Assembly (NCBI GenBank): GCA_017517305.1 | Contig: JAFWZV010000009.1 | Location: 62,001-126,000, forward strand | DNA from: Lachnospiraceae bacterium | Lineage (GTDB): Bacteria; Bacillota; Clostridia; Lachnospirales; Lachnospiraceae | DNA: 64,000 nucleotides | Direction of reading: 5' to 3' | In this document: piece by piece, positions 1-64,000 of the stretch | Numbering within the stretch: the first letter of the stretch is position 1 | Layout: every line of letters starts with the position of its first letter | The notes under the pieces: generated by a model | Told to the model about the DNA's origin: nothing | Databases searched by the model: none | What the model saw: only the letters and a program-made list of their open reading frames with translations | Program-made: the position numbers and the translations under genes

Positions 1-780
1 TTTAACCTCTACTTTCTTAGCCTCTGTTGTAGCATCCTTGGCTGGTTCTTCACTTGTCTGTTGCTTTGCGTCAAGCTTATCAGAACTAATTTCTTTAACA
101 CTGTCCTTGGTGCTAGTTTCCACATCATTTGTGTCAGCACTATTAGCCTTAGACTTATCTTCAGCCTTATCAGCATCAGCCTTCTTCTCTTCTTGAATCT
201 GGGCATTGCGCTTCTCTATGCTAAGCAACTCCTGTCTAAGCTTTATCTCATTAGCTAATCTGTGCTGTGTTTTCTTATCATCTGAATACTCAAAATCCAC
301 AGTCACCTTCATGCCAAACTTTGATTCATATAAATATGTCAAAAAGCTTGCCATCCTCTTAGAATGCTCCCTAGCAATAGCGGTATCCTCTACCAGTATA
401 GTAAGCATATCATCACGAATAATCCACTCTCCACGCTTTAAAATTCTATAATCCACATGGCTTGTGTGTTTTATCTCCAATAACAGGCTATCCATATACA
501 TGTCCGTAAGACTGGCAAGGGTATACTGGCTGGATAAAACGAAGGTTTCTCTTATAGTACAGGTAACCTCAGAATTAGGAAAAAGAGTCTCAACCATAAT
601 CTCCTCTGCCTTATCTAAGTCCTCTCTTGGGATAAGATTAGAGCTTTGAATAAACACCTCCAGCTCATCATCTTCCCCTTCAGTCATAACAACACCTGTT
701 ACAACAGCTTGTCCGATTAAATCATTAAGTCTTCCTAGATTTACATCTGGGAAGACCTCTCTAAATAGTTTGTTAGCCAA
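1..780 (-). CDS. polC: DNA polymerase III PolC-type alpha subunit, N-terminal part (cut by window edge)
   Basis: PolC is the Gram-positive replicative polymerase with a built-in 3'-5' exonuclease. Only about 260 N-terminal residues are in the window, covering the PolC-specific N-terminal domain and a charged Lys/Glu/Asp-rich linker. The OB fold, exonuclease and polymerase parts lie off the left edge. The start is a TTG (protein begins MANKLFREVF) placed six bases after GGAGGG, one base after the ispG stop, so the two genes are probably translationally linked. It is the last visible gene of the pyrH-frr-uppS-cdsA-dxr-rseP-ispG operon, an order known from Lachnospiraceae. Identification rests on this context plus weak resemblance to PolC N-termini, not on a catalytic motif. 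Confidence 0.8.
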   Translation of the reverse strand, partial: MANKLFREVFPDVNLGRLNDLIGQAVVTGVVMTEGEDDELEVFIQSSNLIPREDLDKAEEIMVETLFPNSEVTCTIRETFVLSSQYTLASLTDMYMDSLLLEIKHTSHVDYRILKRGEWIIRDDMLTILVEDTAIAREHSKRMASFLTYLYESKFGMKVTVDFEYSDDKKTQHRLANEIKLRQELLSIEKRNAQIQEEKKADADKAEDKSKANSADTNDVETSTKDSVKEISSDKLDAKQQTSEEPAKDATTEAKKVEVK

Positions 781-781
781 A

Positions 782-1849
782 TTAATCCCTCCAATTGTCT
801 AGCTCATTCTTAAGGGCATTAAGCAATTCCTCCTGTGGTAATTTCTTAATAATCTCTCCTCTCTTAAAGAGCAGTCCTTCGCCAATTCCGCCAGCAACAC
901 CTAAGTCTGCCTCCTTGGCCTCTCCAGGTCCATTCACCGCGCATCCCATAACTGCAACCTTAATGTTAAGGTGATCATAGCTCTGGATCAGATTCTCAAC
1001 CTGCTGTGCTAAGCCGATTAAGTCTATCTTTGTCCTGCCACAGGTCGGACAGGAAACTAACTCAATGCCATCTTTTCTCAAATCTAAAGTTTTAAGTATT
1101 GTCTTTGCAGATATAATCTCATCTACAGGATCGCTAGTAAGAGATACTCTTATGGTATCACCTATACCTTGCCCAAGAATCATTCCAAGTCCAACAGCAG
1201 ACTTAATGTTGCCTCTGTACAAGGTTCCAGCCTCTGTAATACCTACATGCAAAGGATACTGAGTTTTATCTGCAATCAACTCATGAGCCTTTACACACAT
1301 CATAACATCAGAGGATTTAATGCTTATAACCATATTGTCATAACCACAACGTTCTATCATAGATACCTTGTCTAAGGCACTTTCAACTATACCCTCTGCT
1401 GTTACTCCTCCATACTTTGCTACAAGCTCCTTCTCCAAAGAACCAGAATTAACACCAACTCTTATAGGGATATTGTCCTGCTTAGCTCTCATAACAACTT
1501 CTCTAAGCTTATCCTCTCCACCTATATTACCTGGATTAATTCTTATCTTATCAGCTCCATGATCCATAGCTACTATAGCTAGCTTATAATCAAAATGTAT
1601 ATCAGCAACCAAGGGAATATGAATCCTCTTCTTAATGTCAGCAAAAGCCTGTGCTGCTTCCAAGGTATTAGCAGTAGCCCTCACTATCTGACAGCCCGCC
1701 TCCTCAAGCCTTAGAATCTGCGCCACAGTAGCATCCACATCAGCTGTATCCGTATTAGTCATTGACTGAATAGCTATAGGATTTCCACCACCTATAAGCA
1801 CATCTCCTATCTTTATTACCTTGGTTTTATCTCTGTGTAGAGTATTCAT
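782..1849 (-). CDS. ispG: 4-hydroxy-3-methylbut-2-enyl diphosphate synthase (flavodoxin)
   Basis: IspG carries out the penultimate step of the methylerythritol phosphate pathway, converting MEcPP to HMBPP with a 4Fe-4S cluster in the cytoplasm. Visible hallmarks are the N-terminal GGGNPIAIQSMTNTDT motif of the TIM barrel and C-terminal cluster cysteines in SCPTCGR and VMGCAVNGPGEA. At 355 aa it is normal for the short bacterial form. An in-frame ATG three codons upstream abuts the Shine-Dalgarno GGAAGG with no spacer, so the second ATG, nine bases further on, was chosen. It sits between rseP and polC in an isoprenoid/lipid-carrier operon that also holds dxr, uppS and cdsA. Confidence 0.95.
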   Translation of the reverse strand: MNTLHRDKTKVIKIGDVLIGGGNPIAIQSMTNTDTADVDATVAQILRLEEAGCQIVRATANTLEAAQAFADIKKRIHIPLVADIHFDYKLAIVAMDHGADKIRINPGNIGGEDKLREVVMRAKQDNIPIRVGVNSGSLEKELVAKYGGVTAEGIVESALDKVSMIERCGYDNMVISIKSSDVMMCVKAHELIADKTQYPLHVGITEAGTLYRGNIKSAVGLGMILGQGIGDTIRVSLTSDPVDEIISAKTILKTLDLRKDGIELVSCPTCGRTKIDLIGLAQQVENLIQSYDHLNIKVAVMGCAVNGPGEAKEADLGVAGGIGEGLLFKRGEIIKKLPQEELLNALKNELDNWRD

Positions 1850-1905
1850 ATTATACATCCTTCCGTCAAAATAAATAATAAACTATTAGTTTAAAAATGT
1901 GTTTT

Positions 1906-2964
1906 TTATGAGAAAAATACATTCTTAATATCATTAAATAAAACTACAAACATTAATATAAGCACTAATACAAAGCCTATAATATTTATAATGGCTTCTT
2001 TGTCTGCCGGAATCTTCTTCCTTGTAACTCCCTCTATAGCAAGGAACAACAATCTTCCTCCGTCTAAGGCTGGTATAGGAAGCAAATTCATAATACCCAA
2101 GTTTACACTCAAAAGAATACACCAATTAAGCATATTGAGGACAATGTACTTAGCAGCTTCAGCCTTTGTCTCACTTTCCTCCTTAACCTCTTCGATAACA
2201 TCATTCATTACTCCGCCCATACCAATAGGGCCCATAACATCATCGCTTTCAACCCCACCGGACACAATCATTTTAAGACTCATAACAGTGGCCTTAACCC
2301 AATATCTTAGCTCATAGCCGGCGAATTTGATATTATTACCTATACCTTTACACTCTACATACCCTGTTCCCTGGATGCCTATTCGATATACCCCATCCGA
2401 ATCTAATGCAGGAGTTACATACACCTCATATATTTCTCCATCAGGCCTTTCTAATTTTAGAGTTATGGGATTTTTATGACCATTAACCTCTCTGTAAAGT
2501 GTTAGTTCTCTGTAAGTATAGATTTTCGAACCATCAACCTCTAAAATCTTGTCTCCTGCTTCTATGCCTGCCTCATATGCAGGACTATTTGGAACCACCT
2601 CATCCAAATAAGCTGGGTCACATCCAATATAATTCTTAAGAATCATAGAAAACAAAAAAGCAAGTATAAAGTTAAACACAGGGCCAGCTGCAATAACTAA
2701 GAACCTAACAAATACTGATTTGTTGGAAAATGCATTCTCATCATCACTGTCCTCATCCTCCCCTAGCATCAAACAATATCCACCTAGAGGCAGAAGTCTC
2801 AGAAAATATTTTGTCTCCCCCTTACCAAAGGAAAATATAGCTGGTCCCATACCGATAGAAAATTCCGATACAGTTATCTTATTAAGCTTGGCAACTATAA
2901 AATGCCCAAACTCATGAAAGAATACTATAATTCCAAAAACCAAGATAATAAGTATTATGTTCAT
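1906..2964 (-). CDS. rseP: RseP/RasP-type site-2 intramembrane zinc metalloprotease
   Basis: This membrane-embedded metalloprotease cleaves transmembrane substrates such as anti-sigma factors and leftover signal peptides. The first transmembrane helix carries the zinc motif HEFGH at residues 17-21. A PDZ domain follows at about 115-200, then the third zinc ligand in NLLPIPALDGG near residue 300, and a final hydrophobic helix. Length (352 aa) is typical. The ATG follows AAGGAG at good spacing. It lies between dxr and ispG, the usual Firmicute position next to cdsA and uppS. The substrate cannot be told from sequence; no sigma/anti-sigma pair is visible nearby. Confidence 0.94.
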   Translation of the reverse strand: MNIILIILVFGIIVFFHEFGHFIVAKLNKITVSEFSIGMGPAIFSFGKGETKYFLRLLPLGGYCLMLGEDEDSDDENAFSNKSVFVRFLVIAAGPVFNFILAFLFSMILKNYIGCDPAYLDEVVPNSPAYEAGIEAGDKILEVDGSKIYTYRELTLYREVNGHKNPITLKLERPDGEIYEVYVTPALDSDGVYRIGIQGTGYVECKGIGNNIKFAGYELRYWVKATVMSLKMIVSGGVESDDVMGPIGMGGVMNDVIEEVKEESETKAEAAKYIVLNMLNWCILLSVNLGIMNLLPIPALDGGRLLFLAIEGVTRKKIPADKEAIINIIGFVLVLILMFVVLFNDIKNVFFS

Positions 2965-3014
2965 ATCATATCTCCTTTTTTATTATAGGGTTTATACCAA
3001 ACACCCATCTTCTA

Positions 3015-4172
3015 TTATATGTTCATCCCATCAATAAAATTATAAACCCACTGCTCTGTGTCTAATATTTCCTGAAGATTAGGATTTTCTATAACATCAT
3101 GAGCATTCATACAGCTATCTATAATGTCATATATCTGCAAGAACTTTATTCTCTTATCTAAGAATAAAGCAACAGCCTTTTCATTTGCCGCATTAAACAC
3201 AGTAGGCATACTTCCACCTATAGCTATAGCTTTGTAGGCAAAATCTAATCCTAGAAATGTTTCTCTGTCTGGGGTATCTATAATTATCCCACTCATCTTT
3301 GTAAAATCAAGTCTATCTCCCGGCAGAAATCTCCTCTCAGGATAATATAGCGCATATTGGATAGGTAACTTCATATCAGGAGTTCCCAGCTGCGCTTTCA
3401 CACTTCCATCCTCAAATTCCACCATAGAATGAATTATACTTTGTGGCTGCACCACAACCTCTATATTCTCAGGCTGAATGTCAAAAAGCCATCTGGCCTC
3501 AATAACCTCTAAGCCCTTATTCACTAATGTAGCTGAATCTATGGTAATTTTTCTTCCCATAGCCCAATTTGGATGCTTTAATGCATCCTCCACAGTTACA
3601 TCAAGGAGTTCTTCTCTTTTTCTCCCTCTAAAAGGCCCACCAGATGCAGTTATAAGCAATCTGCTTATCTTATTATCTACACCCATATTAGTCTCCCCAT
3701 GAATGCACTGGAATATAGCTGAATGCTCACTGTCCACTGGAAGTATTTTTACGCCTTTTTCTTTAGCCAATGGCATAATAATATGCCCTGCAGTAACCAA
3801 GGTTTCTTTATTAGCAAGGGCAATATCCTTACCAGCTTTGATAGCCTCTATGGTAGGTCTTATACCTATCATTCCCACTATAGCTGTTACCAAAACTTCA
3901 GATTGGTGGTAGGTGGCTATTTCAAGTAGACCCTCCATTCCAGACACAACCCTAATATTAACATCAGACAAGGCTACGCGTAGTTGCTTAGCCTTGTCCT
4001 CATCCCATATTCCTACTATATCAGGCTGAAACTCTCTAGCCTGCTTTTCTAAAAGTTCAACATTGCTACCTGCTGATATGGCAACAACATTTAAGTCTTT
4101 ATTTTCTCTAACTATCTCTAATGTTTGGGTTCCAATCGAACCTGTGGAACCTATTATTGCAATATTTTTCAC
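3015..4172 (-). CDS. dxr: 1-deoxy-D-xylulose 5-phosphate reductoisomerase
   Basis: Dxr makes MEP from DXP with NADPH and a divalent metal, the committed step of non-mevalonate isoprenoid synthesis. The N-terminal Rossmann motif GSTGSIG is at residues 8-14. NKETLV, the metal-binding DSEHSAIFQ and the SGGPFR loop are all present. The longest reading frame begins at a TTG that overlaps the Shine-Dalgarno itself; the GTG seven bases after GGAGG gives a normal 385-aa protein beginning MKNIAIIG and is preferred. With ispG in the same operon this supplies isoprenoid precursors for the undecaprenyl carrier made by the adjacent uppS. Confidence 0.96.
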   Translation of the reverse strand: MKNIAIIGSTGSIGTQTLEIVRENKDLNVVAISAGSNVELLEKQAREFQPDIVGIWDEDKAKQLRVALSDVNIRVVSGMEGLLEIATYHQSEVLVTAIVGMIGIRPTIEAIKAGKDIALANKETLVTAGHIIMPLAKEKGVKILPVDSEHSAIFQCIHGETNMGVDNKISRLLITASGGPFRGRKREELLDVTVEDALKHPNWAMGRKITIDSATLVNKGLEVIEARWLFDIQPENIEVVVQPQSIIHSMVEFEDGSVKAQLGTPDMKLPIQYALYYPERRFLPGDRLDFTKMSGIIIDTPDRETFLGLDFAYKAIAIGGSMPTVFNAANEKAVALFLDKRIKFLQIYDIIDSCMNAHDVIENPNLQEILDTEQWVYNFIDGMNI

Positions 4173-4203
4173 CTGTTTAACCTCCAAGATTTATGCCTTA
4201 GCA

Positions 4204-5004
4204 CTAAATCATATAAATAAATCCATAATAGATTATTGGAGCAGTAAATATAATACTGTCAAATCTATCCATTATTCCACCATGACCTGGTATAAGCTTA
4301 CCATAGTCCTTAATATCATTATTTCTCTTAATAGCAGAAGCTGCCAAATCTCCAATTACAGCTACTACAGCTCCCATAGCTCCTATAATGGCGAATATAA
4401 TAGGAGCATTCTCCAAAGCCATTACCTGCTTATTAAAAAACATTCCGTATAATGCTCCAAAGGCAGCACTTCCTGCAATACCTCCCACAAGGCCTTCCAC
4501 ACTTTTCTTAGGACTAAGCTTTGGTGTCATCTTATGCTTACCTAATGTCACTCCTACACAGTAGGCACAGGTATCATTAACCCATGAGCACACAAATACC
4601 ATAACAACCAAAGCGCCACCATGGTTCAAATCTCTAATAAGATACATATAAGAAAGCATCACTGTAACATACATAAAGGAAAGTACTGCTGCCATAGCAT
4701 CCTTATCAGTAAACTTAGGATATGTAGCAACATATATTCCAAGTATAGCAAGAACTAACACTATTATAAGTGGCATTACAAATTGGCTCTTGTCAAATAT
4801 AAGCAAACCATAATAGATAATGGTTGCTATATAGGTAACTATGCCTATAGGCGTCTTATGGAGCTTATAAATTCTAAGCAGCTCAAACACTCCACCCAAG
4901 GAAAGCAACAACATAGCTCCCGCTGTAACGTATCCTCCCAGATATAGAACCCCTATAACCAGTATAACCAATACTATTCCACTTAATAATCTTGTCTTAA
5001 ACAT
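4204..5004 (-). CDS. cdsA: Phosphatidate cytidylyltransferase (CDP-diglyceride synthase)
   Basis: CdsA converts phosphatidic acid and CTP to CDP-diacylglycerol, the entry point for anionic phospholipids. The 266-aa protein is almost wholly hydrophobic with seven or eight membrane segments. It ends with the family signature around KRNNDIKDYGKLIPGHGGIMDR, split here as KDYGKLIPGHGG then IMDR. Lys/Pro-rich SPKKSVEG precedes it, as in other CdsA proteins. It follows uppS with a 42-base gap that holds an imperfect second copy of the uppS 3' end; the cdsA ribosome site (GGCGGGG) lies inside this duplicated segment. Regulation appears to be as part of the long operon. Confidence 0.94.
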   Translation of the reverse strand: MFKTRLLSGIVLVILVIGVLYLGGYVTAGAMLLLSLGGVFELLRIYKLHKTPIGIVTYIATIIYYGLLIFDKSQFVMPLIIVLVLAILGIYVATYPKFTDKDAMAAVLSFMYVTVMLSYMYLIRDLNHGGALVVMVFVCSWVNDTCAYCVGVTLGKHKMTPKLSPKKSVEGLVGGIAGSAAFGALYGMFFNKQVMALENAPIIFAIIGAMGAVVAVIGDLAASAIKRNNDIKDYGKLIPGHGGIMDRFDSIIFTAPIIYYGFIYMI

Positions 5005-5010
5005 TTACTC

Positions 5011-5077
5011 TACCCCGCCGAAGCGTCTTTCTTTTTATATTTGAGTCTATTTTACTCCGCCAAAGCGTCTTTCTTTT
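5011..5077. repeat. Direct repeat copying the 3' end of uppS into the uppS-cdsA gap
   Basis: Bases 5053-5077, within the last codons of uppS, recur at 5011-5035 with two mismatches and a 42-base offset. The downstream copy lies between the uppS stop and the cdsA start, and on the minus strand ends in the G-rich stretch that acts as cdsA's ribosome site. It looks like a local tandem duplication that has begun to diverge. Confidence 0.8.
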
Positions 5078-5775
5078 CCATTATAGTATCTAATGGCTTC
5101 CTTCAAATCCTCTATGGTGAAATCCGGCCACAGAACATCCATAAAACAAAACTCTGCATACGCAAGCTGCCATATGAGATAATTGGATAGTCTTACCTCC
5201 CCACTAGTTCTAATCATAAGATCCGGATCAGGTAAATCACTAGTATCAAGGTATGAAGATATAAGCTTCTCATCAATGGCATCCTCTGATATTTTACCTG
5301 CCTTTACATCAGCGGTTATAGCCTTAATACCTCTTCTAAGCTCATCTCTTCCACCATAATTTAAAGCTATGGTAAAGGTTAAGCCATCATACTGAGCAGT
5401 CTTATCCTCAAGTTCTTCTATCTTTTCCACAATATCCTTATCAAGGGCTGTCCTATCACCTATAACACGAACTCGCATATTGTTCTTAGAAGCTCTTTCA
5501 ATACTATCAACTAGATAATTTCTAAGAAGGTTCATAATACCTGAAACCTCTTCAACAGACCTTTTCCAATTCTCAGTGGAAAATGCATACACAGTTAGAT
5601 ACTTAATGCCCAGACTATGTGCATCCTCACATATCTGTTCAACTACCTTTGCACCAGCTTTATGGCCAAAGTTCCTAGGCATAAGTCTCTTCTTTGCCCA
5701 TCTTCCATTACCATCCATTATAATGGCAACATGCTCAGGAATATTTAACTTTTCACCATCAATTATCTTCTCCAC
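5047..5775 (-). CDS. uppS: Undecaprenyl diphosphate synthase (cis-prenyltransferase)
   Basis: UppS condenses eight isopentenyl units onto farnesyl diphosphate to make the C55 carrier for peptidoglycan and other wall polymers. The active-site signature IMDGNGRWAKKR is near the N-terminus with catalytic Asp at residue 21. The C-terminal DLPDPDLMIRTSGEVRLSN and the LLWQ-like IWQLAYAE element are canonical. The longest frame overlaps frr by 59 bases, but a Shine-Dalgarno AGGAG lies just past the frr stop and points to one of two adjacent GTG codons. The second was chosen, giving 242 aa, the usual family size. Confidence 0.95.
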   Translation of the reverse strand: MEKIIDGEKLNIPEHVAIIMDGNGRWAKKRLMPRNFGHKAGAKVVEQICEDAHSLGIKYLTVYAFSTENWKRSVEEVSGIMNLLRNYLVDSIERASKNNMRVRVIGDRTALDKDIVEKIEELEDKTAQYDGLTFTIALNYGGRDELRRGIKAITADVKAGKISEDAIDEKLISSYLDTSDLPDPDLMIRTSGEVRLSNYLIWQLAYAEFCFMDVLWPDFTIEDLKEAIRYYNGKERRFGGVK

Positions 5776-5785
5776 CACAAGTCTC

Positions 5786-6331
5786 CTATACAGTAAGGAT
5801 TTCCTTTGACTTCTCGTCAATTGCCTTGTCAATCTTATCAACAAACTTATCAGTCATCTTCTGAACCTTATCCTCGTTATTCTTAAGCTCATCCTCTGAT
5901 ATTTCGTTAGCCTTACTCATCTTCTTAAGGGCATCATTAGCATCTCTTCTAATGTTTCTTACTGCAACCTTCGCAGCCTCACCCTTCTTCTTAATATCCT
6001 TAACAAGATCCTTACGTCTTTCCTCAGTAAGCTCTGGGAAGTTAAGAATTACGCACTTTCCATCATTGTTAGGAGTTACTCCTAAGTCTGAACACATAAT
6101 AGCCTTCTCAATCTCCTTAATTAAGCTTGACTCCCATGGCTGAATCATAAGGGTTCTAGCCTCTGGAACTGTAATATTTGCAGCCTGCTGAATAGGAGTT
6201 GGAACTCCATAGTAATCCACCTTAAGCTTATCTAAAATATGTGGGTTTGCTCTACCAGCTCTAATTCCTGCATACTCTGAATATAAATTGTCTAATGTCT
6301 TCTCCATCTTGCTTTCATACTGTGATAACAT
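5786..6331 (-). CDS. frr: Ribosome recycling factor
   Basis: RRF splits post-termination ribosomes together with EF-G. The 181-aa protein shows the full family pattern: the N-terminal helix, AGIRAGRANPHILDKLKVDYYG, the hinge and domain II with NIRRDAND, and the C-terminal helix. The ATG is preceded by AGGAGG at optimal spacing. It sits directly downstream of pyrH and ten bases upstream of uppS, the near-universal pyrH-frr-uppS order. Nothing unusual is visible. Confidence 0.97.
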   Translation of the reverse strand: MLSQYESKMEKTLDNLYSEYAGIRAGRANPHILDKLKVDYYGVPTPIQQAANITVPEARTLMIQPWESSLIKEIEKAIMCSDLGVTPNNDGKCVILNFPELTEERRKDLVKDIKKKGEAAKVAVRNIRRDANDALKKMSKANEISEDELKNNEDKVQKMTDKFVDKIDKAIDEKSKEILTV

Positions 6332-6371
6332 GTTTGTTCCTCCTAAATTCTTATTATATTATACGTACTAA

Positions 6372-7076
6372 TTAATCACACTTAATTCTTGTTCCTGTAA
6401 ACTGACCTGATACAGTCTTAACTATGCTGTTTTCCTCATTGAGACCAAAAAGCATCATAGGCATCTTATTCTCCATAGCTAGTACCGCTGATGCAAGGTC
6501 TATTACACCCAGCTTCTTATCAACAATTTCATTGATATCCATAACATCATACTTCTTAGCATCAGGATTCACCTTAGGATCACTATCATATACGCCATCT
6601 ATGGCCTTAGCCATAAGTATTACATCACACTCAACTTCAATAGCCATAAGCACTGTAGCTGTATCAGTTGAAAAATATGGATGTCCTGTACCACCTGCAA
6701 AGAATACCACCTCTCCCTTTTCCAGGTATTCTATAGCCTTATCCTTTGAGAAAAGCTCTGTAACATTACCACAGATAAATGGTGTCATAACATGAGTTTT
6801 AAGACCTGCTTGTCTAAACATATCAGCTGTATATACGCAGTTCATAACTGTGGCAAGCATACCAATCTGATCAGCCTTAACTCTATCCATATCTCCAGAG
6901 GTTCTCCCTCTCCAGAAGTTTCCTCCACCAATTACCACACTAACCTGTGTGCCTTTGTCAACTATTGTTTTAACCTGGGTTGCAACCTCTCTTACAGTTT
7001 CCTCATCAAAGCCACTCTTCTTATCCCCAGCCAGGGCCTCTCCACTAAGCTTTAAAAGTATTCTATTCATCTCCAT
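6372..7076 (-). CDS. pyrH: Uridylate kinase
   Basis: PyrH phosphorylates UMP to UDP in pyrimidine nucleotide synthesis and belongs to the amino-acid kinase fold. The N-terminal ILLKLSGEAL, the GGGNFWRG loop, the GGTGHPYFSTDTA nucleotide loop and the KAIDGVYDSDPK segment are all present in 234 aa, the usual length. The start ATG has AGGAG at suitable distance; a second ATG two codons in is also usable. It lies 11 bases after the bactofilin-like gene and starts the conserved pyrH-frr-uppS block, so transcription is probably from the promoter upstream of the bactofilin gene. Confidence 0.97.
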   Translation of the reverse strand: MEMNRILLKLSGEALAGDKKSGFDEETVREVATQVKTIVDKGTQVSVVIGGGNFWRGRTSGDMDRVKADQIGMLATVMNCVYTADMFRQAGLKTHVMTPFICGNVTELFSKDKAIEYLEKGEVVFFAGGTGHPYFSTDTATVLMAIEVECDVILMAKAIDGVYDSDPKVNPDAKKYDVMDINEIVDKKLGVIDLASAVLAMENKMPMMLFGLNEENSIVKTVSGQFTGTRIKCD

Positions 7077-7087
7077 ATCAGTTTCTC

Positions 7088-8287
7088 CTATTCAAAAAAG
7101 CTCTTTACATCAATCTCTGAATAGCACTGTGAACAGAAGCCTTCTATAACCGCTCCGTTATTAATCTGTACTGAACGAGACTTAATATTACCCATAATCA
7201 CGGCTGTTGAATCCACTATTACAGGTCCATGAACATCGATATCACCATTAACAGCTCCGGCAATAACTGCTGATGTAGCATTTACATTGCCTACAACAAC
7301 TGTTCCAACACCGATTTTCACACTACCATCACAGATAACATCACCCTCCAGCTTAGCCGCATTAGCATAAACCTCACCAGCAGTCACATTACCCTTTATC
7401 AGACCACCTACTATAAGCTTACCACCGCAACTAAGGTTACCTTCAATAGTACCAATCACGTCAACATTGCCATCAGTTTCAAGGTTACCCTTAATTGTTG
7501 TACCCTTGGTAATGTATGTGGTATCGTCAGTCAAAATACTGTTAATATCCTGTTCCTTATCCTTGAGCTGGTTATTACCCTCAGCCATACTATCATCCTC
7601 CAGATTCTCATCAACAGATGCCGGTGCCTCTGCCTCCTCCTCATTCTTGAGGATAGCAGCCTCCACTGCCTTACTTAAATCCACATTAAGATATTCCTGA
7701 TTCACTGAGCTTTCTACCTCGCTGGCCTGACTATAATCCACTGCCAATGCATCCTCAGTATTCTCAAGCATATCCTCCTCATCAAGACCCTCTAAGCTCT
7801 CAAGCTCATCCTCAAGCTGCTCCATCTTCTCAGTCTCAATTTTCTTCTCTGCTTCCAAATCAATAGCCACAGTTTCTGCCTCTAACATCTCAGGATTCAT
7901 TAAATCCGACACCATCTCCTGAGCCAAGTCTTCTCCCAGCTCATCATTAGCTACAGCCTCATTGTTATCAGAAATTATCTCAGCAGAAGGAACTGTATCA
8001 AATACACTTTCTTCCTTAACCTCTTCCTCTTCGCCATAGTCAGATTCAGGTCTTTCTACCTCGTAGGTTTTCTCCTGCACCTGAGGATTAACTATATGTC
8101 TATCATCAATAGTATAATCATCTAAATTCTCAAGCATATCCTCAGGAGCAATCTCCATATTATCATTATCATCAAAGGTATTGACCATATCTTCATCATC
8201 ATATTCTGCACTTAATTCGTCCTTATCAGGCATAAGCTCATTAACTGCCTGTGCAAAATCTCTCTTAAAATCCTTAAAAAAGCCCAT
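7088..8287 (-). CDS. Bactofilin-family protein with long acidic N-terminal region
   Basis: The C-terminal third (about residues 265-385) is a bactofilin (DUF583) right-handed beta-helix: TYITKGTTIKGNLETDG, then a run of short V/G/N-rich strands such as GTIEGNLSCGGKLIVGG. Bactofilins form filaments that scaffold cell-shape and wall enzymes. The N-terminal 25 residues (MGFFKDFKRDFAQAVNEL) could form an amphipathic membrane-binding helix. Residues about 30-255 are very rich in Glu/Asp and probably disordered, making the 399-aa protein far longer than a typical 100-200-aa bactofilin. The ATG after AAGGAGG was chosen over one five codons upstream. It is the first gene of the operon that continues into pyrH and lipid-carrier synthesis. 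Domain call firm, function inferred. Confidence 0.82.
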   Translation of the reverse strand: MGFFKDFKRDFAQAVNELMPDKDELSAEYDDEDMVNTFDDNDNMEIAPEDMLENLDDYTIDDRHIVNPQVQEKTYEVERPESDYGEEEEVKEESVFDTVPSAEIISDNNEAVANDELGEDLAQEMVSDLMNPEMLEAETVAIDLEAEKKIETEKMEQLEDELESLEGLDEEDMLENTEDALAVDYSQASEVESSVNQEYLNVDLSKAVEAAILKNEEEAEAPASVDENLEDDSMAEGNNQLKDKEQDINSILTDDTTYITKGTTIKGNLETDGNVDVIGTIEGNLSCGGKLIVGGLIKGNVTAGEVYANAAKLEGDVICDGSVKIGVGTVVVGNVNATSAVIAGAVNGDIDVHGPVIVDSTAVIMGNIKSRSVQINNGAVIEGFCSQCYSEIDVKSFFE

Positions 8288-8317
8288 AATGTCCTCCTTC
8301 ATTTACATAGTCATATT

Positions 8318-8346
8318 ATTATACATCAAATAACAGATTAATTCAA
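8318..8346 (-). promoter_or_regulatory. Sigma-A-type promoter of the bactofilin-pyrH-frr operon
   Basis: On the minus strand TTGAAT and TATAAT are separated by 17 bases, and transcription would start about 30 bases before the bactofilin ATG. A six-base inverted repeat (CAGATT/AATCTG, five-base loop, 8334-8350) overlaps the -35 box and could be an operator or the 3' hairpin of the upstream gene. Confidence 0.7.
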
Positions 8347-8369
8347 TCTGATTCACCTACACCAAGCAT

Positions 8370-8912
8370 TTAAAATTCCTTGTATAGCCTTATTATTACC
8401 ATAAGAATAGCAAATGTTCTATGAATATCCACGGGGTGTTCCAAGGAATGCCCCACCTCTTCAAATTGCTTCAATGGTATATCTTGTTCCACACAATAAA
8501 TCTTTAGCTTTCTACTTTCTAAAATGGTATCCTCTTTACCTGCCACAACTATGCATTTACCTCGTTGCATATATTTCAAGCTGGAGTCCACCGGAGTAAG
8601 ATAAATATGTCTTGCACGAATCTTATAGTGAGACTCACAAAAGCCTGCCAATGCACATCCCATACTCTTTGACACAAACACAATGTCCTCATAGCAAGAA
8701 AAATCAACCATATCAAGCTGTTTTAATACTATATCCTTAGCTTCTTCTATAAGTCCGGATATATCGGTCTTGTCCCCTTTTAGTCTATAATTATAATCAA
8801 GCTTTATAACATCATAGCCCCTATCAGAAAATATCTTTCCACAATAATACAAAAGAGGCTTGTCACAGCTATAATTTCGACCAGGGAATTCAATCAAAAG
8901 CTTTCGTCCCAT
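8370..8912 (-). CDS. Small alpha/beta-hydrolase-like protein
   Basis: A 180-aa protein with the pattern of a compact serine hydrolase. The nucleophile elbow is SKSMG with Ser at 83, a variant of GxSxG. Asp128 in GKEDTI follows a predicted strand, and His155 in VGHSLE completes a plausible triad. The N-terminus (RKLLIEFPGRNYS) lacks a signal peptide, so it is cytoplasmic. It is the third gene of a tight operon after a HAD phosphatase and a degenerate PEP-synthase-like protein, 11 bases behind the latter. Substrate unknown. The fold call rests on motif spacing; the family was not recognised precisely. Confidence 0.6.
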   Translation of the reverse strand: MGRKLLIEFPGRNYSCDKPLLYYCGKIFSDRGYDVIKLDYNYRLKGDKTDISGLIEEAKDIVLKQLDMVDFSCYEDIVFVSKSMGCALAGFCESHYKIRARHIYLTPVDSSLKYMQRGKCIVVAGKEDTILESRKLKIYCVEQDIPLKQFEEVGHSLEHPVDIHRTFAILMVIIRLYKEF

Positions 8913-8923
8913 GAAAATCCCCC

Positions 8924-11230
8924 TTATTTTACTTCACTTATTTTCTTCTTAGCACAATCTAGCTCTACCCGCTTCATCATAAGCACTGTTTTAAATAACT
9001 TTTCACCACAGCCTAGGGCCGCCGGAATATTAAGCTCCATACATCGTTTTGCTATTCTTGAATCCTTGGTATCCTTCTTGGTTATTATTCCCTTAATATC
9101 CTTAGTAAAGATCCAGTCATAAGCCAAAGTAACCTTTGAGAGTAACACAATCTTTCCTGTCACATCCACATCATGGCCTTCGTCATAATAGGCAATATCT
9201 CCAACAACACACTTGTCTGTCAGATAGTCTGGTATCTCCTCATCAATATCTATTACATCCAAATCTCCCACATTAATAATAACATCCGGAAGCACCAGAT
9301 AAGAATAGGCATGATACATATTTCTTCTGGCCTCTATGGTCATAACATAGGAGTCTCTACTATGATAGCTATCTAAATCCTGAATTTCCAGATAGGACAT
9401 ATCCTCCTTATCTATACCTATCAACTCTCCTAGCCTTGCAATTATATCCAGAAGAAGACCTATAGATTTTGCATACTCAAATCTATAACTATCAGCCAGT
9501 TCACTGGCTCCATTAATAAAGCCAATAAGCTTATCCACATCAACCTTAAGCTCTGAGTCTTCAAGAGCCTTAGCAATTATATCTCTATCCAATGATTTGG
9601 CTATCTTCTTTTCTTTTGACACTTCATAATCTCGAACTGTCTCTAAATTACTGTATAATTTTCTGTAGCTGTGAGCCCTTATATCACATATGCTAATTCG
9701 AAGATGACCATATTTTCCATCAAATTCCTCCCAGGAAAGCTTTCCACTGGTATAATCCTCAAAGTCTCTCTTAAAACAAGAGGACACAGTATCAAGAGAT
9801 AATCTAAAGGCATCAATATCTTCTCTCTTTAGATATCCTTCCTTAACCAAGGAATTGCAAAAACCTTTAGCAATGAACTCGCATCTTTCCTGTCTGGTAT
9901 ATCCTGGGGAACAGTAATTTCTCATGGACTCTATAAGCTCAGCAATATAATTATATAACTTTAAGCTGTTCGTCTCCTCCATAGGCTTAAGCTCTCTTAC
10001 CCTTCTTCTGGTAATCATAAGCTTAGTCAAAGCCTCTGTGTCACTGTCATGTAGTTCCTCATAATTATTAATAATATTCTCTGTTAAGTCTAATAAGCTT
10101 TTTCCGAAGCTATTTATCTCCTCTTCTGAGAATCCATAATTACCTAATTTTTTTAATCTTCTGGCTGTAGATAAATTATACGAGCCAAATACAATAGCAC
10201 TATCTACTTTTCTGTGTCTTCTCCTATTGTCAGTAAGCACATTCTGATAATAATTAAATATTTTATCTCTTAATATTCTATCCATACCTGCTGGTATCAG
10301 CGCATTAAATAGACAATCAATAGATACATATGGTTTGTTACCAACTCTATGCATAAGACTTGAGTCTACACCCTCATAGCCTAACTGTTTTATGGTTTCT
10401 CCCCATATTCCAGAGGTAAGAATACCCTTAAACAAAGAATAATCCAGAGGTCTTGGTTCTGAACCAATCATCTTAGATGGATTCCAATATGCCTGATGAG
10501 ACATAATATGATGGGTATCTAAATAATTACACTTAGCAAATGCTTTCGTATCAGAAAACTCTCTATCCGTCATAAGAATATGACTACCCACTAATCTTTC
10601 CATAGGCTTTAGCTGATAAACTATAATCTTGTTATCTGAATCCACGCCAAATTCTATGCTAAATTCCTGTATGTCTAAAGCCTTCTCCAAATCTCTAGCT
10701 GCAAATATCAGATTCATAAAGGACTCATCCAAAAATTCTCTGGATACATTATTAGCAATCCATTTTGTTCTTGATTTTGCCTTAATATTATCTTCTCGCA
10801 TCTCATCAATATAGTTATAAACAACCATATAGTAAGGTCTTCCATAATAAATATCCCTAGTGTAACACACTCCACACATAACAAGGTTATCATACATTCT
10901 GTGGATAATTATCTCACTGTCACTTCTACCCTCACATTCTAAAGCAACATTCCTTATGGCTTCAAAAACCGCTTCCTTATCAGATGCTTCAATGTTCTCA
11001 AATCCGCTAAATATACCTGTTCCTGCAGATACACCTTCCTCACTGGCTATATAATTTCTCCTCACTATGAGTGGACCTTCTGAGAAGGTTCTCTTAATAT
11101 TACCCCACACAGCCTCTTTGTATAAATTAAAATCCGAAGCACTTATCTCAATTATATCTTCAAGCTTTATTCTATTGTCATCATCAAGGTTTTTCTCCTC
11201 TAACCCTGTCAATATATCAGCTTTATTCAT
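8924..11230 (-). CDS. Divergent PEP synthase / PPDK-like protein lacking the phosphohistidine
   Basis: This 768-aa protein resembles PEP synthase and rifampicin phosphotransferase but is stripped down. Near the N-terminus LIVRRNYIASEEGVSAG matches the ATP-grasp VRSSA...EDxxxxSxAG element, while the usual GGKxxxL segment before it is missing. Around residues 190-215, IEFGVDSDNKIIVYQLKP matches the end of the ATP-binding domain, with QxRP changed to QLKP. A helical middle of about 400 residues is unrecognised. The C-terminal 90 residues look like the PEP-utiliser swivel domain (GIITKKDTKDSRIAKR, then NIPAALGCG), but the GGxxSHxAI phosphohistidine site reads KKDTKDSRIA. Family resemblance is visible; activity is doubtful. 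It lies between a HAD phosphatase gene and a hydrolase gene. Confidence 0.65.
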   Translation of the reverse strand: MNKADILTGLEEKNLDDDNRIKLEDIIEISASDFNLYKEAVWGNIKRTFSEGPLIVRRNYIASEEGVSAGTGIFSGFENIEASDKEAVFEAIRNVALECEGRSDSEIIIHRMYDNLVMCGVCYTRDIYYGRPYYMVVYNYIDEMREDNIKAKSRTKWIANNVSREFLDESFMNLIFAARDLEKALDIQEFSIEFGVDSDNKIIVYQLKPMERLVGSHILMTDREFSDTKAFAKCNYLDTHHIMSHQAYWNPSKMIGSEPRPLDYSLFKGILTSGIWGETIKQLGYEGVDSSLMHRVGNKPYVSIDCLFNALIPAGMDRILRDKIFNYYQNVLTDNRRRHRKVDSAIVFGSYNLSTARRLKKLGNYGFSEEEINSFGKSLLDLTENIINNYEELHDSDTEALTKLMITRRRVRELKPMEETNSLKLYNYIAELIESMRNYCSPGYTRQERCEFIAKGFCNSLVKEGYLKREDIDAFRLSLDTVSSCFKRDFEDYTSGKLSWEEFDGKYGHLRISICDIRAHSYRKLYSNLETVRDYEVSKEKKIAKSLDRDIIAKALEDSELKVDVDKLIGFINGASELADSYRFEYAKSIGLLLDIIARLGELIGIDKEDMSYLEIQDLDSYHSRDSYVMTIEARRNMYHAYSYLVLPDVIINVGDLDVIDIDEEIPDYLTDKCVVGDIAYYDEGHDVDVTGKIVLLSKVTLAYDWIFTKDIKGIITKKDTKDSRIAKRCMELNIPAALGCGEKLFKTVLMMKRVELDCAKKKISEVK

Positions 11231-11244
11231 ACCAAACTCCGTTC

Positions 11245-12057
11245 TTACAAAATAAATTCCTTAATCACCTGAACTATTCCATCCTCATCACAGGAAGCAG
11301 TAATATAATCAGCATTATCCTTTACTATCTGCTGGGCATTATCCATGGCAACACCAACTCCACCATACTGTACCATGGTTAAATCATTGAAACCATCACC
11401 ACAACAAATTGTATCCTCCTGCTTCATACCCAATATTCCCACTAATTTATTGATAGATTCCGCCTTGTCCACACCCTTAATTGTAATCTCTATAAAATAT
11501 GGTTCTGAACGAAAAACATTCAAATCCGGAGCCAAAAGATTAGCTAACTCTTCTTCATATATAGCCGCTTTATCAGGTGGCGCAGTTAACAAGCACTTTG
11601 TCATATCAAAATCAACTTCATCTAAGAACTTATCAACCCTATGAATAACCATAGAGTTAAGTCTTGCTTCATACTCCATATATTCATCTATCTCAGTTCC
11701 AGTAAGCACTACGTCTTCCTTATAAGTAACCATACCAATACCATGAGCCACAGCATAATCATATATAGTCTTAAGATATGAGTTTGGAATGGCTTTCTGA
11801 AATACAGTCTCACCAGTCTTGCAGTTTATAACCTTACCACCATTAAAGGACAACACATACCCACCGTATTCGTTAAGCTTGAGCTGATTGGCATAAGCCT
11901 TCATCCCTGGATAGGGTCTTCCTGACGCCAATGCGACTATATGTCCTAGCTCCTGAATCTTAAGCAAATGCTCTAGCGTTGCCGGAGTAATCTCCTTCTT
12001 GGAATTTACCAATGTTCCATCTATATCAAGCACCAATAATTTCTTATTTTCCGTCAT
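11245..12057 (-). CDS. Cof-type HAD-IIB family hydrolase
   Basis: A 270-aa HAD phosphatase of the Cof/YidA group, which dephosphorylates small sugar phosphates, nucleotides or cofactors. Motif I is DIDGTLVNS with the nucleophile Asp at residue 11. Motif II is ASGRPY. The type IIB cap lies in the middle, and motif IV is CCGDGFNDLTM near the C-terminus, followed by GVAMDNAQ. The ATG follows GAGG. It is the first gene of a three-gene operon with a PEP-synthase-like protein and an alpha/beta hydrolase, with gaps of 14 and 11 bases. Substrate cannot be inferred from sequence. Confidence 0.88.
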   Translation of the reverse strand: MTENKKLLVLDIDGTLVNSKKEITPATLEHLLKIQELGHIVALASGRPYPGMKAYANQLKLNEYGGYVLSFNGGKVINCKTGETVFQKAIPNSYLKTIYDYAVAHGIGMVTYKEDVVLTGTEIDEYMEYEARLNSMVIHRVDKFLDEVDFDMTKCLLTAPPDKAAIYEEELANLLAPDLNVFRSEPYFIEITIKGVDKAESINKLVGILGMKQEDTICCGDGFNDLTMVQYGGVGVAMDNAQQIVKDNADYITASCDEDGIVQVIKEFIL

Positions 12058-12110
12058 AATAAAACCTCATATTTCATATTTTAGTCCGTCATTTTATAAT
12101 AACATTTTTT

Positions 12111-12139
12111 TTGCGATTTTAGAAGATATATGTTAGAAT
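12111..12139 (+). promoter_or_regulatory. Sigma-A-type promoter of the RlmH-paralog gene
   Basis: TTGCGA and TAGAAT are spaced by 17 bases, and the -10 box ends 37 bases before the ATG at 12177. AAAGGTGG provides the ribosome site. This well-formed promoter argues that the downstream gene is expressed and not a relic. Confidence 0.7.
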
Positions 12140-12176
12140 AATTTGAATATTTTTGAAATTACTAAAGGTGGCAAAA

Positions 12177-12596
12177 ATGGAGATAATCATACATATAGAA
12201 TCAAAAAAATTAGATAAAAATCTACAGCTTGCAATTAATGAATATATCAAAAGAACCTCACCTTATTGCAGGGTTAATATAAAGCTTTACAAAAGCTTTG
12301 ATAAGCTTACAACAAAATCAGGTTCTAAGGTATTTAAGGTTATTGCTGGTGATGGTTCCCCTACTTCTGAGAGGCTATGTCAAATCATCCAAAATCTCAA
12401 TTTAAACGGATTTTCTTGTATTGAATTTGTGATTACAGATTGCAACAAGGATACTATATACCCTGCTATATTTGATAGCTTAGAGACTTTTAACCTGTCT
12501 TCATTTTCTATGAGTATGGATTTAACAACCGTAGTACTTACTGAGCAAATATACAGAGCTTACACAATTATGAACAATATTACATACCACAAATAA
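12177..12596 (+). CDS. RlmH-like SPOUT methyltransferase paralog with degenerate SAM knot
   Basis: This 139-aa protein aligns end to end with RlmH, the SPOUT methyltransferase of 23S rRNA pseudouridine 1915. AINEYIKRTSPYCRV matches the RlmH N-terminal helix. LTTVVLTEQIYRAYTI and the terminal YHK match its C-terminus. The SAM-binding knot has decayed: the usual IGGxxG is VITDCNKD (residues 85-92), and MTFPHQ has become MSMDL with loss of Pro-His-Gln. The ATG after AAAGGTGG was chosen over an upstream TTG. It faces a second RlmH gene that has the knot but lacks this tail. It could be a non-catalytic partner, a decaying copy, or an RNA-binding derivative. Confidence 0.72.
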   Translation: MEIIIHIESKKLDKNLQLAINEYIKRTSPYCRVNIKLYKSFDKLTTKSGSKVFKVIAGDGSPTSERLCQIIQNLNLNGFSCIEFVITDCNKDTIYPAIFDSLETFNLSSFSMSMDLTTVVLTEQIYRAYTIMNNITYHK

Positions 12597-12626
12597 AAGC
12601 CATTGAATTACTATTCAACGGCTTTT
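12595..12626. terminator. Bidirectional terminator between the two RlmH-family genes
   Basis: AAAAGCCATTGAAT and ATTCAACGGCTTTT form a 14-bp stem with one mismatch and a four-base loop, with A/T runs on both sides. It contains part of the stop codon of the plus-strand gene and the last five codons of the minus-strand rlmH, so it shapes the RlmH C-terminus. Confidence 0.8.
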
Positions 12627-13069
12627 AATATTTGTTCTGCCAGCATAACTCTCATCAGCTGATGTGGAAATGTCATATTAGAAAAGCTAAGCTTATAATC
12701 AGCCCTATCAACCACTCGTTTATCCAAACCTAAAGAGCCACCAATTATAAATATTACGTTATCACACTGCTTTGTCTTAGCTTTATCTAATTGTTTCTTC
12801 ATAAGTGTCAGGTCTGTACTTTTTCCTTCTATACATAAGGCAATCACATAATCATTCCCATTGATATGTTCCAAAAGCTTATCACCTTCTACCGCCTTAA
12901 TCTTATCAATAACTGTCTGACTAGGGTTAGATGAAATGCTCTCATCAGTAAGCTCCACCACTTGAAAATGTACTTTTTTGTTAATCTGACTATAATATTC
13001 TTCTAGCTTCTTCCTATAGAATTCTTCTTTTATTTTGCCTAAAACCAATAATTTAAAACTAAAATTCAT
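12611..13069 (-). CDS. rlmH: 23S rRNA (pseudouridine-1915-N3) methyltransferase RlmH, C-terminally shortened
   Basis: RlmH methylates pseudouridine 1915 in helix 69 of assembled 70S ribosomes, acting as a homodimer. The SAM-binding elements are intact: ALCIEGK, FIIGGSLGLDKRVV (residues 108-120), and KLSFSNMTFPHQLMRVML. The protein then ends EQILKAVE, about nine residues short of the family's usual EQIYRAxxI...YHK ending. The missing tail falls in the shared terminator hairpin. The ATG gives 152 aa; a GTG four codons upstream is an alternative and both have weak ribosome sites. The convergent neighbour keeps exactly the missing tail. Family assignment is firm; whether it is active alone is not. 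Confidence 0.9.
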   Translation of the reverse strand: MNFSFKLLVLGKIKEEFYRKKLEEYYSQINKKVHFQVVELTDESISSNPSQTVIDKIKAVEGDKLLEHINGNDYVIALCIEGKSTDLTLMKKQLDKAKTKQCDNVIFIIGGSLGLDKRVVDRADYKLSFSNMTFPHQLMRVMLAEQILKAVE

Positions 13070-13185
13070 AATTTTTCCCACAATTCTTTACACAAACTTA
13101 TTTTCTTGTTTAAACTTTGTTCATAAATTCGGTTTATAATCAAAGTATAGTTTTTTTCATAAATCCTCTCTTTAAATTATAACAG

Positions 13186-13215
13186 AAAAAACCGGTTTAT
13201 TTAACCGGTTTTTTT
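13186..13215. terminator. Rho-independent terminator after putP
   Basis: A perfect 12-bp stem AAAAAACCGGTT/AACCGGTTTTTT with a five-base loop lies 18 bases past the putP stop. A and T runs flank it on both sides, so it can end the long murE-putP operon and is symmetric enough to work from the other direction. Confidence 0.88.
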
Positions 13216-13232
13216 GTGTTTATTTTTAACTT

Positions 13233-14777
13233 TTAAACATTGCCGTTCTTTACATCCTCAAATTCCTGAATAATTTCATCACTTACCTTAGGAGTAATAA
13301 GGCTAACTAAAATGATAAATGCTAAGCTTATAAAGAATCCTACAAGCAATGAATAAATTCCTGTGTGTGCTCCAAGAGTCTGCATAACGCCGTCCACGTT
13401 AACAAGCTTAATATAATCCCAGATAATAACTGTAAGACCTCCACTAAGCATACCTGCCATAGCACCGTAAAGATTTATTCTCTTCCAGTACAGCGACAAA
13501 AGTATAGTTGGTCCAAAGGCTGCACCAAGTCCTGCCCATGCATTAGATACAAGACCCATAATACTTGAATTAGGATTCCATGCAATAGCAAACGCTATTA
13601 CAGCAACAATTACAACTGTAAATCTGCTGACAAGCATAACCTTCTTCTCATCCATCTTCTTAAACATTACACCACTGAATAAATCCTTGGCAACTGATGA
13701 AGATGATACCAAAAGCTGTGAGTCTGCTGTAGACATTATGGCCGCAAGTATTCCACACAGGAATATACCACCTATAAATGGAATTCTAATATCATCCATA
13801 AACATTTTCTTAATCATCTCAATAAATACATTCTCATACTCTGCATTCTCAGTTCCAAGAATCTGTGGGAAGAGATACGCTCTACCGACAACACCTATAA
13901 CACATGCAACAGCAAGAGAAAGAAGTACCCAAACGATAGCAACCTTCTTAGACTTACCAAGCTCCTTCTCATCCTTAACAGCCATAAATCTTATGAGAAT
14001 GTGTGGCATACCACAATATCCAAGACCCCAAGCAAGCTGTGATAATATACTTACTGCAGAGATAGGCTCACCACCCTCATTAAATATATTAAGGAATTCA
14101 CTTACGCTAACATCAAGCCCGCTATCTCTAAGGTTTGGTACAATGTTACCTGTCCCCATAAGTACTACTGCAATTATAGGTACAGCAAGAATTGCAATAA
14201 GCATCATAAGTCCCTGAATAAAGTCTGTCTCACATACTGCAAGGAAGCCTCCAAAAAATGTGTACAGAAGAATTACACCCGCACCAACCATAAGAGCTAC
14301 ATGGTAGTCCATGCCAGTAATAGATACAAAAAGCTTACCACCGGCCGCAAAGGATGAAGCAGTGTAAACCAAGAAGAAAATTACCATTACAACAGCTGAA
14401 ATAGCCATAAGTATTTTCTTCTCATCCTTAAATCTGTTACTGAGATACTCTGGAATTGTCATAGCATTACCAGATCTTATAGTATATCTTCTAAGTCTTC
14501 CTGATACAAATATCCAGTTAAGAACTGTACCGATAAAAAGTCCGATAGCAATCCATGCCTGATTTGTACCAAATGCGTAGATACAGCCTGGAAGTCCCAT
14601 AAGGAGCCATCCACTCATATCTGATGCCTGGGCGGAAAGGGCTGCCACCCATCCGTTAAGATTACGTCCACCAAGGAAGTAATCATCTGCATTTTTGTTC
14701 TTTTTAGCACTTGTAATACCTATAACAAGCATAATAGCCATATAGATACCAAGAGCAACTATTAACCAAGTTGTCAT
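13233..14777 (-). CDS. putP: Sodium/proline symporter
   Basis: A 514-aa solute:sodium symporter of the PutP group, importing proline with sodium. ALSAQASDMSGWLLMGLPG near residue 50 is the PutP signature of helix 2 and its sodium site. About thirteen hydrophobic helices span the protein, and it ends in a short charged tail (VKNGNV). The start overlaps the thiN stop as TAATG, so translation is coupled to a thiamine enzyme with no obvious functional link. It is the last gene before a strong terminator. Proline could serve as osmolyte or as a Stickland substrate; which cannot be told here. Confidence 0.93.
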   Translation of the reverse strand: MTTWLIVALGIYMAIMLVIGITSAKKNKNADDYFLGGRNLNGWVAALSAQASDMSGWLLMGLPGCIYAFGTNQAWIAIGLFIGTVLNWIFVSGRLRRYTIRSGNAMTIPEYLSNRFKDEKKILMAISAVVMVIFFLVYTASSFAAGGKLFVSITGMDYHVALMVGAGVILLYTFFGGFLAVCETDFIQGLMMLIAILAVPIIAVVLMGTGNIVPNLRDSGLDVSVSEFLNIFNEGGEPISAVSILSQLAWGLGYCGMPHILIRFMAVKDEKELGKSKKVAIVWVLLSLAVACVIGVVGRAYLFPQILGTENAEYENVFIEMIKKMFMDDIRIPFIGGIFLCGILAAIMSTADSQLLVSSSSVAKDLFSGVMFKKMDEKKVMLVSRFTVVIVAVIAFAIAWNPNSSIMGLVSNAWAGLGAAFGPTILLSLYWKRINLYGAMAGMLSGGLTVIIWDYIKLVNVDGVMQTLGAHTGIYSLLVGFFISLAFIILVSLITPKVSDEIIQEFEDVKNGNV

Positions 14778-15424
14778 TAGTCTTTGGTCTCCATCACCAT
14801 AAGATATCCTGTCTTAATGGAAATGAAGCCTTCCTCCTCTCTTATTTCATTGCTAATACCTATGGTATCAGCCTTTATCATAGTAGCATCTGAAAGTCCA
14901 TAAGCAAAACCAGATAAAGTAATCCCTGTTACCTCATCAGAAAATGGTATAAGAGATACATACTTTCCATACTGATTTTTCTTACTGATTTTAAGTTGCT
15001 TATCTATCATTGTAATTTTGTTTTGCTCATCTATAATACTAGCCTTTACACCCTGGTCTAAGCATAGCTTTAACAGAGCAAAATTCCCCATCATATGATC
15101 CAATCTACCACCTGTAGCACCAAGCATAGTTATGGTAGCTGGTTTAAGCTTTAGAGCTTCCAATACCGCCATATGAGTATCTGTAGCATCCTTAATAGGA
15201 TTTAAAAAAATTGCATTAGGCTTTCCTTGGTATTTTTCTCTTATACCAATATCTGCAGAATCAAAATCCCCAATAACCATATCTGTCACCACTCCAAGCC
15301 TGTCCAAAACCTGGGCACCCTTATCAACGCCTATAATAAAGCTATTACAGGTGTCTTTTATGGTGGTTTCAATTGTCTCATCACAGGTAATTCCACCTGC
15401 AACTATAATAATATTGTTATTCAT
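14777..15424 (-). CDS. thiN: Thiamine pyrophosphokinase
   Basis: ThiN transfers pyrophosphate from ATP to thiamine to give thiamine diphosphate. The 215-aa protein shows GVDKGAQVLDRLGVVTDMVIGDFDS split by the metal-binding GDFDS, then DATDTHMAVLEAL, and LGATGGRLDHMMGN, all typical of the family. The ATG has only a weak GGTAAT ribosome site. It follows rpe after 88 bases, the rsgA-rpe-thiN order common in Clostridia, and overlaps putP by one base. No TPP riboswitch is visible upstream. Confidence 0.94.
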   Translation of the reverse strand: MNNNIIIVAGGITCDETIETTIKDTCNSFIIGVDKGAQVLDRLGVVTDMVIGDFDSADIGIREKYQGKPNAIFLNPIKDATDTHMAVLEALKLKPATITMLGATGGRLDHMMGNFALLKLCLDQGVKASIIDEQNKITMIDKQLKISKKNQYGKYVSLIPFSDEVTGITLSGFAYGLSDATMIKADTIGISNEIREEEGFISIKTGYLMVMETKD

Positions 15425-15512
15425 ATTACCAACATATGTTATACGCTTTCACAACAAATCATCTCACAATCCATTCATTACACACAGAATATGCAAGAGA
15501 AAATATTATCTG

Positions 15513-16169
15513 TTATGAATTCATAATCTCCAAAAATTTCTTAACGTTATCAGCTTTATCTCCCTTGAACACAGCAGAGCCTGCAACTATTACATTGGCC
15601 CCTGCATCAATAACTGACTTAACATTATCAAGAGTTATTCCACCATCAACTTCAATATCTATAGTACATCCAAGCTTCTTAGCCAATGCCTTTGTAGCAG
15701 AAATCTTATCAATTGCCTTAGGCATAAACTTCTGTCCTCCAAAGCCGGGCTCCACACTCATTATAAGCACCATATCTATAAATGGAATATACTCCTCTAA
15801 CACACTTACGTCAGTATCCGGCTTTATGGAAACCCCACACTTAACTCCTGCTGCTTTAATAGCATTAATAGTTGCCATAAGATCCTCACAGGCCTCATAG
15901 TGCACAGTAATCATATCAGCACCAGCATTTTTAAATACCTCTACATATCTAATAGGCTCAACTATCATAAGATGAACATCAAAGAAGCGATTAGTAATCT
16001 TACGAATGCACTCTATGACTGGTGGGCCAAATGATATATTAGGGACAAAGGTACCATCCATAACATCAAGATGAAACCACTGGGCACCAGCATCATCTAT
16101 AATCTTAGAATCTCTTTCAATATTGTTAAAATCCACTGATAACAGTGACGGTGAAAGTATATTTTCCAT
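15513..16169 (-). CDS. rpe: Ribulose-phosphate 3-epimerase
   Basis: Rpe interconverts ribulose 5-phosphate and xylulose 5-phosphate in the pentose phosphate pathway. The TIM-barrel protein (218 aa) begins LSPSLLSVDF, carries HLDVMDGTFVPNISFG with metal ligands, VHLMI, MSVEPGFGGQKFMP, and the phosphate-binding VDGGI and VAGSAVF motifs. The ATG follows AAGGAG. It lies 28 bases after rsgA in a conserved prkC-rsgA-rpe-thiN run. Confidence 0.97.
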   Translation of the reverse strand: MENILSPSLLSVDFNNIERDSKIIDDAGAQWFHLDVMDGTFVPNISFGPPVIECIRKITNRFFDVHLMIVEPIRYVEVFKNAGADMITVHYEACEDLMATINAIKAAGVKCGVSIKPDTDVSVLEEYIPFIDMVLIMSVEPGFGGQKFMPKAIDKISATKALAKKLGCTIDIEVDGGITLDNVKSVIDAGANVIVAGSAVFKGDKADNVKKFLEIMNS

Positions 16170-16197
16170 ATTTTTCTCCTTAATAATGTATGTGTAG

Positions 16198-17112
16198 CTA
16201 CCACTTTTTCTTGGATTTAAGTTCTTCGTAAAGCTGCTTGTAGTTATCGTATCTAAGCTTGCTTATCTTTCCCTCTGATAAAGCATTTTTTACACCGCAT
16301 ACAGGCTCATTGATATGAACACATCCTATAAATTTGCATCCATTCTGAAACTGGACAAACTCACCATAGTATTCCTTCAATTCCTCGCATTCCATCTCCT
16401 CCACAAATAGAGATGAAAAGCCAGGTGTATCCATAATATAGGTATCCTCACCAACCCATATAAGCTCTGAATGTCTGGTGGTGTGTTTTCCTCTCTTAAT
16501 CTTCTCGCTAATTGTTCCCGTCTGAACATTAGCATTGGGATTGATGGCATTAAGCAACGAGGATTTACCCACTCCTGATGGACCTGCAAATACAGTAGTT
16601 TTATTCTTTATCAAAGCTTGTAGCCTGTCTACGCCATCTTCCTTCCCAGAAGATAAATCTCCCCTAGAATAAGTAGAGGTTATGATAACATCATAACCAC
16701 AAGCCTCATAAATTCTCTTAAGTTTATCTGCTTCCTCACCAGACACAAGATCAGACTTATTGAAACATATTATGGTCTTTACATCCTGTCTATCCATCAT
16801 AATGAGAAATCTGTCCAATAAATTAAAATTAGGCTTAGGGTCGGACAGCGCAAATATTATTACGGCCTGGTCAACATTACTGACCATAGGTCTAATTAGA
16901 GAATTTTCTCTAGGCAATATATCTCTTATATTACCTATAAGTGCCTGTTCGTCAATGATATCCATCAAAACATTATCACCTACTGTTGGCTTAATATTTT
17001 GATTACGAAATACTCCCTTAGCCTTACACTCAAATATTCTATTATCAGGCAGGTGGATATAGTAGAATCCACCTACCCCTTTTATTATCTTTCCTGTTAT
17101 ATTATCAGTCAT
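16198..17112 (-). CDS. rsgA: Small ribosomal subunit biogenesis GTPase RsgA
   Basis: RsgA is a circularly permuted GTPase that checks late maturation of the 30S subunit. An N-terminal OB fold is followed by the permuted G motifs: NKSD (G4) precedes GPSGVGKSSL (G1, near residue 175) and DTPGF (G3). A zinc-finger segment with CKFIGCVHINEPVC closes the protein. At 304 aa it is normal. It starts three bases after prkC stops and uses GAAGAG in the prkC end as ribosome site, consistent with one transcript for the stress kinase, its phosphatase and this GTPase. Confidence 0.96.
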   Translation of the reverse strand: MTDNITGKIIKGVGGFYYIHLPDNRIFECKAKGVFRNQNIKPTVGDNVLMDIIDEQALIGNIRDILPRENSLIRPMVSNVDQAVIIFALSDPKPNFNLLDRFLIMMDRQDVKTIICFNKSDLVSGEEADKLKRIYEACGYDVIITSTYSRGDLSSGKEDGVDRLQALIKNKTTVFAGPSGVGKSSLLNAINPNANVQTGTISEKIKRGKHTTRHSELIWVGEDTYIMDTPGFSSLFVEEMECEELKEYYGEFVQFQNGCKFIGCVHINEPVCGVKNALSEGKISKLRYDNYKQLYEELKSKKKW

Positions 17113-17115
17113 AGA

Positions 17116-19440
17116 TTACTCTTCTACCTTATCAAAGCTTACATTAACGCTCTTAGAGAATGAGCTTGTAACATTGTTTGAACTAGCATCAATAACCTCA
17201 AAATCCGCTGTGCCACCTTCAGCCTCAAGACCAGGTACTGTTGTTGTAACATTATATGATGAACCAACAGTTACAGCATTAATAGGAGCTGAGTAAACAG
17301 GTGAACCATTAAGCAATACCTGAACTGTTACTGCAGAACCTTCTAAGGCCGCATCATTACAAGTAATTGTACCACTAATATTAGCAGTATAGGTCACTTC
17401 CTTCTCCTCTGGTCCCTTACTTACTACAAAGTCAACTGACTGTCCCTCTTCAATAGTGCTATTTGCAACTGGACTCTGGCTTATTACCTGTCCTTCTGGA
17501 ATTGTCTCATGATGCTCCTCAGATACATTTCCAACCTTAAGCTTAGCACCCTCGATAGAGGTAATCGCCTGCTCCTTTGTAAGTCCATAAATATTAGGAA
17601 CAGAAGTCTCCTTCTTCTCTGAACCATTACTTACTGTTATTACAACCTTTGAACCCTTAGGCGCCATCTCATAAGCTGCTGGTGATGTAGAAATAACATA
17701 ATCCTTCTCCACATCCTCACTATACTCATATGCATGAGCAATCTCAAAATCAGCCTCCTGAATTATTGTACACGCCTGCTCATCTGTATAACCTGTTACA
17801 TCCGGAACCTGAACTTCCTCAGCACCACCACTTACTCTAAGTGTAATCTTTGCATTTGCAGGAACTGGATCTCCCTTTTTGAAGCTCTGATCTACAACAT
17901 AGCCTTCCTGAACCTGATCATCCTTTACTGTTTCGATAAGAATATTCTTCTCATCAAAGCCCTCATTAACAAGCATCTTAATAGCTGCCTCCTGAGTTAC
18001 ACCAGTTACATCTATCATAACAATATCCTCAACAGTTGCCTCTGTAGAAGCATTTGGTTCTTCTGTAGTCTTCTTAATCTTATCTCCAAAATTAAACCAA
18101 CCAAGGAAGTTACCTACGAATACCATAACAATTATCGCAACTATAATAGCCGCAACAACTCCTCCGATAATTACAGCCTTCTGAAGACCATCATCATCGT
18201 CGTCCTCTTCTTCTTCTATCTCTTCCTCGTAATCCTGAATCTTCTTAATACTCTGTCTTACAGGAGCCATCTCCTCCTCTGTAAGCTCTTCAAAAGCATC
18301 CTGCATTGAAGTATCATTCATAAGCTGATTGATTCTTCCCTGATCAACTGTTATAGGTGTAATTCCTCCTATAGGAGGTATCTCACTCATCTCATTGCCA
18401 AGAGGCTGATTAAACATATCAAGCTGCCCATTTGCATATGGATTGCCATAATTATTCATAGAGCCATAAGCAGCTCCTGATGCAGCACCAGCCATTCCTC
18501 CAGCCATTGCACCTGCCTGACTATTAGCACCTGCAGCTCTAATTGCCTGCATATCCTCCTTCTTAAATTCCTGTGTAGGACTATTAGTAATAGAGGTTGG
18601 TGCCACTACTATATCTATATTAGGGTTGTTCTGTACTCTCTTTAAATCTGCAATAAGTGCACTTGCAGTAAGATATCTTCTCTCAGGCTTCTTCTGTGTA
18701 GCCTTAAGTATTACCTTCTCAAAGCTTGAATAGATATCAGGGTAATACTGTCTTGGTGGAATCATATCACTTTGAATATGCATCAATGCTACAGATACAT
18801 TGTTATCACCCTCAAATGGCACTCTACCTGTAACCATCTCGTACATAGTAATACCAAGAGAATAAATATCGCTTCTCTCATCACTATATCCACCACGTGC
18901 CTGTTCTGGAGAAATATAATGAACAGAGCCCATAGCACCTGAGGTAAGAGTATTAGAGGATGCAGCCTTAGCTATACCAAAGTCTGTAACCTTAAGATTA
19001 CCATTCTTAGATACAATTATATTCTGTGGCTTAATATCTCTATGGATTACGTGACTCTCATGCGCTGCCTCAAGGCCTGATGCTATCTGGATAGCAAAGT
19101 CTATAGCCTTATCCATAGTTAATCGACCATTCTCAGCTATATAATCCTTAAGGGTAATTCCCTCAACTAATTCCATAACAATAAAGTATACGCCCTCATC
19201 ATCGTATACATCATATACATTTACAATATTAGGATGTGTAAGACCAGCAGACGCCTGTGCCTCTACTCTAAACTTTGTAACAAAATTCTGATCTCTACTG
19301 AACTCAGGCTTTAATACCTTAATAGCAACATTTCTGTTAAGTCTATGGCATCTTGCTTTATATACGATAGACATTCCACCTGCACCAACAACGTCAAGTA
19401 TTTCATATCTATCACATAATATCATTCCTGGTTTTAACAT
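17116..19440 (-). CDS. prkC: PrkC-type serine/threonine kinase with PASTA repeats
   Basis: A transmembrane Hanks-type kinase that senses muropeptides or lipid II and phosphorylates wall, division and translation proteins. The kinase domain has GAGGMSIVYKA, Lys41 in VAIKVL, HRDIKPQN with catalytic Asp135, and DFGIAKA. An acidic juxtamembrane stretch follows. One membrane helix lies near residues 420-447, then three PASTA repeats (about 465-665; VPDVTGYT and VPNIYGLT are typical starts). The last 100 residues form an Ig-like or beta-sandwich domain not usual in PrkC. The ATG after AAAGGG gives 774 aa, preferred over an upstream start. It is next to its phosphatase prpC. Confidence 0.95.
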   Translation of the reverse strand: MLKPGMILCDRYEILDVVGAGGMSIVYKARCHRLNRNVAIKVLKPEFSRDQNFVTKFRVEAQASAGLTHPNIVNVYDVYDDEGVYFIVMELVEGITLKDYIAENGRLTMDKAIDFAIQIASGLEAAHESHVIHRDIKPQNIIVSKNGNLKVTDFGIAKAASSNTLTSGAMGSVHYISPEQARGGYSDERSDIYSLGITMYEMVTGRVPFEGDNNVSVALMHIQSDMIPPRQYYPDIYSSFEKVILKATQKKPERRYLTASALIADLKRVQNNPNIDIVVAPTSITNSPTQEFKKEDMQAIRAAGANSQAGAMAGGMAGAASGAAYGSMNNYGNPYANGQLDMFNQPLGNEMSEIPPIGGITPITVDQGRINQLMNDTSMQDAFEELTEEEMAPVRQSIKKIQDYEEEIEEEEDDDDDGLQKAVIIGGVVAAIIVAIIVMVFVGNFLGWFNFGDKIKKTTEEPNASTEATVEDIVMIDVTGVTQEAAIKMLVNEGFDEKNILIETVKDDQVQEGYVVDQSFKKGDPVPANAKITLRVSGGAEEVQVPDVTGYTDEQACTIIQEADFEIAHAYEYSEDVEKDYVISTSPAAYEMAPKGSKVVITVSNGSEKKETSVPNIYGLTKEQAITSIEGAKLKVGNVSEEHHETIPEGQVISQSPVANSTIEEGQSVDFVVSKGPEEKEVTYTANISGTITCNDAALEGSAVTVQVLLNGSPVYSAPINAVTVGSSYNVTTTVPGLEAEGGTADFEVIDASSNNVTSSFSKSVNVSFDKVEE

Positions 19441-19492
19441 AACTTCAACCCTTTCTGTTATATCCACCGACAAAGCTTATCGGAAAAGTATT

Positions 19493-20212
19493 TTATCTAG
19501 AAACAATTACTACTGATATATTGTCAGAGCCACCATAATAATTCGCTCTATCAACAAGTGCTCTTGCAGCATCTTTTATATCCTTGTAATCTACTACTAT
19601 ATCTCTTATCTCATCGTCTTCTACCATATTAGATAAGCCATCTGAGCAAAGCACATACTTATCATCTGGCTCCATATCTATCTCGAAAAAGTCCGGTACA
19701 ACCTCATCCCTAGAACCCATAGCCTTAGTTATGATATTCTTCTCCGGATGATTCCTTCCTTTTTTACGTTCTAGCTCACCGCTACGTATCATCTCCTCCA
19801 CAAGTGAATGATCCATAGTTATCTGTCTGATGTCATTATTAACTACGTAAAGTCTACTGTCGCCCACATTGGCCACATATAGCTTTCCATCAAGAGCAAC
19901 TGCTGCCACCATGGTAGTTCCCATTCCAACTAGGTCTGGATCCTTGTTAGCGGATTTATATATTTCATTGTTAGCATATATCATAGCACGCTTCAGTATA
20001 GCTATAGGGTTCTCTATAGTTGATTTCTTAATAAACTCTACAGTTATATCAATGGCCATTCTTGATGCCTTATCTCCTGCTCTATGTCCTCCCATACCAT
20101 CTGCAACAATGTACAAATTAGGAAGACTACCCACTGGCTCATCACTGAAAAATATACTATCCTGGTTATTCTTACGCTTTGAACCAGTATCAGTTATTCC
20201 ACTAGATTGCAT
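19493..20212 (-). CDS. prpC: PP2C-type serine/threonine phosphatase
   Basis: PrpC dephosphorylates PrkC and its targets using two manganese ions. ADGMGGHRAGDKAS, GDSRLYVV, CSDGLSNMVEDDEI and GGSDNISVV are the metal-binding and structural motifs of the PPM family in the expected order. Length 239 aa, no signal peptide, cytoplasmic. The start ATG follows GGAGG and lies inside the last codons of rlmN (11-base overlap). The rlmN-prpC-prkC-rsgA order is conserved in Firmicutes. Confidence 0.96.
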   Translation of the reverse strand: MQSSGITDTGSKRKNNQDSIFFSDEPVGSLPNLYIVADGMGGHRAGDKASRMAIDITVEFIKKSTIENPIAILKRAMIYANNEIYKSANKDPDLVGMGTTMVAAVALDGKLYVANVGDSRLYVVNNDIRQITMDHSLVEEMIRSGELERKKGRNHPEKNIITKAMGSRDEVVPDFFEIDMEPDDKYVLCSDGLSNMVEDDEIRDIVVDYKDIKDAARALVDRANYYGGSDNISVVIVSR

Positions 20213-21257
20213 CAGTTTCCTCCCGACTGTTAATCCTATGTTTCCTTCTTAACTGTCCGCAAGCTGCGTCTATATCGCTGCCCACACTCCTTCTAATAGT
20301 ACCATTAATTGAATTTTTTTCAAGTATTAATTTGAATTTTTCAATTGAGGCCCTATCTCCAGGCTTAAAATCACGTTCACTTATAGGGTTTACCGGTATA
20401 AGATTTACGTGACAATTTATCCCCTTTAATAGCTTTGCCAGCCTTAATGCATGGTCTGGAGTATCATTCTTCCCCTTAACCAAGCTATATTCAAAGGTTA
20501 ATCTTCTTCCTGTCTTATCAAAATATTCCTTACAACAATCTATAGTTTCCTGAAGAGAATACTGATGGGCTATAGGCATAAGCTCCTTCCTCTCCTCATC
20601 AGTTGTCCCATGCAAGGAAAGTGCAAAGGTTATAGTTAAATCTTCCTCAGCAAGTCTTTTTATATTTGGCACAATACCACAGCTTGACACAGTGATATTT
20701 CTCTGGCTAATGTTGTAGCCCTTCTCATCTGATATTATCCTGATAAATCTTATTAGATTATCATAGTTATCAAGAGGCTCTCCTGTGCCCATTACTACAA
20801 TATTAGATATTCTCTCACCAGTAAGGCGCATTGTCATATACACCTGTTCAAGCATCTCTGATGCCGTAAGATTCCTGATTAATCCCCCTATAGTTGATGC
20901 ACAGAACTTACAACCCATTCTACAGCCTGCCTGGGAGGATATACATATGGAATTTCCATAGCTATATCTCATAAATACAGTTTCAATCATCTGACCATCC
21001 TGCATTCTATACAAAAACTTTATAGTTCCATCCTTGGCAGATTCCTGTCTTGTTTCTTCCTCTATAGTTACAAAACCAGCTTCTTTTATATCCTCTTTCA
21101 TAGTTTTAGGGATATTAGTCATATCATCAAGACTACCCACATACTTTTCATGCAACCATTGGTATAGTTGTTTTGCTCTAAAGGTAGGATAGCCCTTCTC
21201 CTTCAAAAAGCTCTCTAATTCAGTTAAATACATTGACTTAATATCCATCTTATTCAT
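20202..21257 (-). CDS. rlmN: Dual-specificity RNA methyltransferase RlmN (radical SAM)
   Basis: RlmN methylates C2 of A2503 in 23S rRNA and A37 of some tRNAs using a radical SAM cluster. The cluster cysteines are in CRMGCKFCAS, GEPLDNYDN follows, and the C-terminal resolving cysteine is in SDIDAACGQLR. The start ATG lies after AGAGGTAAG, one base past the rsmB stop, giving 351 aa; the longer frame would extend 13 codons into rsmB. It is in the fmt-rsmB-rlmN-prpC run and its end overlaps prpC. Confidence 0.96.
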   Translation of the reverse strand: MNKMDIKSMYLTELESFLKEKGYPTFRAKQLYQWLHEKYVGSLDDMTNIPKTMKEDIKEAGFVTIEEETRQESAKDGTIKFLYRMQDGQMIETVFMRYSYGNSICISSQAGCRMGCKFCASTIGGLIRNLTASEMLEQVYMTMRLTGERISNIVVMGTGEPLDNYDNLIRFIRIISDEKGYNISQRNITVSSCGIVPNIKRLAEEDLTITFALSLHGTTDEERKELMPIAHQYSLQETIDCCKEYFDKTGRRLTFEYSLVKGKNDTPDHALRLAKLLKGINCHVNLIPVNPISERDFKPGDRASIEKFKLILEKNSINGTIRRSVGSDIDAACGQLRRKHRINSREETDAI

Positions 21258-21258
21258 C

Positions 21259-22545
21259 TTACCTCTTCTTAAGAACCGCATAATAGAAGCCATCACACAT
21301 ATCTATACCCTGTAAAAACAGTTTTTCTTCTATCAGCTCAAATTCCTTATGCTCCTGTAGGAACCACATTGCATTATTATGATTCTCATCAGGATTAATA
21401 GTACAGGTACTATATAGCAAAGTACCCTTATCCTTAACATAGTTACATACATTGTTTAGTATGCTTCTCTGTAGGTTAACAAGCTCACCTAGCTGTTTAT
21501 CTTCTAATCTATATTTTATGTCATTCTTTCTTCCTATAATACCAAGACCTGAGCAAGGTAAATCTGCTATAACCACATCCACCTTCATATCAGGTATTTC
21601 CTTGGTTGCATCCTGACAGCTTATCACTACATTAGCAAAGCCTAATCTGGATACATTTTCCTCTATAAGCTCTAGCTTATCCTCAGATACATCCATAGAA
21701 TAGAGGGTTCCATTACCATTTAGGTACTCTGCTGCACAGGTGGTTTTTCCTCCCGGTGCGGCACATACATCTATAACCACATCACCTGGCTTTATTCCTG
21801 CTGCCCTTACTGCCTGCATGGAGCTTTCATCCTGAACTGTAAAATATCCCTTCTTATAGCCAGGAACCTTCTTAATAAAATCATAGTCACTTATAAGCAA
21901 CGCCTTCTCATCATAGTTGCCATACTCTACAGTAATGCCTGCTGCTTCAAGCTCACCTTTTAATTCATCTCTTGTTATTCTAGTGGTATTAACTCTAATA
22001 GCTGTTGGTCTATCCCAGAAGCATCCCTCTAATATTTTCATATATTTTTCAGGATAATCCTTTTTCAATTTGTCACAAAGCCACTTAGGCATAGAATATT
22101 TTACAGACAAATATTCTGATGAGCTCTTATCCTTGGAAGGCTCAGGAATATTGTCCTTATGTCTGGCTATATTTCTAAGAACACCATTTACAAAGCCTGA
22201 TAAGCTACCAAAGCCATGTGCCTTTGCCAGTTTTACTGACTCATTACATGCAGCAGAATCTGGAACTGACTCCATATATAGAATTTGATAAACTCCCATT
22301 CTAAGAATACACCTAATCATAGGCTTACACTTATTTACCTTAGTCTTGGAAAACTGGTTAATAGTGTAATCAAGACTTATAAGCTGTTCCATAACACCCT
22401 CTGCAAGTCTTGTGATAAAGGCTCTATCCCTCTTGTCCTCAAACTGATTCTTGGATAGCGCCTTAGATATGGCCTGATTAGAGAAGGTTTTATTAGCCTC
22501 TATATCCATCAAAATATTTAATACTATGTCTCTGGTATTTATCAT
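21259..22545 (-). CDS. rsmB: 16S rRNA (cytosine-967-C5) methyltransferase
   Basis: RsmB methylates C967 of 16S rRNA before 30S assembly. The N-terminal 140 residues form the NusB-like RNA-binding domain (ALSKNQFEDKRDRAFITRLAEG). The C-terminal SAM domain carries CAAPGGKTTCAAE, the first catalytic-region cysteine in LPCSGLG and the second in STCTI. At 428 aa it is typical. Start ATG follows AGGAG. It is between fmt and rlmN as in most Firmicutes. Confidence 0.96.
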   Translation of the reverse strand: MINTRDIVLNILMDIEANKTFSNQAISKALSKNQFEDKRDRAFITRLAEGVMEQLISLDYTINQFSKTKVNKCKPMIRCILRMGVYQILYMESVPDSAACNESVKLAKAHGFGSLSGFVNGVLRNIARHKDNIPEPSKDKSSSEYLSVKYSMPKWLCDKLKKDYPEKYMKILEGCFWDRPTAIRVNTTRITRDELKGELEAAGITVEYGNYDEKALLISDYDFIKKVPGYKKGYFTVQDESSMQAVRAAGIKPGDVVIDVCAAPGGKTTCAAEYLNGNGTLYSMDVSEDKLELIEENVSRLGFANVVISCQDATKEIPDMKVDVVIADLPCSGLGIIGRKNDIKYRLEDKQLGELVNLQRSILNNVCNYVKDKGTLLYSTCTINPDENHNNAMWFLQEHKEFELIEEKLFLQGIDMCDGFYYAVLKKR

Positions 22546-22563
22546 AGCTTGCTCCTAATTATC

Positions 22564-23496
22564 TTACTCTCCTGCAATCATACCTACAGTTATTTTATTT
22601 CCATTAAGATATGATACTGTATCCATAGGCTTTTTGCCCTCTGGCTGTAAATTCTTAATAATAAGTCCATCCTTGCCACAGGCAATGGTAAAGGTTTTCT
22701 TAGTAACCTCAACTATCTCACCAGGTTTTCCACCCTCTGGCACCTGACAAACCTGCGCCTTATATAACTTCACACCTTTGCCATCAATTCTTGTATATGC
22801 GCAAGGCCAAGGATTAAGGCCCCTAATTAATCTCTCTATCTCTGTAGCTGATTTTGTAAAATCTATATTGCCCATATCCTTATAAAGCATGGATGCATAG
22901 CAGCTTTCTTCATCATTTTGCTTAGTTCTTGTAGCTGTGCCAGCCACTAGCTTATCTAAGGTTGTAAGAATTAGCTTAGCACCTTCCACTGCCAGCTTAT
23001 CATGTAGGCTCTCTCCTGTATCCTCAGGTTCTATAACAACCTCCACCTTATCAAGCATATCTCCTGTATCAAGTCCCTTTTCCATATACATAGTAGTGAC
23101 TCCGGTAATTTGCTGTCCATCTATAATGGACCATTCTATAGGTGCTGCTCCTCTATACTTAGGAAGAAGTGAGGCATGAATATTTATACATCCATATCTT
23201 GGAATATTAAGTATGCTTTCAGGAAGTATCTGACCATAAGCAGCCACAACTATTACATCAGGATTATACTCTGAAAGTAGCTTAACATTCTCCACATCTC
23301 TAAGCTTCTCTGGCTGATATACTGGAATGTTATATTCCAAAGCTTTTGCCTTAACTGGTGTAGGAACCAAAGCCTTACTTCTTCCCTTTGCCTTATCTGG
23401 CTGGGTTATAACTGCCTGAACCTCATGTCCTGCTTTAATTATTGATTCCAATGCATACACCGCGAAATCAGGTGTTCCCATATATACAACCTTCAT
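22564..23496 (-). CDS. fmt: Methionyl-tRNA formyltransferase
   Basis: Fmt formylates initiator Met-tRNA with 10-formyl-THF, allowing bacterial initiation. The N-terminal formyltransferase domain has MGTPDFAVYAL, the catalytic NIHASLLPKYRGAAPI and the downstream GVTTMYMEKGLDTGD. A C-terminal OB fold completes the 310 aa. ATG follows GAGGTG. It is co-transcribed with def, the deformylase that reverses the modification on nascent proteins. Confidence 0.97.
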   Translation of the reverse strand: MKVVYMGTPDFAVYALESIIKAGHEVQAVITQPDKAKGRSKALVPTPVKAKALEYNIPVYQPEKLRDVENVKLLSEYNPDVIVVAAYGQILPESILNIPRYGCINIHASLLPKYRGAAPIEWSIIDGQQITGVTTMYMEKGLDTGDMLDKVEVVIEPEDTGESLHDKLAVEGAKLILTTLDKLVAGTATRTKQNDEESCYASMLYKDMGNIDFTKSATEIERLIRGLNPWPCAYTRIDGKGVKLYKAQVCQVPEGGKPGEIVEVTKKTFTIACGKDGLIIKNLQPEGKKPMDTVSYLNGNKITVGMIAGE

Positions 23497-23572
23497 ATAA
23501 TCACCTCGTTTTTTCTACAATTAATCTTCTTAATAAGCTTTCAACGTTAGTCTTAAAAATTAGTCTTCTATC

Positions 23573-24049
23573 TTAGTCTTCTTTAGGCGCTTCCACAGAA
23601 TAAAGTCCATCTAAAGTTTTATCCTTATATAAGATACCATCAAGATGGTCTAATTCATGGCAGATGGCTCTAGCAAGAAGTCCTTCACCTACAACTGTAA
23701 TCTCATTCATATTCTCATCTAAAGCCTTACACACTACTCTGTCAGGTCTTACCACTGTTCCAACCAAGCCAGGAAGACTAAGACAACCCTCATCTCCCTC
23801 CTGAACTCCGCTTTCTTCAACAATCTCAGGATTGATAAGTGTATAGCTTTCTCCATCACACACGTCAATTACCACGATTCTCTTAAGAATTCCTACCTGA
23901 GGTGCTGCAAGACCAACGCCATTTGCCTCATACATAGTATCATACATATCCTCAATCAATGTCTGTATTCTTGGTGTCATCTCAGTAACAGGCTTACAAA
24001 CCTTTCTTAATATATCATCACCGTCAACTCTAATATTTCTAATTGCCAT
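23573..24049 (-). CDS. def: Peptide deformylase
   Basis: Def removes the N-formyl group from nascent proteins with a bound Fe/Zn ion. Motif 1 is GVGLAAPQVG, motif 2 is EGCLSLPG with a metal cysteine, and motif 3 is HELDHLDG with two histidines. The ATG eight bases after GGTGG was chosen over a GTG that overlaps the Shine-Dalgarno, giving 158 aa. The gene's stop region is echoed by two further AGTCTTCT-type strings in the 75-base gap before fmt, without obvious function. Confidence 0.96.
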   Translation of the reverse strand: MAIRNIRVDGDDILRKVCKPVTEMTPRIQTLIEDMYDTMYEANGVGLAAPQVGILKRIVVIDVCDGESYTLINPEIVEESGVQEGDEGCLSLPGLVGTVVRPDRVVCKALDENMNEITVVGEGLLARAICHELDHLDGILYKDKTLDGLYSVEAPKED

Positions 24050-24080
24050 AACATATACCACCTTTCCATCTGTGCTTATT

Positions 24081-26090
24081 TTAATACATTTTTACCGGAT
24101 TAACATCCAGGGTTATATTTATTCCCTCTATATCATAATCCTCAAGCTTATCCATAATTGCTTTTAATTCTGACTGTTCATTAGACTTTACATAGATAAG
24201 TCTTCTATATACATTATTTATCTTGGATATTGTTGCGGGACTTGGTCCTATAGTTCTAGTTGCCTTCATTCCCTTAGCCATATTTGATAGTTCCGCAAAA
24301 ATCTCCTTCGAAGATGCTATCAACTTATTCTCATTCTCAGATTCCATAAGCACCACCATCATATTATATACCGGCGGATACTTTAGCAATCTTCTGTATG
24401 CCATCTCCATATCATAAAAGCCTTCATAATCCTGCTTAGAAGCTGACACTATGGCATAGTGCTCGGGCTGATAGGTTTGAATAAGTACGTGACCTGACTT
24501 TTCACTTCGGCCTGCTCTACCAGCAGCCTGAGTAAGCAAATCAAATGTAATCTCTCCTGAACGATAATCATTTGCAAATAAAGACATATCTGCCAGTATT
24601 ACACCTACCAAGGTAACGTTGGAAAAATCATGTCCTTTCACTATCATCTGAGTTCCTACAAGAATATCTGCCTTATGATTAAGAAACGATGTAAGAAGTC
24701 TGCTATATGCCCCCTTCTTAGCTGTAGTATCCTTATCCATTCTTAAAGTTTTAGCCTTGGGAAATAGCTTATTTATTTCCTCCTCCACCTTCTCTGTTCC
24801 TGTTCCAAATCCACCTATAAATTTTGATTTACACTTTGGACATTCCTTAGGATTTCTTTCCATATGTCCACAATAATGACACATCATAAATCCATTATTG
24901 TGAAGAGATAGGGATACATCACATTTTGGACATTTTATAACCTCTCCACATTCCCTACAGGATACAAATGTATTGTAGCCTCTTCTATTAAGAAACAGCA
25001 TAATCTGTTCTTTCTTAGCAAGTCTATCCTCTATCAAATCATAAAGCTCCTTGCTTATGATGCTTCTGTTTCCTAATCTTAACTCTTCGCGCATGTCTAC
25101 CACCGAAACCTGTGATAGCTCAGAACCCTCTGGTCTTTCCTTAAGCTCCCACAATCTATAAGTACCAAGCTTAGCCATACAGTAGCTTTCTATGGTAGGT
25201 GTGGCAGATCCAAGTATTACACTGGCTCCCTCCAGCTTACCTCTCTCAATGGCCGTCTCTCTAGCATGGTAGCAAGGTGTCTGTTCACTTTTATAGGCAT
25301 TATCATGCTCCTCATCTATCACTATGAGACCAAGGCTCTTACATGGTGCAAATAGGGCAGACCTAGGTCCAATAACCACATCCACCTCATGATTCTTAGC
25401 ACGCATGAATTCTCGGTATTTTTCTCCCTTGCTTTGCTTAGAGTTAATTATTGCTACTCTCTCACCAAAATGTTGCTTAAACCTTGCCACATTCTGGTAT
25501 GTAAGGGCAATCTCAGGAACTAAAACAATAGCCTGCTTGCCCTCATTTATTACTGCCTTAATACACTCTATATATACCTCGGTTTTTCCGCTTCCAGTAA
25601 TCCCATGCAGAAGATAAGTCTTTAACCTCCCCTGGGACAAATCCTGATTAAACTCATCCACTAGGTTCTGCTGTTCCTGATTGAGACATTCAACAGGCCC
25701 CTTTTCAAGAAGGTACTCCTCCTCCACGGTTTTAGTGGCAACAGCCCTAACCTTTTCCTTAACCGGCATAACTGTCTTAAGAGCATTAATCATGGTTGAA
25801 CCATATTTTTCCTTCATCCATGCCGCAAGCTTTATTAGCTTGCCCTCTAAGGCTAGACTTTTATCCGGAATACTTGCTATGGACTTTAATTTATTCACAT
25901 CATAGGATGGCTTATCTGTTATATTTATAACATAGCCTGTTCTCTCCTTTGAGCTTTGTCCAAAGGGCACTATAACCTGCATTCCAACCTCTATACTATC
26001 CATAAGCTCTTCAGGGATAATATATTGAAAGGTTCTATCTACGGCCTCATGCGAAATATCTATTATTATATCCGCATATTTTTGTGACAT
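24081..26090 (-). CDS. priA: Primosomal protein N' (PriA helicase), lacking the usual winged-helix segment
   Basis: PriA restarts stalled forks by remodelling and loading the helicase. The 3'-DNA-end binding domain covers residues 1-110. The helicase has GSGKTE (about 166-171), DEEH, GSATPTIES and the C-terminal motif V/VI (TQAAGRAGR). Eight zinc-binding cysteines lie in the CRECGEVIKCPKC to CHYCG...CPKC block. Only about 25 residues (111-136) join the two parts, where family members have roughly 80-100 residues of winged helix, explaining the short 669 aa. The start ATG follows GGAGG and overlaps the murE end by 44 bases. Confidence 0.93.
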   Translation of the reverse strand: MSQKYADIIIDISHEAVDRTFQYIIPEELMDSIEVGMQVIVPFGQSSKERTGYVINITDKPSYDVNKLKSIASIPDKSLALEGKLIKLAAWMKEKYGSTMINALKTVMPVKEKVRAVATKTVEEEYLLEKGPVECLNQEQQNLVDEFNQDLSQGRLKTYLLHGITGSGKTEVYIECIKAVINEGKQAIVLVPEIALTYQNVARFKQHFGERVAIINSKQSKGEKYREFMRAKNHEVDVVIGPRSALFAPCKSLGLIVIDEEHDNAYKSEQTPCYHARETAIERGKLEGASVILGSATPTIESYCMAKLGTYRLWELKERPEGSELSQVSVVDMREELRLGNRSIISKELYDLIEDRLAKKEQIMLFLNRRGYNTFVSCRECGEVIKCPKCDVSLSLHNNGFMMCHYCGHMERNPKECPKCKSKFIGGFGTGTEKVEEEINKLFPKAKTLRMDKDTTAKKGAYSRLLTSFLNHKADILVGTQMIVKGHDFSNVTLVGVILADMSLFANDYRSGEITFDLLTQAAGRAGRSEKSGHVLIQTYQPEHYAIVSASKQDYEGFYDMEMAYRRLLKYPPVYNMMVVLMESENENKLIASSKEIFAELSNMAKGMKATRTIGPSPATISKINNVYRRLIYVKSNEQSELKAIMDKLEDYDIEGINITLDVNPVKMY

Positions 26091-27546
26091 CCTCTTCCTC
26101 CAATATCTCTCTAATCAAATCTCTTTCGTCCATATGGTGCTTCACACCACAGATTTCCTGATAATCCTCGTGACCCTTACCAGCTAAAACTACTACATCC
26201 CCCTCCTTAGCATGCATAATAGCATATCTAATGGCTTCCTTTCTATCTGGAATGGCAATGTATTTTCCATGGGTCTTAGATATTCCAGTTTTAATATCCT
26301 CTATTATTGCAAGAGGTTCTTCATTTCTAGGATTATCACTTGTAATAATGGTAAGGTCCGCCATATTACCTGACACCTCACCCATCTCATATCTTCTATC
26401 CTTAGATCGATTTCCTCCACATCCAAATAGTGAAACCAATCTCTTAGGGTTATATTCACGTATAGCAGTATAGAGGCTTTCTAGAGACATTGCATTATGT
26501 GCATAGTCAATAAGAATTGTGAACTTATCCGATATAGGTATAAGCTCCACTCTGCCTCTTACCTTAATGTCTTCTAAAATACTCTTAATCTTATTAGCAG
26601 GCACCTTCATTAGATCTGCCACAGCTATAGCCGCTAAAGAATTATGAGCAGTAAACTCTCCTGGCATATCCACCATAATATCTTCGCTAATCTTACCAGA
26701 CAGCTTATACTCTATACCCAGCACTCCTTCTCTAGTGTAAAGCTTTAATTCTGATGCCTTGTAATCTCCATCCTTTTCTAAGCTATATGTTACTATTTCA
26801 CATGTGCAGTTAGCCTGCATATCCATCACATGCTTATCATCTATATTAAATATACCAACCTTGCAGAGTGAAAATAGTTTAGCCTTCCACTGCTTATATT
26901 CTTCAAAGCTTGAATGCTCATTAGGCCCAATATGGTCCTTGGAAAGATTTGTAAATATACCATAATCAAAGTCCACACCAGCTACTCTATCAAGCATAAG
27001 ACCCTGTGAGGAAACCTCCATAACCACAGCCTTTAAACCATTATCAACCATGTCCTTCAAATGCTTATGCAGGATTATAGATTCTGGTGTAGTATTCTTA
27101 GCAGGAATAGTTTCCTTACCATCAATTATCTCAATAGTTCCAATCAAGCCAGTGCCTATGCCTGCAGAAGCAAGCATTTCTCTAATCATATAAGTTGTTG
27201 TGGTTTTACCTTTGGTACCTGTTATTCCTATTACTGTAAGGTGTTTAGATGGTTCGCCATAGTATCTTGAGCTTATTATTCCCATAGCATATCTAGTGCT
27301 TGGAACCTTTATCACTGTTACTGCCTTATCCACAGCAACAGCTTTCTCCACTATAAGAACAGACGCCCCCTTGGAGGATACTTCACTAGCATAGCTATGA
27401 CCATCAGAAACTGAACCTGTTATACAGAAAAACAGGTCCTTATCACCAACTTTTCTTGAATCATTTTGTATACCACATACTTCTATGTCTACTTCTCCCT
27501 GAAGCACTTCATATTCTAATCCTTGGATTAAATCTAATAATTTCAT
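26047..27546 (-). CDS. murE: UDP-MurNAc-tripeptide synthetase, probably meso-diaminopimelate adding
   Basis: MurE adds the third residue to UDP-MurNAc-L-Ala-D-Glu. The ATP loop GTKGKTTT is at residues 110-117, NTTPES and the C-terminal ligase domain with DYAHNAMSL follow. The motif DNPRNEEP is the meso-DAP selecting DNPR type rather than the lysine type, so the wall is inferred to be meso-DAP. ATG after GGAGG gives 499 aa, preferred to a start ten codons earlier. It is far from the dcw cluster and heads the priA-def-fmt operon just after the rpoZ terminator hairpin. Confidence 0.95.
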   Translation of the reverse strand: MKLLDLIQGLEYEVLQGEVDIEVCGIQNDSRKVGDKDLFFCITGSVSDGHSYASEVSSKGASVLIVEKAVAVDKAVTVIKVPSTRYAMGIISSRYYGEPSKHLTVIGITGTKGKTTTTYMIREMLASAGIGTGLIGTIEIIDGKETIPAKNTTPESIILHKHLKDMVDNGLKAVVMEVSSQGLMLDRVAGVDFDYGIFTNLSKDHIGPNEHSSFEEYKQWKAKLFSLCKVGIFNIDDKHVMDMQANCTCEIVTYSLEKDGDYKASELKLYTREGVLGIEYKLSGKISEDIMVDMPGEFTAHNSLAAIAVADLMKVPANKIKSILEDIKVRGRVELIPISDKFTILIDYAHNAMSLESLYTAIREYNPKRLVSLFGCGGNRSKDRRYEMGEVSGNMADLTIITSDNPRNEEPLAIIEDIKTGISKTHGKYIAIPDRKEAIRYAIMHAKEGDVVVLAGKGHEDYQEICGVKHHMDERDLIREILEEEDVTKICGYNNRYFA

Positions 27547-27592
27547 AACACACCTCCATAGTGGCATTACCCGCAAAAGGCTAATATTAACA

Positions 27593-27615
27593 AAGGGACT
27601 GTTTTACAGTCCCTT
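27593..27615 (-). terminator. Hairpin after rpoZ
   Basis: A perfect nine-bp stem AAGGGACTG/CAGTCCCTT with a five-base loop lies just past the rpoZ stop. The following minus-strand tail TTTGTTAATATT is only moderately T-rich, so termination may be partial, allowing read-through into murE. Confidence 0.65.
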
Positions 27616-27620
27616 ATGTA

Positions 27621-27914
27621 TTATTCGTCATCGCCTACAATCTTTACTGTTCCTTCATGAAGCTCCGCTACTGCTATTGAAAGCGGCTTTCTCTTGCCAC
27701 AATAATCTTTAAACTGCTGCTCCTTATCAGTTAATTCCTTCTTAGAATCCTTCTTGTCATTTGAACCCATAGCTGACATTTTGCCAATAATCTGTCTAGC
27801 TCTCTTTGAAGTAGCCATAACTATAGAATATCTACTCTGTACTACTGGCTGCTCTCCCGGCTCTACCTCACTATTAACAACTGCCATTAAATCTGAATAT
27901 GATGGATGTAACAT
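27621..27914 (-). CDS. rpoZ: RNA polymerase omega subunit
   Basis: Omega binds the C-terminal region of beta-prime and helps RNA polymerase assembly. The 97-aa protein has the small helical domain with SRYSIVMATSKRARQI (the conserved YxxVxxxxxRARxI pattern) and a C-terminal part with KPLSIAVAELHEGTV. A Lys/Asp/Glu-rich insertion lies between. Start ATG follows AAGGGAG, 17 bases after gmk. The gmk-rpoZ pair is widely conserved. Confidence 0.94.
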   Translation of the reverse strand: MLHPSYSDLMAVVNSEVEPGEQPVVQSRYSIVMATSKRARQIIGKMSAMGSNDKKDSKKELTDKEQQFKDYCGKRKPLSIAVAELHEGTVKIVGDDE

Positions 27915-27931
27915 TTATTTTTCTCCCTTCT

Positions 27932-28549
27932 TTAATACACACTTAATTCTTTTTGAAGCTCTTCAATAAGCTCTATATTATTCTCTCGTAAGCATTTCTT
28001 GCGAACGATTATAGAATTTACACTATCAACGCAGGCGTCAAGATCATCATTAACTACTACATATTCGTACTCATCAATATCTTCTGACTCCTCCTTGGCT
28101 CTCTTAAGTCTCTTAAGAATAACCTCCTCACTCTCAGTACCTCTTCCTGTAAGTCTTTCCTTTAAGGTAGCAACGTCTGGAGCGGTAATAAAAATTAATA
28201 TAGCATCCGGATACTGACTCTTAATATTCATAGCACCCTGAACCTCTATCTCAAGGATTACATCATTACCCTTTGCCATCTCATCCTCAACAAACTTTCT
28301 AGGTGTGCCATAGTAATTCTCAACATACATAGCCCACTCTATAAATCCATTATAATCTATAAGATTTTGGAAATCAGACACTGACTTAAAATAGTAATCC
28401 TTACCATCTATCTCACCCTCACGAGGTGCTCTAGTAGTAGCTGATACAGATAAACTGTAGCCATACTTTTCTACCAGCTTCTTAACCACTGTTCCTTTTC
28501 CTGCTCCGGAAAAGCCTGATATAACAATTAAATTACCCTTCTTCTCCAT
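27932..28549 (-). CDS. gmk: Guanylate kinase
   Basis: Gmk phosphorylates GMP and dGMP. The P-loop SGFSGAGKGT is at residues 11-20. The GMP-binding TRAPREGEIDGKDYYF follows, then the lid with LKERLTGRGTESEE. Length 205 aa is normal. ATG follows AAGGTG. In many Clostridia yicC-remA-gmk-rpoZ are adjacent; here a Nif3-like gene takes the place between yicC and gmk and no remA is seen. Confidence 0.97.
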   Translation of the reverse strand: MEKKGNLIVISGFSGAGKGTVVKKLVEKYGYSLSVSATTRAPREGEIDGKDYYFKSVSDFQNLIDYNGFIEWAMYVENYYGTPRKFVEDEMAKGNDVILEIEVQGAMNIKSQYPDAILIFITAPDVATLKERLTGRGTESEEVILKRLKRAKEESEDIDEYEYVVVNDDLDACVDSVNSIIVRKKCLRENNIELIEELQKELSVY

Positions 28550-28595
28550 ATAGTCACCTTCCTATCTATTATATTCATCATCAACGAAGCATCTA

Positions 28596-29432
28596 TTAGG
28601 GTTTTTGCATAATTACCCAATATGGTATTGCCTTTGTTTTAGACTTATCTATCTCTACGAATGAGAATTTGTGATTTAGCAACTGGACAATATTACTAGC
28701 AAATACTTTTTCTAAACCATCATGGGTTGCATCTATAATACTTAGTCCTAATTCTTTGGCATAATCTGCCTCATGATATCCTATATCTCCTGTAAGATAT
28801 AGGTCACAACCATACTCATCCCTTACCACATCATCAATAAAGCTTTTGCCAGAGCCTGGCATTATGGCTATTTTGCTAAATGTTTTATCGTGAGCAATCT
28901 CCTTGCCACCCGGTGTAGCCGCATAGAATGTAACCTGAGGCAAATCAAGACTTTGCTTAATATATTCACATACCTCATCCCTTGTCATCGGCTTAGGAAG
29001 CTCACAAAATCTTCCCATTCCCTGATTAGGTAATTCACACTGCACTATGGGTTTTGCAGCTATTAACCCCAAGCGATTAGCCACAGCCTGAGCCATATTA
29101 ACAAAGTCACCACCCACAGTATCGTAATTAGTGTGCATTGCGAAGTAGCTTACTCCACTCTCCGCTAGAAGCAATAGCTTTTCTCCTAGTACACTTTCAT
29201 CCGTTATCTTCTTTACTGGTGAAAAAATCAAAGGGTGATGAGTGATAAGCATATCACACTTCATATCACAGGCTATCTTTACAACCTCCATAGTAGCATC
29301 TAGTGCCACCATAACACGATTTACTTCTTTGTTTTTTCTTCCCACTAATAATCCAATATTATCCCATTCACAAGCATATTCCTTAGGTGAATGTTCTTCT
29401 AATATTTTCATGATATCGCTACAGCTTATCAT
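28596..29432 (-). CDS. Nif3-like dinuclear metal centre protein (GTP cyclohydrolase I type 2 homolog)
   Basis: A 278-aa Nif3/YqfO family protein, a toroidal hexamer with a dimetal site whose activity is unsettled. WDNIGLLVG, the metal-binding LITHHPLIF and near the C-terminus GDIGYHEADYAKELG with DATHDGLE are the family motifs. It is the short form, without the roughly 100-residue PII-like insertion seen in the 370-aa Firmicute YqfO. The ribosome site is poor (GAGG eleven bases before ATG). It lies between yicC and gmk. Confidence 0.9.
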   Translation of the reverse strand: MISCSDIMKILEEHSPKEYACEWDNIGLLVGRKNKEVNRVMVALDATMEVVKIACDMKCDMLITHHPLIFSPVKKITDESVLGEKLLLLAESGVSYFAMHTNYDTVGGDFVNMAQAVANRLGLIAAKPIVQCELPNQGMGRFCELPKPMTRDEVCEYIKQSLDLPQVTFYAATPGGKEIAHDKTFSKIAIMPGSGKSFIDDVVRDEYGCDLYLTGDIGYHEADYAKELGLSIIDATHDGLEKVFASNIVQLLNHKFSFVEIDKSKTKAIPYWVIMQKP

Positions 29433-29499
29433 TCTATCGCCATCCTCATCACATCTTTTATTAATGCATTAACTTTAATAGCATACATAATTTCTGTGC

Positions 29500-30381
29500 C
29501 TACTCAATATTCTGAATCTGCTCTCTAACCTTCTCAATCTCTGTCTTGAGATTAATACCCATATCAGACACAATAAGTGAGTTTGCTTTGCTAAGAATTG
29601 TATTAGCCTCTCTGTTCATCTCCTGAGCAATAAAATCTAGCTTACGACCTACAGAACCACCTTCTATAAGAATAGCCTTTGTACTCTCAATATGGCTCTT
29701 CAGTCTAACTATCTCCTCATCAACGCAAACCTTATCTGCAAAAAGAGTTACCTCTGTAGCAATTCTCTGCTCATCAATCTGAGCATTTGCAGCAAGCTCA
29801 TTAACTCTCTCTATAAGTCTTGCCTTATAGTCAGTTATAATCTCTGGAGACTTCTCCTCAATAAATGCCACAATCTTAAGCATATCATCAAGCTTAGCTA
29901 TAAGGTCAGATTTCAAGTTCTCACCCTCTGCAATTCTTGACTCCACAAACTTAGTAGCAGCATCTGCTATAACATCCTTTAAATGCTCCCAAATCTCATC
30001 CTGATCAACACTTTGCTCCTCAAGTGAAAATACATCTGGAAATCTTCCCACAATGGTTGGTGTTATATCAGTAGTAGGAAGAGAAAACTCCTCTGCCATA
30101 CTATTTAAATTCTTAATATACTCTGCCGCAAGCTCTCTGTTATACTTTAATGATACTCTTCCCTCAGCATAATCCTCATAGGTAATAAATACATCTACCT
30201 TACCTCTCTGAATATAATCCTTCAGAAAGGTTCTAATGCTGGTTTCGAAATAGTTAAACTTCTTAGGAAGCTTCACATTCATATCGCAATATCTGTGATT
30301 AACTGCCTTTATCTCCACTACAATCTTGCGTTCTTCAGTTGCCTTCTCGCTTCTTCCGAAGCCTGTCATACTTTTTATCAA
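29500..30381 (-). CDS. yicC: YicC family endoribonuclease
   Basis: YicC proteins are recently described endoribonucleases and affect stationary-phase survival. The N-terminus SMTGFGRSE is the family hallmark; EIKAVNHRYCDMNVKLP and the C-terminal EMNREANTILSKANS with IEKVREQIQNIE complete the pattern. The start is read as TTG, six bases after AAGGTG, giving MIKSMTGFGR, the usual family start; the longest frame begins at a GTG that lies in the Shine-Dalgarno. Length 293 aa. A good promoter lies 50 bases upstream. Confidence 0.93.
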   Translation of the reverse strand: MIKSMTGFGRSEKATEERKIVVEIKAVNHRYCDMNVKLPKKFNYFETSIRTFLKDYIQRGKVDVFITYEDYAEGRVSLKYNRELAAEYIKNLNSMAEEFSLPTTDITPTIVGRFPDVFSLEEQSVDQDEIWEHLKDVIADAATKFVESRIAEGENLKSDLIAKLDDMLKIVAFIEEKSPEIITDYKARLIERVNELAANAQIDEQRIATEVTLFADKVCVDEEIVRLKSHIESTKAILIEGGSVGRKLDFIAQEMNREANTILSKANSLIVSDMGINLKTEIEKVREQIQNIE

Positions 30382-30430
30382 TTCAATCACCTTAAATAAT
30401 TATTGTTAAAATATAATCTTTAACCAATAC

Positions 30431-30459
30431 ATTATAGTATATTCACTGGGAAAATGCAA
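30431..30459 (-). promoter_or_regulatory. Sigma-A-type promoter of yicC
   Basis: Minus-strand TTGCAT and TATAAT are spaced by 17 bases, with TATAAT ending 49 bases before the yicC start. The rest of the 30382-30640 gap is AT-rich and holds only the decayed second copy of the rqcH 3' end. Confidence 0.75.
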
Positions 30460-30600
30460 ATATATTTGTGTGAACCTCTGGTTTAATGTTGGTTTTAAAA
30501 TCTGTTAAAAAATACAGCAATTCAGCTTTAATTAAAACCACATTTTATCATTAACTAAATGCTTACATTCCGCAAATTTTAGATTTTATCTAGCATTAGT

Positions 30601-30671
30601 TAAATTCTTTTATTCTATGAATATTAAGTGTTTTATAGTATTAAATAAATTCTTTTATTCCATGAATATTA
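30601..30671. repeat. Duplicated rqcH 3' end
   Basis: A 26-base string at 30646-30671, covering the last codons of rqcH (NIHGIKEF), recurs at 30601-30626 with one mismatch, just past the stop, at a 45-base offset. If translated, the second copy would read NIHRIKEFN then stop. It looks like a tandem duplication that left the stop in the first copy. Confidence 0.82.
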
Positions 30672-32467
30672 GGCTCTATATTCATAGAGTAGTTTGTATG
30701 ATATATTACAAAGCCTGGTTTTGCCTTAGGTGGCTTCTTAAGATTTCTCCTAAGAGTATAGTCTATCTCCACCTTGGGACTTCCTTTTCCTGCTGAATAA
30801 TGTGCTGCAAGCCGCGCTGCCTCTTCATAGGTTCTGTCGGGAAGCTCCGTATCTCCCTCAGTTTTTACTATAACATGAGAGCCTGGCATATTCTTAGCAT
30901 GGAACCACATATCATCTCCTGCTGCAACCTTAAATGTAAGTTCCTCATTCTGAAAATTATTCTTTCCTACATACATATGATATCCATCTGAAGAAATGTA
31001 GTGGAGGGGTTTTGATTTCTCCTGCTTCTTACCCTTTCCATTATCTCTCTTACCACGAACATATCCACTTTCTATAAGCTCAGCTTTAATCTGAGCCAAA
31101 TCATCCAACGAATCTGCTATCTCTAAAGAATTCTGAACGCTAAGCAGATAATCCAGCTCAGACTTTGACTCTACAGTAAGCTCTGTAAGGGCCTCATAGG
31201 TTCTCTTTAGTTTATTATATTTCGCAAAATACTTTTTGCTATTGTCCATAGGAGAAATATCTGGATCTAAAGGAATTGTAATCTCCTCATTGGTGTAATA
31301 ATTCTCGCATACAAGCTCCTTATCTCCTGTTTTAGCGCTATATCCATAAGCGGTAATTAATTCTCCATAAACCTTATATTTATCTCTTTTTTCAGTATCC
31401 TTTAACTGTTTTAGCTGTAAATCATATTTCTTGGCAGTTCTATCAATTGCATTGGCCACAATTTTTCTTAGATCTATGGAACGCTGCTTGATTCTATTAA
31501 CCACCGTCTTCTTGCTATAGTATTCCTCTATAAGAGCTGATGGACTATCAAATATTTTAAGTCCCACCACACCTGCCTGTGGCATATCCATATCTAGAGG
31601 TTCACCATAGGAGGTAAGAGCCATCGCGCCAAATTCCTTAGGTTCATATCCGTCATATGCTATGCAGTTAGTATAAACCTTATCCTCTATATCAAGTCTA
31701 ATCCTTTCAAACTCTCTGAACAAATCTTCCCTCTGAGACATTGAAATAGTACCAGAACCAAAGCTCTTATTATCATTATTTATTCCTGCAGTACTCATAC
31801 CCCCATCAACACCTGCTCTGTAACAGATTTCATTAGCCATAACGGGAGATATTCCCACCATGGAAGTATAAATTGCCTTTGCAACTGCTTCTGGCTTAGT
31901 CATAATATGATTCATGAAGTAGTTTACATCAACTTCCAAAGGATTTACCTTATCCCCTGATACAGGATAGACATAATCTCTTCCTGGAAGCACCTCTCTA
32001 ACAGAGCTTACCATATGGGATATGTGCTTAATACTATCTACAATCATTCCGTCAGAATCCACGAATATTATGTTACTATGCTTACCCATTATTTCTATGA
32101 TAAGCTTTTTAGTACACAAATCTCCCATGTCATCCAAATGCTCCAAGCTTATCTCCACTATACGGTCAAAGCCATGCTGACGTATATCTGTAATCCTTCC
32201 ATTACCGATATGTTTTCTCAGCAGCATACAAAAGTTAGGAGCCACCATAGGATTCTCCTTCACCTTCTCTGTAAGATATATAAGAGGAATACCTGCATCT
32301 GCTGATATAACCAAACGATGAGTAGTGTTTCCTTCATCAGACCTATTCTTAACCACAAGACAGATTTCATCCACCTCAGGCTGATATATCTTATATATTC
32401 TTCCACCTATTAATTTATCCGATAGTTCTGCCACAAGAGCAGAGACAAATATTCCGTCAAATGCCAT
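30641..32467 (-). CDS. rqcH: Ribosome quality control protein RqcH (Rqc2/NEMF family, NFACT)
   Basis: RqcH binds obstructed 50S subunits and recruits tRNA-Ala to add degron-like alanine tails to stalled chains. The NFACT-N domain begins MAFDGIFVSALV and carries the functionally important Asp-Arg pair at 101-102 (GFDRIVEI). A coiled-coil middle (about 290-440) follows. The NFACT-R domain has MYVGKNNFQNEELTF and DMWFHAKNMPGSHVIV. At 608 aa it is slightly longer than B. subtilis RqcH. The older label is fibronectin-binding protein. Upstream lies a 61-bp tandem repeat array. Confidence 0.94.
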   Translation of the reverse strand: MAFDGIFVSALVAELSDKLIGGRIYKIYQPEVDEICLVVKNRSDEGNTTHRLVISADAGIPLIYLTEKVKENPMVAPNFCMLLRKHIGNGRITDIRQHGFDRIVEISLEHLDDMGDLCTKKLIIEIMGKHSNIIFVDSDGMIVDSIKHISHMVSSVREVLPGRDYVYPVSGDKVNPLEVDVNYFMNHIMTKPEAVAKAIYTSMVGISPVMANEICYRAGVDGGMSTAGINNDNKSFGSGTISMSQREDLFREFERIRLDIEDKVYTNCIAYDGYEPKEFGAMALTSYGEPLDMDMPQAGVVGLKIFDSPSALIEEYYSKKTVVNRIKQRSIDLRKIVANAIDRTAKKYDLQLKQLKDTEKRDKYKVYGELITAYGYSAKTGDKELVCENYYTNEEITIPLDPDISPMDNSKKYFAKYNKLKRTYEALTELTVESKSELDYLLSVQNSLEIADSLDDLAQIKAELIESGYVRGKRDNGKGKKQEKSKPLHYISSDGYHMYVGKNNFQNEELTFKVAAGDDMWFHAKNMPGSHVIVKTEGDTELPDRTYEEAARLAAHYSAGKGSPKVEIDYTLRRNLKKPPKAKPGFVIYHTNYSMNIEPNIHGIKEFI

Positions 32468-32516
32468 TTTTATTTCTCCCTATATTGAGGATGCACCATA
32501 TTGAAGATATGCTATC

Positions 32517-32882
32517 CTTCCAAGCTTCCTAGTAGTGGGTATATTATATAGTTACATATTCCTCATACCCTCACTAGCTTGCTTACTTTATATTCTCGGG
32601 TATGCAGATTATTTACATACTTCATATACCCTCGATATCATGTTTTCTTCATATTCTCGGGTATGTAGATTGTTTTCATACTTCATATACCCTCACCAGC
32701 TTGTTTTCTTCATATTCTCGGGTATATAGATTATTTTCATACTTCATATACCCTCACCAGCTTGTTTTCTTCATATTACTGGGTACATAGACTGTTTTCA
32801 TACTTCATATACCCTTACCAGCTTGTTTTCTTCATATTCTTGGGTATGTAGATTGTTTTCATACTTCTCATACCCTCTCACA
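32517..32882. repeat. Tandem array of six 61-bp repeats upstream of rqcH
   Basis: Six units start near 32517, 32578, 32639, 32700, 32761 and 32822. Each contains GGGTAT (GGGTAC in unit 5) at offset 20, followed about 28 bases later by ATACCC, an inverted repeat able to form a hairpin of about eight pairs. Units 2-6 are closely similar; unit 1 is more diverged. Since 61 is not a multiple of three, the open frames that cross it on the plus strand are repeat artefacts. A 12-base direct repeat (CATCTAGAATGT twice, 32881-32904) abuts its end. The remaining 32905-33065 is AT-rich with nothing recognised. Confidence 0.88.
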
Positions 32883-33070
32883 TCTAGAATGTCATCTAGA
32901 ATGTCAACAAGATTAATATACACCATTTTATAAATACACTCAATAACAGAACTACAACAAAACTATACAAATGCAAGGCTATATAAAAATTACACTATAT
33001 AAAAACAAAACACATGCAACACAAAACTCTATCAAAGCAACAATATATTCAATTGACTATACCCAAAAGA

Positions 33071-33105
33071 AAAGTGGTATACCTTAATGTTAGATATACC
33101 ACCTT
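33071..33105 (-). terminator. Rho-independent terminator after glgA
   Basis: An eight-bp stem GTGGTATA/TATACCAC (extended past one mismatch) with a 13-base loop is followed on the minus strand by TTTTCTTTT. It lies 38 bases beyond the glgA stop. Confidence 0.75.
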
Positions 33106-33142
33106 CTTTATAGTTTCTTTCATAACCCTTCTGGGGTATGCC

Positions 33143-34579
33143 TTATACCTGCTCGTATAATCTCTGATAAATCTCTGCTGAAGCTACCCAGCTATAGTTC
33201 TGCTGCATAGCTCTCTCCTGCATAGCTTCCCAATTCTCCTTGTAATCAAAGAATATTTTCTTAGAATAGTTAATTGTATTAAGGAGCTCCTGTGCGCTAT
33301 AGTTTGCGAAGGAGAAGCCTGTTCCTGTACCCTCAAACTCATTATAAGGCTGAACAGTATCCTTAAGTCCACCTGTCTCTCTAACTATAGGAAGTGTTCC
33401 GTAGCGAAGAGCCATAAGCTGTGTAAGTCCACATGGCTCGAAGCGTGATGGAACAAGCATTGCATCACAGGCTGCATACATCTTGTGTGATAAGTCATCT
33501 GAATAGTAAATATTAGCAGATACCTTAGCTGGATGTATTCCCTGATAATACTTAAACATATCCTCATATCTTCTATCTCCTGTACCAAGTACAACAAACT
33601 GTGTACCATCAGTACAGATGTTATTCATAATTCTATCTACTAAATCAAGACCCTTCTGGTCAGTAAGTCTTGAAATAATACCAATCATATAAGCATTTGG
33701 ATCCTCAGGAAGTCCAAGCTGTCTCTGAAGAGCAGTCTTATTCATAACCTTGTTCTTACGGAAGTTCTTAATTGTGTAATTCTTGTATATCTTCTTATCT
33801 GTAGCTGCATTGTAATCATTGTAATCAATACCATTTACAATACCCCATAGACTCTGATTTCTAGCACTTAAGAGACCATCTAAGCCCTCTCCATACTGAG
33901 GTGTCTGAATCTCCCATGCATAAGTGTTAGATACTGTTGTAATCTTATCAGCATATACAAGTCCACCCTTAAGCATCGCTGCATCCTTATTCATCTCAAG
34001 CTTATCTGGAGTAAATAGATAATCTGGAAGTCCTGAATACTCCTGAATAGTCTTAATATCCCACTTACCCTGGAACTGAAGATTATGTATAGTCATAATA
34101 GACTTCATTCCACTGTAGAATGGATTACCTGCAAATAAGGTCTTAAGATATACAGGAACAAGTCCTGCCTGCCAATCGTGACAGTGAACAATGTCTGGCC
34201 GGAAGCCAATGCTTGGAAGAATTGCAAGTGCTGCCTTACTAAAGTAACAGAACTTCTCAATATCCCACTTCACATCACCGTATATATTAAAGCCATTAAA
34301 ATAATACTCATTATCAATAAAGTACACAGGTACGCCTTCGTATTCAAGGTACATAACACCTACGTACTGCTGCTTCCAACCTATGTCCATATGAAAATGA
34401 GTAATGTATCTCATCTTTTCCTTAAACTTAGCTGGTAAGCACATATAATTAGGGATTATAACTCTTACGTCATATTCCTTCTTATCAAATATTCTTGGCA
34501 ATGTTCCTACAACGTCTGCCAATCCGCCTGTCTTAATAAATGGAACACACTCTGATGCAATATATGCAACCTTTTTCAT
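33143..34579 (-). CDS. glgA: Glycogen synthase (ADP-glucose, GT5)
   Basis: GlgA extends alpha-1,4-glucan from ADP-glucose. The N-terminal KTGGLADV (from Lys16) binds ADP-glucose. HCHDWQAGLVPVYLK and the C-terminal PSRFEPCGLTQLMALRYGT with RETGGLKDTV are typical of the GT-B family 5. Length 478 aa is normal. It stands alone between its own promoter and terminator, with no other glycogen genes in the window, so regulation seems independent of its neighbours. Confidence 0.96.
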   Translation of the reverse strand: MKKVAYIASECVPFIKTGGLADVVGTLPRIFDKKEYDVRVIIPNYMCLPAKFKEKMRYITHFHMDIGWKQQYVGVMYLEYEGVPVYFIDNEYYFNGFNIYGDVKWDIEKFCYFSKAALAILPSIGFRPDIVHCHDWQAGLVPVYLKTLFAGNPFYSGMKSIMTIHNLQFQGKWDIKTIQEYSGLPDYLFTPDKLEMNKDAAMLKGGLVYADKITTVSNTYAWEIQTPQYGEGLDGLLSARNQSLWGIVNGIDYNDYNAATDKKIYKNYTIKNFRKNKVMNKTALQRQLGLPEDPNAYMIGIISRLTDQKGLDLVDRIMNNICTDGTQFVVLGTGDRRYEDMFKYYQGIHPAKVSANIYYSDDLSHKMYAACDAMLVPSRFEPCGLTQLMALRYGTLPIVRETGGLKDTVQPYNEFEGTGTGFSFANYSAQELLNTINYSKKIFFDYKENWEAMQERAMQQNYSWVASAEIYQRLYEQV

Positions 34580-34611
34580 GATTTTGTCCTCCTGACCAGA
34601 TAATTACATAT

Positions 34612-34640
34612 ATTTTACCACAAAGGATTTTAATATTCAA
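34612..34640 (-). promoter_or_regulatory. Sigma-A-type promoter of glgA
   Basis: Minus-strand TTGAAT and TAAAAT with a 17-base spacer lie just past the stop of the upstream membrane protein gene and 32 bases before the glgA ATG, which is preceded by AGGAGG. Confidence 0.75.
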
Positions 34641-34646
34641 TGGAAT

Positions 34647-35864
34647 TTACTTTCTTGCCAAGGTGTTAATTCTCTTCAGCATATTTTTGTCAGCTACAGC
34701 ATTTCCATATCTAATCTCTGCATAAAGCTGGGTAATCTCTTCAGGACTGCCTAGCTCACATTCTTTAATTTCATCTGCAATATCTCTACAGGTTCTAGTA
34801 TTTGATAATCTAATATCATACTTGAATTTTTCTATGTAGTCCTTATATTTCTTCCTTATTTTTTCCTTAACAGTAAGCCTCTTAAATATCTTCTTTTTAG
34901 GTGTCTCCTCTATAGCATACTCAATATCTTCAGCTATCTCAACAATATCATCCTGAGATTTATTCCTTGCAAAAAGAAGCTTTATAACAAATTTCAGCAA
35001 GTTCTTAACCACTATTAATGCAATTAGACCACATGCAATATATAAAAATATTATAGATGAATCTAGTGCCACTTTTGCGTGACCCTTCATACTGTTTATT
35101 GCGTCTACATTAAAGGCATCCGGCCTGCCCGAGCTTTCCTTAATAACATTGTCAAAAAGCAAAGCAAATATCATAAACACTGATGCAAATACTCTTAACA
35201 CTTCTGTGCCCACTTTTTTTAGCACAGCCTCTATCATACTATAATCCAGAAGGCAAACAACCACCATTCCAACAACAAGTAGTAGAGTAATCCAGAATAC
35301 TATTACATTATTCCTCTTTATAACCTTTTTGAGATGAGTTTCCTCCACTTCCTTAGTTGAGTTTACATATTTTTTCAGCCCATCCAGATAAGTCATAAGA
35401 TAATAAGTAACCATCATCAATAACGCAAATATATAAGTAGAATTCATAAATGTATAACTCTTAGTATAAATACCAAAAAGATACATAATCACAATAATGA
35501 AAAATGATGGCCAAGGAGGATCCTCCAAGGGTTTGAGCTTATTCCTTTGTCCAATATACTCCATGGAAGAAAACATTAGGTAGCACAATATAACAACAAA
35601 CATCCACCTACTTACATTGTCTATAGGCGTAAGGAACATAGATGCACCTAGCACTACGTGAACAACCAATGCAACTATCCTCATCCTTGCTACATTTTTA
35701 ACCACAAAGGATACCAGATATAGGACTACTAAAATGGCGCGATTAATCCAGCTCACCTCCTGCTTTAACAGTACATTTTCAAAGAAGATGGTAAGAAGCA
35801 TAACAAACAGCAGTTCAAATATGGTTCTAGTTATTTTGCCGAATAATTCTATTCTAGATTTCAT
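34647..35864 (-). CDS. Polytopic membrane protein of the MoxR-DUF58 locus
   Basis: A 405-aa protein with about nine predicted membrane helices followed by a cytoplasmic tail of about 110 residues. The tail ends RTCRDIADEIKE...ITQLYAEIRYGN, resembling the DUF4129-like tail found on transglutaminase-like proteins of this locus type, but no transglutaminase domain is present. The ATG after GGAGG overlaps the end of the DUF58 gene by 11 bases and is preferred to a start 20 codons earlier. As third partner of a MoxR ATPase and a DUF58 protein, it probably takes part in assembly or maturation of an envelope complex; the target is unknown. Confidence 0.6.
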   Translation of the reverse strand: MKSRIELFGKITRTIFELLFVMLLTIFFENVLLKQEVSWINRAILVVLYLVSFVVKNVARMRIVALVVHVVLGASMFLTPIDNVSRWMFVVILCYLMFSSMEYIGQRNKLKPLEDPPWPSFFIIVIMYLFGIYTKSYTFMNSTYIFALLMMVTYYLMTYLDGLKKYVNSTKEVEETHLKKVIKRNNVIVFWITLLLVVGMVVVCLLDYSMIEAVLKKVGTEVLRVFASVFMIFALLFDNVIKESSGRPDAFNVDAINSMKGHAKVALDSSIIFLYIACGLIALIVVKNLLKFVIKLLFARNKSQDDIVEIAEDIEYAIEETPKKKIFKRLTVKEKIRKKYKDYIEKFKYDIRLSNTRTCRDIADEIKECELGSPEEITQLYAEIRYGNAVADKNMLKRINTLARK

Positions 35865-36975
35865 CCAGCTCCACCTCCCAACCATATATATAATCTCTAT
35901 GATCTTTAAGCCCCTGAACATCAAAATATGGAACCAGAATATGAAAATCCATTCCCATTTCCCTAAGATAATCCAGCTTCAGCAATAGGTCTTCCCTATG
36001 ATATGGAGATATAATTATGTATGTACTCTCTCTATCATAGGAATCTATCAATCCATCTATTATATCTAAGAATCCATCTATCTCACTATTTCCAACTACA
36101 GAAGCCAAATATCTATCTATAGTCAACATATGCTCCATAGTTGTTCCACTACTTAACTCTCCCAAAGGACTCTTTTTAACATCCAATGCATTGGACACAA
36201 GTCCTACAGAAATTCTATTATTTAAAAATTCCATAGCTATGGAGCTTGCAAGCTCTATAGCTAGCTCTGTTATATAGTCAGACCTAATCATCTGATTTGT
36301 ATCCAAATTAAGAAGTATCTTGATTCTAGGTTCCCAGGAATACCCATATTGATTCACCATAAGCTGCCCGCTTTTGGCAGAGGCCTTCCAGTTTATCTTA
36401 CTCATATTGTCACTTACATCATAATCTCTAATTCCTCTAAAGGTATAAGGGTCCTCCAACAATCCTCTCCTTGCTTCAATATCTCCCATAACTGTGTTGA
36501 AGTATGTTTCAAATTCCGGAGTATCCATCTTCCTAGGGAACACGAATAATCTACTATTACATTCAACCACGCTAGCAAAGGTTTTGGTCATGAAAAAATC
36601 CTTAGCAGTAATAGTAACACCACTTACAGCGAACACTCCTCTTTTAGTAGACTGAAAATCCAACTTTCTAGTAATCTTTTGATTGCCCATTATGGAAAAT
36701 GCGTCATTTCTATGATAGCAATCTGTTACAGATACATTATCCTGATTATCAAACAAAAAGCTTTTGTCCACAGAAAATTTTACATGAAAAACAGGCAGGG
36801 GAAGAAGCTTATTATTGTTGATTATCTCATACAATGAGGAACCCTCTCCTGCATTAATATATGAATCCTTAAAGCGTATATCCACCTTTAAGTCTTCATC
36901 CCACATTCTATTGTACAAACTCTTTTGCCAGATAAATATAAATATGGCAACTGTAATTGCAATTATAAGCTGCAT
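35854..36975 (-). CDS. DUF58 domain-containing protein
   Basis: A 373-aa protein with one N-terminal membrane helix (about residues 2-18), a beta-rich middle, and the DUF58 core with DYDVSDNMSKINWKASAKSG, followed by a von Willebrand A-like part (KILLNLDTNQM). DUF58 proteins are near-constant partners of MoxR ATPases and are thought to act as metal- or chaperone-linked adaptors. The start immediately follows the MoxR stop, and the gene overlaps the downstream membrane protein gene, so the three are translationally linked. Confidence 0.88.
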   Translation of the reverse strand: MQLIIAITVAIFIFIWQKSLYNRMWDEDLKVDIRFKDSYINAGEGSSLYEIINNNKLLPLPVFHVKFSVDKSFLFDNQDNVSVTDCYHRNDAFSIMGNQKITRKLDFQSTKRGVFAVSGVTITAKDFFMTKTFASVVECNSRLFVFPRKMDTPEFETYFNTVMGDIEARRGLLEDPYTFRGIRDYDVSDNMSKINWKASAKSGQLMVNQYGYSWEPRIKILLNLDTNQMIRSDYITELAIELASSIAMEFLNNRISVGLVSNALDVKKSPLGELSSGTTMEHMLTIDRYLASVVGNSEIDGFLDIIDGLIDSYDRESTYIIISPYHREDLLLKLDYLREMGMDFHILVPYFDVQGLKDHRDYIYGWEVELDEI

Positions 36976-37932
36976 TTATCTCTCCCAATTTTCCACAGGT
37001 ACATCTACTCTACTTAAAATATCCTGAATTAATTCCTTGCCCTTTCTAAGATGCTTTCCTCCAAAGCTAGGAATTCTATGTCCAAGCACCCAAGGTGCTA
37101 CCGCCTTCACATGATCAGGCTCTACAAATTCAGAACCCATTATTGCCGCATAGCTTTGCGCACATCTAACTAGACTCAAGGTACCTCTTGTGCTGACTCC
37201 AGCACCGTATCCATTAGGAGTCTTGCCCACCTCTCTTGTTTCCAATATTATGTTAACAATATATTCTCTGATACAATCATGAACGAATATATCCTTTACT
37301 GCTTTACTAGCAGCAACTATATCCTCTGTAGTACAAACCCCACCTATATTTTCTAATGGATTGGCATCTATAAAGCGACCTATTATATCAAGCTCTTGCT
37401 CCTTCTTAGACTGTCCCATAGATAGTTTCATAGTAAATCTATCTAACTGTGCCTCAGGAAGTGGATATGTACCAGTTGTCTCTATTGGATTTTGAGTGGC
37501 AATAACCATAAATGGCTTTTCCAAAGGATAGGTTTCACCATCTATAGTAACCTGTCTCTCCTCCATAGCTTCAAGTAAGCTACTCTGAGTTCTAGGAGTA
37601 CCTCTATTTATCTCATCTGCCAGAAGAATATTTGTAAACACTTGTCCTTTAACCAATGAAAACTCACCTGTCTTTTGGCTATATACATTAAGGCCAGTTA
37701 CATCTGATGGCATAAGATCCGGAGTAAACTGGACTCTCTTGAAATCACCATCAATACTTTTGGCTATAGACTTAGCAAGCATAGTCTTGCCAGTTCCAGG
37801 ATTATCCTCAAGAAGTATATGTCCGCCTGCCAGTATAGAGGTTAACATAAGATTGATAATTTCATCTCTTCCCACAATAACCTTAGATACATTACCCCTT
37901 ATCTTATCTGCCAATTCCTTAACATTTTTCAT
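36976..37932 (-). CDS. MoxR-family AAA+ ATPase
   Basis: A 318-aa MoxR ATPase, a chaperone-like AAA+ that assembles metal-binding or VWA-domain proteins. Walker A is EDNPGTGKT (to about residue 50), Walker B LLADEINRG, sensor 1 IATQNPIE, and the Arg-rich DRFTMKL follows. It starts shortly after dtd; the AGGAGG ribosome site begins at the dtd stop codon. The following DUF58 and membrane genes complete the usual three-gene unit. Confidence 0.92.
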   Translation of the reverse strand: MKNVKELADKIRGNVSKVIVGRDEIINLMLTSILAGGHILLEDNPGTGKTMLAKSIAKSIDGDFKRVQFTPDLMPSDVTGLNVYSQKTGEFSLVKGQVFTNILLADEINRGTPRTQSSLLEAMEERQVTIDGETYPLEKPFMVIATQNPIETTGTYPLPEAQLDRFTMKLSMGQSKKEQELDIIGRFIDANPLENIGGVCTTEDIVAASKAVKDIFVHDCIREYIVNIILETREVGKTPNGYGAGVSTRGTLSLVRCAQSYAAIMGSEFVEPDHVKAVAPWVLGHRIPSFGGKHLRKGKELIQDILSRVDVPVENWER

Positions 37933-37947
37933 AGTTTTTTAATCCTC

Positions 37948-38394
37948 CTACCAATCTCTACTATCCCATACTATTGTAAATGGTCCATCATTAATTAAAC
38001 TCACCTTCATATCTGCACCAAACTCTCCAACCTGTACTGAGCCCATCTTCTCCTTGACCTTCTGGCAAAAGTATTCATAAAGCTCATTACCCAACTCTGG
38101 TGAGCCTGCATTTACAAAGCTTGGTCTGTTGCCCTTCTTGCAATCTGCATACAATGTGAACTGGGACACCACCAGTATCTCTCCCCCCACGTCCTGCACA
38201 CTTAAATTTGTCTTTCCTTCAGAATCTGCAAATATTCTAAGCTTCACCAGCTTGTCAACATATTTATCAACCATTTCTCTGGTGTCCTCATTCCCTACAC
38301 CAAGCAAAACCAAAAGACCTTGATTAATACTTCCAGTGGTATTGCCCTCCACTACAACACTTGCTTCCTTAACTCTCTGAATAACAATTTTCAT
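37948..38394 (-). CDS. dtd: D-aminoacyl-tRNA deacylase
   Basis: Dtd hydrolyses D-aminoacyl-tRNAs and glycyl-tRNA-Ala, protecting translation. [13 protein letters not shown] begins the 148-aa protein. [17 protein letters not shown] is the catalytic-site motif, and [14 protein letters not shown] corresponds to the cross-subunit GP motif, here Gly-Pro-Phe as in typical DTDs. It heads the dtd-moxR-DUF58 run. The promoter in the 231-base gap towards the divergent protease gene is weak and not called. Confidence 0.95.
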
Positions 38395-38625
38395 CTCTTG
38401 TTCACCTCGTAATGTATTTTTAATCTACATTTTCCTACATAGTATATTAGCAGGAAAATGTATCTAAATTGTATCAAAACACAACTTTCCTTATATCTTA
38501 TATCTAGAATTAAAATATATCATAAATGGCCTATTTTTTTAATATTTTAATTTTGTATTTTTTTATGTCATATTATGAAGTTTTATGATAAAATGTTGAA
38601 TATATGCAAATAAGGAGGTATTGCT

Positions 38626-41157
38626 ATGTATTGTGAACAGTGTAGTAGTCCTCTTGGACAAAACGGTGTATGCCCTGTATGTGGGTGGTACAAGATGCAG
38701 GCTTCACCTAACCAAGACTACTCAAACAATGTTAATACATATAATCAGGGCACTGGTCAGCCTGGAAGCTATGGCACATCACCACAACAGATACAGTATG
38801 GTCAGCAGTCCTATAATCAAAACCAAGGATACTATAATCAGGGTTATAATCAACAGGCTAATTACGGACAAAGCCAGATGCAAGGAAGCTATAACCAAAG
38901 CCAGGCAGCATATGGTCAGCCTCAGGGGAATTATGGTCAAAGCCAAGCAACTTATGGTCAAGGCCAGGTAAATTATGGACAAAGCCAGGGTGGATACAAC
39001 CAAGGTGCTTATAACCAAGCCTCTTATAACCAAAACCAACAGCTTAATGTTTATGGCCAACCTTCCTATAACATAAATTCAAGTGTTGCACAGGCTAAGC
39101 CTAAGAAGAAATGGCCTATTATAGCTGCAATTAGTTCTGCAGTAGTAATACTTGGTATAGTGGCTGTTATTGCTTTAACTAAGGATGATGTAAAGGACTA
39201 TACAAATACAACAGAAGTCACTGAAAGCACAGATACTGAAACAACTGAAATAACTACTACAGAGGTTGCCACTACCACCGAGACACCTACTGTTGTCACA
39301 GGTGATGGTTCCAAAACAATTATGATGTATGTAGTTGGTTCAGACCTTGAAAGTGAGCACGACTGTGCAACTTCAGATATTTCAGAGATTTTAGCATCCG
39401 ACTTTGATGACGATAATATTAATTACATAATTTACACAGGTGGAACAAAGGATTGGGAAAACCCAGATATCTCAGATGATCATAACAGCATCCTTAAGGT
39501 AGAAGACGGACAGCTTATTACCCTTGAACAAGAATCAAAGAAAAATATGGGTGACGCAGATACCTTAAGCGACTTCCTTAACTATTGTTACGAAAACTAT
39601 CCAGCGGATATGTATGGCTTGATTCTTTGGAATCATGGCGGTGGTTCCTTCAACGGATATGGCTATGACGAGCTTACAAACGATTGTCTCTCACTTATGG
39701 AGATAGATAATGCACTTAAGGACACTGCTTTCGAAGGTGATAATAAGCTTGAATTTATCGGCTTTGATGCCTGCCTCATGGCAACCATAGAGGTTGCAGA
39801 CGCACTTTCACCTTATGCAGAATATATGATAGCTTCTCAGGAGCCTGAACCTGGCTTTGGATGGGATTACAGCTTCCTAGCAAAAATCGGAACTGAAGAT
39901 ACTGGTGTAGAAATTGGTACATACATAGTTGACGGATTTATCGAAACAACCTCAAATATGTTTTTATCATATCCATTTTCTTATACAGACATTACACTTT
40001 CAGTTCTTGACCTAAGCAAGGTTGCAGATGTAGAAATTGCTCTTGAGGGTATTTACTCTATAGCTAAGGATGATTTGACAGCTGAGACATATCACGAATA
40101 TGCTAAGCTTCGTTCTAACACCAAGGAAATTGCTCCTATGTACTCAGGAGAATATTCCTACGATTTTGTTGATATGATGGATATGGCTGACGGCATGAGT
40201 AGAATTTATCCTAACGAAGCCAATGCACTTAAGACAGCAATCACTAATATGGTTGTATACCAGGATGCAAATGTTAAGAGAGAGTATGGAGTTTCAATCT
40301 ACTATCCATACAATGCAAGAGAATACTCACAGTATTATGTACCAATGTTTAAAACCTTTGACTTCGCTCCTAATTATGCAGCTTACATAGAAAGCTTTAG
40401 AAGTTATTTGACAAACACAGAAATTACTACTGCTTCTTGGGATCCAGCAACTATGGTTCCTACCTATAATGGAGACCTAACCTTTAGCTTAGAGTTAACT
40501 CCTGAGCAGGCTTCCGAGATACAGAATGTCTACTATGTAATCTCCCACGAGGATCCAAATACTCCTGGTAACTATATGTTTGTACTTATGAGTAATCAGG
40601 TTAATTTTGAGGATACCACAAAGATTACTGCTCCATTTAACGGTCAGATTATTTACATCAAGAATAACACTACTGGTCAGCTTACAGAGATGATGTATAC
40701 TGAACAAGAAAGAACTGATGATTACACCAGATACCTTATATCAAGTATTCTCTACAACGAGGATATGTACGGTGAGGATGCAATGTACACATACTTTGTA
40801 ATGGAAACCAGTGCAAATAATCCTCAGGGTGAAATTAAGGCCGCTTACCCAATAGCAAATCTTGTCACTGGGGATGCAAATGAGATTTTCCCTGAGAGAT
40901 ATGAGATTGATGTTAATGCATATCAAAATGTTGCCTTCGGTTGCTTCACTCACGAGTTTACCGGCACCGAAGATTTAACTAACTTTAATGATGCAGATTG
41001 GGCTGATCTTGGACTTTATTATAATTATATGCCTATATCAGATGGTTTCTCAACTGTTATGGGTGATATGCAGCCAGGACTAAATTATTACGGTATGTTT
41101 ATATTCGAGGATACACACGGAGAGAGACATTGTTCTAATCTAGTACCATTACAGTAA
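38626..41157 (+). CDS. Membrane-anchored clostripain-family (C11) cysteine peptidase with zinc ribbon and NYGQ-rich tail
   Basis: An 843-aa protein in four parts. Residues 1-20 form a zinc ribbon with Cys 3, 6, 16 and 19. Residues about 33-155 are a low-complexity repeat of Gln, Asn, Gly, Tyr and Ser (NYGQSQ-like units). A membrane helix lies at about 164-184 after KKKW, so the N-terminus faces the cytoplasm. A Thr/Glu-rich linker then leads to the peptidase domain, with catalytic His337 in WNHGGG and Cys383 in DACLM, the C11 pair. The last 250 residues are beta-rich and unassigned. Strong AAGGAGG site; one of only three plus-strand genes, with its own terminator. Substrate unknown. Confidence 0.88.
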   Translation: MYCEQCSSPLGQNGVCPVCGWYKMQASPNQDYSNNVNTYNQGTGQPGSYGTSPQQIQYGQQSYNQNQGYYNQGYNQQANYGQSQMQGSYNQSQAAYGQPQGNYGQSQATYGQGQVNYGQSQGGYNQGAYNQASYNQNQQLNVYGQPSYNINSSVAQAKPKKKWPIIAAISSAVVILGIVAVIALTKDDVKDYTNTTEVTESTDTETTEITTTEVATTTETPTVVTGDGSKTIMMYVVGSDLESEHDCATSDISEILASDFDDDNINYIIYTGGTKDWENPDISDDHNSILKVEDGQLITLEQESKKNMGDADTLSDFLNYCYENYPADMYGLILWNHGGGSFNGYGYDELTNDCLSLMEIDNALKDTAFEGDNKLEFIGFDACLMATIEVADALSPYAEYMIASQEPEPGFGWDYSFLAKIGTEDTGVEIGTYIVDGFIETTSNMFLSYPFSYTDITLSVLDLSKVADVEIALEGIYSIAKDDLTAETYHEYAKLRSNTKEIAPMYSGEYSYDFVDMMDMADGMSRIYPNEANALKTAITNMVVYQDANVKREYGVSIYYPYNAREYSQYYVPMFKTFDFAPNYAAYIESFRSYLTNTEITTASWDPATMVPTYNGDLTFSLELTPEQASEIQNVYYVISHEDPNTPGNYMFVLMSNQVNFEDTTKITAPFNGQIIYIKNNTTGQLTEMMYTEQERTDDYTRYLISSILYNEDMYGEDAMYTYFVMETSANNPQGEIKAAYPIANLVTGDANEIFPERYEIDVNAYQNVAFGCFTHEFTGTEDLTNFNDADWADLGLYYNYMPISDGFSTVMGDMQPGLNYYGMFIFEDTHGERHCSNLVPLQ
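38725..39075 (+). repeat. NYGQ-coding low-complexity repeat inside the C11 peptidase gene
   Basis: The DNA repeats short units such as TATGGTCAA, AACCAA and AGCCAG. It keeps several other frames open by chance; those frames are not genes. Variation between units is mostly synonymous, which suggests selection on the peptide rather than recent slippage only. Confidence 0.75.
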
Positions 41158-41200
41158 AAAATAATAGCTACCCTCTTAAAGGGTAGCTATTATTTTTTAC
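41154..41200. terminator. Perfect 20-bp bidirectional terminator
   Basis: GTAAAAAATAATAGCTACCC and its exact complement flank a seven-base loop. A and T runs on both sides let it stop both convergent transcripts. It contains the stop codon of the C11 peptidase gene (TAA at 41155-41157) and that of the minus-strand membrane protein gene (41197-41199). Confidence 0.93.
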
Positions 41201-42090
41201 TGCATTCTTCTCATTCTAATCAAATCGTTGGTAGCATTCTCACTAGCAGTCATCTTAGAATATACATCAGCATCTGCAGTATCATCATATTTCTTCTTAA
41301 GCCTATCAATATCAGATTCATGTCTAATAAGATTAGATGTAGGTAGCTTATGATATTTTCCAGAAGCCTGAAGCAATCTATACATCATCATAAATGTTGT
41401 CTCATCCAACACACAATAATACTTGTTGTTAATATCATATATGCACTCTTCCAAAGAAGGGTAAGATGATGGATTAACCTCTTTCAAAAGCTGATCAAAG
41501 GTTGCAACAACAATCTCCTTCTGTCTGGCAAAATCAGAGGATACTGTATGTACAGGAAACGCCTTAAGATATGCTCTAAGCCAATTGGTCATACTGTTGT
41601 ACCATTCATACACATTATCATAATCTCCATTCATATCCTTAATCTCCTTCTCCCAGGCAAAGGACATGTAGGAAGCATCTACTATCTTATTTATCTCATC
41701 ATCAGTAAGATTAAGGCCATATATCTTGTTAAACCTCTTAACAATCTTTCTTCTCTTAGGCACTGATTTTGTAAGTCCAGTTGACATATTACGTTCTTCC
41801 GGATTATATTTAACTGTCTTTCCCTTCTTATTCTTACCAAAGCCTAGCATCTTACCTAATAATACCGCTGGTACAATCACAGGGCTAAATACCAAAAGTA
41901 AAACTAGAGCTGCTATGGTAAGACCAAACATAGCCCCTAAAACACCTGGAATAAAGGACGGAAATACAGTTAACGCAATAAGCCAAAACATAATTGTACC
42001 TATCTTTCCATCCAGCTTGTTATATATCCTAGGATTATTACGTCCTATAAACGCATACCATAATAAGAAAAACACCAAAATTGGCATCAT
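41197..42090 (-). CDS. Unknown membrane protein, conserved type
   Basis: A 297-aa protein not assigned to any named family. Three hydrophobic segments lie in the first 90 residues (MMPILVFFLLWYAF, then FWLIALTVFPSFIPGVLGAMFG and AALVLLLVFSPVIVPAVLL). A basic stretch (KNKKGKTVKY, KRRKIVKRFN) follows, and a helical cytoplasmic domain of about 180 residues ends the protein. No catalytic motif is seen. Its ATG follows AAGGGGG. It is monocistronic between the yebC-side palindromic region and a terminator shared with the convergent protease gene. Confidence 0.65.
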   Translation of the reverse strand: MMPILVFFLLWYAFIGRNNPRIYNKLDGKIGTIMFWLIALTVFPSFIPGVLGAMFGLTIAALVLLLVFSPVIVPAVLLGKMLGFGKNKKGKTVKYNPEERNMSTGLTKSVPKRRKIVKRFNKIYGLNLTDDEINKIVDASYMSFAWEKEIKDMNGDYDNVYEWYNSMTNWLRAYLKAFPVHTVSSDFARQKEIVVATFDQLLKEVNPSSYPSLEECIYDINNKYYCVLDETTFMMMYRLLQASGKYHKLPTSNLIRHESDIDRLKKKYDDTADADVYSKMTASENATNDLIRMRRMQ

Positions 42091-42258
42091 AATTTATTCC
42101 CCCTTGTATAAATGTTTAGATAGAAAACATTTGCATTTACTAATATAGCATAGTTCAAATCAAAATTCATCTACATTTTGTATTTTTTTGATTCTAAATA
42201 AATTATTATAGCTGTATTAGGTTAAGAAAAGATTAAAGTTAGATTAAAATTTAATATA

Positions 42259-42390
42259 GGGACGAGTAAGATTCTCTTAAACCCTCATCCCTTCCTCCTT
42301 ATTTACATTGCGCTTTCAGCGCACCTGCTATGCAGGTTATTGGCTATCACTTCGTGATAACCAATATGTAAATGCTTCGGAGGGGACGAG
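42259..42390. repeat. Palindromic element with cloverleaf fold downstream of yebC
   Basis: Bases 42301-42373 fold into a near-perfect four-way junction. The outer stem is ATTTACAT/ATGTAAAT, arm 1 TGCGC/GCGCA (42309-42323), arm 2 CCTGC/GCAGG (42324-42336), and arm 3 is 13 positions with one mismatch (42338-42366, loop TTC). CCTCC/GGAGG and CTCATCCC/GGGACGAG extend the stem outward. GGGACGAGTAA occurs at both ends on the plus strand (42259 and 42383) and, inverted, as the last codons of yebC. It may be a dispersed palindromic repeat, a MITE-like element or a structured RNA. No convincing promoter is seen. The stretch 42091-42258 is AT-rich leader with nothing else recognised. Confidence 0.75.
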
Positions 42391-42467
42391 TAAAAATTGC
42401 CCTCAAATAAAAAGAGCGTGCCTCTGAAAGGCACGCTCTTTTTGCTTGAGCAATTTTTACTCGTCCC
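42383..42467. repeat. 85-bp palindrome spanning the yebC stop
   Basis: GGGACGAGTAAAAATTGC at 42383-42400 is the exact complement of 42450-42467, which encodes the last residues and stop of yebC. The yebC terminator hairpin sits inside it. The two arms enclose spacers of about eight and six bases on either side of the hairpin. Confidence 0.88.
42409..42443. terminator. Rho-independent terminator of yebC
   Basis: A perfect 15-bp stem AAAAAGAGCGTGCCT/AGGCACGCTCTTTTT with a five-base loop begins 14 bases past the yebC stop. With A5 and T5 at the ends it can work in both directions and could also end a plus-strand transcript crossing the cloverleaf. Confidence 0.93.
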
Positions 42468-43185
42468 AGTTGTGGTACACTGACTGCACGTCGTCATCCT
42501 CATCAAGTAGGTCAAGAATCTTATTCATCTTCTTGATATCGTCTTCGTTAGTAAGCTCTACGTAGTTCTGTGGCACCATAGTTACCTCAGCTGATACCAT
42601 AGGGATGTTCTGGGCCTCAAGAGCCTCACGTACTGCTGAAAAATCAGCTGGTGCTGTAAGGATTTCAAAGCTATCCTCTTCCTCTACAAAATCATCTGCT
42701 CCTGCATCAAGTGCAATCATCATAAGGTCATCTGCATCCATAGAACACTCTTCCTTATCTATGATAATCTGACCCTTCTCGTCAAACATATATGATACAC
42801 AACCTGTAGTTCCTACATTTCCACCACCCTTGGTGAAGGCATTACGTACGTTAGATGCTGTTCTGTTCTTATTATCAGTAAGAGCATTAACAATAATAGC
42901 TGTTCCATTAGGGCCATAACCCTCATATGTGATTCCAACGTAGTTAACTGACCCAAGGTCACCTGCTGCCTTCTTGATACCTCTATCAATTGTATCATTA
43001 GGCATGTTATTAGCCTTTGCCTTAGCGATAACATCACGAAGCTTACTGTTATTGGCTGGGTCTGAACCACCCTCCTTAACAGCTACGGCAATTTCTCTAC
43101 CAATGATAGTAAAAATCTTACCCTTTGCTGCGTCATTCTTCTCCTTCTTGTGCTTAATATTAGCAAATTTTGAATGTCCTGACAT
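42457..43185 (-). CDS. yebC: YebC/PmpR family protein
   Basis: YebC-family proteins act as transcription regulators in some bacteria and, in recent work, as factors that relieve ribosome stalling. The 242-aa protein begins [16 protein letters not shown], has [14 protein letters not shown] and the C-terminal MVPQNYV region typical of the family, and ends in acidic residues ([18 protein letters not shown]). ATG follows AAGGAG seven bases after the corC-like gene. The DNA of its last codons forms one arm of a long palindrome. Confidence 0.95.
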
Positions 43186-43191
43186 CTTAAG

Positions 43192-44037
43192 TTACTCCTT
43201 ATCCTCTTTATTTTCTTCCTCTATTTTTTCAACCTTGACAAGAGTTATCATCTTGTCGCATATTTTAACCGGGGTGAATTTATAACCCTGGTAAATAATC
43301 TCTGTAGTTTCATTCTCCACCGGAAGTCTTCCAAGCTTATATAGCATAAAGCCATTCAAGGTCTCAAAGTCTTCATCTGGGAATTCTATCTCAAGTTCAT
43401 CTGACACATCCAACAATGAGGCATCGCCATTCATCATATAAGAATCTTCGGCAATCTCCTTAATGCTTTCCTCTTCTACATCATCATGCTCATCGAAGAT
43501 ATTACCCACAATTTCCTCGATAATATCCTCCATACATACTATACCCTCTGTCTGTCCGTACTCATCTACTACTACAGACATATGTATCTTCTCACTTTGC
43601 ATCTTCTGAAGAAGCTTGTTGATATTAAATGTAGGATGTATAAATATAGGTTCTTCCATAACCTTGGTTATGTTGGTAGATGGATTCTTTATATATTCCT
43701 CCACCAAGTCCTTCAAATGTACAACTCCTAGGATATTATCCATATCCTCCTCATACACAGGATATCTGGAATAGTTATTATCAACGATAAATCTTACTGC
43801 TTCCTCCACAGTAAATGTGTTCTCCATAGCTATAATCTTCTGGCGATTAGTCATAATATCTCTGGCTACCTTATCAGATAGCTCCATAATATTAGTAATC
43901 ATCTCTGCCTCAGATTCTTCTATTAGGCCTTGTTCGTGGCCTTCCTCTACCATTGACAGAATCTCTTCTTCTACCTTTTCCTCATTAATCCTCTTTCCAA
44001 ATAATTTCTTTAAGCTACTGGGACCGCTTTGGGACAT
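43192..44037 (-). CDS. CBS-domain CorC/HlyC-type protein without membrane domain
   Basis: A 281-aa soluble protein with two CBS domains (about residues 60-185; RDIMTNRQKIIAM and SVVVDEYGQTEGIVCMEDI are the typical HlyC/CorC strings) and a C-terminal transporter-associated CorC_HlyC domain (about 195-270, EDFETLNGFMLYKLGRLP). The DUF21 membrane domain of the longer exporters is absent. CorC-type proteins take part in magnesium and cobalt efflux. ATG follows AAAGGAG. It lies between mazF and yebC. Confidence 0.9.
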   Translation of the reverse strand: MSQSGPSSLKKLFGKRINEEKVEEEILSMVEEGHEQGLIEESEAEMITNIMELSDKVARDIMTNRQKIIAMENTFTVEEAVRFIVDNNYSRYPVYEEDMDNILGVVHLKDLVEEYIKNPSTNITKVMEEPIFIHPTFNINKLLQKMQSEKIHMSVVVDEYGQTEGIVCMEDIIEEIVGNIFDEHDDVEEESIKEIAEDSYMMNGDASLLDVSDELEIEFPDEDFETLNGFMLYKLGRLPVENETTEIIYQGYKFTPVKICDKMITLVKVEKIEEENKEDKE

Positions 44038-44057
44038 TGTTTTATTTCTCCTTTAAT

Positions 44058-44399
44058 TTATAACTCAAGACTTATCCTAAGGGCCTCATTTACTCTCTGA
44101 ATGATTTTATTATCCAAATGACACACCTTTTCTTTAAGTCTTTGTTTATCTATTGTTCTTACCTGCTCTAACAGTATAACAGAATCCTTAGCAATATCGC
44201 AATACCTTGAATCAAGCTCCACATGTGTAGGCAGCTTAGCCTTGTGCAGCTGACTTGTTATAGCTGCTATGATTACTGTTGAACTGTGCTTGTTGCCTGT
44301 CTCGTTCTGTATAATAAGTACTGGTCTTACTCCGCCCTGCTCAGAGCCGATTACCGGCCTTAAGTCAGCATAATATATATCTCCACGTCTGATTACCAC
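44058..44399 (-). CDS. mazF: MazF/PemK-type endoribonuclease toxin
   Basis: MazF toxins cut mRNA at short sites. The 113-aa protein has the full SH3-like fold pattern: [41 protein letters not shown], and [13 protein letters not shown]. The start is uncertain: the first GTG lies one base after AGGAG, too close, so the GTG three codons on was taken. alr is 77 bases upstream, as in Bacillus alr-ndoAI-ndoA, but there is no antitoxin gene between them or anywhere near. No ORF of 60-90 codons is visible in the gap. It may be regulated by a distant antitoxin or be a housekeeping RNase. Confidence 0.92.
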
Positions 44400-44476
44400 T
44401 GGTTTCACACTCCTATTGTTATTTCAAACTAATGAAAGTATTTCCAATAATCAATAGGTATATACATATCTTTCTT

Positions 44477-45646
44477 TTATACTAGATAATTTACACAGAC
44501 AGTGTCTGCTCCATCCTCATTGTAAACGTGGGGAACTCTTCTACCAATATGGCAAACCAGCTCATAATTAAAGCTATTGGCATACTGGGCAACCTCCTCC
44601 ACAGAAATATATTTATCATCTGTGCCACCAATCAAAATGACCTCATCCTTAACCAAAACCTCTGGAATGTCAGTAACATCAATCATCATTTGATCCATGC
44701 AAACTCTACCAACTATAGGTGCATACTGGCCTCTTACTATTACCCTACCCAGATTAGACTGGGCTCTTGGATAACCATCAGCATAACCCACTGTAACTGT
44801 GGCAATCCTTCTTGTTGTTTCAGCCACATAGGTTCCACCATAGCTTATAGCAGTTCCAGGTTCTACAGTTTTTACATGGGAAATATGGGAGATAAGAGAC
44901 ATGACTGGTTTAATTTCTGTACTCTTGTCAACCTCTTCTGAAGGATACAGGCCATATGTAACTATACCAAGTCGTACCATATCAAACTCATCATCATCCA
45001 TCTCCATGGTTCCTGCACTATTATCTATGTGCTTGATGGCAAAACTCATTCCACCAGCTTCAACTCCAGCTATAAATTCCAAGAATTTCTCCTTTTGGCT
45101 ATAGGAATAAGCCTTATCTATCTCATCCGCCTTAGCATAATGGGTAAATATTCCTTCTATCTCAAGGCCCTCCATAGACATAAGCTTTAAGGCCTCTTCC
45201 ACTCCTGCCTTATTAGAAGCAAATCCAATTCTTCCCATTCCAGTATCAACCTTCAGGTGAACCTTTATCTTCCTTCCGGCTTCAATAGCCACCTTAGAAA
45301 GCTTCTCACATTCTGCCACATCATATACAGCCTGAGTAATATCATAATCTATAAGCTTATGAAAATCCTCTGAATCTGTATATCCAATAATGAGAATAGG
45401 CTCTTTGATTCCAGCGTTACGTAGCTCCATAGCTTCATCTATAGTTGCAACGCCAAAGTAATCCGCCAAATCTCTGATTCTTAGTGAAACTCCAACTGCA
45501 CCATGGCCATATGCATCAGCCTTAACTACCGCAAGAATTTTCATATCAGACTTAAGCCTGGCTTTCATCTTCATAATATTATAACGAAGGTTATCCATAT
45601 TAATCCTTGCATATATTCTATTATATCCTGGCTTACTAACCGACAT
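44477..45646 (-). CDS. alr: Alanine racemase
   Basis: Alr is the PLP enzyme that makes D-alanine for peptidoglycan. The PLP lysine lies in AVVKADAYGHGAVG, and the second active-site base, a tyrosine, in AISYGGTYVA. RVCMDQMMIDVT and the C-terminal ELVCHIGRRVPHVY are typical. ATG after AAAGGAG gives 389 aa and overlaps the nnr end by 11 bases; the longest frame would extend 13 codons further. The nnr-alr-mazF order is common in Clostridia. Confidence 0.96.
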   Translation of the reverse strand: MSVSKPGYNRIYARINMDNLRYNIMKMKARLKSDMKILAVVKADAYGHGAVGVSLRIRDLADYFGVATIDEAMELRNAGIKEPILIIGYTDSEDFHKLIDYDITQAVYDVAECEKLSKVAIEAGRKIKVHLKVDTGMGRIGFASNKAGVEEALKLMSMEGLEIEGIFTHYAKADEIDKAYSYSQKEKFLEFIAGVEAGGMSFAIKHIDNSAGTMEMDDDEFDMVRLGIVTYGLYPSEEVDKSTEIKPVMSLISHISHVKTVEPGTAISYGGTYVAETTRRIATVTVGYADGYPRAQSNLGRVIVRGQYAPIVGRVCMDQMMIDVTDIPEVLVKDEVILIGGTDDKYISVEEVAQYANSFNYELVCHIGRRVPHVYNEDGADTVCVNYLV

Positions 45647-47147
45647 AATAATCTCCTTTAAGTACCGCTGTAATTCCTCTAACAATATCGCTAGCTATCA
45701 TACTGTATCTACCTCTGCTGATTGCAGCCTCCTGACCTGCCAAGCCATGTAAGCATACACCAAGCTTTGCTGCCTCAAACTCATTCATATTCTGACCACA
45801 TAATCCGCCAATTATTCCTGCTAATACATCGCCTGAACCACCTGTAGCCATTCCATTATTACCTGTAGTATTAATATATGCCTGAACTCCTCCATCTGAT
45901 ACCACAGTTCTAGAATCCTTAAGCACAACTACTATATTATTATCCTTCGCAAACTTTCTGGCAACCTCATACTTGTTGCTCTTTATCTCACCAGTTTTAA
46001 CCTCTGTAAGCCTTGACATCTCTGCCAAATGTGGTGTAATGATAACTCTTGCATTAGTATCAGCAAGCCATTCCTTATTCTGGGCCACAATGTTTAAACC
46101 ATCTGCATCAAGCACTATAGTCTCCTTGTAATCTCTAAGCACTTTCTCCACGATATATGAAGCATATTCCTTTGTGCTAAGTCCAGGCCCAAGAATAATA
46201 ACGTCAGACCAGCTAATCATAGACTTTATAGCCTCTCTAATACTATTCTTATCCTTGCTGTCAAAGGTTGTAAGCATAGCCTCTGGAAGCTTACTTTGCA
46301 TAATCTCACGATTTTCTTCCACAGTACAAATTCTAACCAAACCACAGCCCATTCTATATGCAGCCTCTGCAGAAAACATTGCTGCACCTGCCATATTTTT
46401 ACTTCCCCCGATAACTCCTATCTTACCATAGCTACCCTTATGAGAATCAAACTTTCTATAAGGAAGAAGTCTATCTACATCATTGCCATCATAGGTATAA
46501 AGATCTGGCTCTATGTAATCAATTGCCCTCTTAGGTATTCCAATATCTGATACAGTTACCTGACCACTATACTCATAGCCCATACCAGTAAGAAGTCCCA
46601 TCTTCATAATTCCGAAGGTTACTGTTGCATCTGCTCTAAATGCAGTTCCTAAGACAAAACCATTTGTAGCATCTATACCTGATGGAATATCTACAGCAAG
46701 CTTAAATGCATCCACATCATTCATAGAGTTAATAACGTCTGCAAGTCTACCGGTTATTGCCCTATTAAGTCCTGCACCAAACACTGCATCCACAACCACA
46801 TCATAGCCATAATTCATAATATCATCAGCAAACTTAATATTAAGCTTTCTAACAATATCAAGCTGTGCCTTAAATGCCTCACTGGTCTTCTCTAATATTT
46901 CTCCCCAGTAAATCTCCACATCATATCCGTTTCCATGAAGTATTCTAGCAAGGGCAAGACCGTCTCCTCCGTTATTTCCACCCTCAACCACAACTAAAAC
47001 TCTGGATTTTTTATTAAACTTACTCTGTATGTAATCATATACAGCTAAGGCTGCTCTTTCCATTAATACCATCTGTGGTATTCCTATAACATTTATAGCA
47101 TAATCGTCTATGCGGCTCATCTCATCGCCACTGGCAATATAGTTCAT
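45636..47147 (-). CDS. nnr: Bifunctional NAD(P)H-hydrate epimerase / ADP-dependent dehydratase
   Basis: Nnr repairs hydrated NAD(P)H. Residues 1-215 are the epimerase (YjeF-N) with VEGGNNGGDGLALAR and VDIPSGIDATNG. Residues about 225-500 are the dehydratase (YjeF-C, ribokinase-like) with GSYGKIGVIGGSKNMAGA, ILGPGLS, DADGLN and the catalytic TGNNGMATGGSGDVLAG. The 503-aa fusion is normal. ATG follows GGAGG. No acpS, a frequent neighbour, precedes it. Confidence 0.95.
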   Translation of the reverse strand: MNYIASGDEMSRIDDYAINVIGIPQMVLMERAALAVYDYIQSKFNKKSRVLVVVEGGNNGGDGLALARILHGNGYDVEIYWGEILEKTSEAFKAQLDIVRKLNIKFADDIMNYGYDVVVDAVFGAGLNRAITGRLADVINSMNDVDAFKLAVDIPSGIDATNGFVLGTAFRADATVTFGIMKMGLLTGMGYEYSGQVTVSDIGIPKRAIDYIEPDLYTYDGNDVDRLLPYRKFDSHKGSYGKIGVIGGSKNMAGAAMFSAEAAYRMGCGLVRICTVEENREIMQSKLPEAMLTTFDSKDKNSIREAIKSMISWSDVIILGPGLSTKEYASYIVEKVLRDYKETIVLDADGLNIVAQNKEWLADTNARVIITPHLAEMSRLTEVKTGEIKSNKYEVARKFAKDNNIVVVLKDSRTVVSDGGVQAYINTTGNNGMATGGSGDVLAGIIGGLCGQNMNEFEAAKLGVCLHGLAGQEAAISRGRYSMIASDIVRGITAVLKGDYYVG

Positions 47148-47264
47148 ATCTATGTCCTCCAGTCATCATTACAACAGTTTATTATATTACATTTTACAGG
47201 CATTATCAACCATAAACCACACCTGAAATTCTCCGATTATTTTCATTTTAATACTATGAAGGAC

Positions 47265-47293
47265 TTGCCAATATGTAGAAAAAATATTAGAAT
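47265..47293 (+). promoter_or_regulatory. Sigma-A-type promoter of the lytic transglycosylase gene
   Basis: TTGCCA and TAGAAT with a 17-base spacer lie 46 bases before the ATG, which follows AGGAG. The divergent nnr promoter must lie in the same 190-base gap but no clear match was found. Confidence 0.7.
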
Positions 47294-47338
47294 AATCTCT
47301 AGATATAACGGCAGGAATAAAAGATTAGGAGTATCACT

Positions 47339-48172
47339 ATGTACATAGAAGGATTAGGATATGTAGACGAAAATATATATAACGCTTATAACGTGTCTAA
47401 TGCCACTAAAGCATCAACTAACCCCGTTACTCAGTCAGTTGGACAAAGTGTATTTGATCAATTACTAGAACAGGAAAAGGCTAATCAAGTTCAAGAAGAA
47501 AAAACAGTGGATTTAGATAGTATCTTCAAGGAAGCCTCAGACAAATACGGTATCTCTGTTGATTTGCTAAAGTCTGTGGCTAAAGCTGAATCTAATTTTA
47601 ACCCTGAAGCTACATCACACTGCGGGGCCATGGGAATTATGCAGCTTATGCCTTCCACTGCCCAGTCTCTTGGGGTAAAGGATGCCTATGATCCATATGA
47701 AAACATTATGGGAGGCGCAAAGCTTTTAAGCCAATTAGACAAAATGTATGATGGCAATGTAAAGCTTATGCTTGCTGGTTATAATGCCGGTCCTGGAAAC
47801 GTAGAAAAATATAACGGTGTACCTCCATTCGAAGAAACTCAGAACTATGTAGCTACTATTATGCGTTACTTAGATGAGGGTGTTGACACCGCAGGGAAGA
47901 CAGTAAATGTTTCTGCCGAGAATGTAAGTGATTCAGATAATGCTTTAACCAAAGCTGCATTAGATGGCTTACAGGACAAGCTTGACGATTATTTTTCTTA
48001 CGCAGAATACCAGATGTTAATGACTTACTTTGATACCATGATGAATATAATATCAAGCATCGGAGATACAGATGGTAACTCATTTGCCTCAGATAATGGG
48101 GATGATTCTCTAAGCGATTTGTTCCGCTTAGGAAATATTCAGTACAACAGAAATAACATTAATCTATTATAA
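47339..48172 (+). CDS. SLT-domain lytic transglycosylase without signal peptide
   Basis: A 277-aa protein with a Slt/LysM-associated type transglycosylase domain at about residues 60-180. SVAKAESNFNPEATS contains the catalytic Glu, followed by GAMGIMQLMPSTAQSLGV and AGYNAGPGNVEKYNGVPPF. These cleave the MurNAc-GlcNAc bond with anhydro products. The N-terminal 55 residues are polar and have no signal peptide or membrane helix. The C-terminal 95 residues are acidic and unassigned. It has its own promoter and terminator. Export by a flagellar or other non-Sec route is possible but nothing flagellar is in the window. Confidence 0.9.
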   Translation: MYIEGLGYVDENIYNAYNVSNATKASTNPVTQSVGQSVFDQLLEQEKANQVQEEKTVDLDSIFKEASDKYGISVDLLKSVAKAESNFNPEATSHCGAMGIMQLMPSTAQSLGVKDAYDPYENIMGGAKLLSQLDKMYDGNVKLMLAGYNAGPGNVEKYNGVPPFEETQNYVATIMRYLDEGVDTAGKTVNVSAENVSDSDNALTKAALDGLQDKLDDYFSYAEYQMLMTYFDTMMNIISSIGDTDGNSFASDNGDDSLSDLFRLGNIQYNRNNINLL

Positions 48173-48186
48173 TTATAATAAAGAAC

Positions 48187-48222
48187 AAGGCGATTGGCAT
48201 AATTACTTATGCCAATCGCCTT
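48187..48222 (+). terminator. Rho-independent terminator of the lytic transglycosylase gene
   Basis: A 14-bp perfect stem AAGGCGATTGGCAT/ATGCCAATCGCCTT with an eight-base loop is followed by TTATTTTAT. It begins 14 bases past the stop. Confidence 0.92.
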
Positions 48223-48233
48223 ATTTTATAACC

Positions 48234-48353
48234 ATCTGCGTGCCACCTAACACATTGGCCGACCTGCCTAGGGATTTATCTCCGCTGACACTTAAAACGG
48301 TCAGCTTCGCTAAACCCTGTCGCGGTCGGAATATAATATATCGGCACACAGAT
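48234..48353. ncRNA. Nested inverted-repeat element, candidate structured RNA or palindromic repeat
   Basis: Between the two convergent genes is a 120-base element with four nested stems: ATCTGxGTGCC/GGCACxCAGAT (48234-48244 with 48343-48353), CCGACC/GGTCGG (48259-48264 with 48324-48329), AGGG/CCCT (48270-48273 with 48315-48318) and a GCTGAC/GTCAGC hairpin (48284-48305). It is more GC-rich than its surroundings. It lies just past the stop of the minus-strand ABC transporter. No promoter or T-run specific to it is clear, so its nature is open. Confidence 0.5.
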
Positions 48354-48363
48354 CTATATCATT

Positions 48364-50982
48364 CTATCTTTGCTCGTCTTTCAGTCTTGTGAGCACTGCT
48401 ATACTAACACCTGCAAATAGGAAGGTTACTGCGAATAGGAAGCCCCAGCATTTGCCCATATGAGATTTAGTTCTTACAAACATCTCATCAACTTCCTCTT
48501 CATCTTCCTCCTCTTCATCCTCTGGAGCTTCTACAGTAACAGGCTCAGATACGTATTCCTCAAAGGACTGAGGGTCGTTTGCATACACTGAGTAATATTC
48601 AATAGTATCCTGAAGCTCATTGATAGTCTCATCATAAGCATCCTGCATAGAAGCTATAGCATCGTTACAGCTAGCAATAAGCTCATCCTGCTTCTGCTTC
48701 GCCTCTTCCTCTGCCTTCTTAGCATCCTCTTCTCCTACTGGTTCAAGGGCGTTCAAATCATTAGTACTTCCAAGTGCCTCCATAGACCAACGGCTGAAGG
48801 TCACATATGAAATCTTCTCTGTAACACCGTCAAGGGAGAATAATATTCCAGAGAATAAAAGCTGTATAATAAGTACAAATGGTGCAATAGTCATTGCTCT
48901 ATCACCATTCTTGGAAATGGCTGATATAAGAAGACCAAAGGCTGCTGCTGCATAGATTGTAACAAATATTGTCACCATCATTTCTAACACAGCATTACCC
49001 AAAACAACTCCATCACACTGTGGCTTACCCTTAATTATTACGAATACTGCCACTAATATTACAGCCTGAATTATAGCTATAGCTGCCTGGACAATATACT
49101 TTGAAAGCATATATATCGGTAGCTTCAGATTAGCCATATATTCTCGTTTTAGAATGACTCGTTCCTTGTAAATCTCTTGGATAGTATTGAAAAGTCCCAT
49201 CCAAATACCTGCACTCATAAGTGCAAATAATATAGATCTAGTTTCAAACATTTTCTCGTAGATACCATCCTCGGCAACTAAAGCCATAAGAATACCTATA
49301 AGGATTGGCTGTAAGAAGATCATCATCAATCTTCCTATATCATTCTTAATAAGAGTAACATATCTTCTAATCAGTACAGAAAGCTGATTAAGGCTACTAG
49401 CCTTCTTAGGCTTAATCTCCTTACCCGAGTTAGTTCCTAAACCATCATCAAGCTTATTAATACCTGAAGCCTTAAATCTTGCTTCCCAGCCCTTAGTATC
49501 TGAAGTAATCTTATCATATACTTCAACAATATCATCAGTATCAAAGAATTCCTTAATTCCTGATGGAGCGCCACAGTAGCAAAGTCGTCCACCATAGCCC
49601 ATAATTATAACCTTGTCACACAGGTGAATATTATTAGTGGTATGAGTAACCATAATAATAGTCTTTTCCTGCTCCTTAGACAATCTGCTAAGAGTGTGCA
49701 TAAGGTGCTGCTCTGTTCCAGGATCAAGACCTGAGGTAGGCTCATCTAAGAAGAATAATCCTGGGTTGGCAAGAAGCTCAACTGCGATACTTGCCCTCTT
49801 CTTCTGTCCACCTGACAGTCGTCTAATATATGTATCCTGATGTTCAAGAAGCTCAACCATCTCTAATACATCATGAATTCGCTTGTAAATCTCTTCCTTG
49901 GTTGTATCCTCTGGCATCTTAAGCTTTGCTGTGTAGTAAAGCATCTTCTTCAGAGTAATATTCTCATAAATTATATCCTGCTGAGGAACAAAACCAATAA
50001 CGTTCTTCAAGGTCTGGAAATTCTCTCTCAGATTAATACCATTACAGAATACATCGCCTGTAATCTGTGTATCAAATCCACTCATAGCTGTCATAAGAGT
50101 TGTCTTACCAGCTCCCGAACCACCAATTATTGCTACGAATTCATTTGCCCCAATACTACAGCTTACCTTATCAAGAATGGTCTTCTTACCGCCCTTGGCA
50201 GGAACCTCCTTATTCAGGTTCTTAATATTAAGAGCAATACCTTCTGGATTTACCTTGTAGAATACTTTCCCAGCACTGAATATAAAGGTTGTATTCAATA
50301 TTGTAAAGATATCCTTATCTGTAAGTCTTACAGGCTTATCTATCTTAACACCATTGACGAATACACCGTTAGTTGACTTATTATCAAATACGTAGTATTC
50401 CCCATTCATATGCCTAATTCCTGCATGATAACGGGAAACCGCTACATTTCGAATTTTGATATCACAGTCCTCAGCACGACCAATGCTGTTATCCCCATCA
50501 TGAAGACTATAAGTTCTCCATGTTCCACTTGCCGCATCATTATCATACAGCATAAGAACTGCTTCTATCTCTCCTACTGACTTGTTAGTGCCAAGTCTAA
50601 TTATCATATCCTTATTATCACCGCCATAGTACTGTCCTGGCTGAGCCTTATAAAACTGTGGGCCATAAGCAATATATGTGCCGTTTGAGCTATTGTTATC
50701 CTTAATGTAGAACACACCATTAGATATACAAATCTCTCCATGATATCCAGATACAATTTCTGAGTTGATAACTATACTGTTATCACTCTTACGTCCAAAT
50801 GAATACACCGCGTCTGTATGTCCGCTTAAATCAAGTTCATTGATACCGCTTTTATCAACCACTACAAGGGTATTCTTCTTGTTGGACTGACCACTATTTT
50901 GCTGAAGATTCGCCTGATACTGTGCAAGCATAGTTTCATCAAAAAATGTGGTTTGATTTCCACCCATATTATTCATATCCAT
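48364..50982 (-). CDS. ABC transporter (ABCG-like) with two N-terminal FHA domains
   Basis: An 872-aa half-transporter resembling mycobacterial Rv1747. FHA domains lie near residues 40-115 (SFGRKSDNSIVIN, SGYHGEI, SSNGTYI) and 155-230 (SIGRAEDCDIKIR, SRYHAGI, STNGVFVNG), both with the phosphothreonine-binding Gly-Arg, Ser-x-x-His and Asn-Gly residues. The ATPase has GGSGAGKTTL, LSGGQKKRASIA and FFLDEPTSGLDPG. A six-helix ABC2-type membrane domain follows, interrupted before the last helix by a long extracytoplasmic helical/acidic insertion (EEEEDEEEVDE). FHA domains suggest control by a Thr kinase such as PrkC. ATG after AAAGGTG chosen. Substrate unknown. Confidence 0.9.
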   Translation of the reverse strand: MDMNNMGGNQTTFFDETMLAQYQANLQQNSGQSNKKNTLVVVDKSGINELDLSGHTDAVYSFGRKSDNSIVINSEIVSGYHGEICISNGVFYIKDNNSSNGTYIAYGPQFYKAQPGQYYGGDNKDMIIRLGTNKSVGEIEAVLMLYDNDAASGTWRTYSLHDGDNSIGRAEDCDIKIRNVAVSRYHAGIRHMNGEYYVFDNKSTNGVFVNGVKIDKPVRLTDKDIFTILNTTFIFSAGKVFYKVNPEGIALNIKNLNKEVPAKGGKKTILDKVSCSIGANEFVAIIGGSGAGKTTLMTAMSGFDTQITGDVFCNGINLRENFQTLKNVIGFVPQQDIIYENITLKKMLYYTAKLKMPEDTTKEEIYKRIHDVLEMVELLEHQDTYIRRLSGGQKKRASIAVELLANPGLFFLDEPTSGLDPGTEQHLMHTLSRLSKEQEKTIIMVTHTTNNIHLCDKVIIMGYGGRLCYCGAPSGIKEFFDTDDIVEVYDKITSDTKGWEARFKASGINKLDDGLGTNSGKEIKPKKASSLNQLSVLIRRYVTLIKNDIGRLMMIFLQPILIGILMALVAEDGIYEKMFETRSILFALMSAGIWMGLFNTIQEIYKERVILKREYMANLKLPIYMLSKYIVQAAIAIIQAVILVAVFVIIKGKPQCDGVVLGNAVLEMMVTIFVTIYAAAAFGLLISAISKNGDRAMTIAPFVLIIQLLFSGILFSLDGVTEKISYVTFSRWSMEALGSTNDLNALEPVGEEDAKKAEEEAKQKQDELIASCNDAIASMQDAYDETINELQDTIEYYSVYANDPQSFEEYVSEPVTVEAPEDEEEEDEEEVDEMFVRTKSHMGKCWGFLFAVTFLFAGVSIAVLTRLKDEQR

Positions 50983-51053
50983 ATGCGTTTCACCTTTCTT
51001 ATGTATTTTAAATACATTCTCAAGCATAAAATACTTAAGATATGCATAAAAAA

Positions 51054-51085
51054 GTCTGTCGCATTACATATGCAATACGACAGAC
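51054..51085 (-). terminator. Rho-independent terminator of ftsZ / dcw cluster
   Basis: A 12-position stem GTCTGTCGCATT/AATACGACAGAC with one mismatch is followed on the minus strand by TTTTTTAT. It lies 19 bases past the ftsZ stop and ends the dcw cluster. Confidence 0.9.
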
Positions 51086-51103
51086 CTTGAATTAGCTTAC
51101 AAA

Positions 51104-52330
51104 TTAACCTCTCTTAAGGAAGTCTGGAATCTTAATTGCGTTAGGGTTATTAGCAGCTGCTGGCTGTGGTCTAACTGGTGTAGCCTTAGTAGCTGTCATA
51201 TCAACGCCTGGTGTCACAGGCTTAACTGGTGTATTCAAGAATGATGGCTTAACTGAATTAGTTGTTCCTGTTGTAATAGGCTGTCCTGAATAAGTAGGTG
51301 CGCCTCCAATAGGAGTAACACTTGGCTTAGCCTGTGGCTTGCTTGCCTGTGGAACAGTAACTGTAGCAGCATTAGCTGCGTTAGCCTCAATACCAGTAGC
51401 GATGATTGTAATGCATACATCCTCACCCATATTATCATTGTCAACTGTACCAAAAATAATGTTAGCATTATCTCCAGCAACCTCTGTAAGGTATGTAATA
51501 GCATCGTATGCCTCAACAATACCAATGTTACCTGAGAAGTTAACGATAATATCTGTAGCACCTGTTACTGTAGTCTCAAGTAATGGACTATCCATAGCTG
51601 ACTTAATTGCGTCAACTGCCTTGTTATCACCACTTGCAGTACCGATACCGATATGAGCAACACCCTTGTCCCTCATAACTGTCTGAATATCAGCAAAGTC
51701 AAGGTTGATAAGTCCTGGCTTATTAATAAGGTCTGTTACACCCTGTACACCCTGCTGAAGAACCTCATCAGCCTTCTTAAGTGCTTCAGGAATTGTAGTA
51801 CGCTTATCACAAATCTGTAAAAGCTTATCGTTAGGAATAACGATTAATGTATCAACATTCTCTCTAAGCTTAGCAATACCATTGAGGGCGTTGTTCATTC
51901 TAGGCTTACCCTCGAATGAGAAAGGCTTAGTAACTACGCCAACTGTAAGAATACCAAGATTTCTAGCAATCTCAGCAACTACAGGAGCAGCTCCTGTACC
52001 TGTTCCACCACCCATACCACAAGTTACGAATACCATATTGGCATCCTTCATGATATCAGTAATCTCTTCTCTATTCTCTTCAACTGCACTAGCACCGATC
52101 TCAGGCTTTGCACCTGCACCAAGTCCCTTAGTCAGCTTCTCACCAATCTGAATCTTAGTAGTAGCTCTACTCTGTGATAAGATCTGCTTATCAGTGTTAA
52201 TAGCTATAAGCTCAACACCCTCTACATTCTCATCGATCATTCTGTTAACTGCATTGTTTCCTGCTCCACCTACACCTATGACAAGGATTCTTGCAGGGGT
52301 TTTTTCGTCGTTTGATTTTATTTCAAGCAA
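51104..52330 (-). CDS. ftsZ: Cell division protein FtsZ
   Basis: FtsZ is the tubulin-like GTPase of the Z ring. [13 protein letters not shown] begins the GTP-binding domain, and the tubulin signature GGGTGTG is at residues 107-113. [13 protein letters not shown] with the T7 catalytic aspartate follows. A variable linker rich in Pro/Thr/Ala leads to the C-terminal KIPDFLKRG, which binds FtsA/ZipA-type partners. The longest frame starts at an ATG that lies upstream of the Shine-Dalgarno; a TTG eight bases after GGAGG gives 408 aa and is preferred. Last gene of the dcw cluster, with its own promoter as well. Confidence 0.96.
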
Positions 52331-52430
52331 GGTCTTTTCCTCCTTCATTGTAATTAACTTAATCTTAAATATTTCTCATTGCAATATTTATTTCAATGCA
52401 TAAAAACCCACATTGAACATTATTACCTTA

Positions 52431-52459
52431 ATAATATAATCATTTTACAAAATAATCAA
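52431..52459 (-). promoter_or_regulatory. Sigma-A-type promoter of ftsZ
   Basis: Minus-strand TTGATT and TATTAT with a 17-base spacer lie in the 168-base ftsQ-ftsZ gap, giving a leader of about 95 bases. The leader contains a seven-bp hairpin TTCAATG/CATTGAA. This allows ftsZ expression independent of the upstream cluster. Confidence 0.75.
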
Positions 52460-52498
52460 CTGTTTTTTGTTAAAATGCCTATATTTTCTTAATATTTT

Positions 52499-53197
52499 TT
52501 ACTTAAAGCTTGCTGTTGCATCTTCAGAATCAAAATCCTTCATATTCAGTGTACCTTCCTTGCCTTCTAGGCCTTCTAGTATACTTCCCAGATTCATCAT
52601 CTGTAGCTCAAGGTATTCCCCCTCTCCTAGTTCAATGGTAATTTTATCATGGGTTAGCACTAGTTCGTTTGAGGCTGTAAACTTTATTCCGTCTATATCC
52701 AAGTTATACTTTTCAATAAGCTGTGTAACGGAAAGTATAGCCTTAAACCTTCTCTCATCCTCTATAGGAAGCTTTTTACCAACCTCCCATCTGTCAAATT
52801 CCAATCCCTTAATAAATGGAACTCCAGGAACCATCTCAGATGAAGAATCAAGAACTATTCCATCCTTGTCAAAATATATGTAGCTATTCATATATTCAAC
52901 ACATCCTGCCAGCGCTTTCTCATATACTGTTACTGACACTGTATTCTTTGACAAGTAATCTATCTCTATCTTGTCCACAAACTGTATTCCCTCTACAGGT
53001 TTTAGCTTGCAGGTAAGACATAGAGCTAATGTATTGTCGGCAAAAGCTTTATCCTTAACTACAGCGGCAATCAATTCCTGATTTGCAAATTCACATTCGC
53101 TCACCTTTACTTCCTCAAGCTTGAAGGAGTTTAAGTAAGCATATAAGCCAAGAATCAATACCAATAAAGCAATCGCCTTCTTGGATCCTTTTTTCAA
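52499..53197 (-). CDS. ftsQ: Cell division protein FtsQ/DivIB
   Basis: A bitopic divisome protein that joins FtsL and FtsB-type partners. The 232-aa protein has a short cytoplasmic start (MKKGSKK), one membrane helix (AIALLVLILGLYAYL), a POTRA-like domain (LEEVKVSECEFANQELI onward) and a beta domain ending in an acidic tail. Sequence conservation of this family is low; size, topology and place between ftsW and ftsZ support the call. The start is a TTG close behind AAAGGA. Confidence 0.88.
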   Translation of the reverse strand: MKKGSKKAIALLVLILGLYAYLNSFKLEEVKVSECEFANQELIAAVVKDKAFADNTLALCLTCKLKPVEGIQFVDKIEIDYLSKNTVSVTVYEKALAGCVEYMNSYIYFDKDGIVLDSSSEMVPGVPFIKGLEFDRWEVGKKLPIEDERRFKAILSVTQLIEKYNLDIDGIKFTASNELVLTHDKITIELGEGEYLELQMMNLGSILEGLEGKEGTLNMKDFDSEDATASFK

Positions 53198-53229
53198 AAT
53201 CCTTTCACTTCTCTTTCTAATTATGTATT

Positions 53230-54369
53230 TTATTTATAAGGCTTTATCTGTCTGGATACAGTTAAAACCAATCCTATCTCAATTAAGGTTGCAACTATAG
53301 ATGAACCACCGTAGCTTATAAAAGGAAGTGTAACTCCAGTAGGTGGTAATGTATTGGTAACAACTCCAATATTAATTATGAGCTGTACTGCTATCTGCGC
53401 CATTACACCAATAACCATATAGCTTGCAAATTTGTTAGGAGCATTATTGGCTATATATCTAAATCTGAACAAAAGCATTATGAACAATGTAATAATTGCC
53501 AATGCACCGAAAAGTCCAAGTTCCTCACATATTACAGAGAAAATCATATCATTATGTGACTCTGGCAAAAATCCTGTCTTCTGTATACTATTTCCTAAGC
53601 CCTTGCCAAACAATCCACCAGAACCAATGGCGTACAGGGACTGCATAGTCTGATAACCACTTTCACTGGTTTCCGGATTAAGCCAAGCATCTATTCTTCC
53701 ACCTCTGTATCCCTCTGCTACAATCAAAAGAACACCTGCACCTACCGCGATAAAACACCAAGCAATAAGTGGTCTTATATCCTTTGCTGCAACAAATATT
53801 ACAACCACCATAATACCAAAACACACAACCGCTGTACTAAGATTTTCAGTTGCAACAAAACCAATTCCAACTATTGGCAACATCATTACTTTGAAAAGAC
53901 TCTTAAAATCCTCTAACCATTCCTCATTTGTAGTGCATACCTTGGCTATGTATACAATTATGGCAGGCTTTAGAAACTCTGATGGCTGCAAATTGAAAAA
54001 GCCCAAATCAATCCATCTAACAGCACCATGGCTGGCTATTCCAAGAACCAACACAATGCCACAAAGCACTACCGCCGCAATGATTAATATCATGGCATAA
54101 TCAAAATACTTTTTATAATTAATCCCTGATAAAATCATCATAAGAACAAAGCCTGCAATAGCAATACCTGCCTGCTTAATAGCATAAAAATAATCACTGT
54201 TGCCCTCCATAACTGCTCTATAAGAGCTGGCGCTGTAAATCATCATTATGCCAAACAAAACCAATACAATGGTTATGAATAATGTTTGATAATCAAAATA
54301 TCCTTCCTTCCATAAGAAAAAGGATGAATTATTTTTTTTATTTGTAGCCGTTTCAGACCTATTACTCAC
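53230..54369 (-). CDS. ftsW: Lipid II polymerase FtsW (SEDS family)
   Basis: A SEDS-family glycosyltransferase that polymerises lipid II at the septum with a class B PBP partner. About ten membrane helices are seen in 379 aa. MIYSASSYRA, RWIDLGFFNLQPSEFLKPA, the GSGGLFGKGLGNS loop, PESHNDMIFSVICEELG and LPFISYGGSS are SEDS motifs. A GTG start follows TAGGAG at the murD stop. Location between murD and ftsQ argues for FtsW rather than RodA. murG, normally next, is absent. Confidence 0.93.
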   Translation of the reverse strand: MSNRSETATNKKNNSSFFLWKEGYFDYQTLFITIVLVLFGIMMIYSASSYRAVMEGNSDYFYAIKQAGIAIAGFVLMMILSGINYKKYFDYAMILIIAAVVLCGIVLVLGIASHGAVRWIDLGFFNLQPSEFLKPAIIVYIAKVCTTNEEWLEDFKSLFKVMMLPIVGIGFVATENLSTAVVCFGIMVVVIFVAAKDIRPLIAWCFIAVGAGVLLIVAEGYRGGRIDAWLNPETSESGYQTMQSLYAIGSGGLFGKGLGNSIQKTGFLPESHNDMIFSVICEELGLFGALAIITLFIMLLFRFRYIANNAPNKFASYMVIGVMAQIAVQLIINIGVVTNTLPPTGVTLPFISYGGSSIVATLIEIGLVLTVSRQIKPYK

Positions 54370-54381
54370 AAATATTCACTC

Positions 54382-55746
54382 CTACAGTTTGTTTACATAT
54401 TCCTTAAACATATCTCCTCTTTGCTCGTAGTTATCGAACATTCCCCAGCTTGCACAAGCCGGTGAAAGAAGAACACATTCACCCTCTATAGCATGGTCAT
54501 AGCAGTATTTTACTGCTTCCTCAAGACTTTCCACAAAGACTGTATCTACAAATCCCCTTGACCTTGCACATGCATCAATAGCATTTGCTGTCTGACCAAG
54601 AAGAACTAATTGCTTTACTTTTCCATCAAAGCTATCTATCCACTCATCATAGGATGATTTTTTGTCATATCCACCACCTATTAAGTAGGTTGTTGACTTC
54701 ATAGCCTGTATTCCCTTAATGGCAGCATCTGGATTGGTTCCCTTAGAATCATTGTAATACTCTACACCATTTACCGTTCTCACATATTCAATTCTATGTG
54801 GAACTCCCTTAAATTCACAGCACACCTTTCCAATTGTCTCCACAGGCACACCCATATAATATGCTATGCCCACAGCAGCCAAAACATTCTCAACATTGTG
54901 ATTGCCAAGAATTTGTATATCTGACAAAGCTAATACCTTTGTTTCTACACCTGCTTCTTTTATTACAATGTCACCAGCTTTTACATATATGCCCTGTTCA
55001 AGCATTGTTAACCTGCTAAAATATACCACTTTACCTGGTAGCATATTAACAAGCTTCATAGTCTCAGGATCATCATAGTTTACCACTATGTAATCATCCT
55101 GGCTTTGGTTCTTTGACACCGCCGCCTTACAGGATGCATAATTTTCAAATGTATAATGTCTATCCAAATGATCTGGAGTAACATTTAATATAGCAGCCAC
55201 ATGTGGCTTAAAATCAACTATTGTTTCTAGCTGGAAGCTACTTACCTCAGCCACAGTCACCGAGTCCTTGGATGTATTAACAACCTGCTGCGTATATGGA
55301 ATTCCAATATTACCAACCACGAAGCTACTTGGATTCCACGCTTTCATAATCTCTCCAACAAGAGAAGTTGTTGTTGTTTTACCATTAGTTCCAGTTATAG
55401 CAACTACTGTTCCCTGCTCATAGTAATATGCAAGCTCTATCTCACTCCACACAGGAATATTCTTTTCCTTTACTTTAAGAACAAAATCCAAATCTGTAGG
55501 TATTCCCGGACTTATAACCATTACAGAAATCTGAGATAATATATCCTCACTAAGCTGTCCTAAAACTATCTCAAGCCTTGTGCTTTTTCCTGCTTCATCA
55601 AGGCTTTCTAATACACCTTCAACTGTAAGATTATTCTTCTTATTCTCATCAAAAAGTATTACCTCTTCGCCTTTATCTATAAGTAATTGTGTGGCGCAGA
55701 TTCCACTTCTTCCGCAGCCTGCCACCAAAACCTTCTTATCGAACAT
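54382..55746 (-). CDS. murD: UDP-MurNAc-L-alanine:D-glutamate ligase
   Basis: MurD adds D-glutamate in peptidoglycan precursor synthesis. The N-terminal Rossmann-like domain has VAGCGRSGICA, the ATP loop is GTNGKTTTTSL, and NVTPDHLDRH and the C-terminal NDSKGTNPDAAIKG are canonical. ATG after AGGAGG gives 454 aa; an in-frame start 16 codons upstream would overlap mraY. It sits between mraY and ftsW as in most dcw clusters. Confidence 0.96.
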   Translation of the reverse strand: MFDKKVLVAGCGRSGICATQLLIDKGEEVILFDENKKNNLTVEGVLESLDEAGKSTRLEIVLGQLSEDILSQISVMVISPGIPTDLDFVLKVKEKNIPVWSEIELAYYYEQGTVVAITGTNGKTTTTSLVGEIMKAWNPSSFVVGNIGIPYTQQVVNTSKDSVTVAEVSSFQLETIVDFKPHVAAILNVTPDHLDRHYTFENYASCKAAVSKNQSQDDYIVVNYDDPETMKLVNMLPGKVVYFSRLTMLEQGIYVKAGDIVIKEAGVETKVLALSDIQILGNHNVENVLAAVGIAYYMGVPVETIGKVCCEFKGVPHRIEYVRTVNGVEYYNDSKGTNPDAAIKGIQAMKSTTYLIGGGYDKKSSYDEWIDSFDGKVKQLVLLGQTANAIDACARSRGFVDTVFVESLEEAVKYCYDHAIEGECVLLSPACASWGMFDNYEQRGDMFKEYVNKL

Positions 55747-55766
55747 AACTTTGTTCCTCCTAGCTT

Positions 55767-56720
55767 CTATATAGCAAGTATTGCAATAAAGCAAAGTATT
55801 GCAGTAACTATCGAAAAAATAGATACAACCTTTGTCTCAGGCCATCCACTCAGCTCAAAATGATGATGAATTGGGGCCATCTTAAATATTCTCTTACCAG
55901 TTTTCTTAAAGTATACCACCTGAATCATTACTGATAAGACCTCTGCAAAGTATATAAATGCAACCAAGAGAATTATAAGTGGCATCTGAAGTACGTATGC
56001 AGTAGATGCTACAAACCCACCTAAAGCAAGTGAGCCTGTGTCTCCCATAAATACTCTGGCCGGATATACATTATATACCAAAAATCCTAATAAGCTTCCT
56101 ACTGTTGCACAGGTAATTGGAGCAACACCTGATTCAAGACCTATAGCTGCTACAGTAAAGAAGGTTGCAATAAGCACTGTCACTGATGAAGCTAAGCCAT
56201 CTAATCCATCGGTAAAATTAGCACCATTTACAGTTCCTAAAATTACTATAAACATAAATGCATAATATACTCCACCTATATCTACCCTCTTATCCATAAA
56301 GGGAATAATCATCTCAGTACCAAGATCTGTGTGAGCATACATGTAATAAGCAAATATTCCAGTAACAACAAACTGTCCTAGCATCTTCTGCCATGCTCTA
56401 AGGCCCATAGAACGCTTCATAACCACCTTAATATAATCATCCAAAAATCCAACAAGACCAAAACCAAGAGTGGCAAATAACACTGGCACTATTTCCGGAT
56501 AATCCTTAATGTAAAAAAGTGAAGTGATAATTATACTAAAGAGAATTATCAGACCACCCATAGTTGGTGTTCCTGATTTCTTAAGATGTGATTCTGGGCC
56601 ATCATCTCTTACAAACTGTCCAAATTTCAGTTTTTTCAAAAATGGAATAATTATTGGGCTAAGCACAACACTTATTCCAAAAGCTATCAATACTGGTAAT
56701 ACAATATCATTATAATTCAT
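55767..56720 (-). CDS. mraY: Phospho-MurNAc-pentapeptide translocase
   Basis: MraY attaches phospho-MurNAc-pentapeptide to undecaprenyl phosphate, making lipid I. Ten membrane helices are predicted in 317 aa. The motifs KKSGTPTMGGL, GFLDDYIKV with the Asp-Asp pair, NFTDGLDGLA, FMGDTGSLALGG and MAPIHHHFELSGWPE with three histidines are all intact. It lies between a class B PBP and murD; murF, commonly just upstream, is missing. Confidence 0.97.
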   Translation of the reverse strand: MNYNDIVLPVLIAFGISVVLSPIIIPFLKKLKFGQFVRDDGPESHLKKSGTPTMGGLIILFSIIITSLFYIKDYPEIVPVLFATLGFGLVGFLDDYIKVVMKRSMGLRAWQKMLGQFVVTGIFAYYMYAHTDLGTEMIIPFMDKRVDIGGVYYAFMFIVILGTVNGANFTDGLDGLASSVTVLIATFFTVAAIGLESGVAPITCATVGSLLGFLVYNVYPARVFMGDTGSLALGGFVASTAYVLQMPLIILLVAFIYFAEVLSVMIQVVYFKKTGKRIFKMAPIHHHFELSGWPETKVVSIFSIVTAILCFIAILAI

Positions 56721-56750
56721 GTCTATACTCCTTCTTGTTCATTAGTTTAT

Positions 56751-58538
56751 CTAAAACACTGTATCCTCTATTATCATAGTTTCCACAGCATCAGTATCCG
56801 TTGATATTTCTTTATCTAAGCCCATATACGGCAGTATGTTATCGTATAAATCTCCTATCACAGGAGCCGCTATTGTTCCTCCATAATAGGTCCCCTCTGG
56901 TTCATCTATAAGCACCAGTGCCATTATCTGTGGATTATCAGCTGGGGCAAATCCTAAAAAGGAAGATATATATTTGTTACTGCTTCTAGGAAGCTTTTCA
57001 CTGGTAGCTGTTTTGCCACCTATTCTATACCCCTCTACATATGCATTCTTGCCTGTACCTAGGGAAACAACATCCTCAAGTAGGTCCTTCATGGTTTCTG
57101 AGGTTTCCTCAGAAACCACTCCGTCCCTTGTATTATAGGATATCTTATCGACAATATTATTGTTACTATCAGTAACATATACTCCAAAATGAGGAGTAAC
57201 TAAGGTACCACCATTTACCACAGCTGAGACTGCTCTCATTAGCTGTAATGGGGTAATCTGAAAGGACTGTCCAAAGGACATAGTTGCAAGCTCAACTTCC
57301 TTCACATTTTCCTGCTTGTGAAATATTGAAGCCGCTTCACCAGGAAGATCAACTCCCGTCTTCTCGAATAAACCTAGTTTATTCATGTATTCATAAAATT
57401 TACTTGCACCAACTCTAGCGCCTACATCCATAAAAACCGGATTGCAGGAATTCATAATTCCCTCTCGGAAGGTTTGACTTCCATGACCCACAGTTTTGTG
57501 ACACCTGATTCTTCTATCTCCAACTATCCTGTATCCAGGACAGCCAAAGCCATCATTAACATTAAGTACTCCTGCTTCAAAGGCAGAGGTGGCAGTTATT
57601 ATTTTAAATGTGGAGCCTGGCTCATAGCTATCACTTATAGGAAAACATCTCCACATATTATTAAGCTGATCGGAGGTAGGTGTAGCATCTGTTTCAGTGG
57701 CATCAACATTAAGCTTAAAGGGATTATTCAAATCATATTCCGGAACATCCACCAAGGCGTATATTTCACCATTTTGAGGATTCATCACAATTATGCAAAC
57801 TCTCTTGGCTCCTCTAAGTTCCATAGTTTGTATAGCAAGCTGCTGTGCATACTGTTGAATATTCACATCTAGGGATACAACCAGATTATTGCCCGGTATA
57901 GGTTCCTCTCTAGTTTCTGCCATATTTGGAATCTCTATTCCTCTAGAGTCTGTAAGAGTTTTTATACTTCCTGGCATTCCCTGAAGTACTGTATCATAGC
58001 GCACCTCTAAGCCTACTATTCCTTGGTTATCAGCACCTGTAAAGCCTATTACCTTTGATGCCAATGTGGAATAGGGATAATATCTTTTGTAGTCCTCATC
58101 CACCATTACTCCATCCATATCAAGCGCCCTTATCTTATCAGCAATTTCTTTATCTACATTATTCTTAATGGTTTCTCTTGAGGATACCTTTTCAACCTTT
58201 TTTCTAACCTGTGCCTCATCTATCTCTAATAAACTTGACAGATTTTCTATTACCTGTTCTTCATCTGTAATCTGATTATGAATAACAGATATTGAGCATA
58301 CAGCCTTATTTCCAGCAATAACTATGCCATTTCTATCGTATATTTTACCTCTTTCTGCCTTAATACTACGTTCTCGTTCCTGAATATTAGTTGCCATTTC
58401 ATCATAATGATTTCCTTTAATCATCATAATAAGTACTAATCGAAATGACAGTACAAGAGCTGCTACAACCATAATACCTACAAACACTGTAAGTCTTCTT
58501 CTACTGTATAATTCAAATAAATCCTTAAAGCTTCTCAT
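56751..58538 (-). CDS. Class B penicillin-binding protein (SpoVD/FtsI-like), KTA variant
   Basis: A 595-aa transpeptidase with an N-terminal membrane helix (FVGIMVVAALVLSFRLVLI), a dimerisation domain (RGKIYDRNGIVIAGN) and a transpeptidase domain. The active serine lies in EPGSTFK, the second motif is NSCNPVF, and the third reads GGKTATSEK, so the conserved KTG is KTA. There are no PASTA repeats. It follows a second class B PBP of the same general type. One of the two should pair with FtsW; the other may serve sporulation or lateral growth. The ribosome site GGGAATAA is weak. Confidence 0.9.
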   Translation of the reverse strand: MRSFKDLFELYSRRRLTVFVGIMVVAALVLSFRLVLIMMIKGNHYDEMATNIQERERSIKAERGKIYDRNGIVIAGNKAVCSISVIHNQITDEEQVIENLSSLLEIDEAQVRKKVEKVSSRETIKNNVDKEIADKIRALDMDGVMVDEDYKRYYPYSTLASKVIGFTGADNQGIVGLEVRYDTVLQGMPGSIKTLTDSRGIEIPNMAETREEPIPGNNLVVSLDVNIQQYAQQLAIQTMELRGAKRVCIIVMNPQNGEIYALVDVPEYDLNNPFKLNVDATETDATPTSDQLNNMWRCFPISDSYEPGSTFKIITATSAFEAGVLNVNDGFGCPGYRIVGDRRIRCHKTVGHGSQTFREGIMNSCNPVFMDVGARVGASKFYEYMNKLGLFEKTGVDLPGEAASIFHKQENVKEVELATMSFGQSFQITPLQLMRAVSAVVNGGTLVTPHFGVYVTDSNNNIVDKISYNTRDGVVSEETSETMKDLLEDVVSLGTGKNAYVEGYRIGGKTATSEKLPRSSNKYISSFLGFAPADNPQIMALVLIDEPEGTYYGGTIAAPVIGDLYDNILPYMGLDKEISTDTDAVETMIIEDTVF

Positions 58539-58628
58539 GAATTATTCCCGAAATCATTTATTAATACTTATTCGAAATAATTCTTAGTATTCCAATTAGT
58601 TGACAAGTAGTACTCCAAGCATCAATTA

Positions 58629-60704
58629 TTACTCATAATACTCTTCCTCATAATAATCTTCTTCGTAGTAATCCTCTTCATAATAATCTTCTTCGTAATA
58701 CTCGTCTGTAGCTTCCTCTGTAGCCTCTGTAGTTGGTTCATCCGAATCTGAAACATACGGATTTTCCTCTCCACCTGCCACATCATCACTTGGTGCATCA
58801 CCCTCATAAATAGGTGTAGCTACCTCATCAGGAGCCGTTGATGTATCCAAATCATAATTATCATTTGTCTTATAAATATTCATATATGGAAAAAGCTCTG
58901 TAGCTATATCCGCAAATAAATACGATGAAGCTGCACTTGTTGACTGGTCAGGAGTGTTAGGCTCATCAACAACAACATAAACCACTACCTGTGGATCTTC
59001 AACTGGTGCAAAACCTATGAAGGAAATCATATACTTGCCATTTCCTCTAGGAAGCTTCTCTGCAGTACCAGTCTTTCCACCTATAGAATATCCCTCGACT
59101 GCAGCCTTACGACCTGTTCCTTGCTCCACTACCATGAAAAGTTGCTGCTTCATAATATCTGACACTTCCTCAGATATGGTACGTCTCACAAGTACATTTT
59201 CCAAATCATCTATAATATTTCCATTCTCATCTTCAATTCTCTGAACCACGCTTGGCTCATAGTAATATCCACCATTAATTACAGAACAAAAGGCTGTGCA
59301 AAGCTGCATCATAGATGTACATGGTCCCTGACCAAAGGATGAGGTTGCAAGCTCTGTAATATTAAGTGTATCCTCATGATAGATAACGCTGGCAAAATCT
59401 GCATCACTTGGCTCTCCAGGTATATCAACATTAGTTGCCTGTCCAAAGCCAAATAATTTCTGATACTTATCAAAGGTTGCTGCTCCCTCTCTTTTGGCAA
59501 TGTCCATAAGGACATCATTACAAGAGTTTTCAAGAGCACCTGAAAGTGTTAATTCTCCATGAACTGAACCATAACCAGCTATATGACACTGAATGTAATA
59601 GGTATCAACCTGTTCTCCACCATCACACACATGTGTGTAATTCTCATCCACAACTGCTTCCTCCAATGCACCTGCAATTGTAAATGTTTTATATGTTGAA
59701 CCTGGTTCAAACACATCACTTACTACAAAGTTTCTCCAAACCTTTGCCAAAGCATCCACTGTTTCCTCATCTGTTGCGTTCTTTTTGAAGTCCTCAAACT
59801 CTTCATCTGTTTTAAACTGATATCTAACATAATCTAAATCATATGCATCATTTGGGTTGTATGCATGGGAATTATATAAAGCTAAAATATTACATGTATT
59901 AGGGTCCATAACAAGAACCGATACATTTGCAGCTCCCTCTGTCTGCATATAATTATCAACCTTTTCCTGAACTATAGCCTGAATATTTGCATCAATACTA
60001 GTAACTAGATTATAACCATTTACAGGTGCTTCTATAGACTTAGCTACACTGTTATCATCATTGATGTAGGTATATTCTCTTCCGTTGCTACCATTGAGAT
60101 ACTCGTCATAGGCACCTTCAATACCACCCTGTCCATCATTTGTTCCAATGGTATATCCAATGAGATGACATGCAAGCTCATTATTAGGATAAACTCTCTC
60201 GTATTTTTCCTCAAAAATTACACCTCTAACCTTGGAGCCTTCATCAGTATCCAGGTAATCTTTGAATGGTTTTACCTGATCATACTCTAAATCTTTTTTT
60301 GCAATTTCATAATAAGATTCTTCATTGGATAATAGTTCTGTTATCTCAGCATCAGTAAAACCAAAGTATTTCTTCAATGCATCGACTGTAACTTTCTTAT
60401 TCTCTTCAAGCTCCAAGATGTTTTTAGGTTCTAATATAAGATTGTAAATCTTCTTTGTGGTAGCAAGTGTAGTTCCATTAGAATCTAAAATATCACCTCT
60501 CCTGTAGGGAATAGGTGAACTATTTGAACCCTGTTGCGCTAATACAACCTGCTCATATTCCTTTCCAAAACGAACATTGATTAATACCAAATTAACTATC
60601 AGAAGTAAAAAGACAGCCATAAAGGCCACAAATGCAAACAGAAGTCTATTCTTCATTCCTTGTGTAAAGGAAAGATCCTTCTTTTTCCTTCTTTTCTTCG
60701 CCAT
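58629..60704 (-). CDS. Class B penicillin-binding protein (FtsI-like) with EEDYY-repeat tail
   Basis: A 691-aa septal-type transpeptidase. A basic N-terminus (MAKKRRKKKD) precedes one membrane helix, then the dimerisation domain (YRRGDILDSNGTTLA). The transpeptidase motifs are EPGSTYK, NSCNDVL and GGKTGTAEK, all canonical. After the enzymatic domain, about 80 Asp/Glu/Thr-rich residues end in a five-residue repeat of the type EEDYY, facing outside the cell. ATG follows AAGGTGG. Directly after ftsL, this is the likelier FtsW partner. No PASTA repeats. Confidence 0.92.
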   Translation of the reverse strand: MAKKRRKKKDLSFTQGMKNRLLFAFVAFMAVFLLLIVNLVLINVRFGKEYEQVVLAQQGSNSSPIPYRRGDILDSNGTTLATTKKIYNLILEPKNILELEENKKVTVDALKKYFGFTDAEITELLSNEESYYEIAKKDLEYDQVKPFKDYLDTDEGSKVRGVIFEEKYERVYPNNELACHLIGYTIGTNDGQGGIEGAYDEYLNGSNGREYTYINDDNSVAKSIEAPVNGYNLVTSIDANIQAIVQEKVDNYMQTEGAANVSVLVMDPNTCNILALYNSHAYNPNDAYDLDYVRYQFKTDEEFEDFKKNATDEETVDALAKVWRNFVVSDVFEPGSTYKTFTIAGALEEAVVDENYTHVCDGGEQVDTYYIQCHIAGYGSVHGELTLSGALENSCNDVLMDIAKREGAATFDKYQKLFGFGQATNVDIPGEPSDADFASVIYHEDTLNITELATSSFGQGPCTSMMQLCTAFCSVINGGYYYEPSVVQRIEDENGNIIDDLENVLVRRTISEEVSDIMKQQLFMVVEQGTGRKAAVEGYSIGGKTGTAEKLPRGNGKYMISFIGFAPVEDPQVVVYVVVDEPNTPDQSTSAASSYLFADIATELFPYMNIYKTNDNYDLDTSTAPDEVATPIYEGDAPSDDVAGGEENPYVSDSDEPTTEATEEATDEYYEEDYYEEDYYEEDYYEEEYYE
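58632..58706 (-). repeat. 15-bp coding repeat for the EEDYY tail
   Basis: About four imperfect 15-base units encode alternating Glu/Asp and Tyr pairs up to the stop codon. Units alternate TAT/TAC and GAA/GAG codons in a 30-base pattern, so the array probably grew by doubling and may vary in length between strains. Confidence 0.8.
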
Positions 60705-60731
60705 TTTTCATCCACCTTTTTAACGCAAAAC

Positions 60732-60757
60732 TTCCTGAGGCTAATTTGCCTCAGGAA
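60732..60757 (-). promoter_or_regulatory. Intercistronic hairpin across the ftsL stop codon
   Basis: A perfect 10-bp stem TTCCTGAGGC/GCCTCAGGAA with a six-base loop contains the ftsL stop in the loop. It is followed on the minus strand by GTTTTGCG, too poor for a strong terminator. It could attenuate or set the ratio of FtsL to the PBP, or protect mRNA ends. Confidence 0.6.
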
Positions 60758-61226
60758 CGTCCTGGTATTGCTTAACGTAATCCTCATCTGCACTTTCGTA
60801 ATAAACTATCTGGCCCTTCTCAGCATATACCATACCCAGTTCATTGGTAGCCACATCATAGATTTCGTCTAATGTGTACATGCTCTCTAGACTAAGTCTG
60901 TAAGCAGCATTCTCCTCCTCGATTACCTCTAGCTGTGTCTCTAGGTCGTTAATATTTGCCTGCTGAAGGCTTATTCTTGATTCCATATACAAAACTGCTA
61001 TACTAGCAAGAATCATAATTAGCACAGCAGATGTTACAAACACTGTGTAACCCATATTAAATGCAAGTGCCTTCTGTGCCTTTTCAGATACCCTCTTGTG
61101 CTGAACAGTCTTATTAGAAGCTCTCTTGCGTGTCTCATTATTTGATTTTCTTGCAGGTGCTTGTTCCACCTTTCTCACTGTACTACCATCTATATAGTAC
61201 ATTGTTCTTCTTGGTCTTTCGCCCAT
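60741..61226 (-). CDS. ftsL: FtsL-like cell division protein
   Basis: A 161-aa bitopic protein. A basic, Lys/Arg-rich cytoplasmic region of about 55 residues is followed by a membrane helix (YTVFVTSAVLIMILASIAVLY). A coiled coil of about 40 residues (ISLQQANINDLETQLEVIEEEN) then leads to a short acidic tail. This is FtsL/FtsB-type topology. Position between rsmH and the PBP gene fixes it as FtsL. ATG follows AAGGAG. Confidence 0.87.
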   Translation of the reverse strand: MGERPRRTMYYIDGSTVRKVEQAPARKSNNETRKRASNKTVQHKRVSEKAQKALAFNMGYTVFVTSAVLIMILASIAVLYMESRISLQQANINDLETQLEVIEEENAAYRLSLESMYTLDEIYDVATNELGMVYAEKGQIVYYESADEDYVKQYQDVPEAN

Positions 61227-61252
61227 ACCGCATCTCTCCTTTTAAACATCTA

Positions 61253-62188
61253 TCAAAACTTTTCAAATACTCTTAATTTTGAGCTTTTAGCTCTCTTGTT
61301 TCCATCTATCTCCTCATCACTAGGAACAATCGGCTTTCTTGTAACCACCTTTCCCTTTGGTGCTTGTCCACAGGTGCACACTGGAAAATTCGGAGGGCAA
61401 ATACATGGATTCATGTTTCTTCTAAATATATTCTTGACTATCCTATCCTCTAAGGAATGGAAGGTTATAATAGATAATCTTCCTCCTGGATTAAGTAACT
61501 CAATCATCTTATCTATAGAGTTCTCCAAAACCTCAAGCTCGTGATTAAGTTCAATCCTAATCGCCTGAAAGGTTTTCTTGGAAGGATGTCCAGTTCCCTG
61601 TCTCATCTTAGCAGGTATAGCAGCCTTAATGATTTCATTAAGCTGACCTGTAGTTTCAATAGGGCCTGATTCTCTAGCCTTTACAATATGCTTTGCAATA
61701 TTCTTGGCAAATCCATCCTCACCATAATCTCTAATTACTCTAAATAGCTCCATCTCAGAATAGTTATTAACTATGTCCTTTGCTGTTCTTGTCTGACTTT
61801 GATCCATCCTCATATCAAGAGGTGTATCTTCTCTATATGTAAATCCTCTATCAACATTATCTAATTGATAGGATGAAACTCCAAGGTCGAGAACTATTCC
61901 ATCTACACCGCAGATAGAAAGTTCTCCCAAGCAGGACTCAATGTCCTGATAATTACTGTGTACTATATGAATTTTGTCCTTATAGTCCTTTAATCTAAGA
62001 GATGCAGCCTTTATAGCATCCATATCCTGATCGATGCCTACAAGCTTTCCGCCCTCACCTAATCTCTTACAAATCTCAAGTGAGTGACCACCACCTCCAA
62101 GTGTACCATCAACATATATTCCATCCGGCTTAATATTTAAGCTTTCAATGGTTTCATCCAAGAGTACTGAAATGTGTTTAAATTCCAT
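61253..62188 (-). CDS. rsmH: 16S rRNA (cytosine-1402-N4) methyltransferase
   Basis: RsmH methylates N4 of C1402 in the ribosomal P site. [11 protein letters not shown] is the SAM-binding loop, [10 protein letters not shown] follows, and [18 protein letters not shown] is the catalytic-domain signature. A C-terminal segment with [13 protein letters not shown]-type cysteines is also typical. Length 311 aa. ATG follows GGGAGG 14 bases after mraZ. Position as second dcw gene is universal. Confidence 0.97.
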
Positions 62189-62202
62189 ATTTACCTCCCG
62201 GA

Positions 62203-62655
62203 CTAAGCCTCTGATTTCTTTTTCTTCATTGATATACTCTTGGATATTGAACCAATATTGTTACAAGTATTCTTATAATGTGCATCCCATGCTTCCTTAG
62301 CCCAAAGCTGTGCTGAGGTTCCATTACCAATAAGAACTACTTCCTTATCAATTCCCATATCTTCTCTCATCTGCTGTGGGATAACTATTCTATACTGACC
62401 ATCAGGCTCGCATATGTTTGCTGATGCAAAGAAGAAGTTCTGGTAGCTTCTATTCTCCTCATCTGATGGATCCAGTTCATTAAGCTGTGCTGAAAATTTC
62501 TCCCACTGTTCTAAAGGAAATAACTGTACATAATCACCATAGCCATTACACATAACAAACTGTGCACCTAAGCCCTGTCTAAGTCTGATAGGCACAATAA
62601 GTCTACCCTTAGCATCTAAACTATGATTCGATTGTCCTAACAAGAAACCTGTCAT
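62203..62655 (-). CDS. mraZ: Transcriptional regulator MraZ
   Basis: MraZ is a ring-forming AbrB-like DNA-binding protein that represses its own operon by binding short direct repeats upstream. Two MraZ/SpoVT-like halves are visible: [17 protein letters not shown] near the start and [19 protein letters not shown] in the second. The 150-aa length is typical (143-150). ATG follows AAGGAAGG. The upstream region carries two arrays of GTGG-containing direct repeats, consistent with autoregulation. Confidence 0.95.
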
Positions 62656-62689
62656 GCCTTATCCTTCCTTTAGAAATAAATTACTCGAG

Positions 62690-62739
62690 CCTACTCAGCT
62701 ACCACTGAGCAACCCTCAGATGCCATTCGACACCCACTC
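62690..62739 (-). promoter_or_regulatory. Putative MraZ operator, five G-rich boxes at 10-11-bp spacing
   Basis: Between the downstream mraZ promoter and the gene, GTGGG, ATGGC, AGGGT, GTGGT and GTAGG occur on the minus strand at steps of 10, 11, 11 and 11 bases, four of them preceded by GA or CA. MraZ rings are known to bind short TGGG-type direct repeats about one helical turn apart. Assignment is inferred from pattern and location. Confidence 0.55.
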
Positions 62740-62745
62740 AACATC

Positions 62746-62774
62746 ATTTTAAGGCATAAATAAAGGAAATGCAA
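62746..62774 (-). promoter_or_regulatory. mraZ downstream promoter P2
   Basis: Minus-strand TTGCAT and TAAAAT with a 17-base spacer. The -35 box lies in the descending arm of a perfect 11-bp hairpin, and transcription would start right at the G-rich box array. Confidence 0.55.
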
Positions 62775-62793
62775 TACCTAGTTTGCATTTCCT
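62764..62793 (-). terminator. Hairpin in the mraZ leader between promoters P1 and P2
   Basis: A perfect 11-bp stem AGGAAATGCAA/TTGCATTTCCT with an eight-base loop is followed by TTTATTTAT on the minus strand. It could end transcripts from P1 or lgt before mraZ, acting as insulator or attenuator. Confidence 0.65.
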
Positions 62794-62844
62794 CATTGTC
62801 GCTTATACACAAAACACCTGTTTGTTTTTTGTCAGTTTTGCATA

Positions 62845-62873
62845 AATATATTGATTTTTTCACGTTATGTCAA
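62845..62873 (-). promoter_or_regulatory. mraZ upstream promoter P1
   Basis: A near-consensus promoter, TTGACA and TATATT with a 17-base spacer on the minus strand. It is the best promoter in the window. It lies immediately downstream of five phased AGTGGATG repeats. Confidence 0.82.
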
Positions 62874-62883
62874 CTACTACATA

Positions 62884-62980
62884 GCATCCACTGAGCATTT
62901 TACAACATCCACTAAACATTTCCAAGCATCCACTGAGCTTTTTACAACATCCACTAAACATTTTCAAGCATCCACTCGAC
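62884..62980. repeat. Five 21-bp direct repeats upstream of the mraZ promoter
   Basis: CATCCACT (minus strand AGTGGATG) recurs at 62885, 62906, 62927, 62948 and 62969, exactly 21 bases or two helical turns apart. Odd and even units differ (GCATCCACTGAG versus ACATCCACTAAA), so the larger period is 42. The array ends about 11 bases before the P1 -35 box. It is probably a regulator-binding array, plausibly for MraZ. Bases 62794-62844 hold the P1 start region. Confidence 0.8.
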
Positions 62981-63001
62981 TACACAATTGGTACAAATAT
63001 A

Positions 63002-63949
63002 CTACTTAGACGCTTTCTTTTTCTTTGAATCACCAGAAGAAGACATTTCTTTTACATAATCAAATCTCTTCTTTACTATAATTACAGATGCCACAAGCAC
63101 GCAGATTGCTGCCACAAGCTGAGACACCTTCATATTAACTCCTGGAATCATAAGGGAATCTGAACGAAGCGCTTCTATCCATACTCTACCTAAGCCATAT
63201 CCCCATACATACAGAAGAGCCAGCTCTCCATCAAATTTCTTATTCTTTCTATAAAAGAAGATGATTAGGAATATTCCCAAATTCCAAAGTGCTTCGTATA
63301 AGAAGGTTGGATGAACACTTATCCATGCAGCATTATCCATATGAACCACATTATTAACCATATTTTGATTAATAATACCCTCTTCCATTAAATTATTTAG
63401 GCTTCCATTACCATTAAAATAGCTAACCGGCAAACACATTCTGAATATAGAATCTGTATAATCACCAAAAGCCTCTCTGTTAAAGAAATTACCAAAACGT
63501 CCTATAATCTGCCCTGTAAGTAAAGGAAGGACTGCAGTATCAGCCATAAGCTTAATATTGACTTTCTTTTTCTTACAGAAAATTATGGCAGTTATAACAC
63601 CAGCTATAATTCCACCATATATAGCAAGACCACCCTGTCTAATATTAATCATATCAAGAAAGGTCTCCCAAACTCCCTTACCTGGCTCAATATAGCTATC
63701 TAAGCTAAATATTATATAGTATAATCTAGCACCAAGAATGGCTGGTATAATCATCCATAGCATAAAATCAACATATAGCTCATCATCCTGACCTGTTCTC
63801 TTAGCTTCCTTAATTGCAATAAAATATGCAAGTATAAATCCTATGGCTATCATTAAACCATATAGCTTTACGTCAAGACCAAACAAGGTAAAGCCCTCTG
63901 GTACATCCTTTAAATTAATTCCTAATCCCGGAAATCTTATATCTCCCAT
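63002..63949 (-). CDS. lgt: Prolipoprotein diacylglyceryl transferase
   Basis: Lgt transfers diacylglycerol from phosphatidylglycerol to the lipobox cysteine of prelipoproteins. Seven membrane helices are seen in 315 aa. The signature GRFGNFFNREAFG carries the essential Arg and Asn residues, and HPTFLYEALWNLG follows. The C-terminus is basic (GDSKKKKASK). ATG follows AAGAGG. No terminator is obvious after it. The 50 bases to the right edge hold no recognisable gene. Confidence 0.95.
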   Translation of the reverse strand: MGDIRFPGLGINLKDVPEGFTLFGLDVKLYGLMIAIGFILAYFIAIKEAKRTGQDDELYVDFMLWMIIPAILGARLYYIIFSLDSYIEPGKGVWETFLDMINIRQGGLAIYGGIIAGVITAIIFCKKKKVNIKLMADTAVLPLLTGQIIGRFGNFFNREAFGDYTDSIFRMCLPVSYFNGNGSLNNLMEEGIINQNMVNNVVHMDNAAWISVHPTFLYEALWNLGIFLIIFFYRKNKKFDGELALLYVWGYGLGRVWIEALRSDSLMIPGVNMKVSQLVAAICVLVASVIIVKKRFDYVKEMSSSGDSKKKKASK

Positions 63950-64000
63950 ATTATTACCTCTTACTATACATTAAACTTGAATAGGATAACGTCTCCATCC

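Follow-up and report, generated by a model that had tools for sequence, protein, structure and literature searches.

The window analyzed here, a stretch of 64,000 nucleotides of DNA from a Lachnospiraceae bacterium, contains two convergent genes of the RlmH family (PF02590) whose products lack different parts of the enzyme. This raises the question of whether they represent a working gene and a decaying copy of it, or two proteins that function together. In E. coli RlmH, the cofactor SAM is held by one monomer of the homodimer, and the C-terminal residues of the other monomer complete the site (Koh, 2017; PMC5430550), so that the distribution of these parts between the two genes can be compared with a known mechanism.

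Two RlmH-family genes in the window

We refer to the tail-less form, with the SAM-binding knot, as RlmH-A (A) and to the knot-less form, with the RNA-facing residues and the tail, as RlmH-B (B) (Table 1). A, read from an ATG codon (the mechanical ORF begins further out, with a GTG at position 13081), has intact IIGGSLGL and FPHQLMR motifs and ends in EQILKAVE, without the YHK tail and without equivalents of R25, R26, and R142. B reads VITDCNKD at the position of IGGSLGL, lacks FPHQ, and ends in EQIYRAYTIMNNITYHK. The SAM-binding glycine-rich bight and the TFPHQxxR motif are therefore present in A and absent in B, which has lost its SAM motifs and retains EYxKR, EQIYR, and YHK; from the set formed by the E138-R142 helix and the YHK/R tail, A retains only the E and B retains all. 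These complementary defects were noted in a preliminary description of the locus and are confirmed here, as is the good ribosome-binding site of B. The good promoter that it also assigned to B does not stand out from the background, with 7 sigma-70-like sites between positions 11900 and 13300 compared with 6.6 +/- 2.7 in shuffled sequences.

Table 1. Features of the window around the two RlmH-family genes.
Feature	Position	Strand	Remarks
RlmH-A, putative tail-less SAM/knot subunit	12611..13069	-	152 aa; PF02590 E=1.6e-39, profile 3-145 of 154
RlmH-B, putative knot-less RNA/tail subunit	12177..12596	+	139 aa; PF02590 E=8.3e-16 over profile 1-154
Intrinsic-terminator-like hairpin between the convergent A and B genes	12594..12627	-	15 pairs, T-rich tail; overlaps the last codons of A
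Ribosome-binding site of B, AGGTGG	12166..12171	+	Good; by-eye reading
Sigma-70-like promoter candidate for B, TTCATA-16-TATAAT	12073..12100	+	Density at chance level
HAD-family hydrolase adjoining B	11245..12057	-	PF08282; neighbor conserved in the genus
Sodium:solute symporter adjoining A	13233..14777	-	PF00474; conserved neighbor in the genus and some other genera

The stop codons of the two genes are 14 nt apart. Both proteins pass the Pfam gathering score of 27 bits for PF02590 (A, 135.8; B, 58.8), and both fall under the curated cut-off of 172 bits of the RlmH equivalog NF000985 (A, 152.7; B, 54.2), on which the normal RlmH of a sister species (G180) reaches 232.6 bits. If the two proteins do form one RlmH, the enzyme would probably be overlooked or misnamed by automated annotation in such bacteria. 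Apart from A and B, the genome of the window has no further PF02590 match at E<=0.001. Downstream of the HAD gene lies a minus-strand ORF of 768 aa (8924-11230) whose Pfam match to a PEP-utilising mobile domain is borderline (23.0, with the cut-off at 23.1); relatives of this ORF (~41% identity) occur near the A+B pair at two other loci (L091 and L092).

Distribution, arrangement, and evolution of the pair

A PF02590 search of 397 genomes drawn from the family gave a match in 363. Among the matches listed, a tail-less RlmH was present in 12 of the 397 genomes, with B in all 12 (translations read), although truncation of YHK alone barely lowers the Pfam score and the matches listed for the family, and for the class, may hide more tail-less genes with or without B. 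Within the genus, 30 of 37 genomes, including that of the window, carry the A+B pair (translations seen for 30/30); five of the remainder encode a single full-length RlmH, with no B even by a broad profile, and the other two, both incomplete, have neither A nor B. Four more pairs were found in other families of the order (G434, G467, G440, and G452) in a survey of 56 genomes with a B profile, 21 of which were then searched with PF02590. Across the class, where 393 genomes were surveyed and 28 followed up, at least ten pairs were identified among the matches listed (G518, G553, G563, G586, G618, G692, G728, G778, G787, and the very divergent G683). Finally, eight of 11 genomes reached by name have the pair, five of them new (G485, G486, G488, G489, and G491) and three that match previously counted genomes in coordinates and scores. 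The total comes to approximately 60 genomes with A and B across Clostridia. In the 55 pairs assembled by script, none of the A sequences ends in YHK or YHR and every B sequence ends in YHK.

The recurrence of the same two forms in approximately 60 genomes places the defects of the window genes far beyond chance. The preliminary description had proposed looking for constant co-occurrence of the two forms; within the family this was found at every listed tail-less RlmH, and in the class there are two weak exceptions, which count against an obligate pair. In one of them (G849) the contig terminates within an inserted element, short of the location that B has in a related element (G692, see below), and in the other (G751) rlmH itself is deleted past about residue 118 and B is absent. 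Conversely, B without A was seen in two genomes, which also speaks against such a pair: G635, at a contig edge, and Paenibacillus alkaliterrae, where a B-type gene (L096:4523-4924) lies beside type I restriction genes and a normal RlmH is also present.

Several other candidates were rejected. The apparent two-copy genomes G095 and G255 contain contig-edge pieces of one normal gene, G063 and G355 are likewise contig-edge cases, and G607 has one frameshifted gene. G267, G738, G811, G626, and G844 each encode a single full-length or near full-length divergent RlmH, with C-termini such as YNK (G738) and YDK (G811). The matches listed for B in plasmid and phage records were full-length RlmH relatives (match length ~465-480 nt; four partial ones from Sinorhizobium), and a scan of IMG/VR found no B. 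Two further observations concern unusual pairs: G683, a genome of 1.5 Mb, has an extremely divergent tandem A+B (L224), both far below normal RlmH scores, and the genus member G401 has a second B gene adjoining a HAD gene on a separate contig (L237).

With regard to gene arrangement, 37 of the 55 pairs are convergent, their open frames separated by 3 to 144 nt, six are tandem, and 12 lie in separate fetched loci. At 24 loci of the genus (L067-L090), a relative of the window symporter is present in 24/24 and one of the HAD gene in 21/24, and symporter relatives also flank five of the seven pairs tested in other genera. Within 1.5 kb of the normal rlmH loci of the genus, relatives of these two neighbors were found in 0/5 cases.

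Both genes are under purifying selection, as between close pairs of the genus A has a dN/dS of 0.10-0.19 and B one of 0.07-0.26, in 10 non-independent comparisons among nine genomes (dS <1.5 for both genes, from 29 pairs). Since the pair recurs and is conserved, the decay of B that the preliminary description had allowed for is not borne out. The distances of A and B correlate (r=0.82, 52 pairs, 0/2000 permutations), a result that shared ancestry alone predicts. In a tree of 120 rows and 143 columns with weak support, 45 A sequences, including that of the window, form one weakly supported group (85), and the remaining ones are scattered near normal RlmH; the tree has eight changes in all, of which the starred branches force only one, and may be compatible with a single origin of A. 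One sequence with a PYPR tail (L143) was entered in this tree as A.

Proposed division of the active site between A and B

The mechanism of E. coli RlmH provides a basis for interpreting these losses. Residues R25, R26, R142, and R154 of the second monomer have been assigned to the RNA site, Y152 and H153 are supplied by the same monomer, and mutants of E138, Y152, H153, and R154 are inactive, yet still dimerise and bind SAM (Koh, 2017; PMC5430550). In addition, the second SAM site of the homodimer was unoccupied below 500 uM SAM (Koh, 2017; PMC5430550), and according to a review, catalysis may involve just one of the cofactor sites (PMC9508554). The division between A and B matches this published composite site, with the SAM side on A and the RNA and tail side on B, except for E138, which is common to both.

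To see how the conserved residues are distributed, we aligned 112 sequences of normal RlmH with 59 of A and 60 of B. In normal RlmH, 41 columns are at least 90% conserved, and a column was counted as kept by A or B at a retention threshold of 70%. Considering all rows, 23 columns are kept by A only, 14 by B only, three by both, and one by neither; the corresponding counts are 24, 15, 2, and 0 outside the genus of the window (29 A and 29 B) and 22, 13, 5, and 1 within it. Because the knot, FPH, and tail motifs served to assign the sequences to the A, B, and normal classes, the columns of these motifs are invariant in part by construction, and the counts were also made with the class-defining columns removed: in the same sequence of categories, they are then 11/12/2/0 outside the genus (Fisher p=2e-5), 10/11/3/1 for all rows (p=1e-3), and 10/10/4/1 within the genus (p=0.004). 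If two copies had decayed independently, many doubly lost columns would be expected; the observed number is 0 or 1. Rows that were edge, deleted, frameshifted, divergent, or unclear (L035, L225, L227, L229, L230, L049, L040, L052, L185, L224, and L146) were left out of the tree and the column counts, as were contig-edge rows such as the A of L042; L143 is also absent from the column counts, and L089 (the A of G422, ending in YYC) was not counted as normal.

Among the columns that did not define the classes, E22, K25, R26, S85, Q144, Y146, R147, and I151 are invariant in 60/60 B sequences, and G9, D40, E59, L76, and G80 in 59/59 A sequences; S85, G99, and S101 are retained by B and mostly lost by A. 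Two features fit a clean division less well. E138 (E143 in the alignment) is kept in 56/59 A and 59/60 B sequences, a retention in both that such a division does not require. Moreover, many B rows have lost the hydrophobic residue at position 78, which belongs to the published interface patch; interface positions 127, 130, and 132 of B remain mostly hydrophobic.

Taken together, we consider that A and B probably (roughly 0.8) encode two different subunits of one RlmH, the 23S rRNA pseudouridine-1915 N3-methyltransferase. The obligate heterodimer with divided roles that the preliminary description put forward is strongly supported by co-occurrence, residue partition, and purifying selection on both genes, and the best reading of the data is that this heterodimer would have one composite site. 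The SAM knot would come from A; the tail (E, R, Y, H, and K) and the RNA-facing Lys-Arg would come from B. An A-B dimer would thereby contain a single complete site, with all defects collected in the other, dead site, and a complete site would be impossible in an A-A or B-B homodimer. We infer both the dimerisation of A with B and the product, m3Psi1915, from these sequence comparisons. A split, heterodimeric RlmH is thus very probably what the pair represents, a reading well supported by the genomics, and in many gut Clostridia two different proteins, each with half of the shared active site, appear to have taken the place of an enzyme of two identical halves.

An alternative is that the A-B pair forms but has a new target, or acts as a non-catalytic ribosome-assembly factor. 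This is compatible with the loss from B of parts of the RlmH core (columns 59-60 are deleted in 60/60 rows) and with the product m3Psi1915 being a predicted one. However, the A+B genomes of the family, of the genus, and of the window itself show no normal RlmH, so that methylation of Psi1915 would be lost under this explanation, and the residues retained are those that RlmH catalysis needs; we therefore regard it as improbable. A second alternative, that A alone is a working tail-less RlmH and B a decaying pseudogene of an old copy, could account for the SAM-side motifs retained in A and for the low score of B on the RlmH equivalog (54.2 against 172). It is very hard to reconcile with a dN/dS of 0.07-0.26 for B, with eight non-class-defining columns invariant in 60/60 B sequences, with the inactivity of the three tail mutants tested in E. 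coli RlmH (PMC5430550), and with the restriction of tail-less RlmH without B to G849 and G751 in the genomes examined, and we consider it highly improbable.

Returning to a heterodimeric RlmH, the RlmH/YbeA homodimer (E. coli, 5TWJ; S. aureus OrfX, 4FAK) shares with the A-B pair the PF02590 domain, the motifs, and the two-subunit composite site, and differs in that the proposed roles are here divided over two genes, neither of which has both halves. A similar division is described, in the portion of the source consulted, for the tRNA m1A58 methyltransferase Trm6-Trm61, in which one subunit binds SAM and a diverged partner that has lost SAM binding helps to form the RNA-binding region (PMC5007650); unlike A-B, this is a eukaryotic enzyme with a Rossmann fold that acts on tRNA, and that portion links it to no mobile element. 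Among SPOUT enzymes, an engineered NHR heterodimer indicates, in the excerpt used here, that one functional subunit suffices for methylation, with reduced activity (PMC4409310), but according to the same excerpt it is artificial and carries one point mutant rather than natural complementary defects. For two yeast SPOUT paralogs, formation of a heterodimer had been suspected at one time (PMC1829167). In the open-access literature searched, neither a heterodimeric nor a split RlmH came to light. If correct, our reading would make the pair a natural test of the composite-active-site model in the smallest SPOUT enzyme, in which evolution shows the residues that each half must supply, including S85, G99, and S101.

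Elements inserted at rlmH and a possible origin of the pair

SCCmec and the Enterococcus cassette chromosome are described as elements with large serine recombinases that insert into rlmH at its last codons, which the repeats at their ends include (PMC6222049; PMC10061031). In contrast, one variant of the elements found here truncates the tail and carries a putative trans-acting partner. The clearest case is G692, in which the host rlmH adjoins a trypsin-PDZ (HtrA-type) gene and terminates in RINMGER-stop. Directly 3' of rlmH lies the gene of a 704-aa large serine recombinase (PF00239, PF07508, and PF13408). After it come genes for an HTH_36-like protein, for the HsdR, HsdM, and HsdS proteins of a type I restriction system (assigned by Pfam), and for a tyrosine recombinase (PF00589), with B located beyond them. 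A stretch of 15.9 kb is enclosed by inverted repeats of the TTTACTGAATACATGACT type, with the displaced rlmH tail GEPYHK-stop at the far end.

Related structures were found in three other genomes. G849, from another family, has a GEP-stop junction of the G692 kind, with a recombinase 71% and an HsdR 98% identical to those of G692; its contig breaks off where hsdR ends, and the rest of its genome gave no B. The large serine recombinase adjoins the 3' end of rlmH in both G692 and G849, as in SCC-like elements. G563 has an NEP-stop junction and a B 93% identical to that of G692; its recombinase was not seen, the interval is partly N, and the flank of the far repeat lacks the displaced YHK tail. 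In G692 and G563, B lies 14 kb from A, within the inserted element in G692, and the neighbor of the host rlmH is a trypsin-PDZ (HtrA-type) or metallo-beta-lactamase-fold gene. Finally, G751 has a deletion scar with the element end and the displaced tail.

The reading frame at the rlmH junction is unrestored in G692 (GER-stop), G849, and G563, and restored in two genomes, G539 (L268) and G779 (L267), in which related recombinases lie right behind rlmH, the element end TATCATCGCTAA restores PYHR-stop, and B was found in 0/2. Two left-end variants of an rlmH-targeting element can thus be distinguished, one that regenerates PYHR-stop (L268 and L267) and one with an immediate stop (L264 and L266, in G692 and G849). 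At rlmH, B accompanies two of the three truncating ends (the third is unassembled beyond hsdR) and neither of the two restoring ends, an association in the predicted direction that consists of few cases and small numbers. The truncated A sequences of G692, G849, and G563 retain KRL and EQIYR, so the erosion of A seems to be subsequent to truncation.

B lies inside a mobile element in G692, and in a Paenibacillus whose RlmH is intact it adjoins restriction genes. These locations could also be explained if B, whether carried by an element or standing alone, had a separate role, such as regulation or immunity to re-insertion at rlmH, and the loss of the tail of A were tolerated. We give this explanation very little credence in view of the two tail-restoring sister elements without B and of the active-site residues, since those missing in A are kept by B and those kept by A are lost in B.

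Under the heterodimer reading, these elements suggest how the split arose. The preliminary description had taken B for the native copy and A for a later arrival, which is contradicted where the origin is visible (G692 and G563), as A is there the own rlmH of the host. Since the element in G692 truncates rlmH and carries B, the native gene is probably A, with B as the later addition, a conclusion that may extend to the window itself by analogy. A serine-recombinase element would enter the last codons of rlmH, strip YHK, and bring the B gene; the half-enzyme B would then rebuild the site in trans, turning the homodimer into a heterodimer and making the host dependent on a gene of the element. 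Decay of the element and repeated capture of B would leave a stable two-gene RlmH in many Lachnospiraceae, including the window genome. We consider this sequence of events, from tail cutting by rlmH elements through complementation in trans to the captured two-gene form, to be reasonably likely. For the window, ten proteins of the G692 element gave no match (tblastn, E<=1e-3), and its whole genome has no element end with up to three mismatches, so that the descent of its pair from an element-made split is inferred from the other genomes. If true, this would represent a route from a homodimer to an obligate heterodimer through a mobile element that disrupts a core gene and makes up for the damage in trans.

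Two further loci deserve mention. In G722 (L265), a recombinase 93% identical to that of G692 (residues 1-541 only) occurs with the truncating end at a secondary site, an ABC transporter gene by eye, away from an intact rlmH; B is absent from this genome, which is a point against the proposed element origin. In the one-contig genome G456 (L171 and L185), two rlmH copies lie 2.6 kb apart, one of them with an in-frame stop, and this arrangement may be another cassette remnant.
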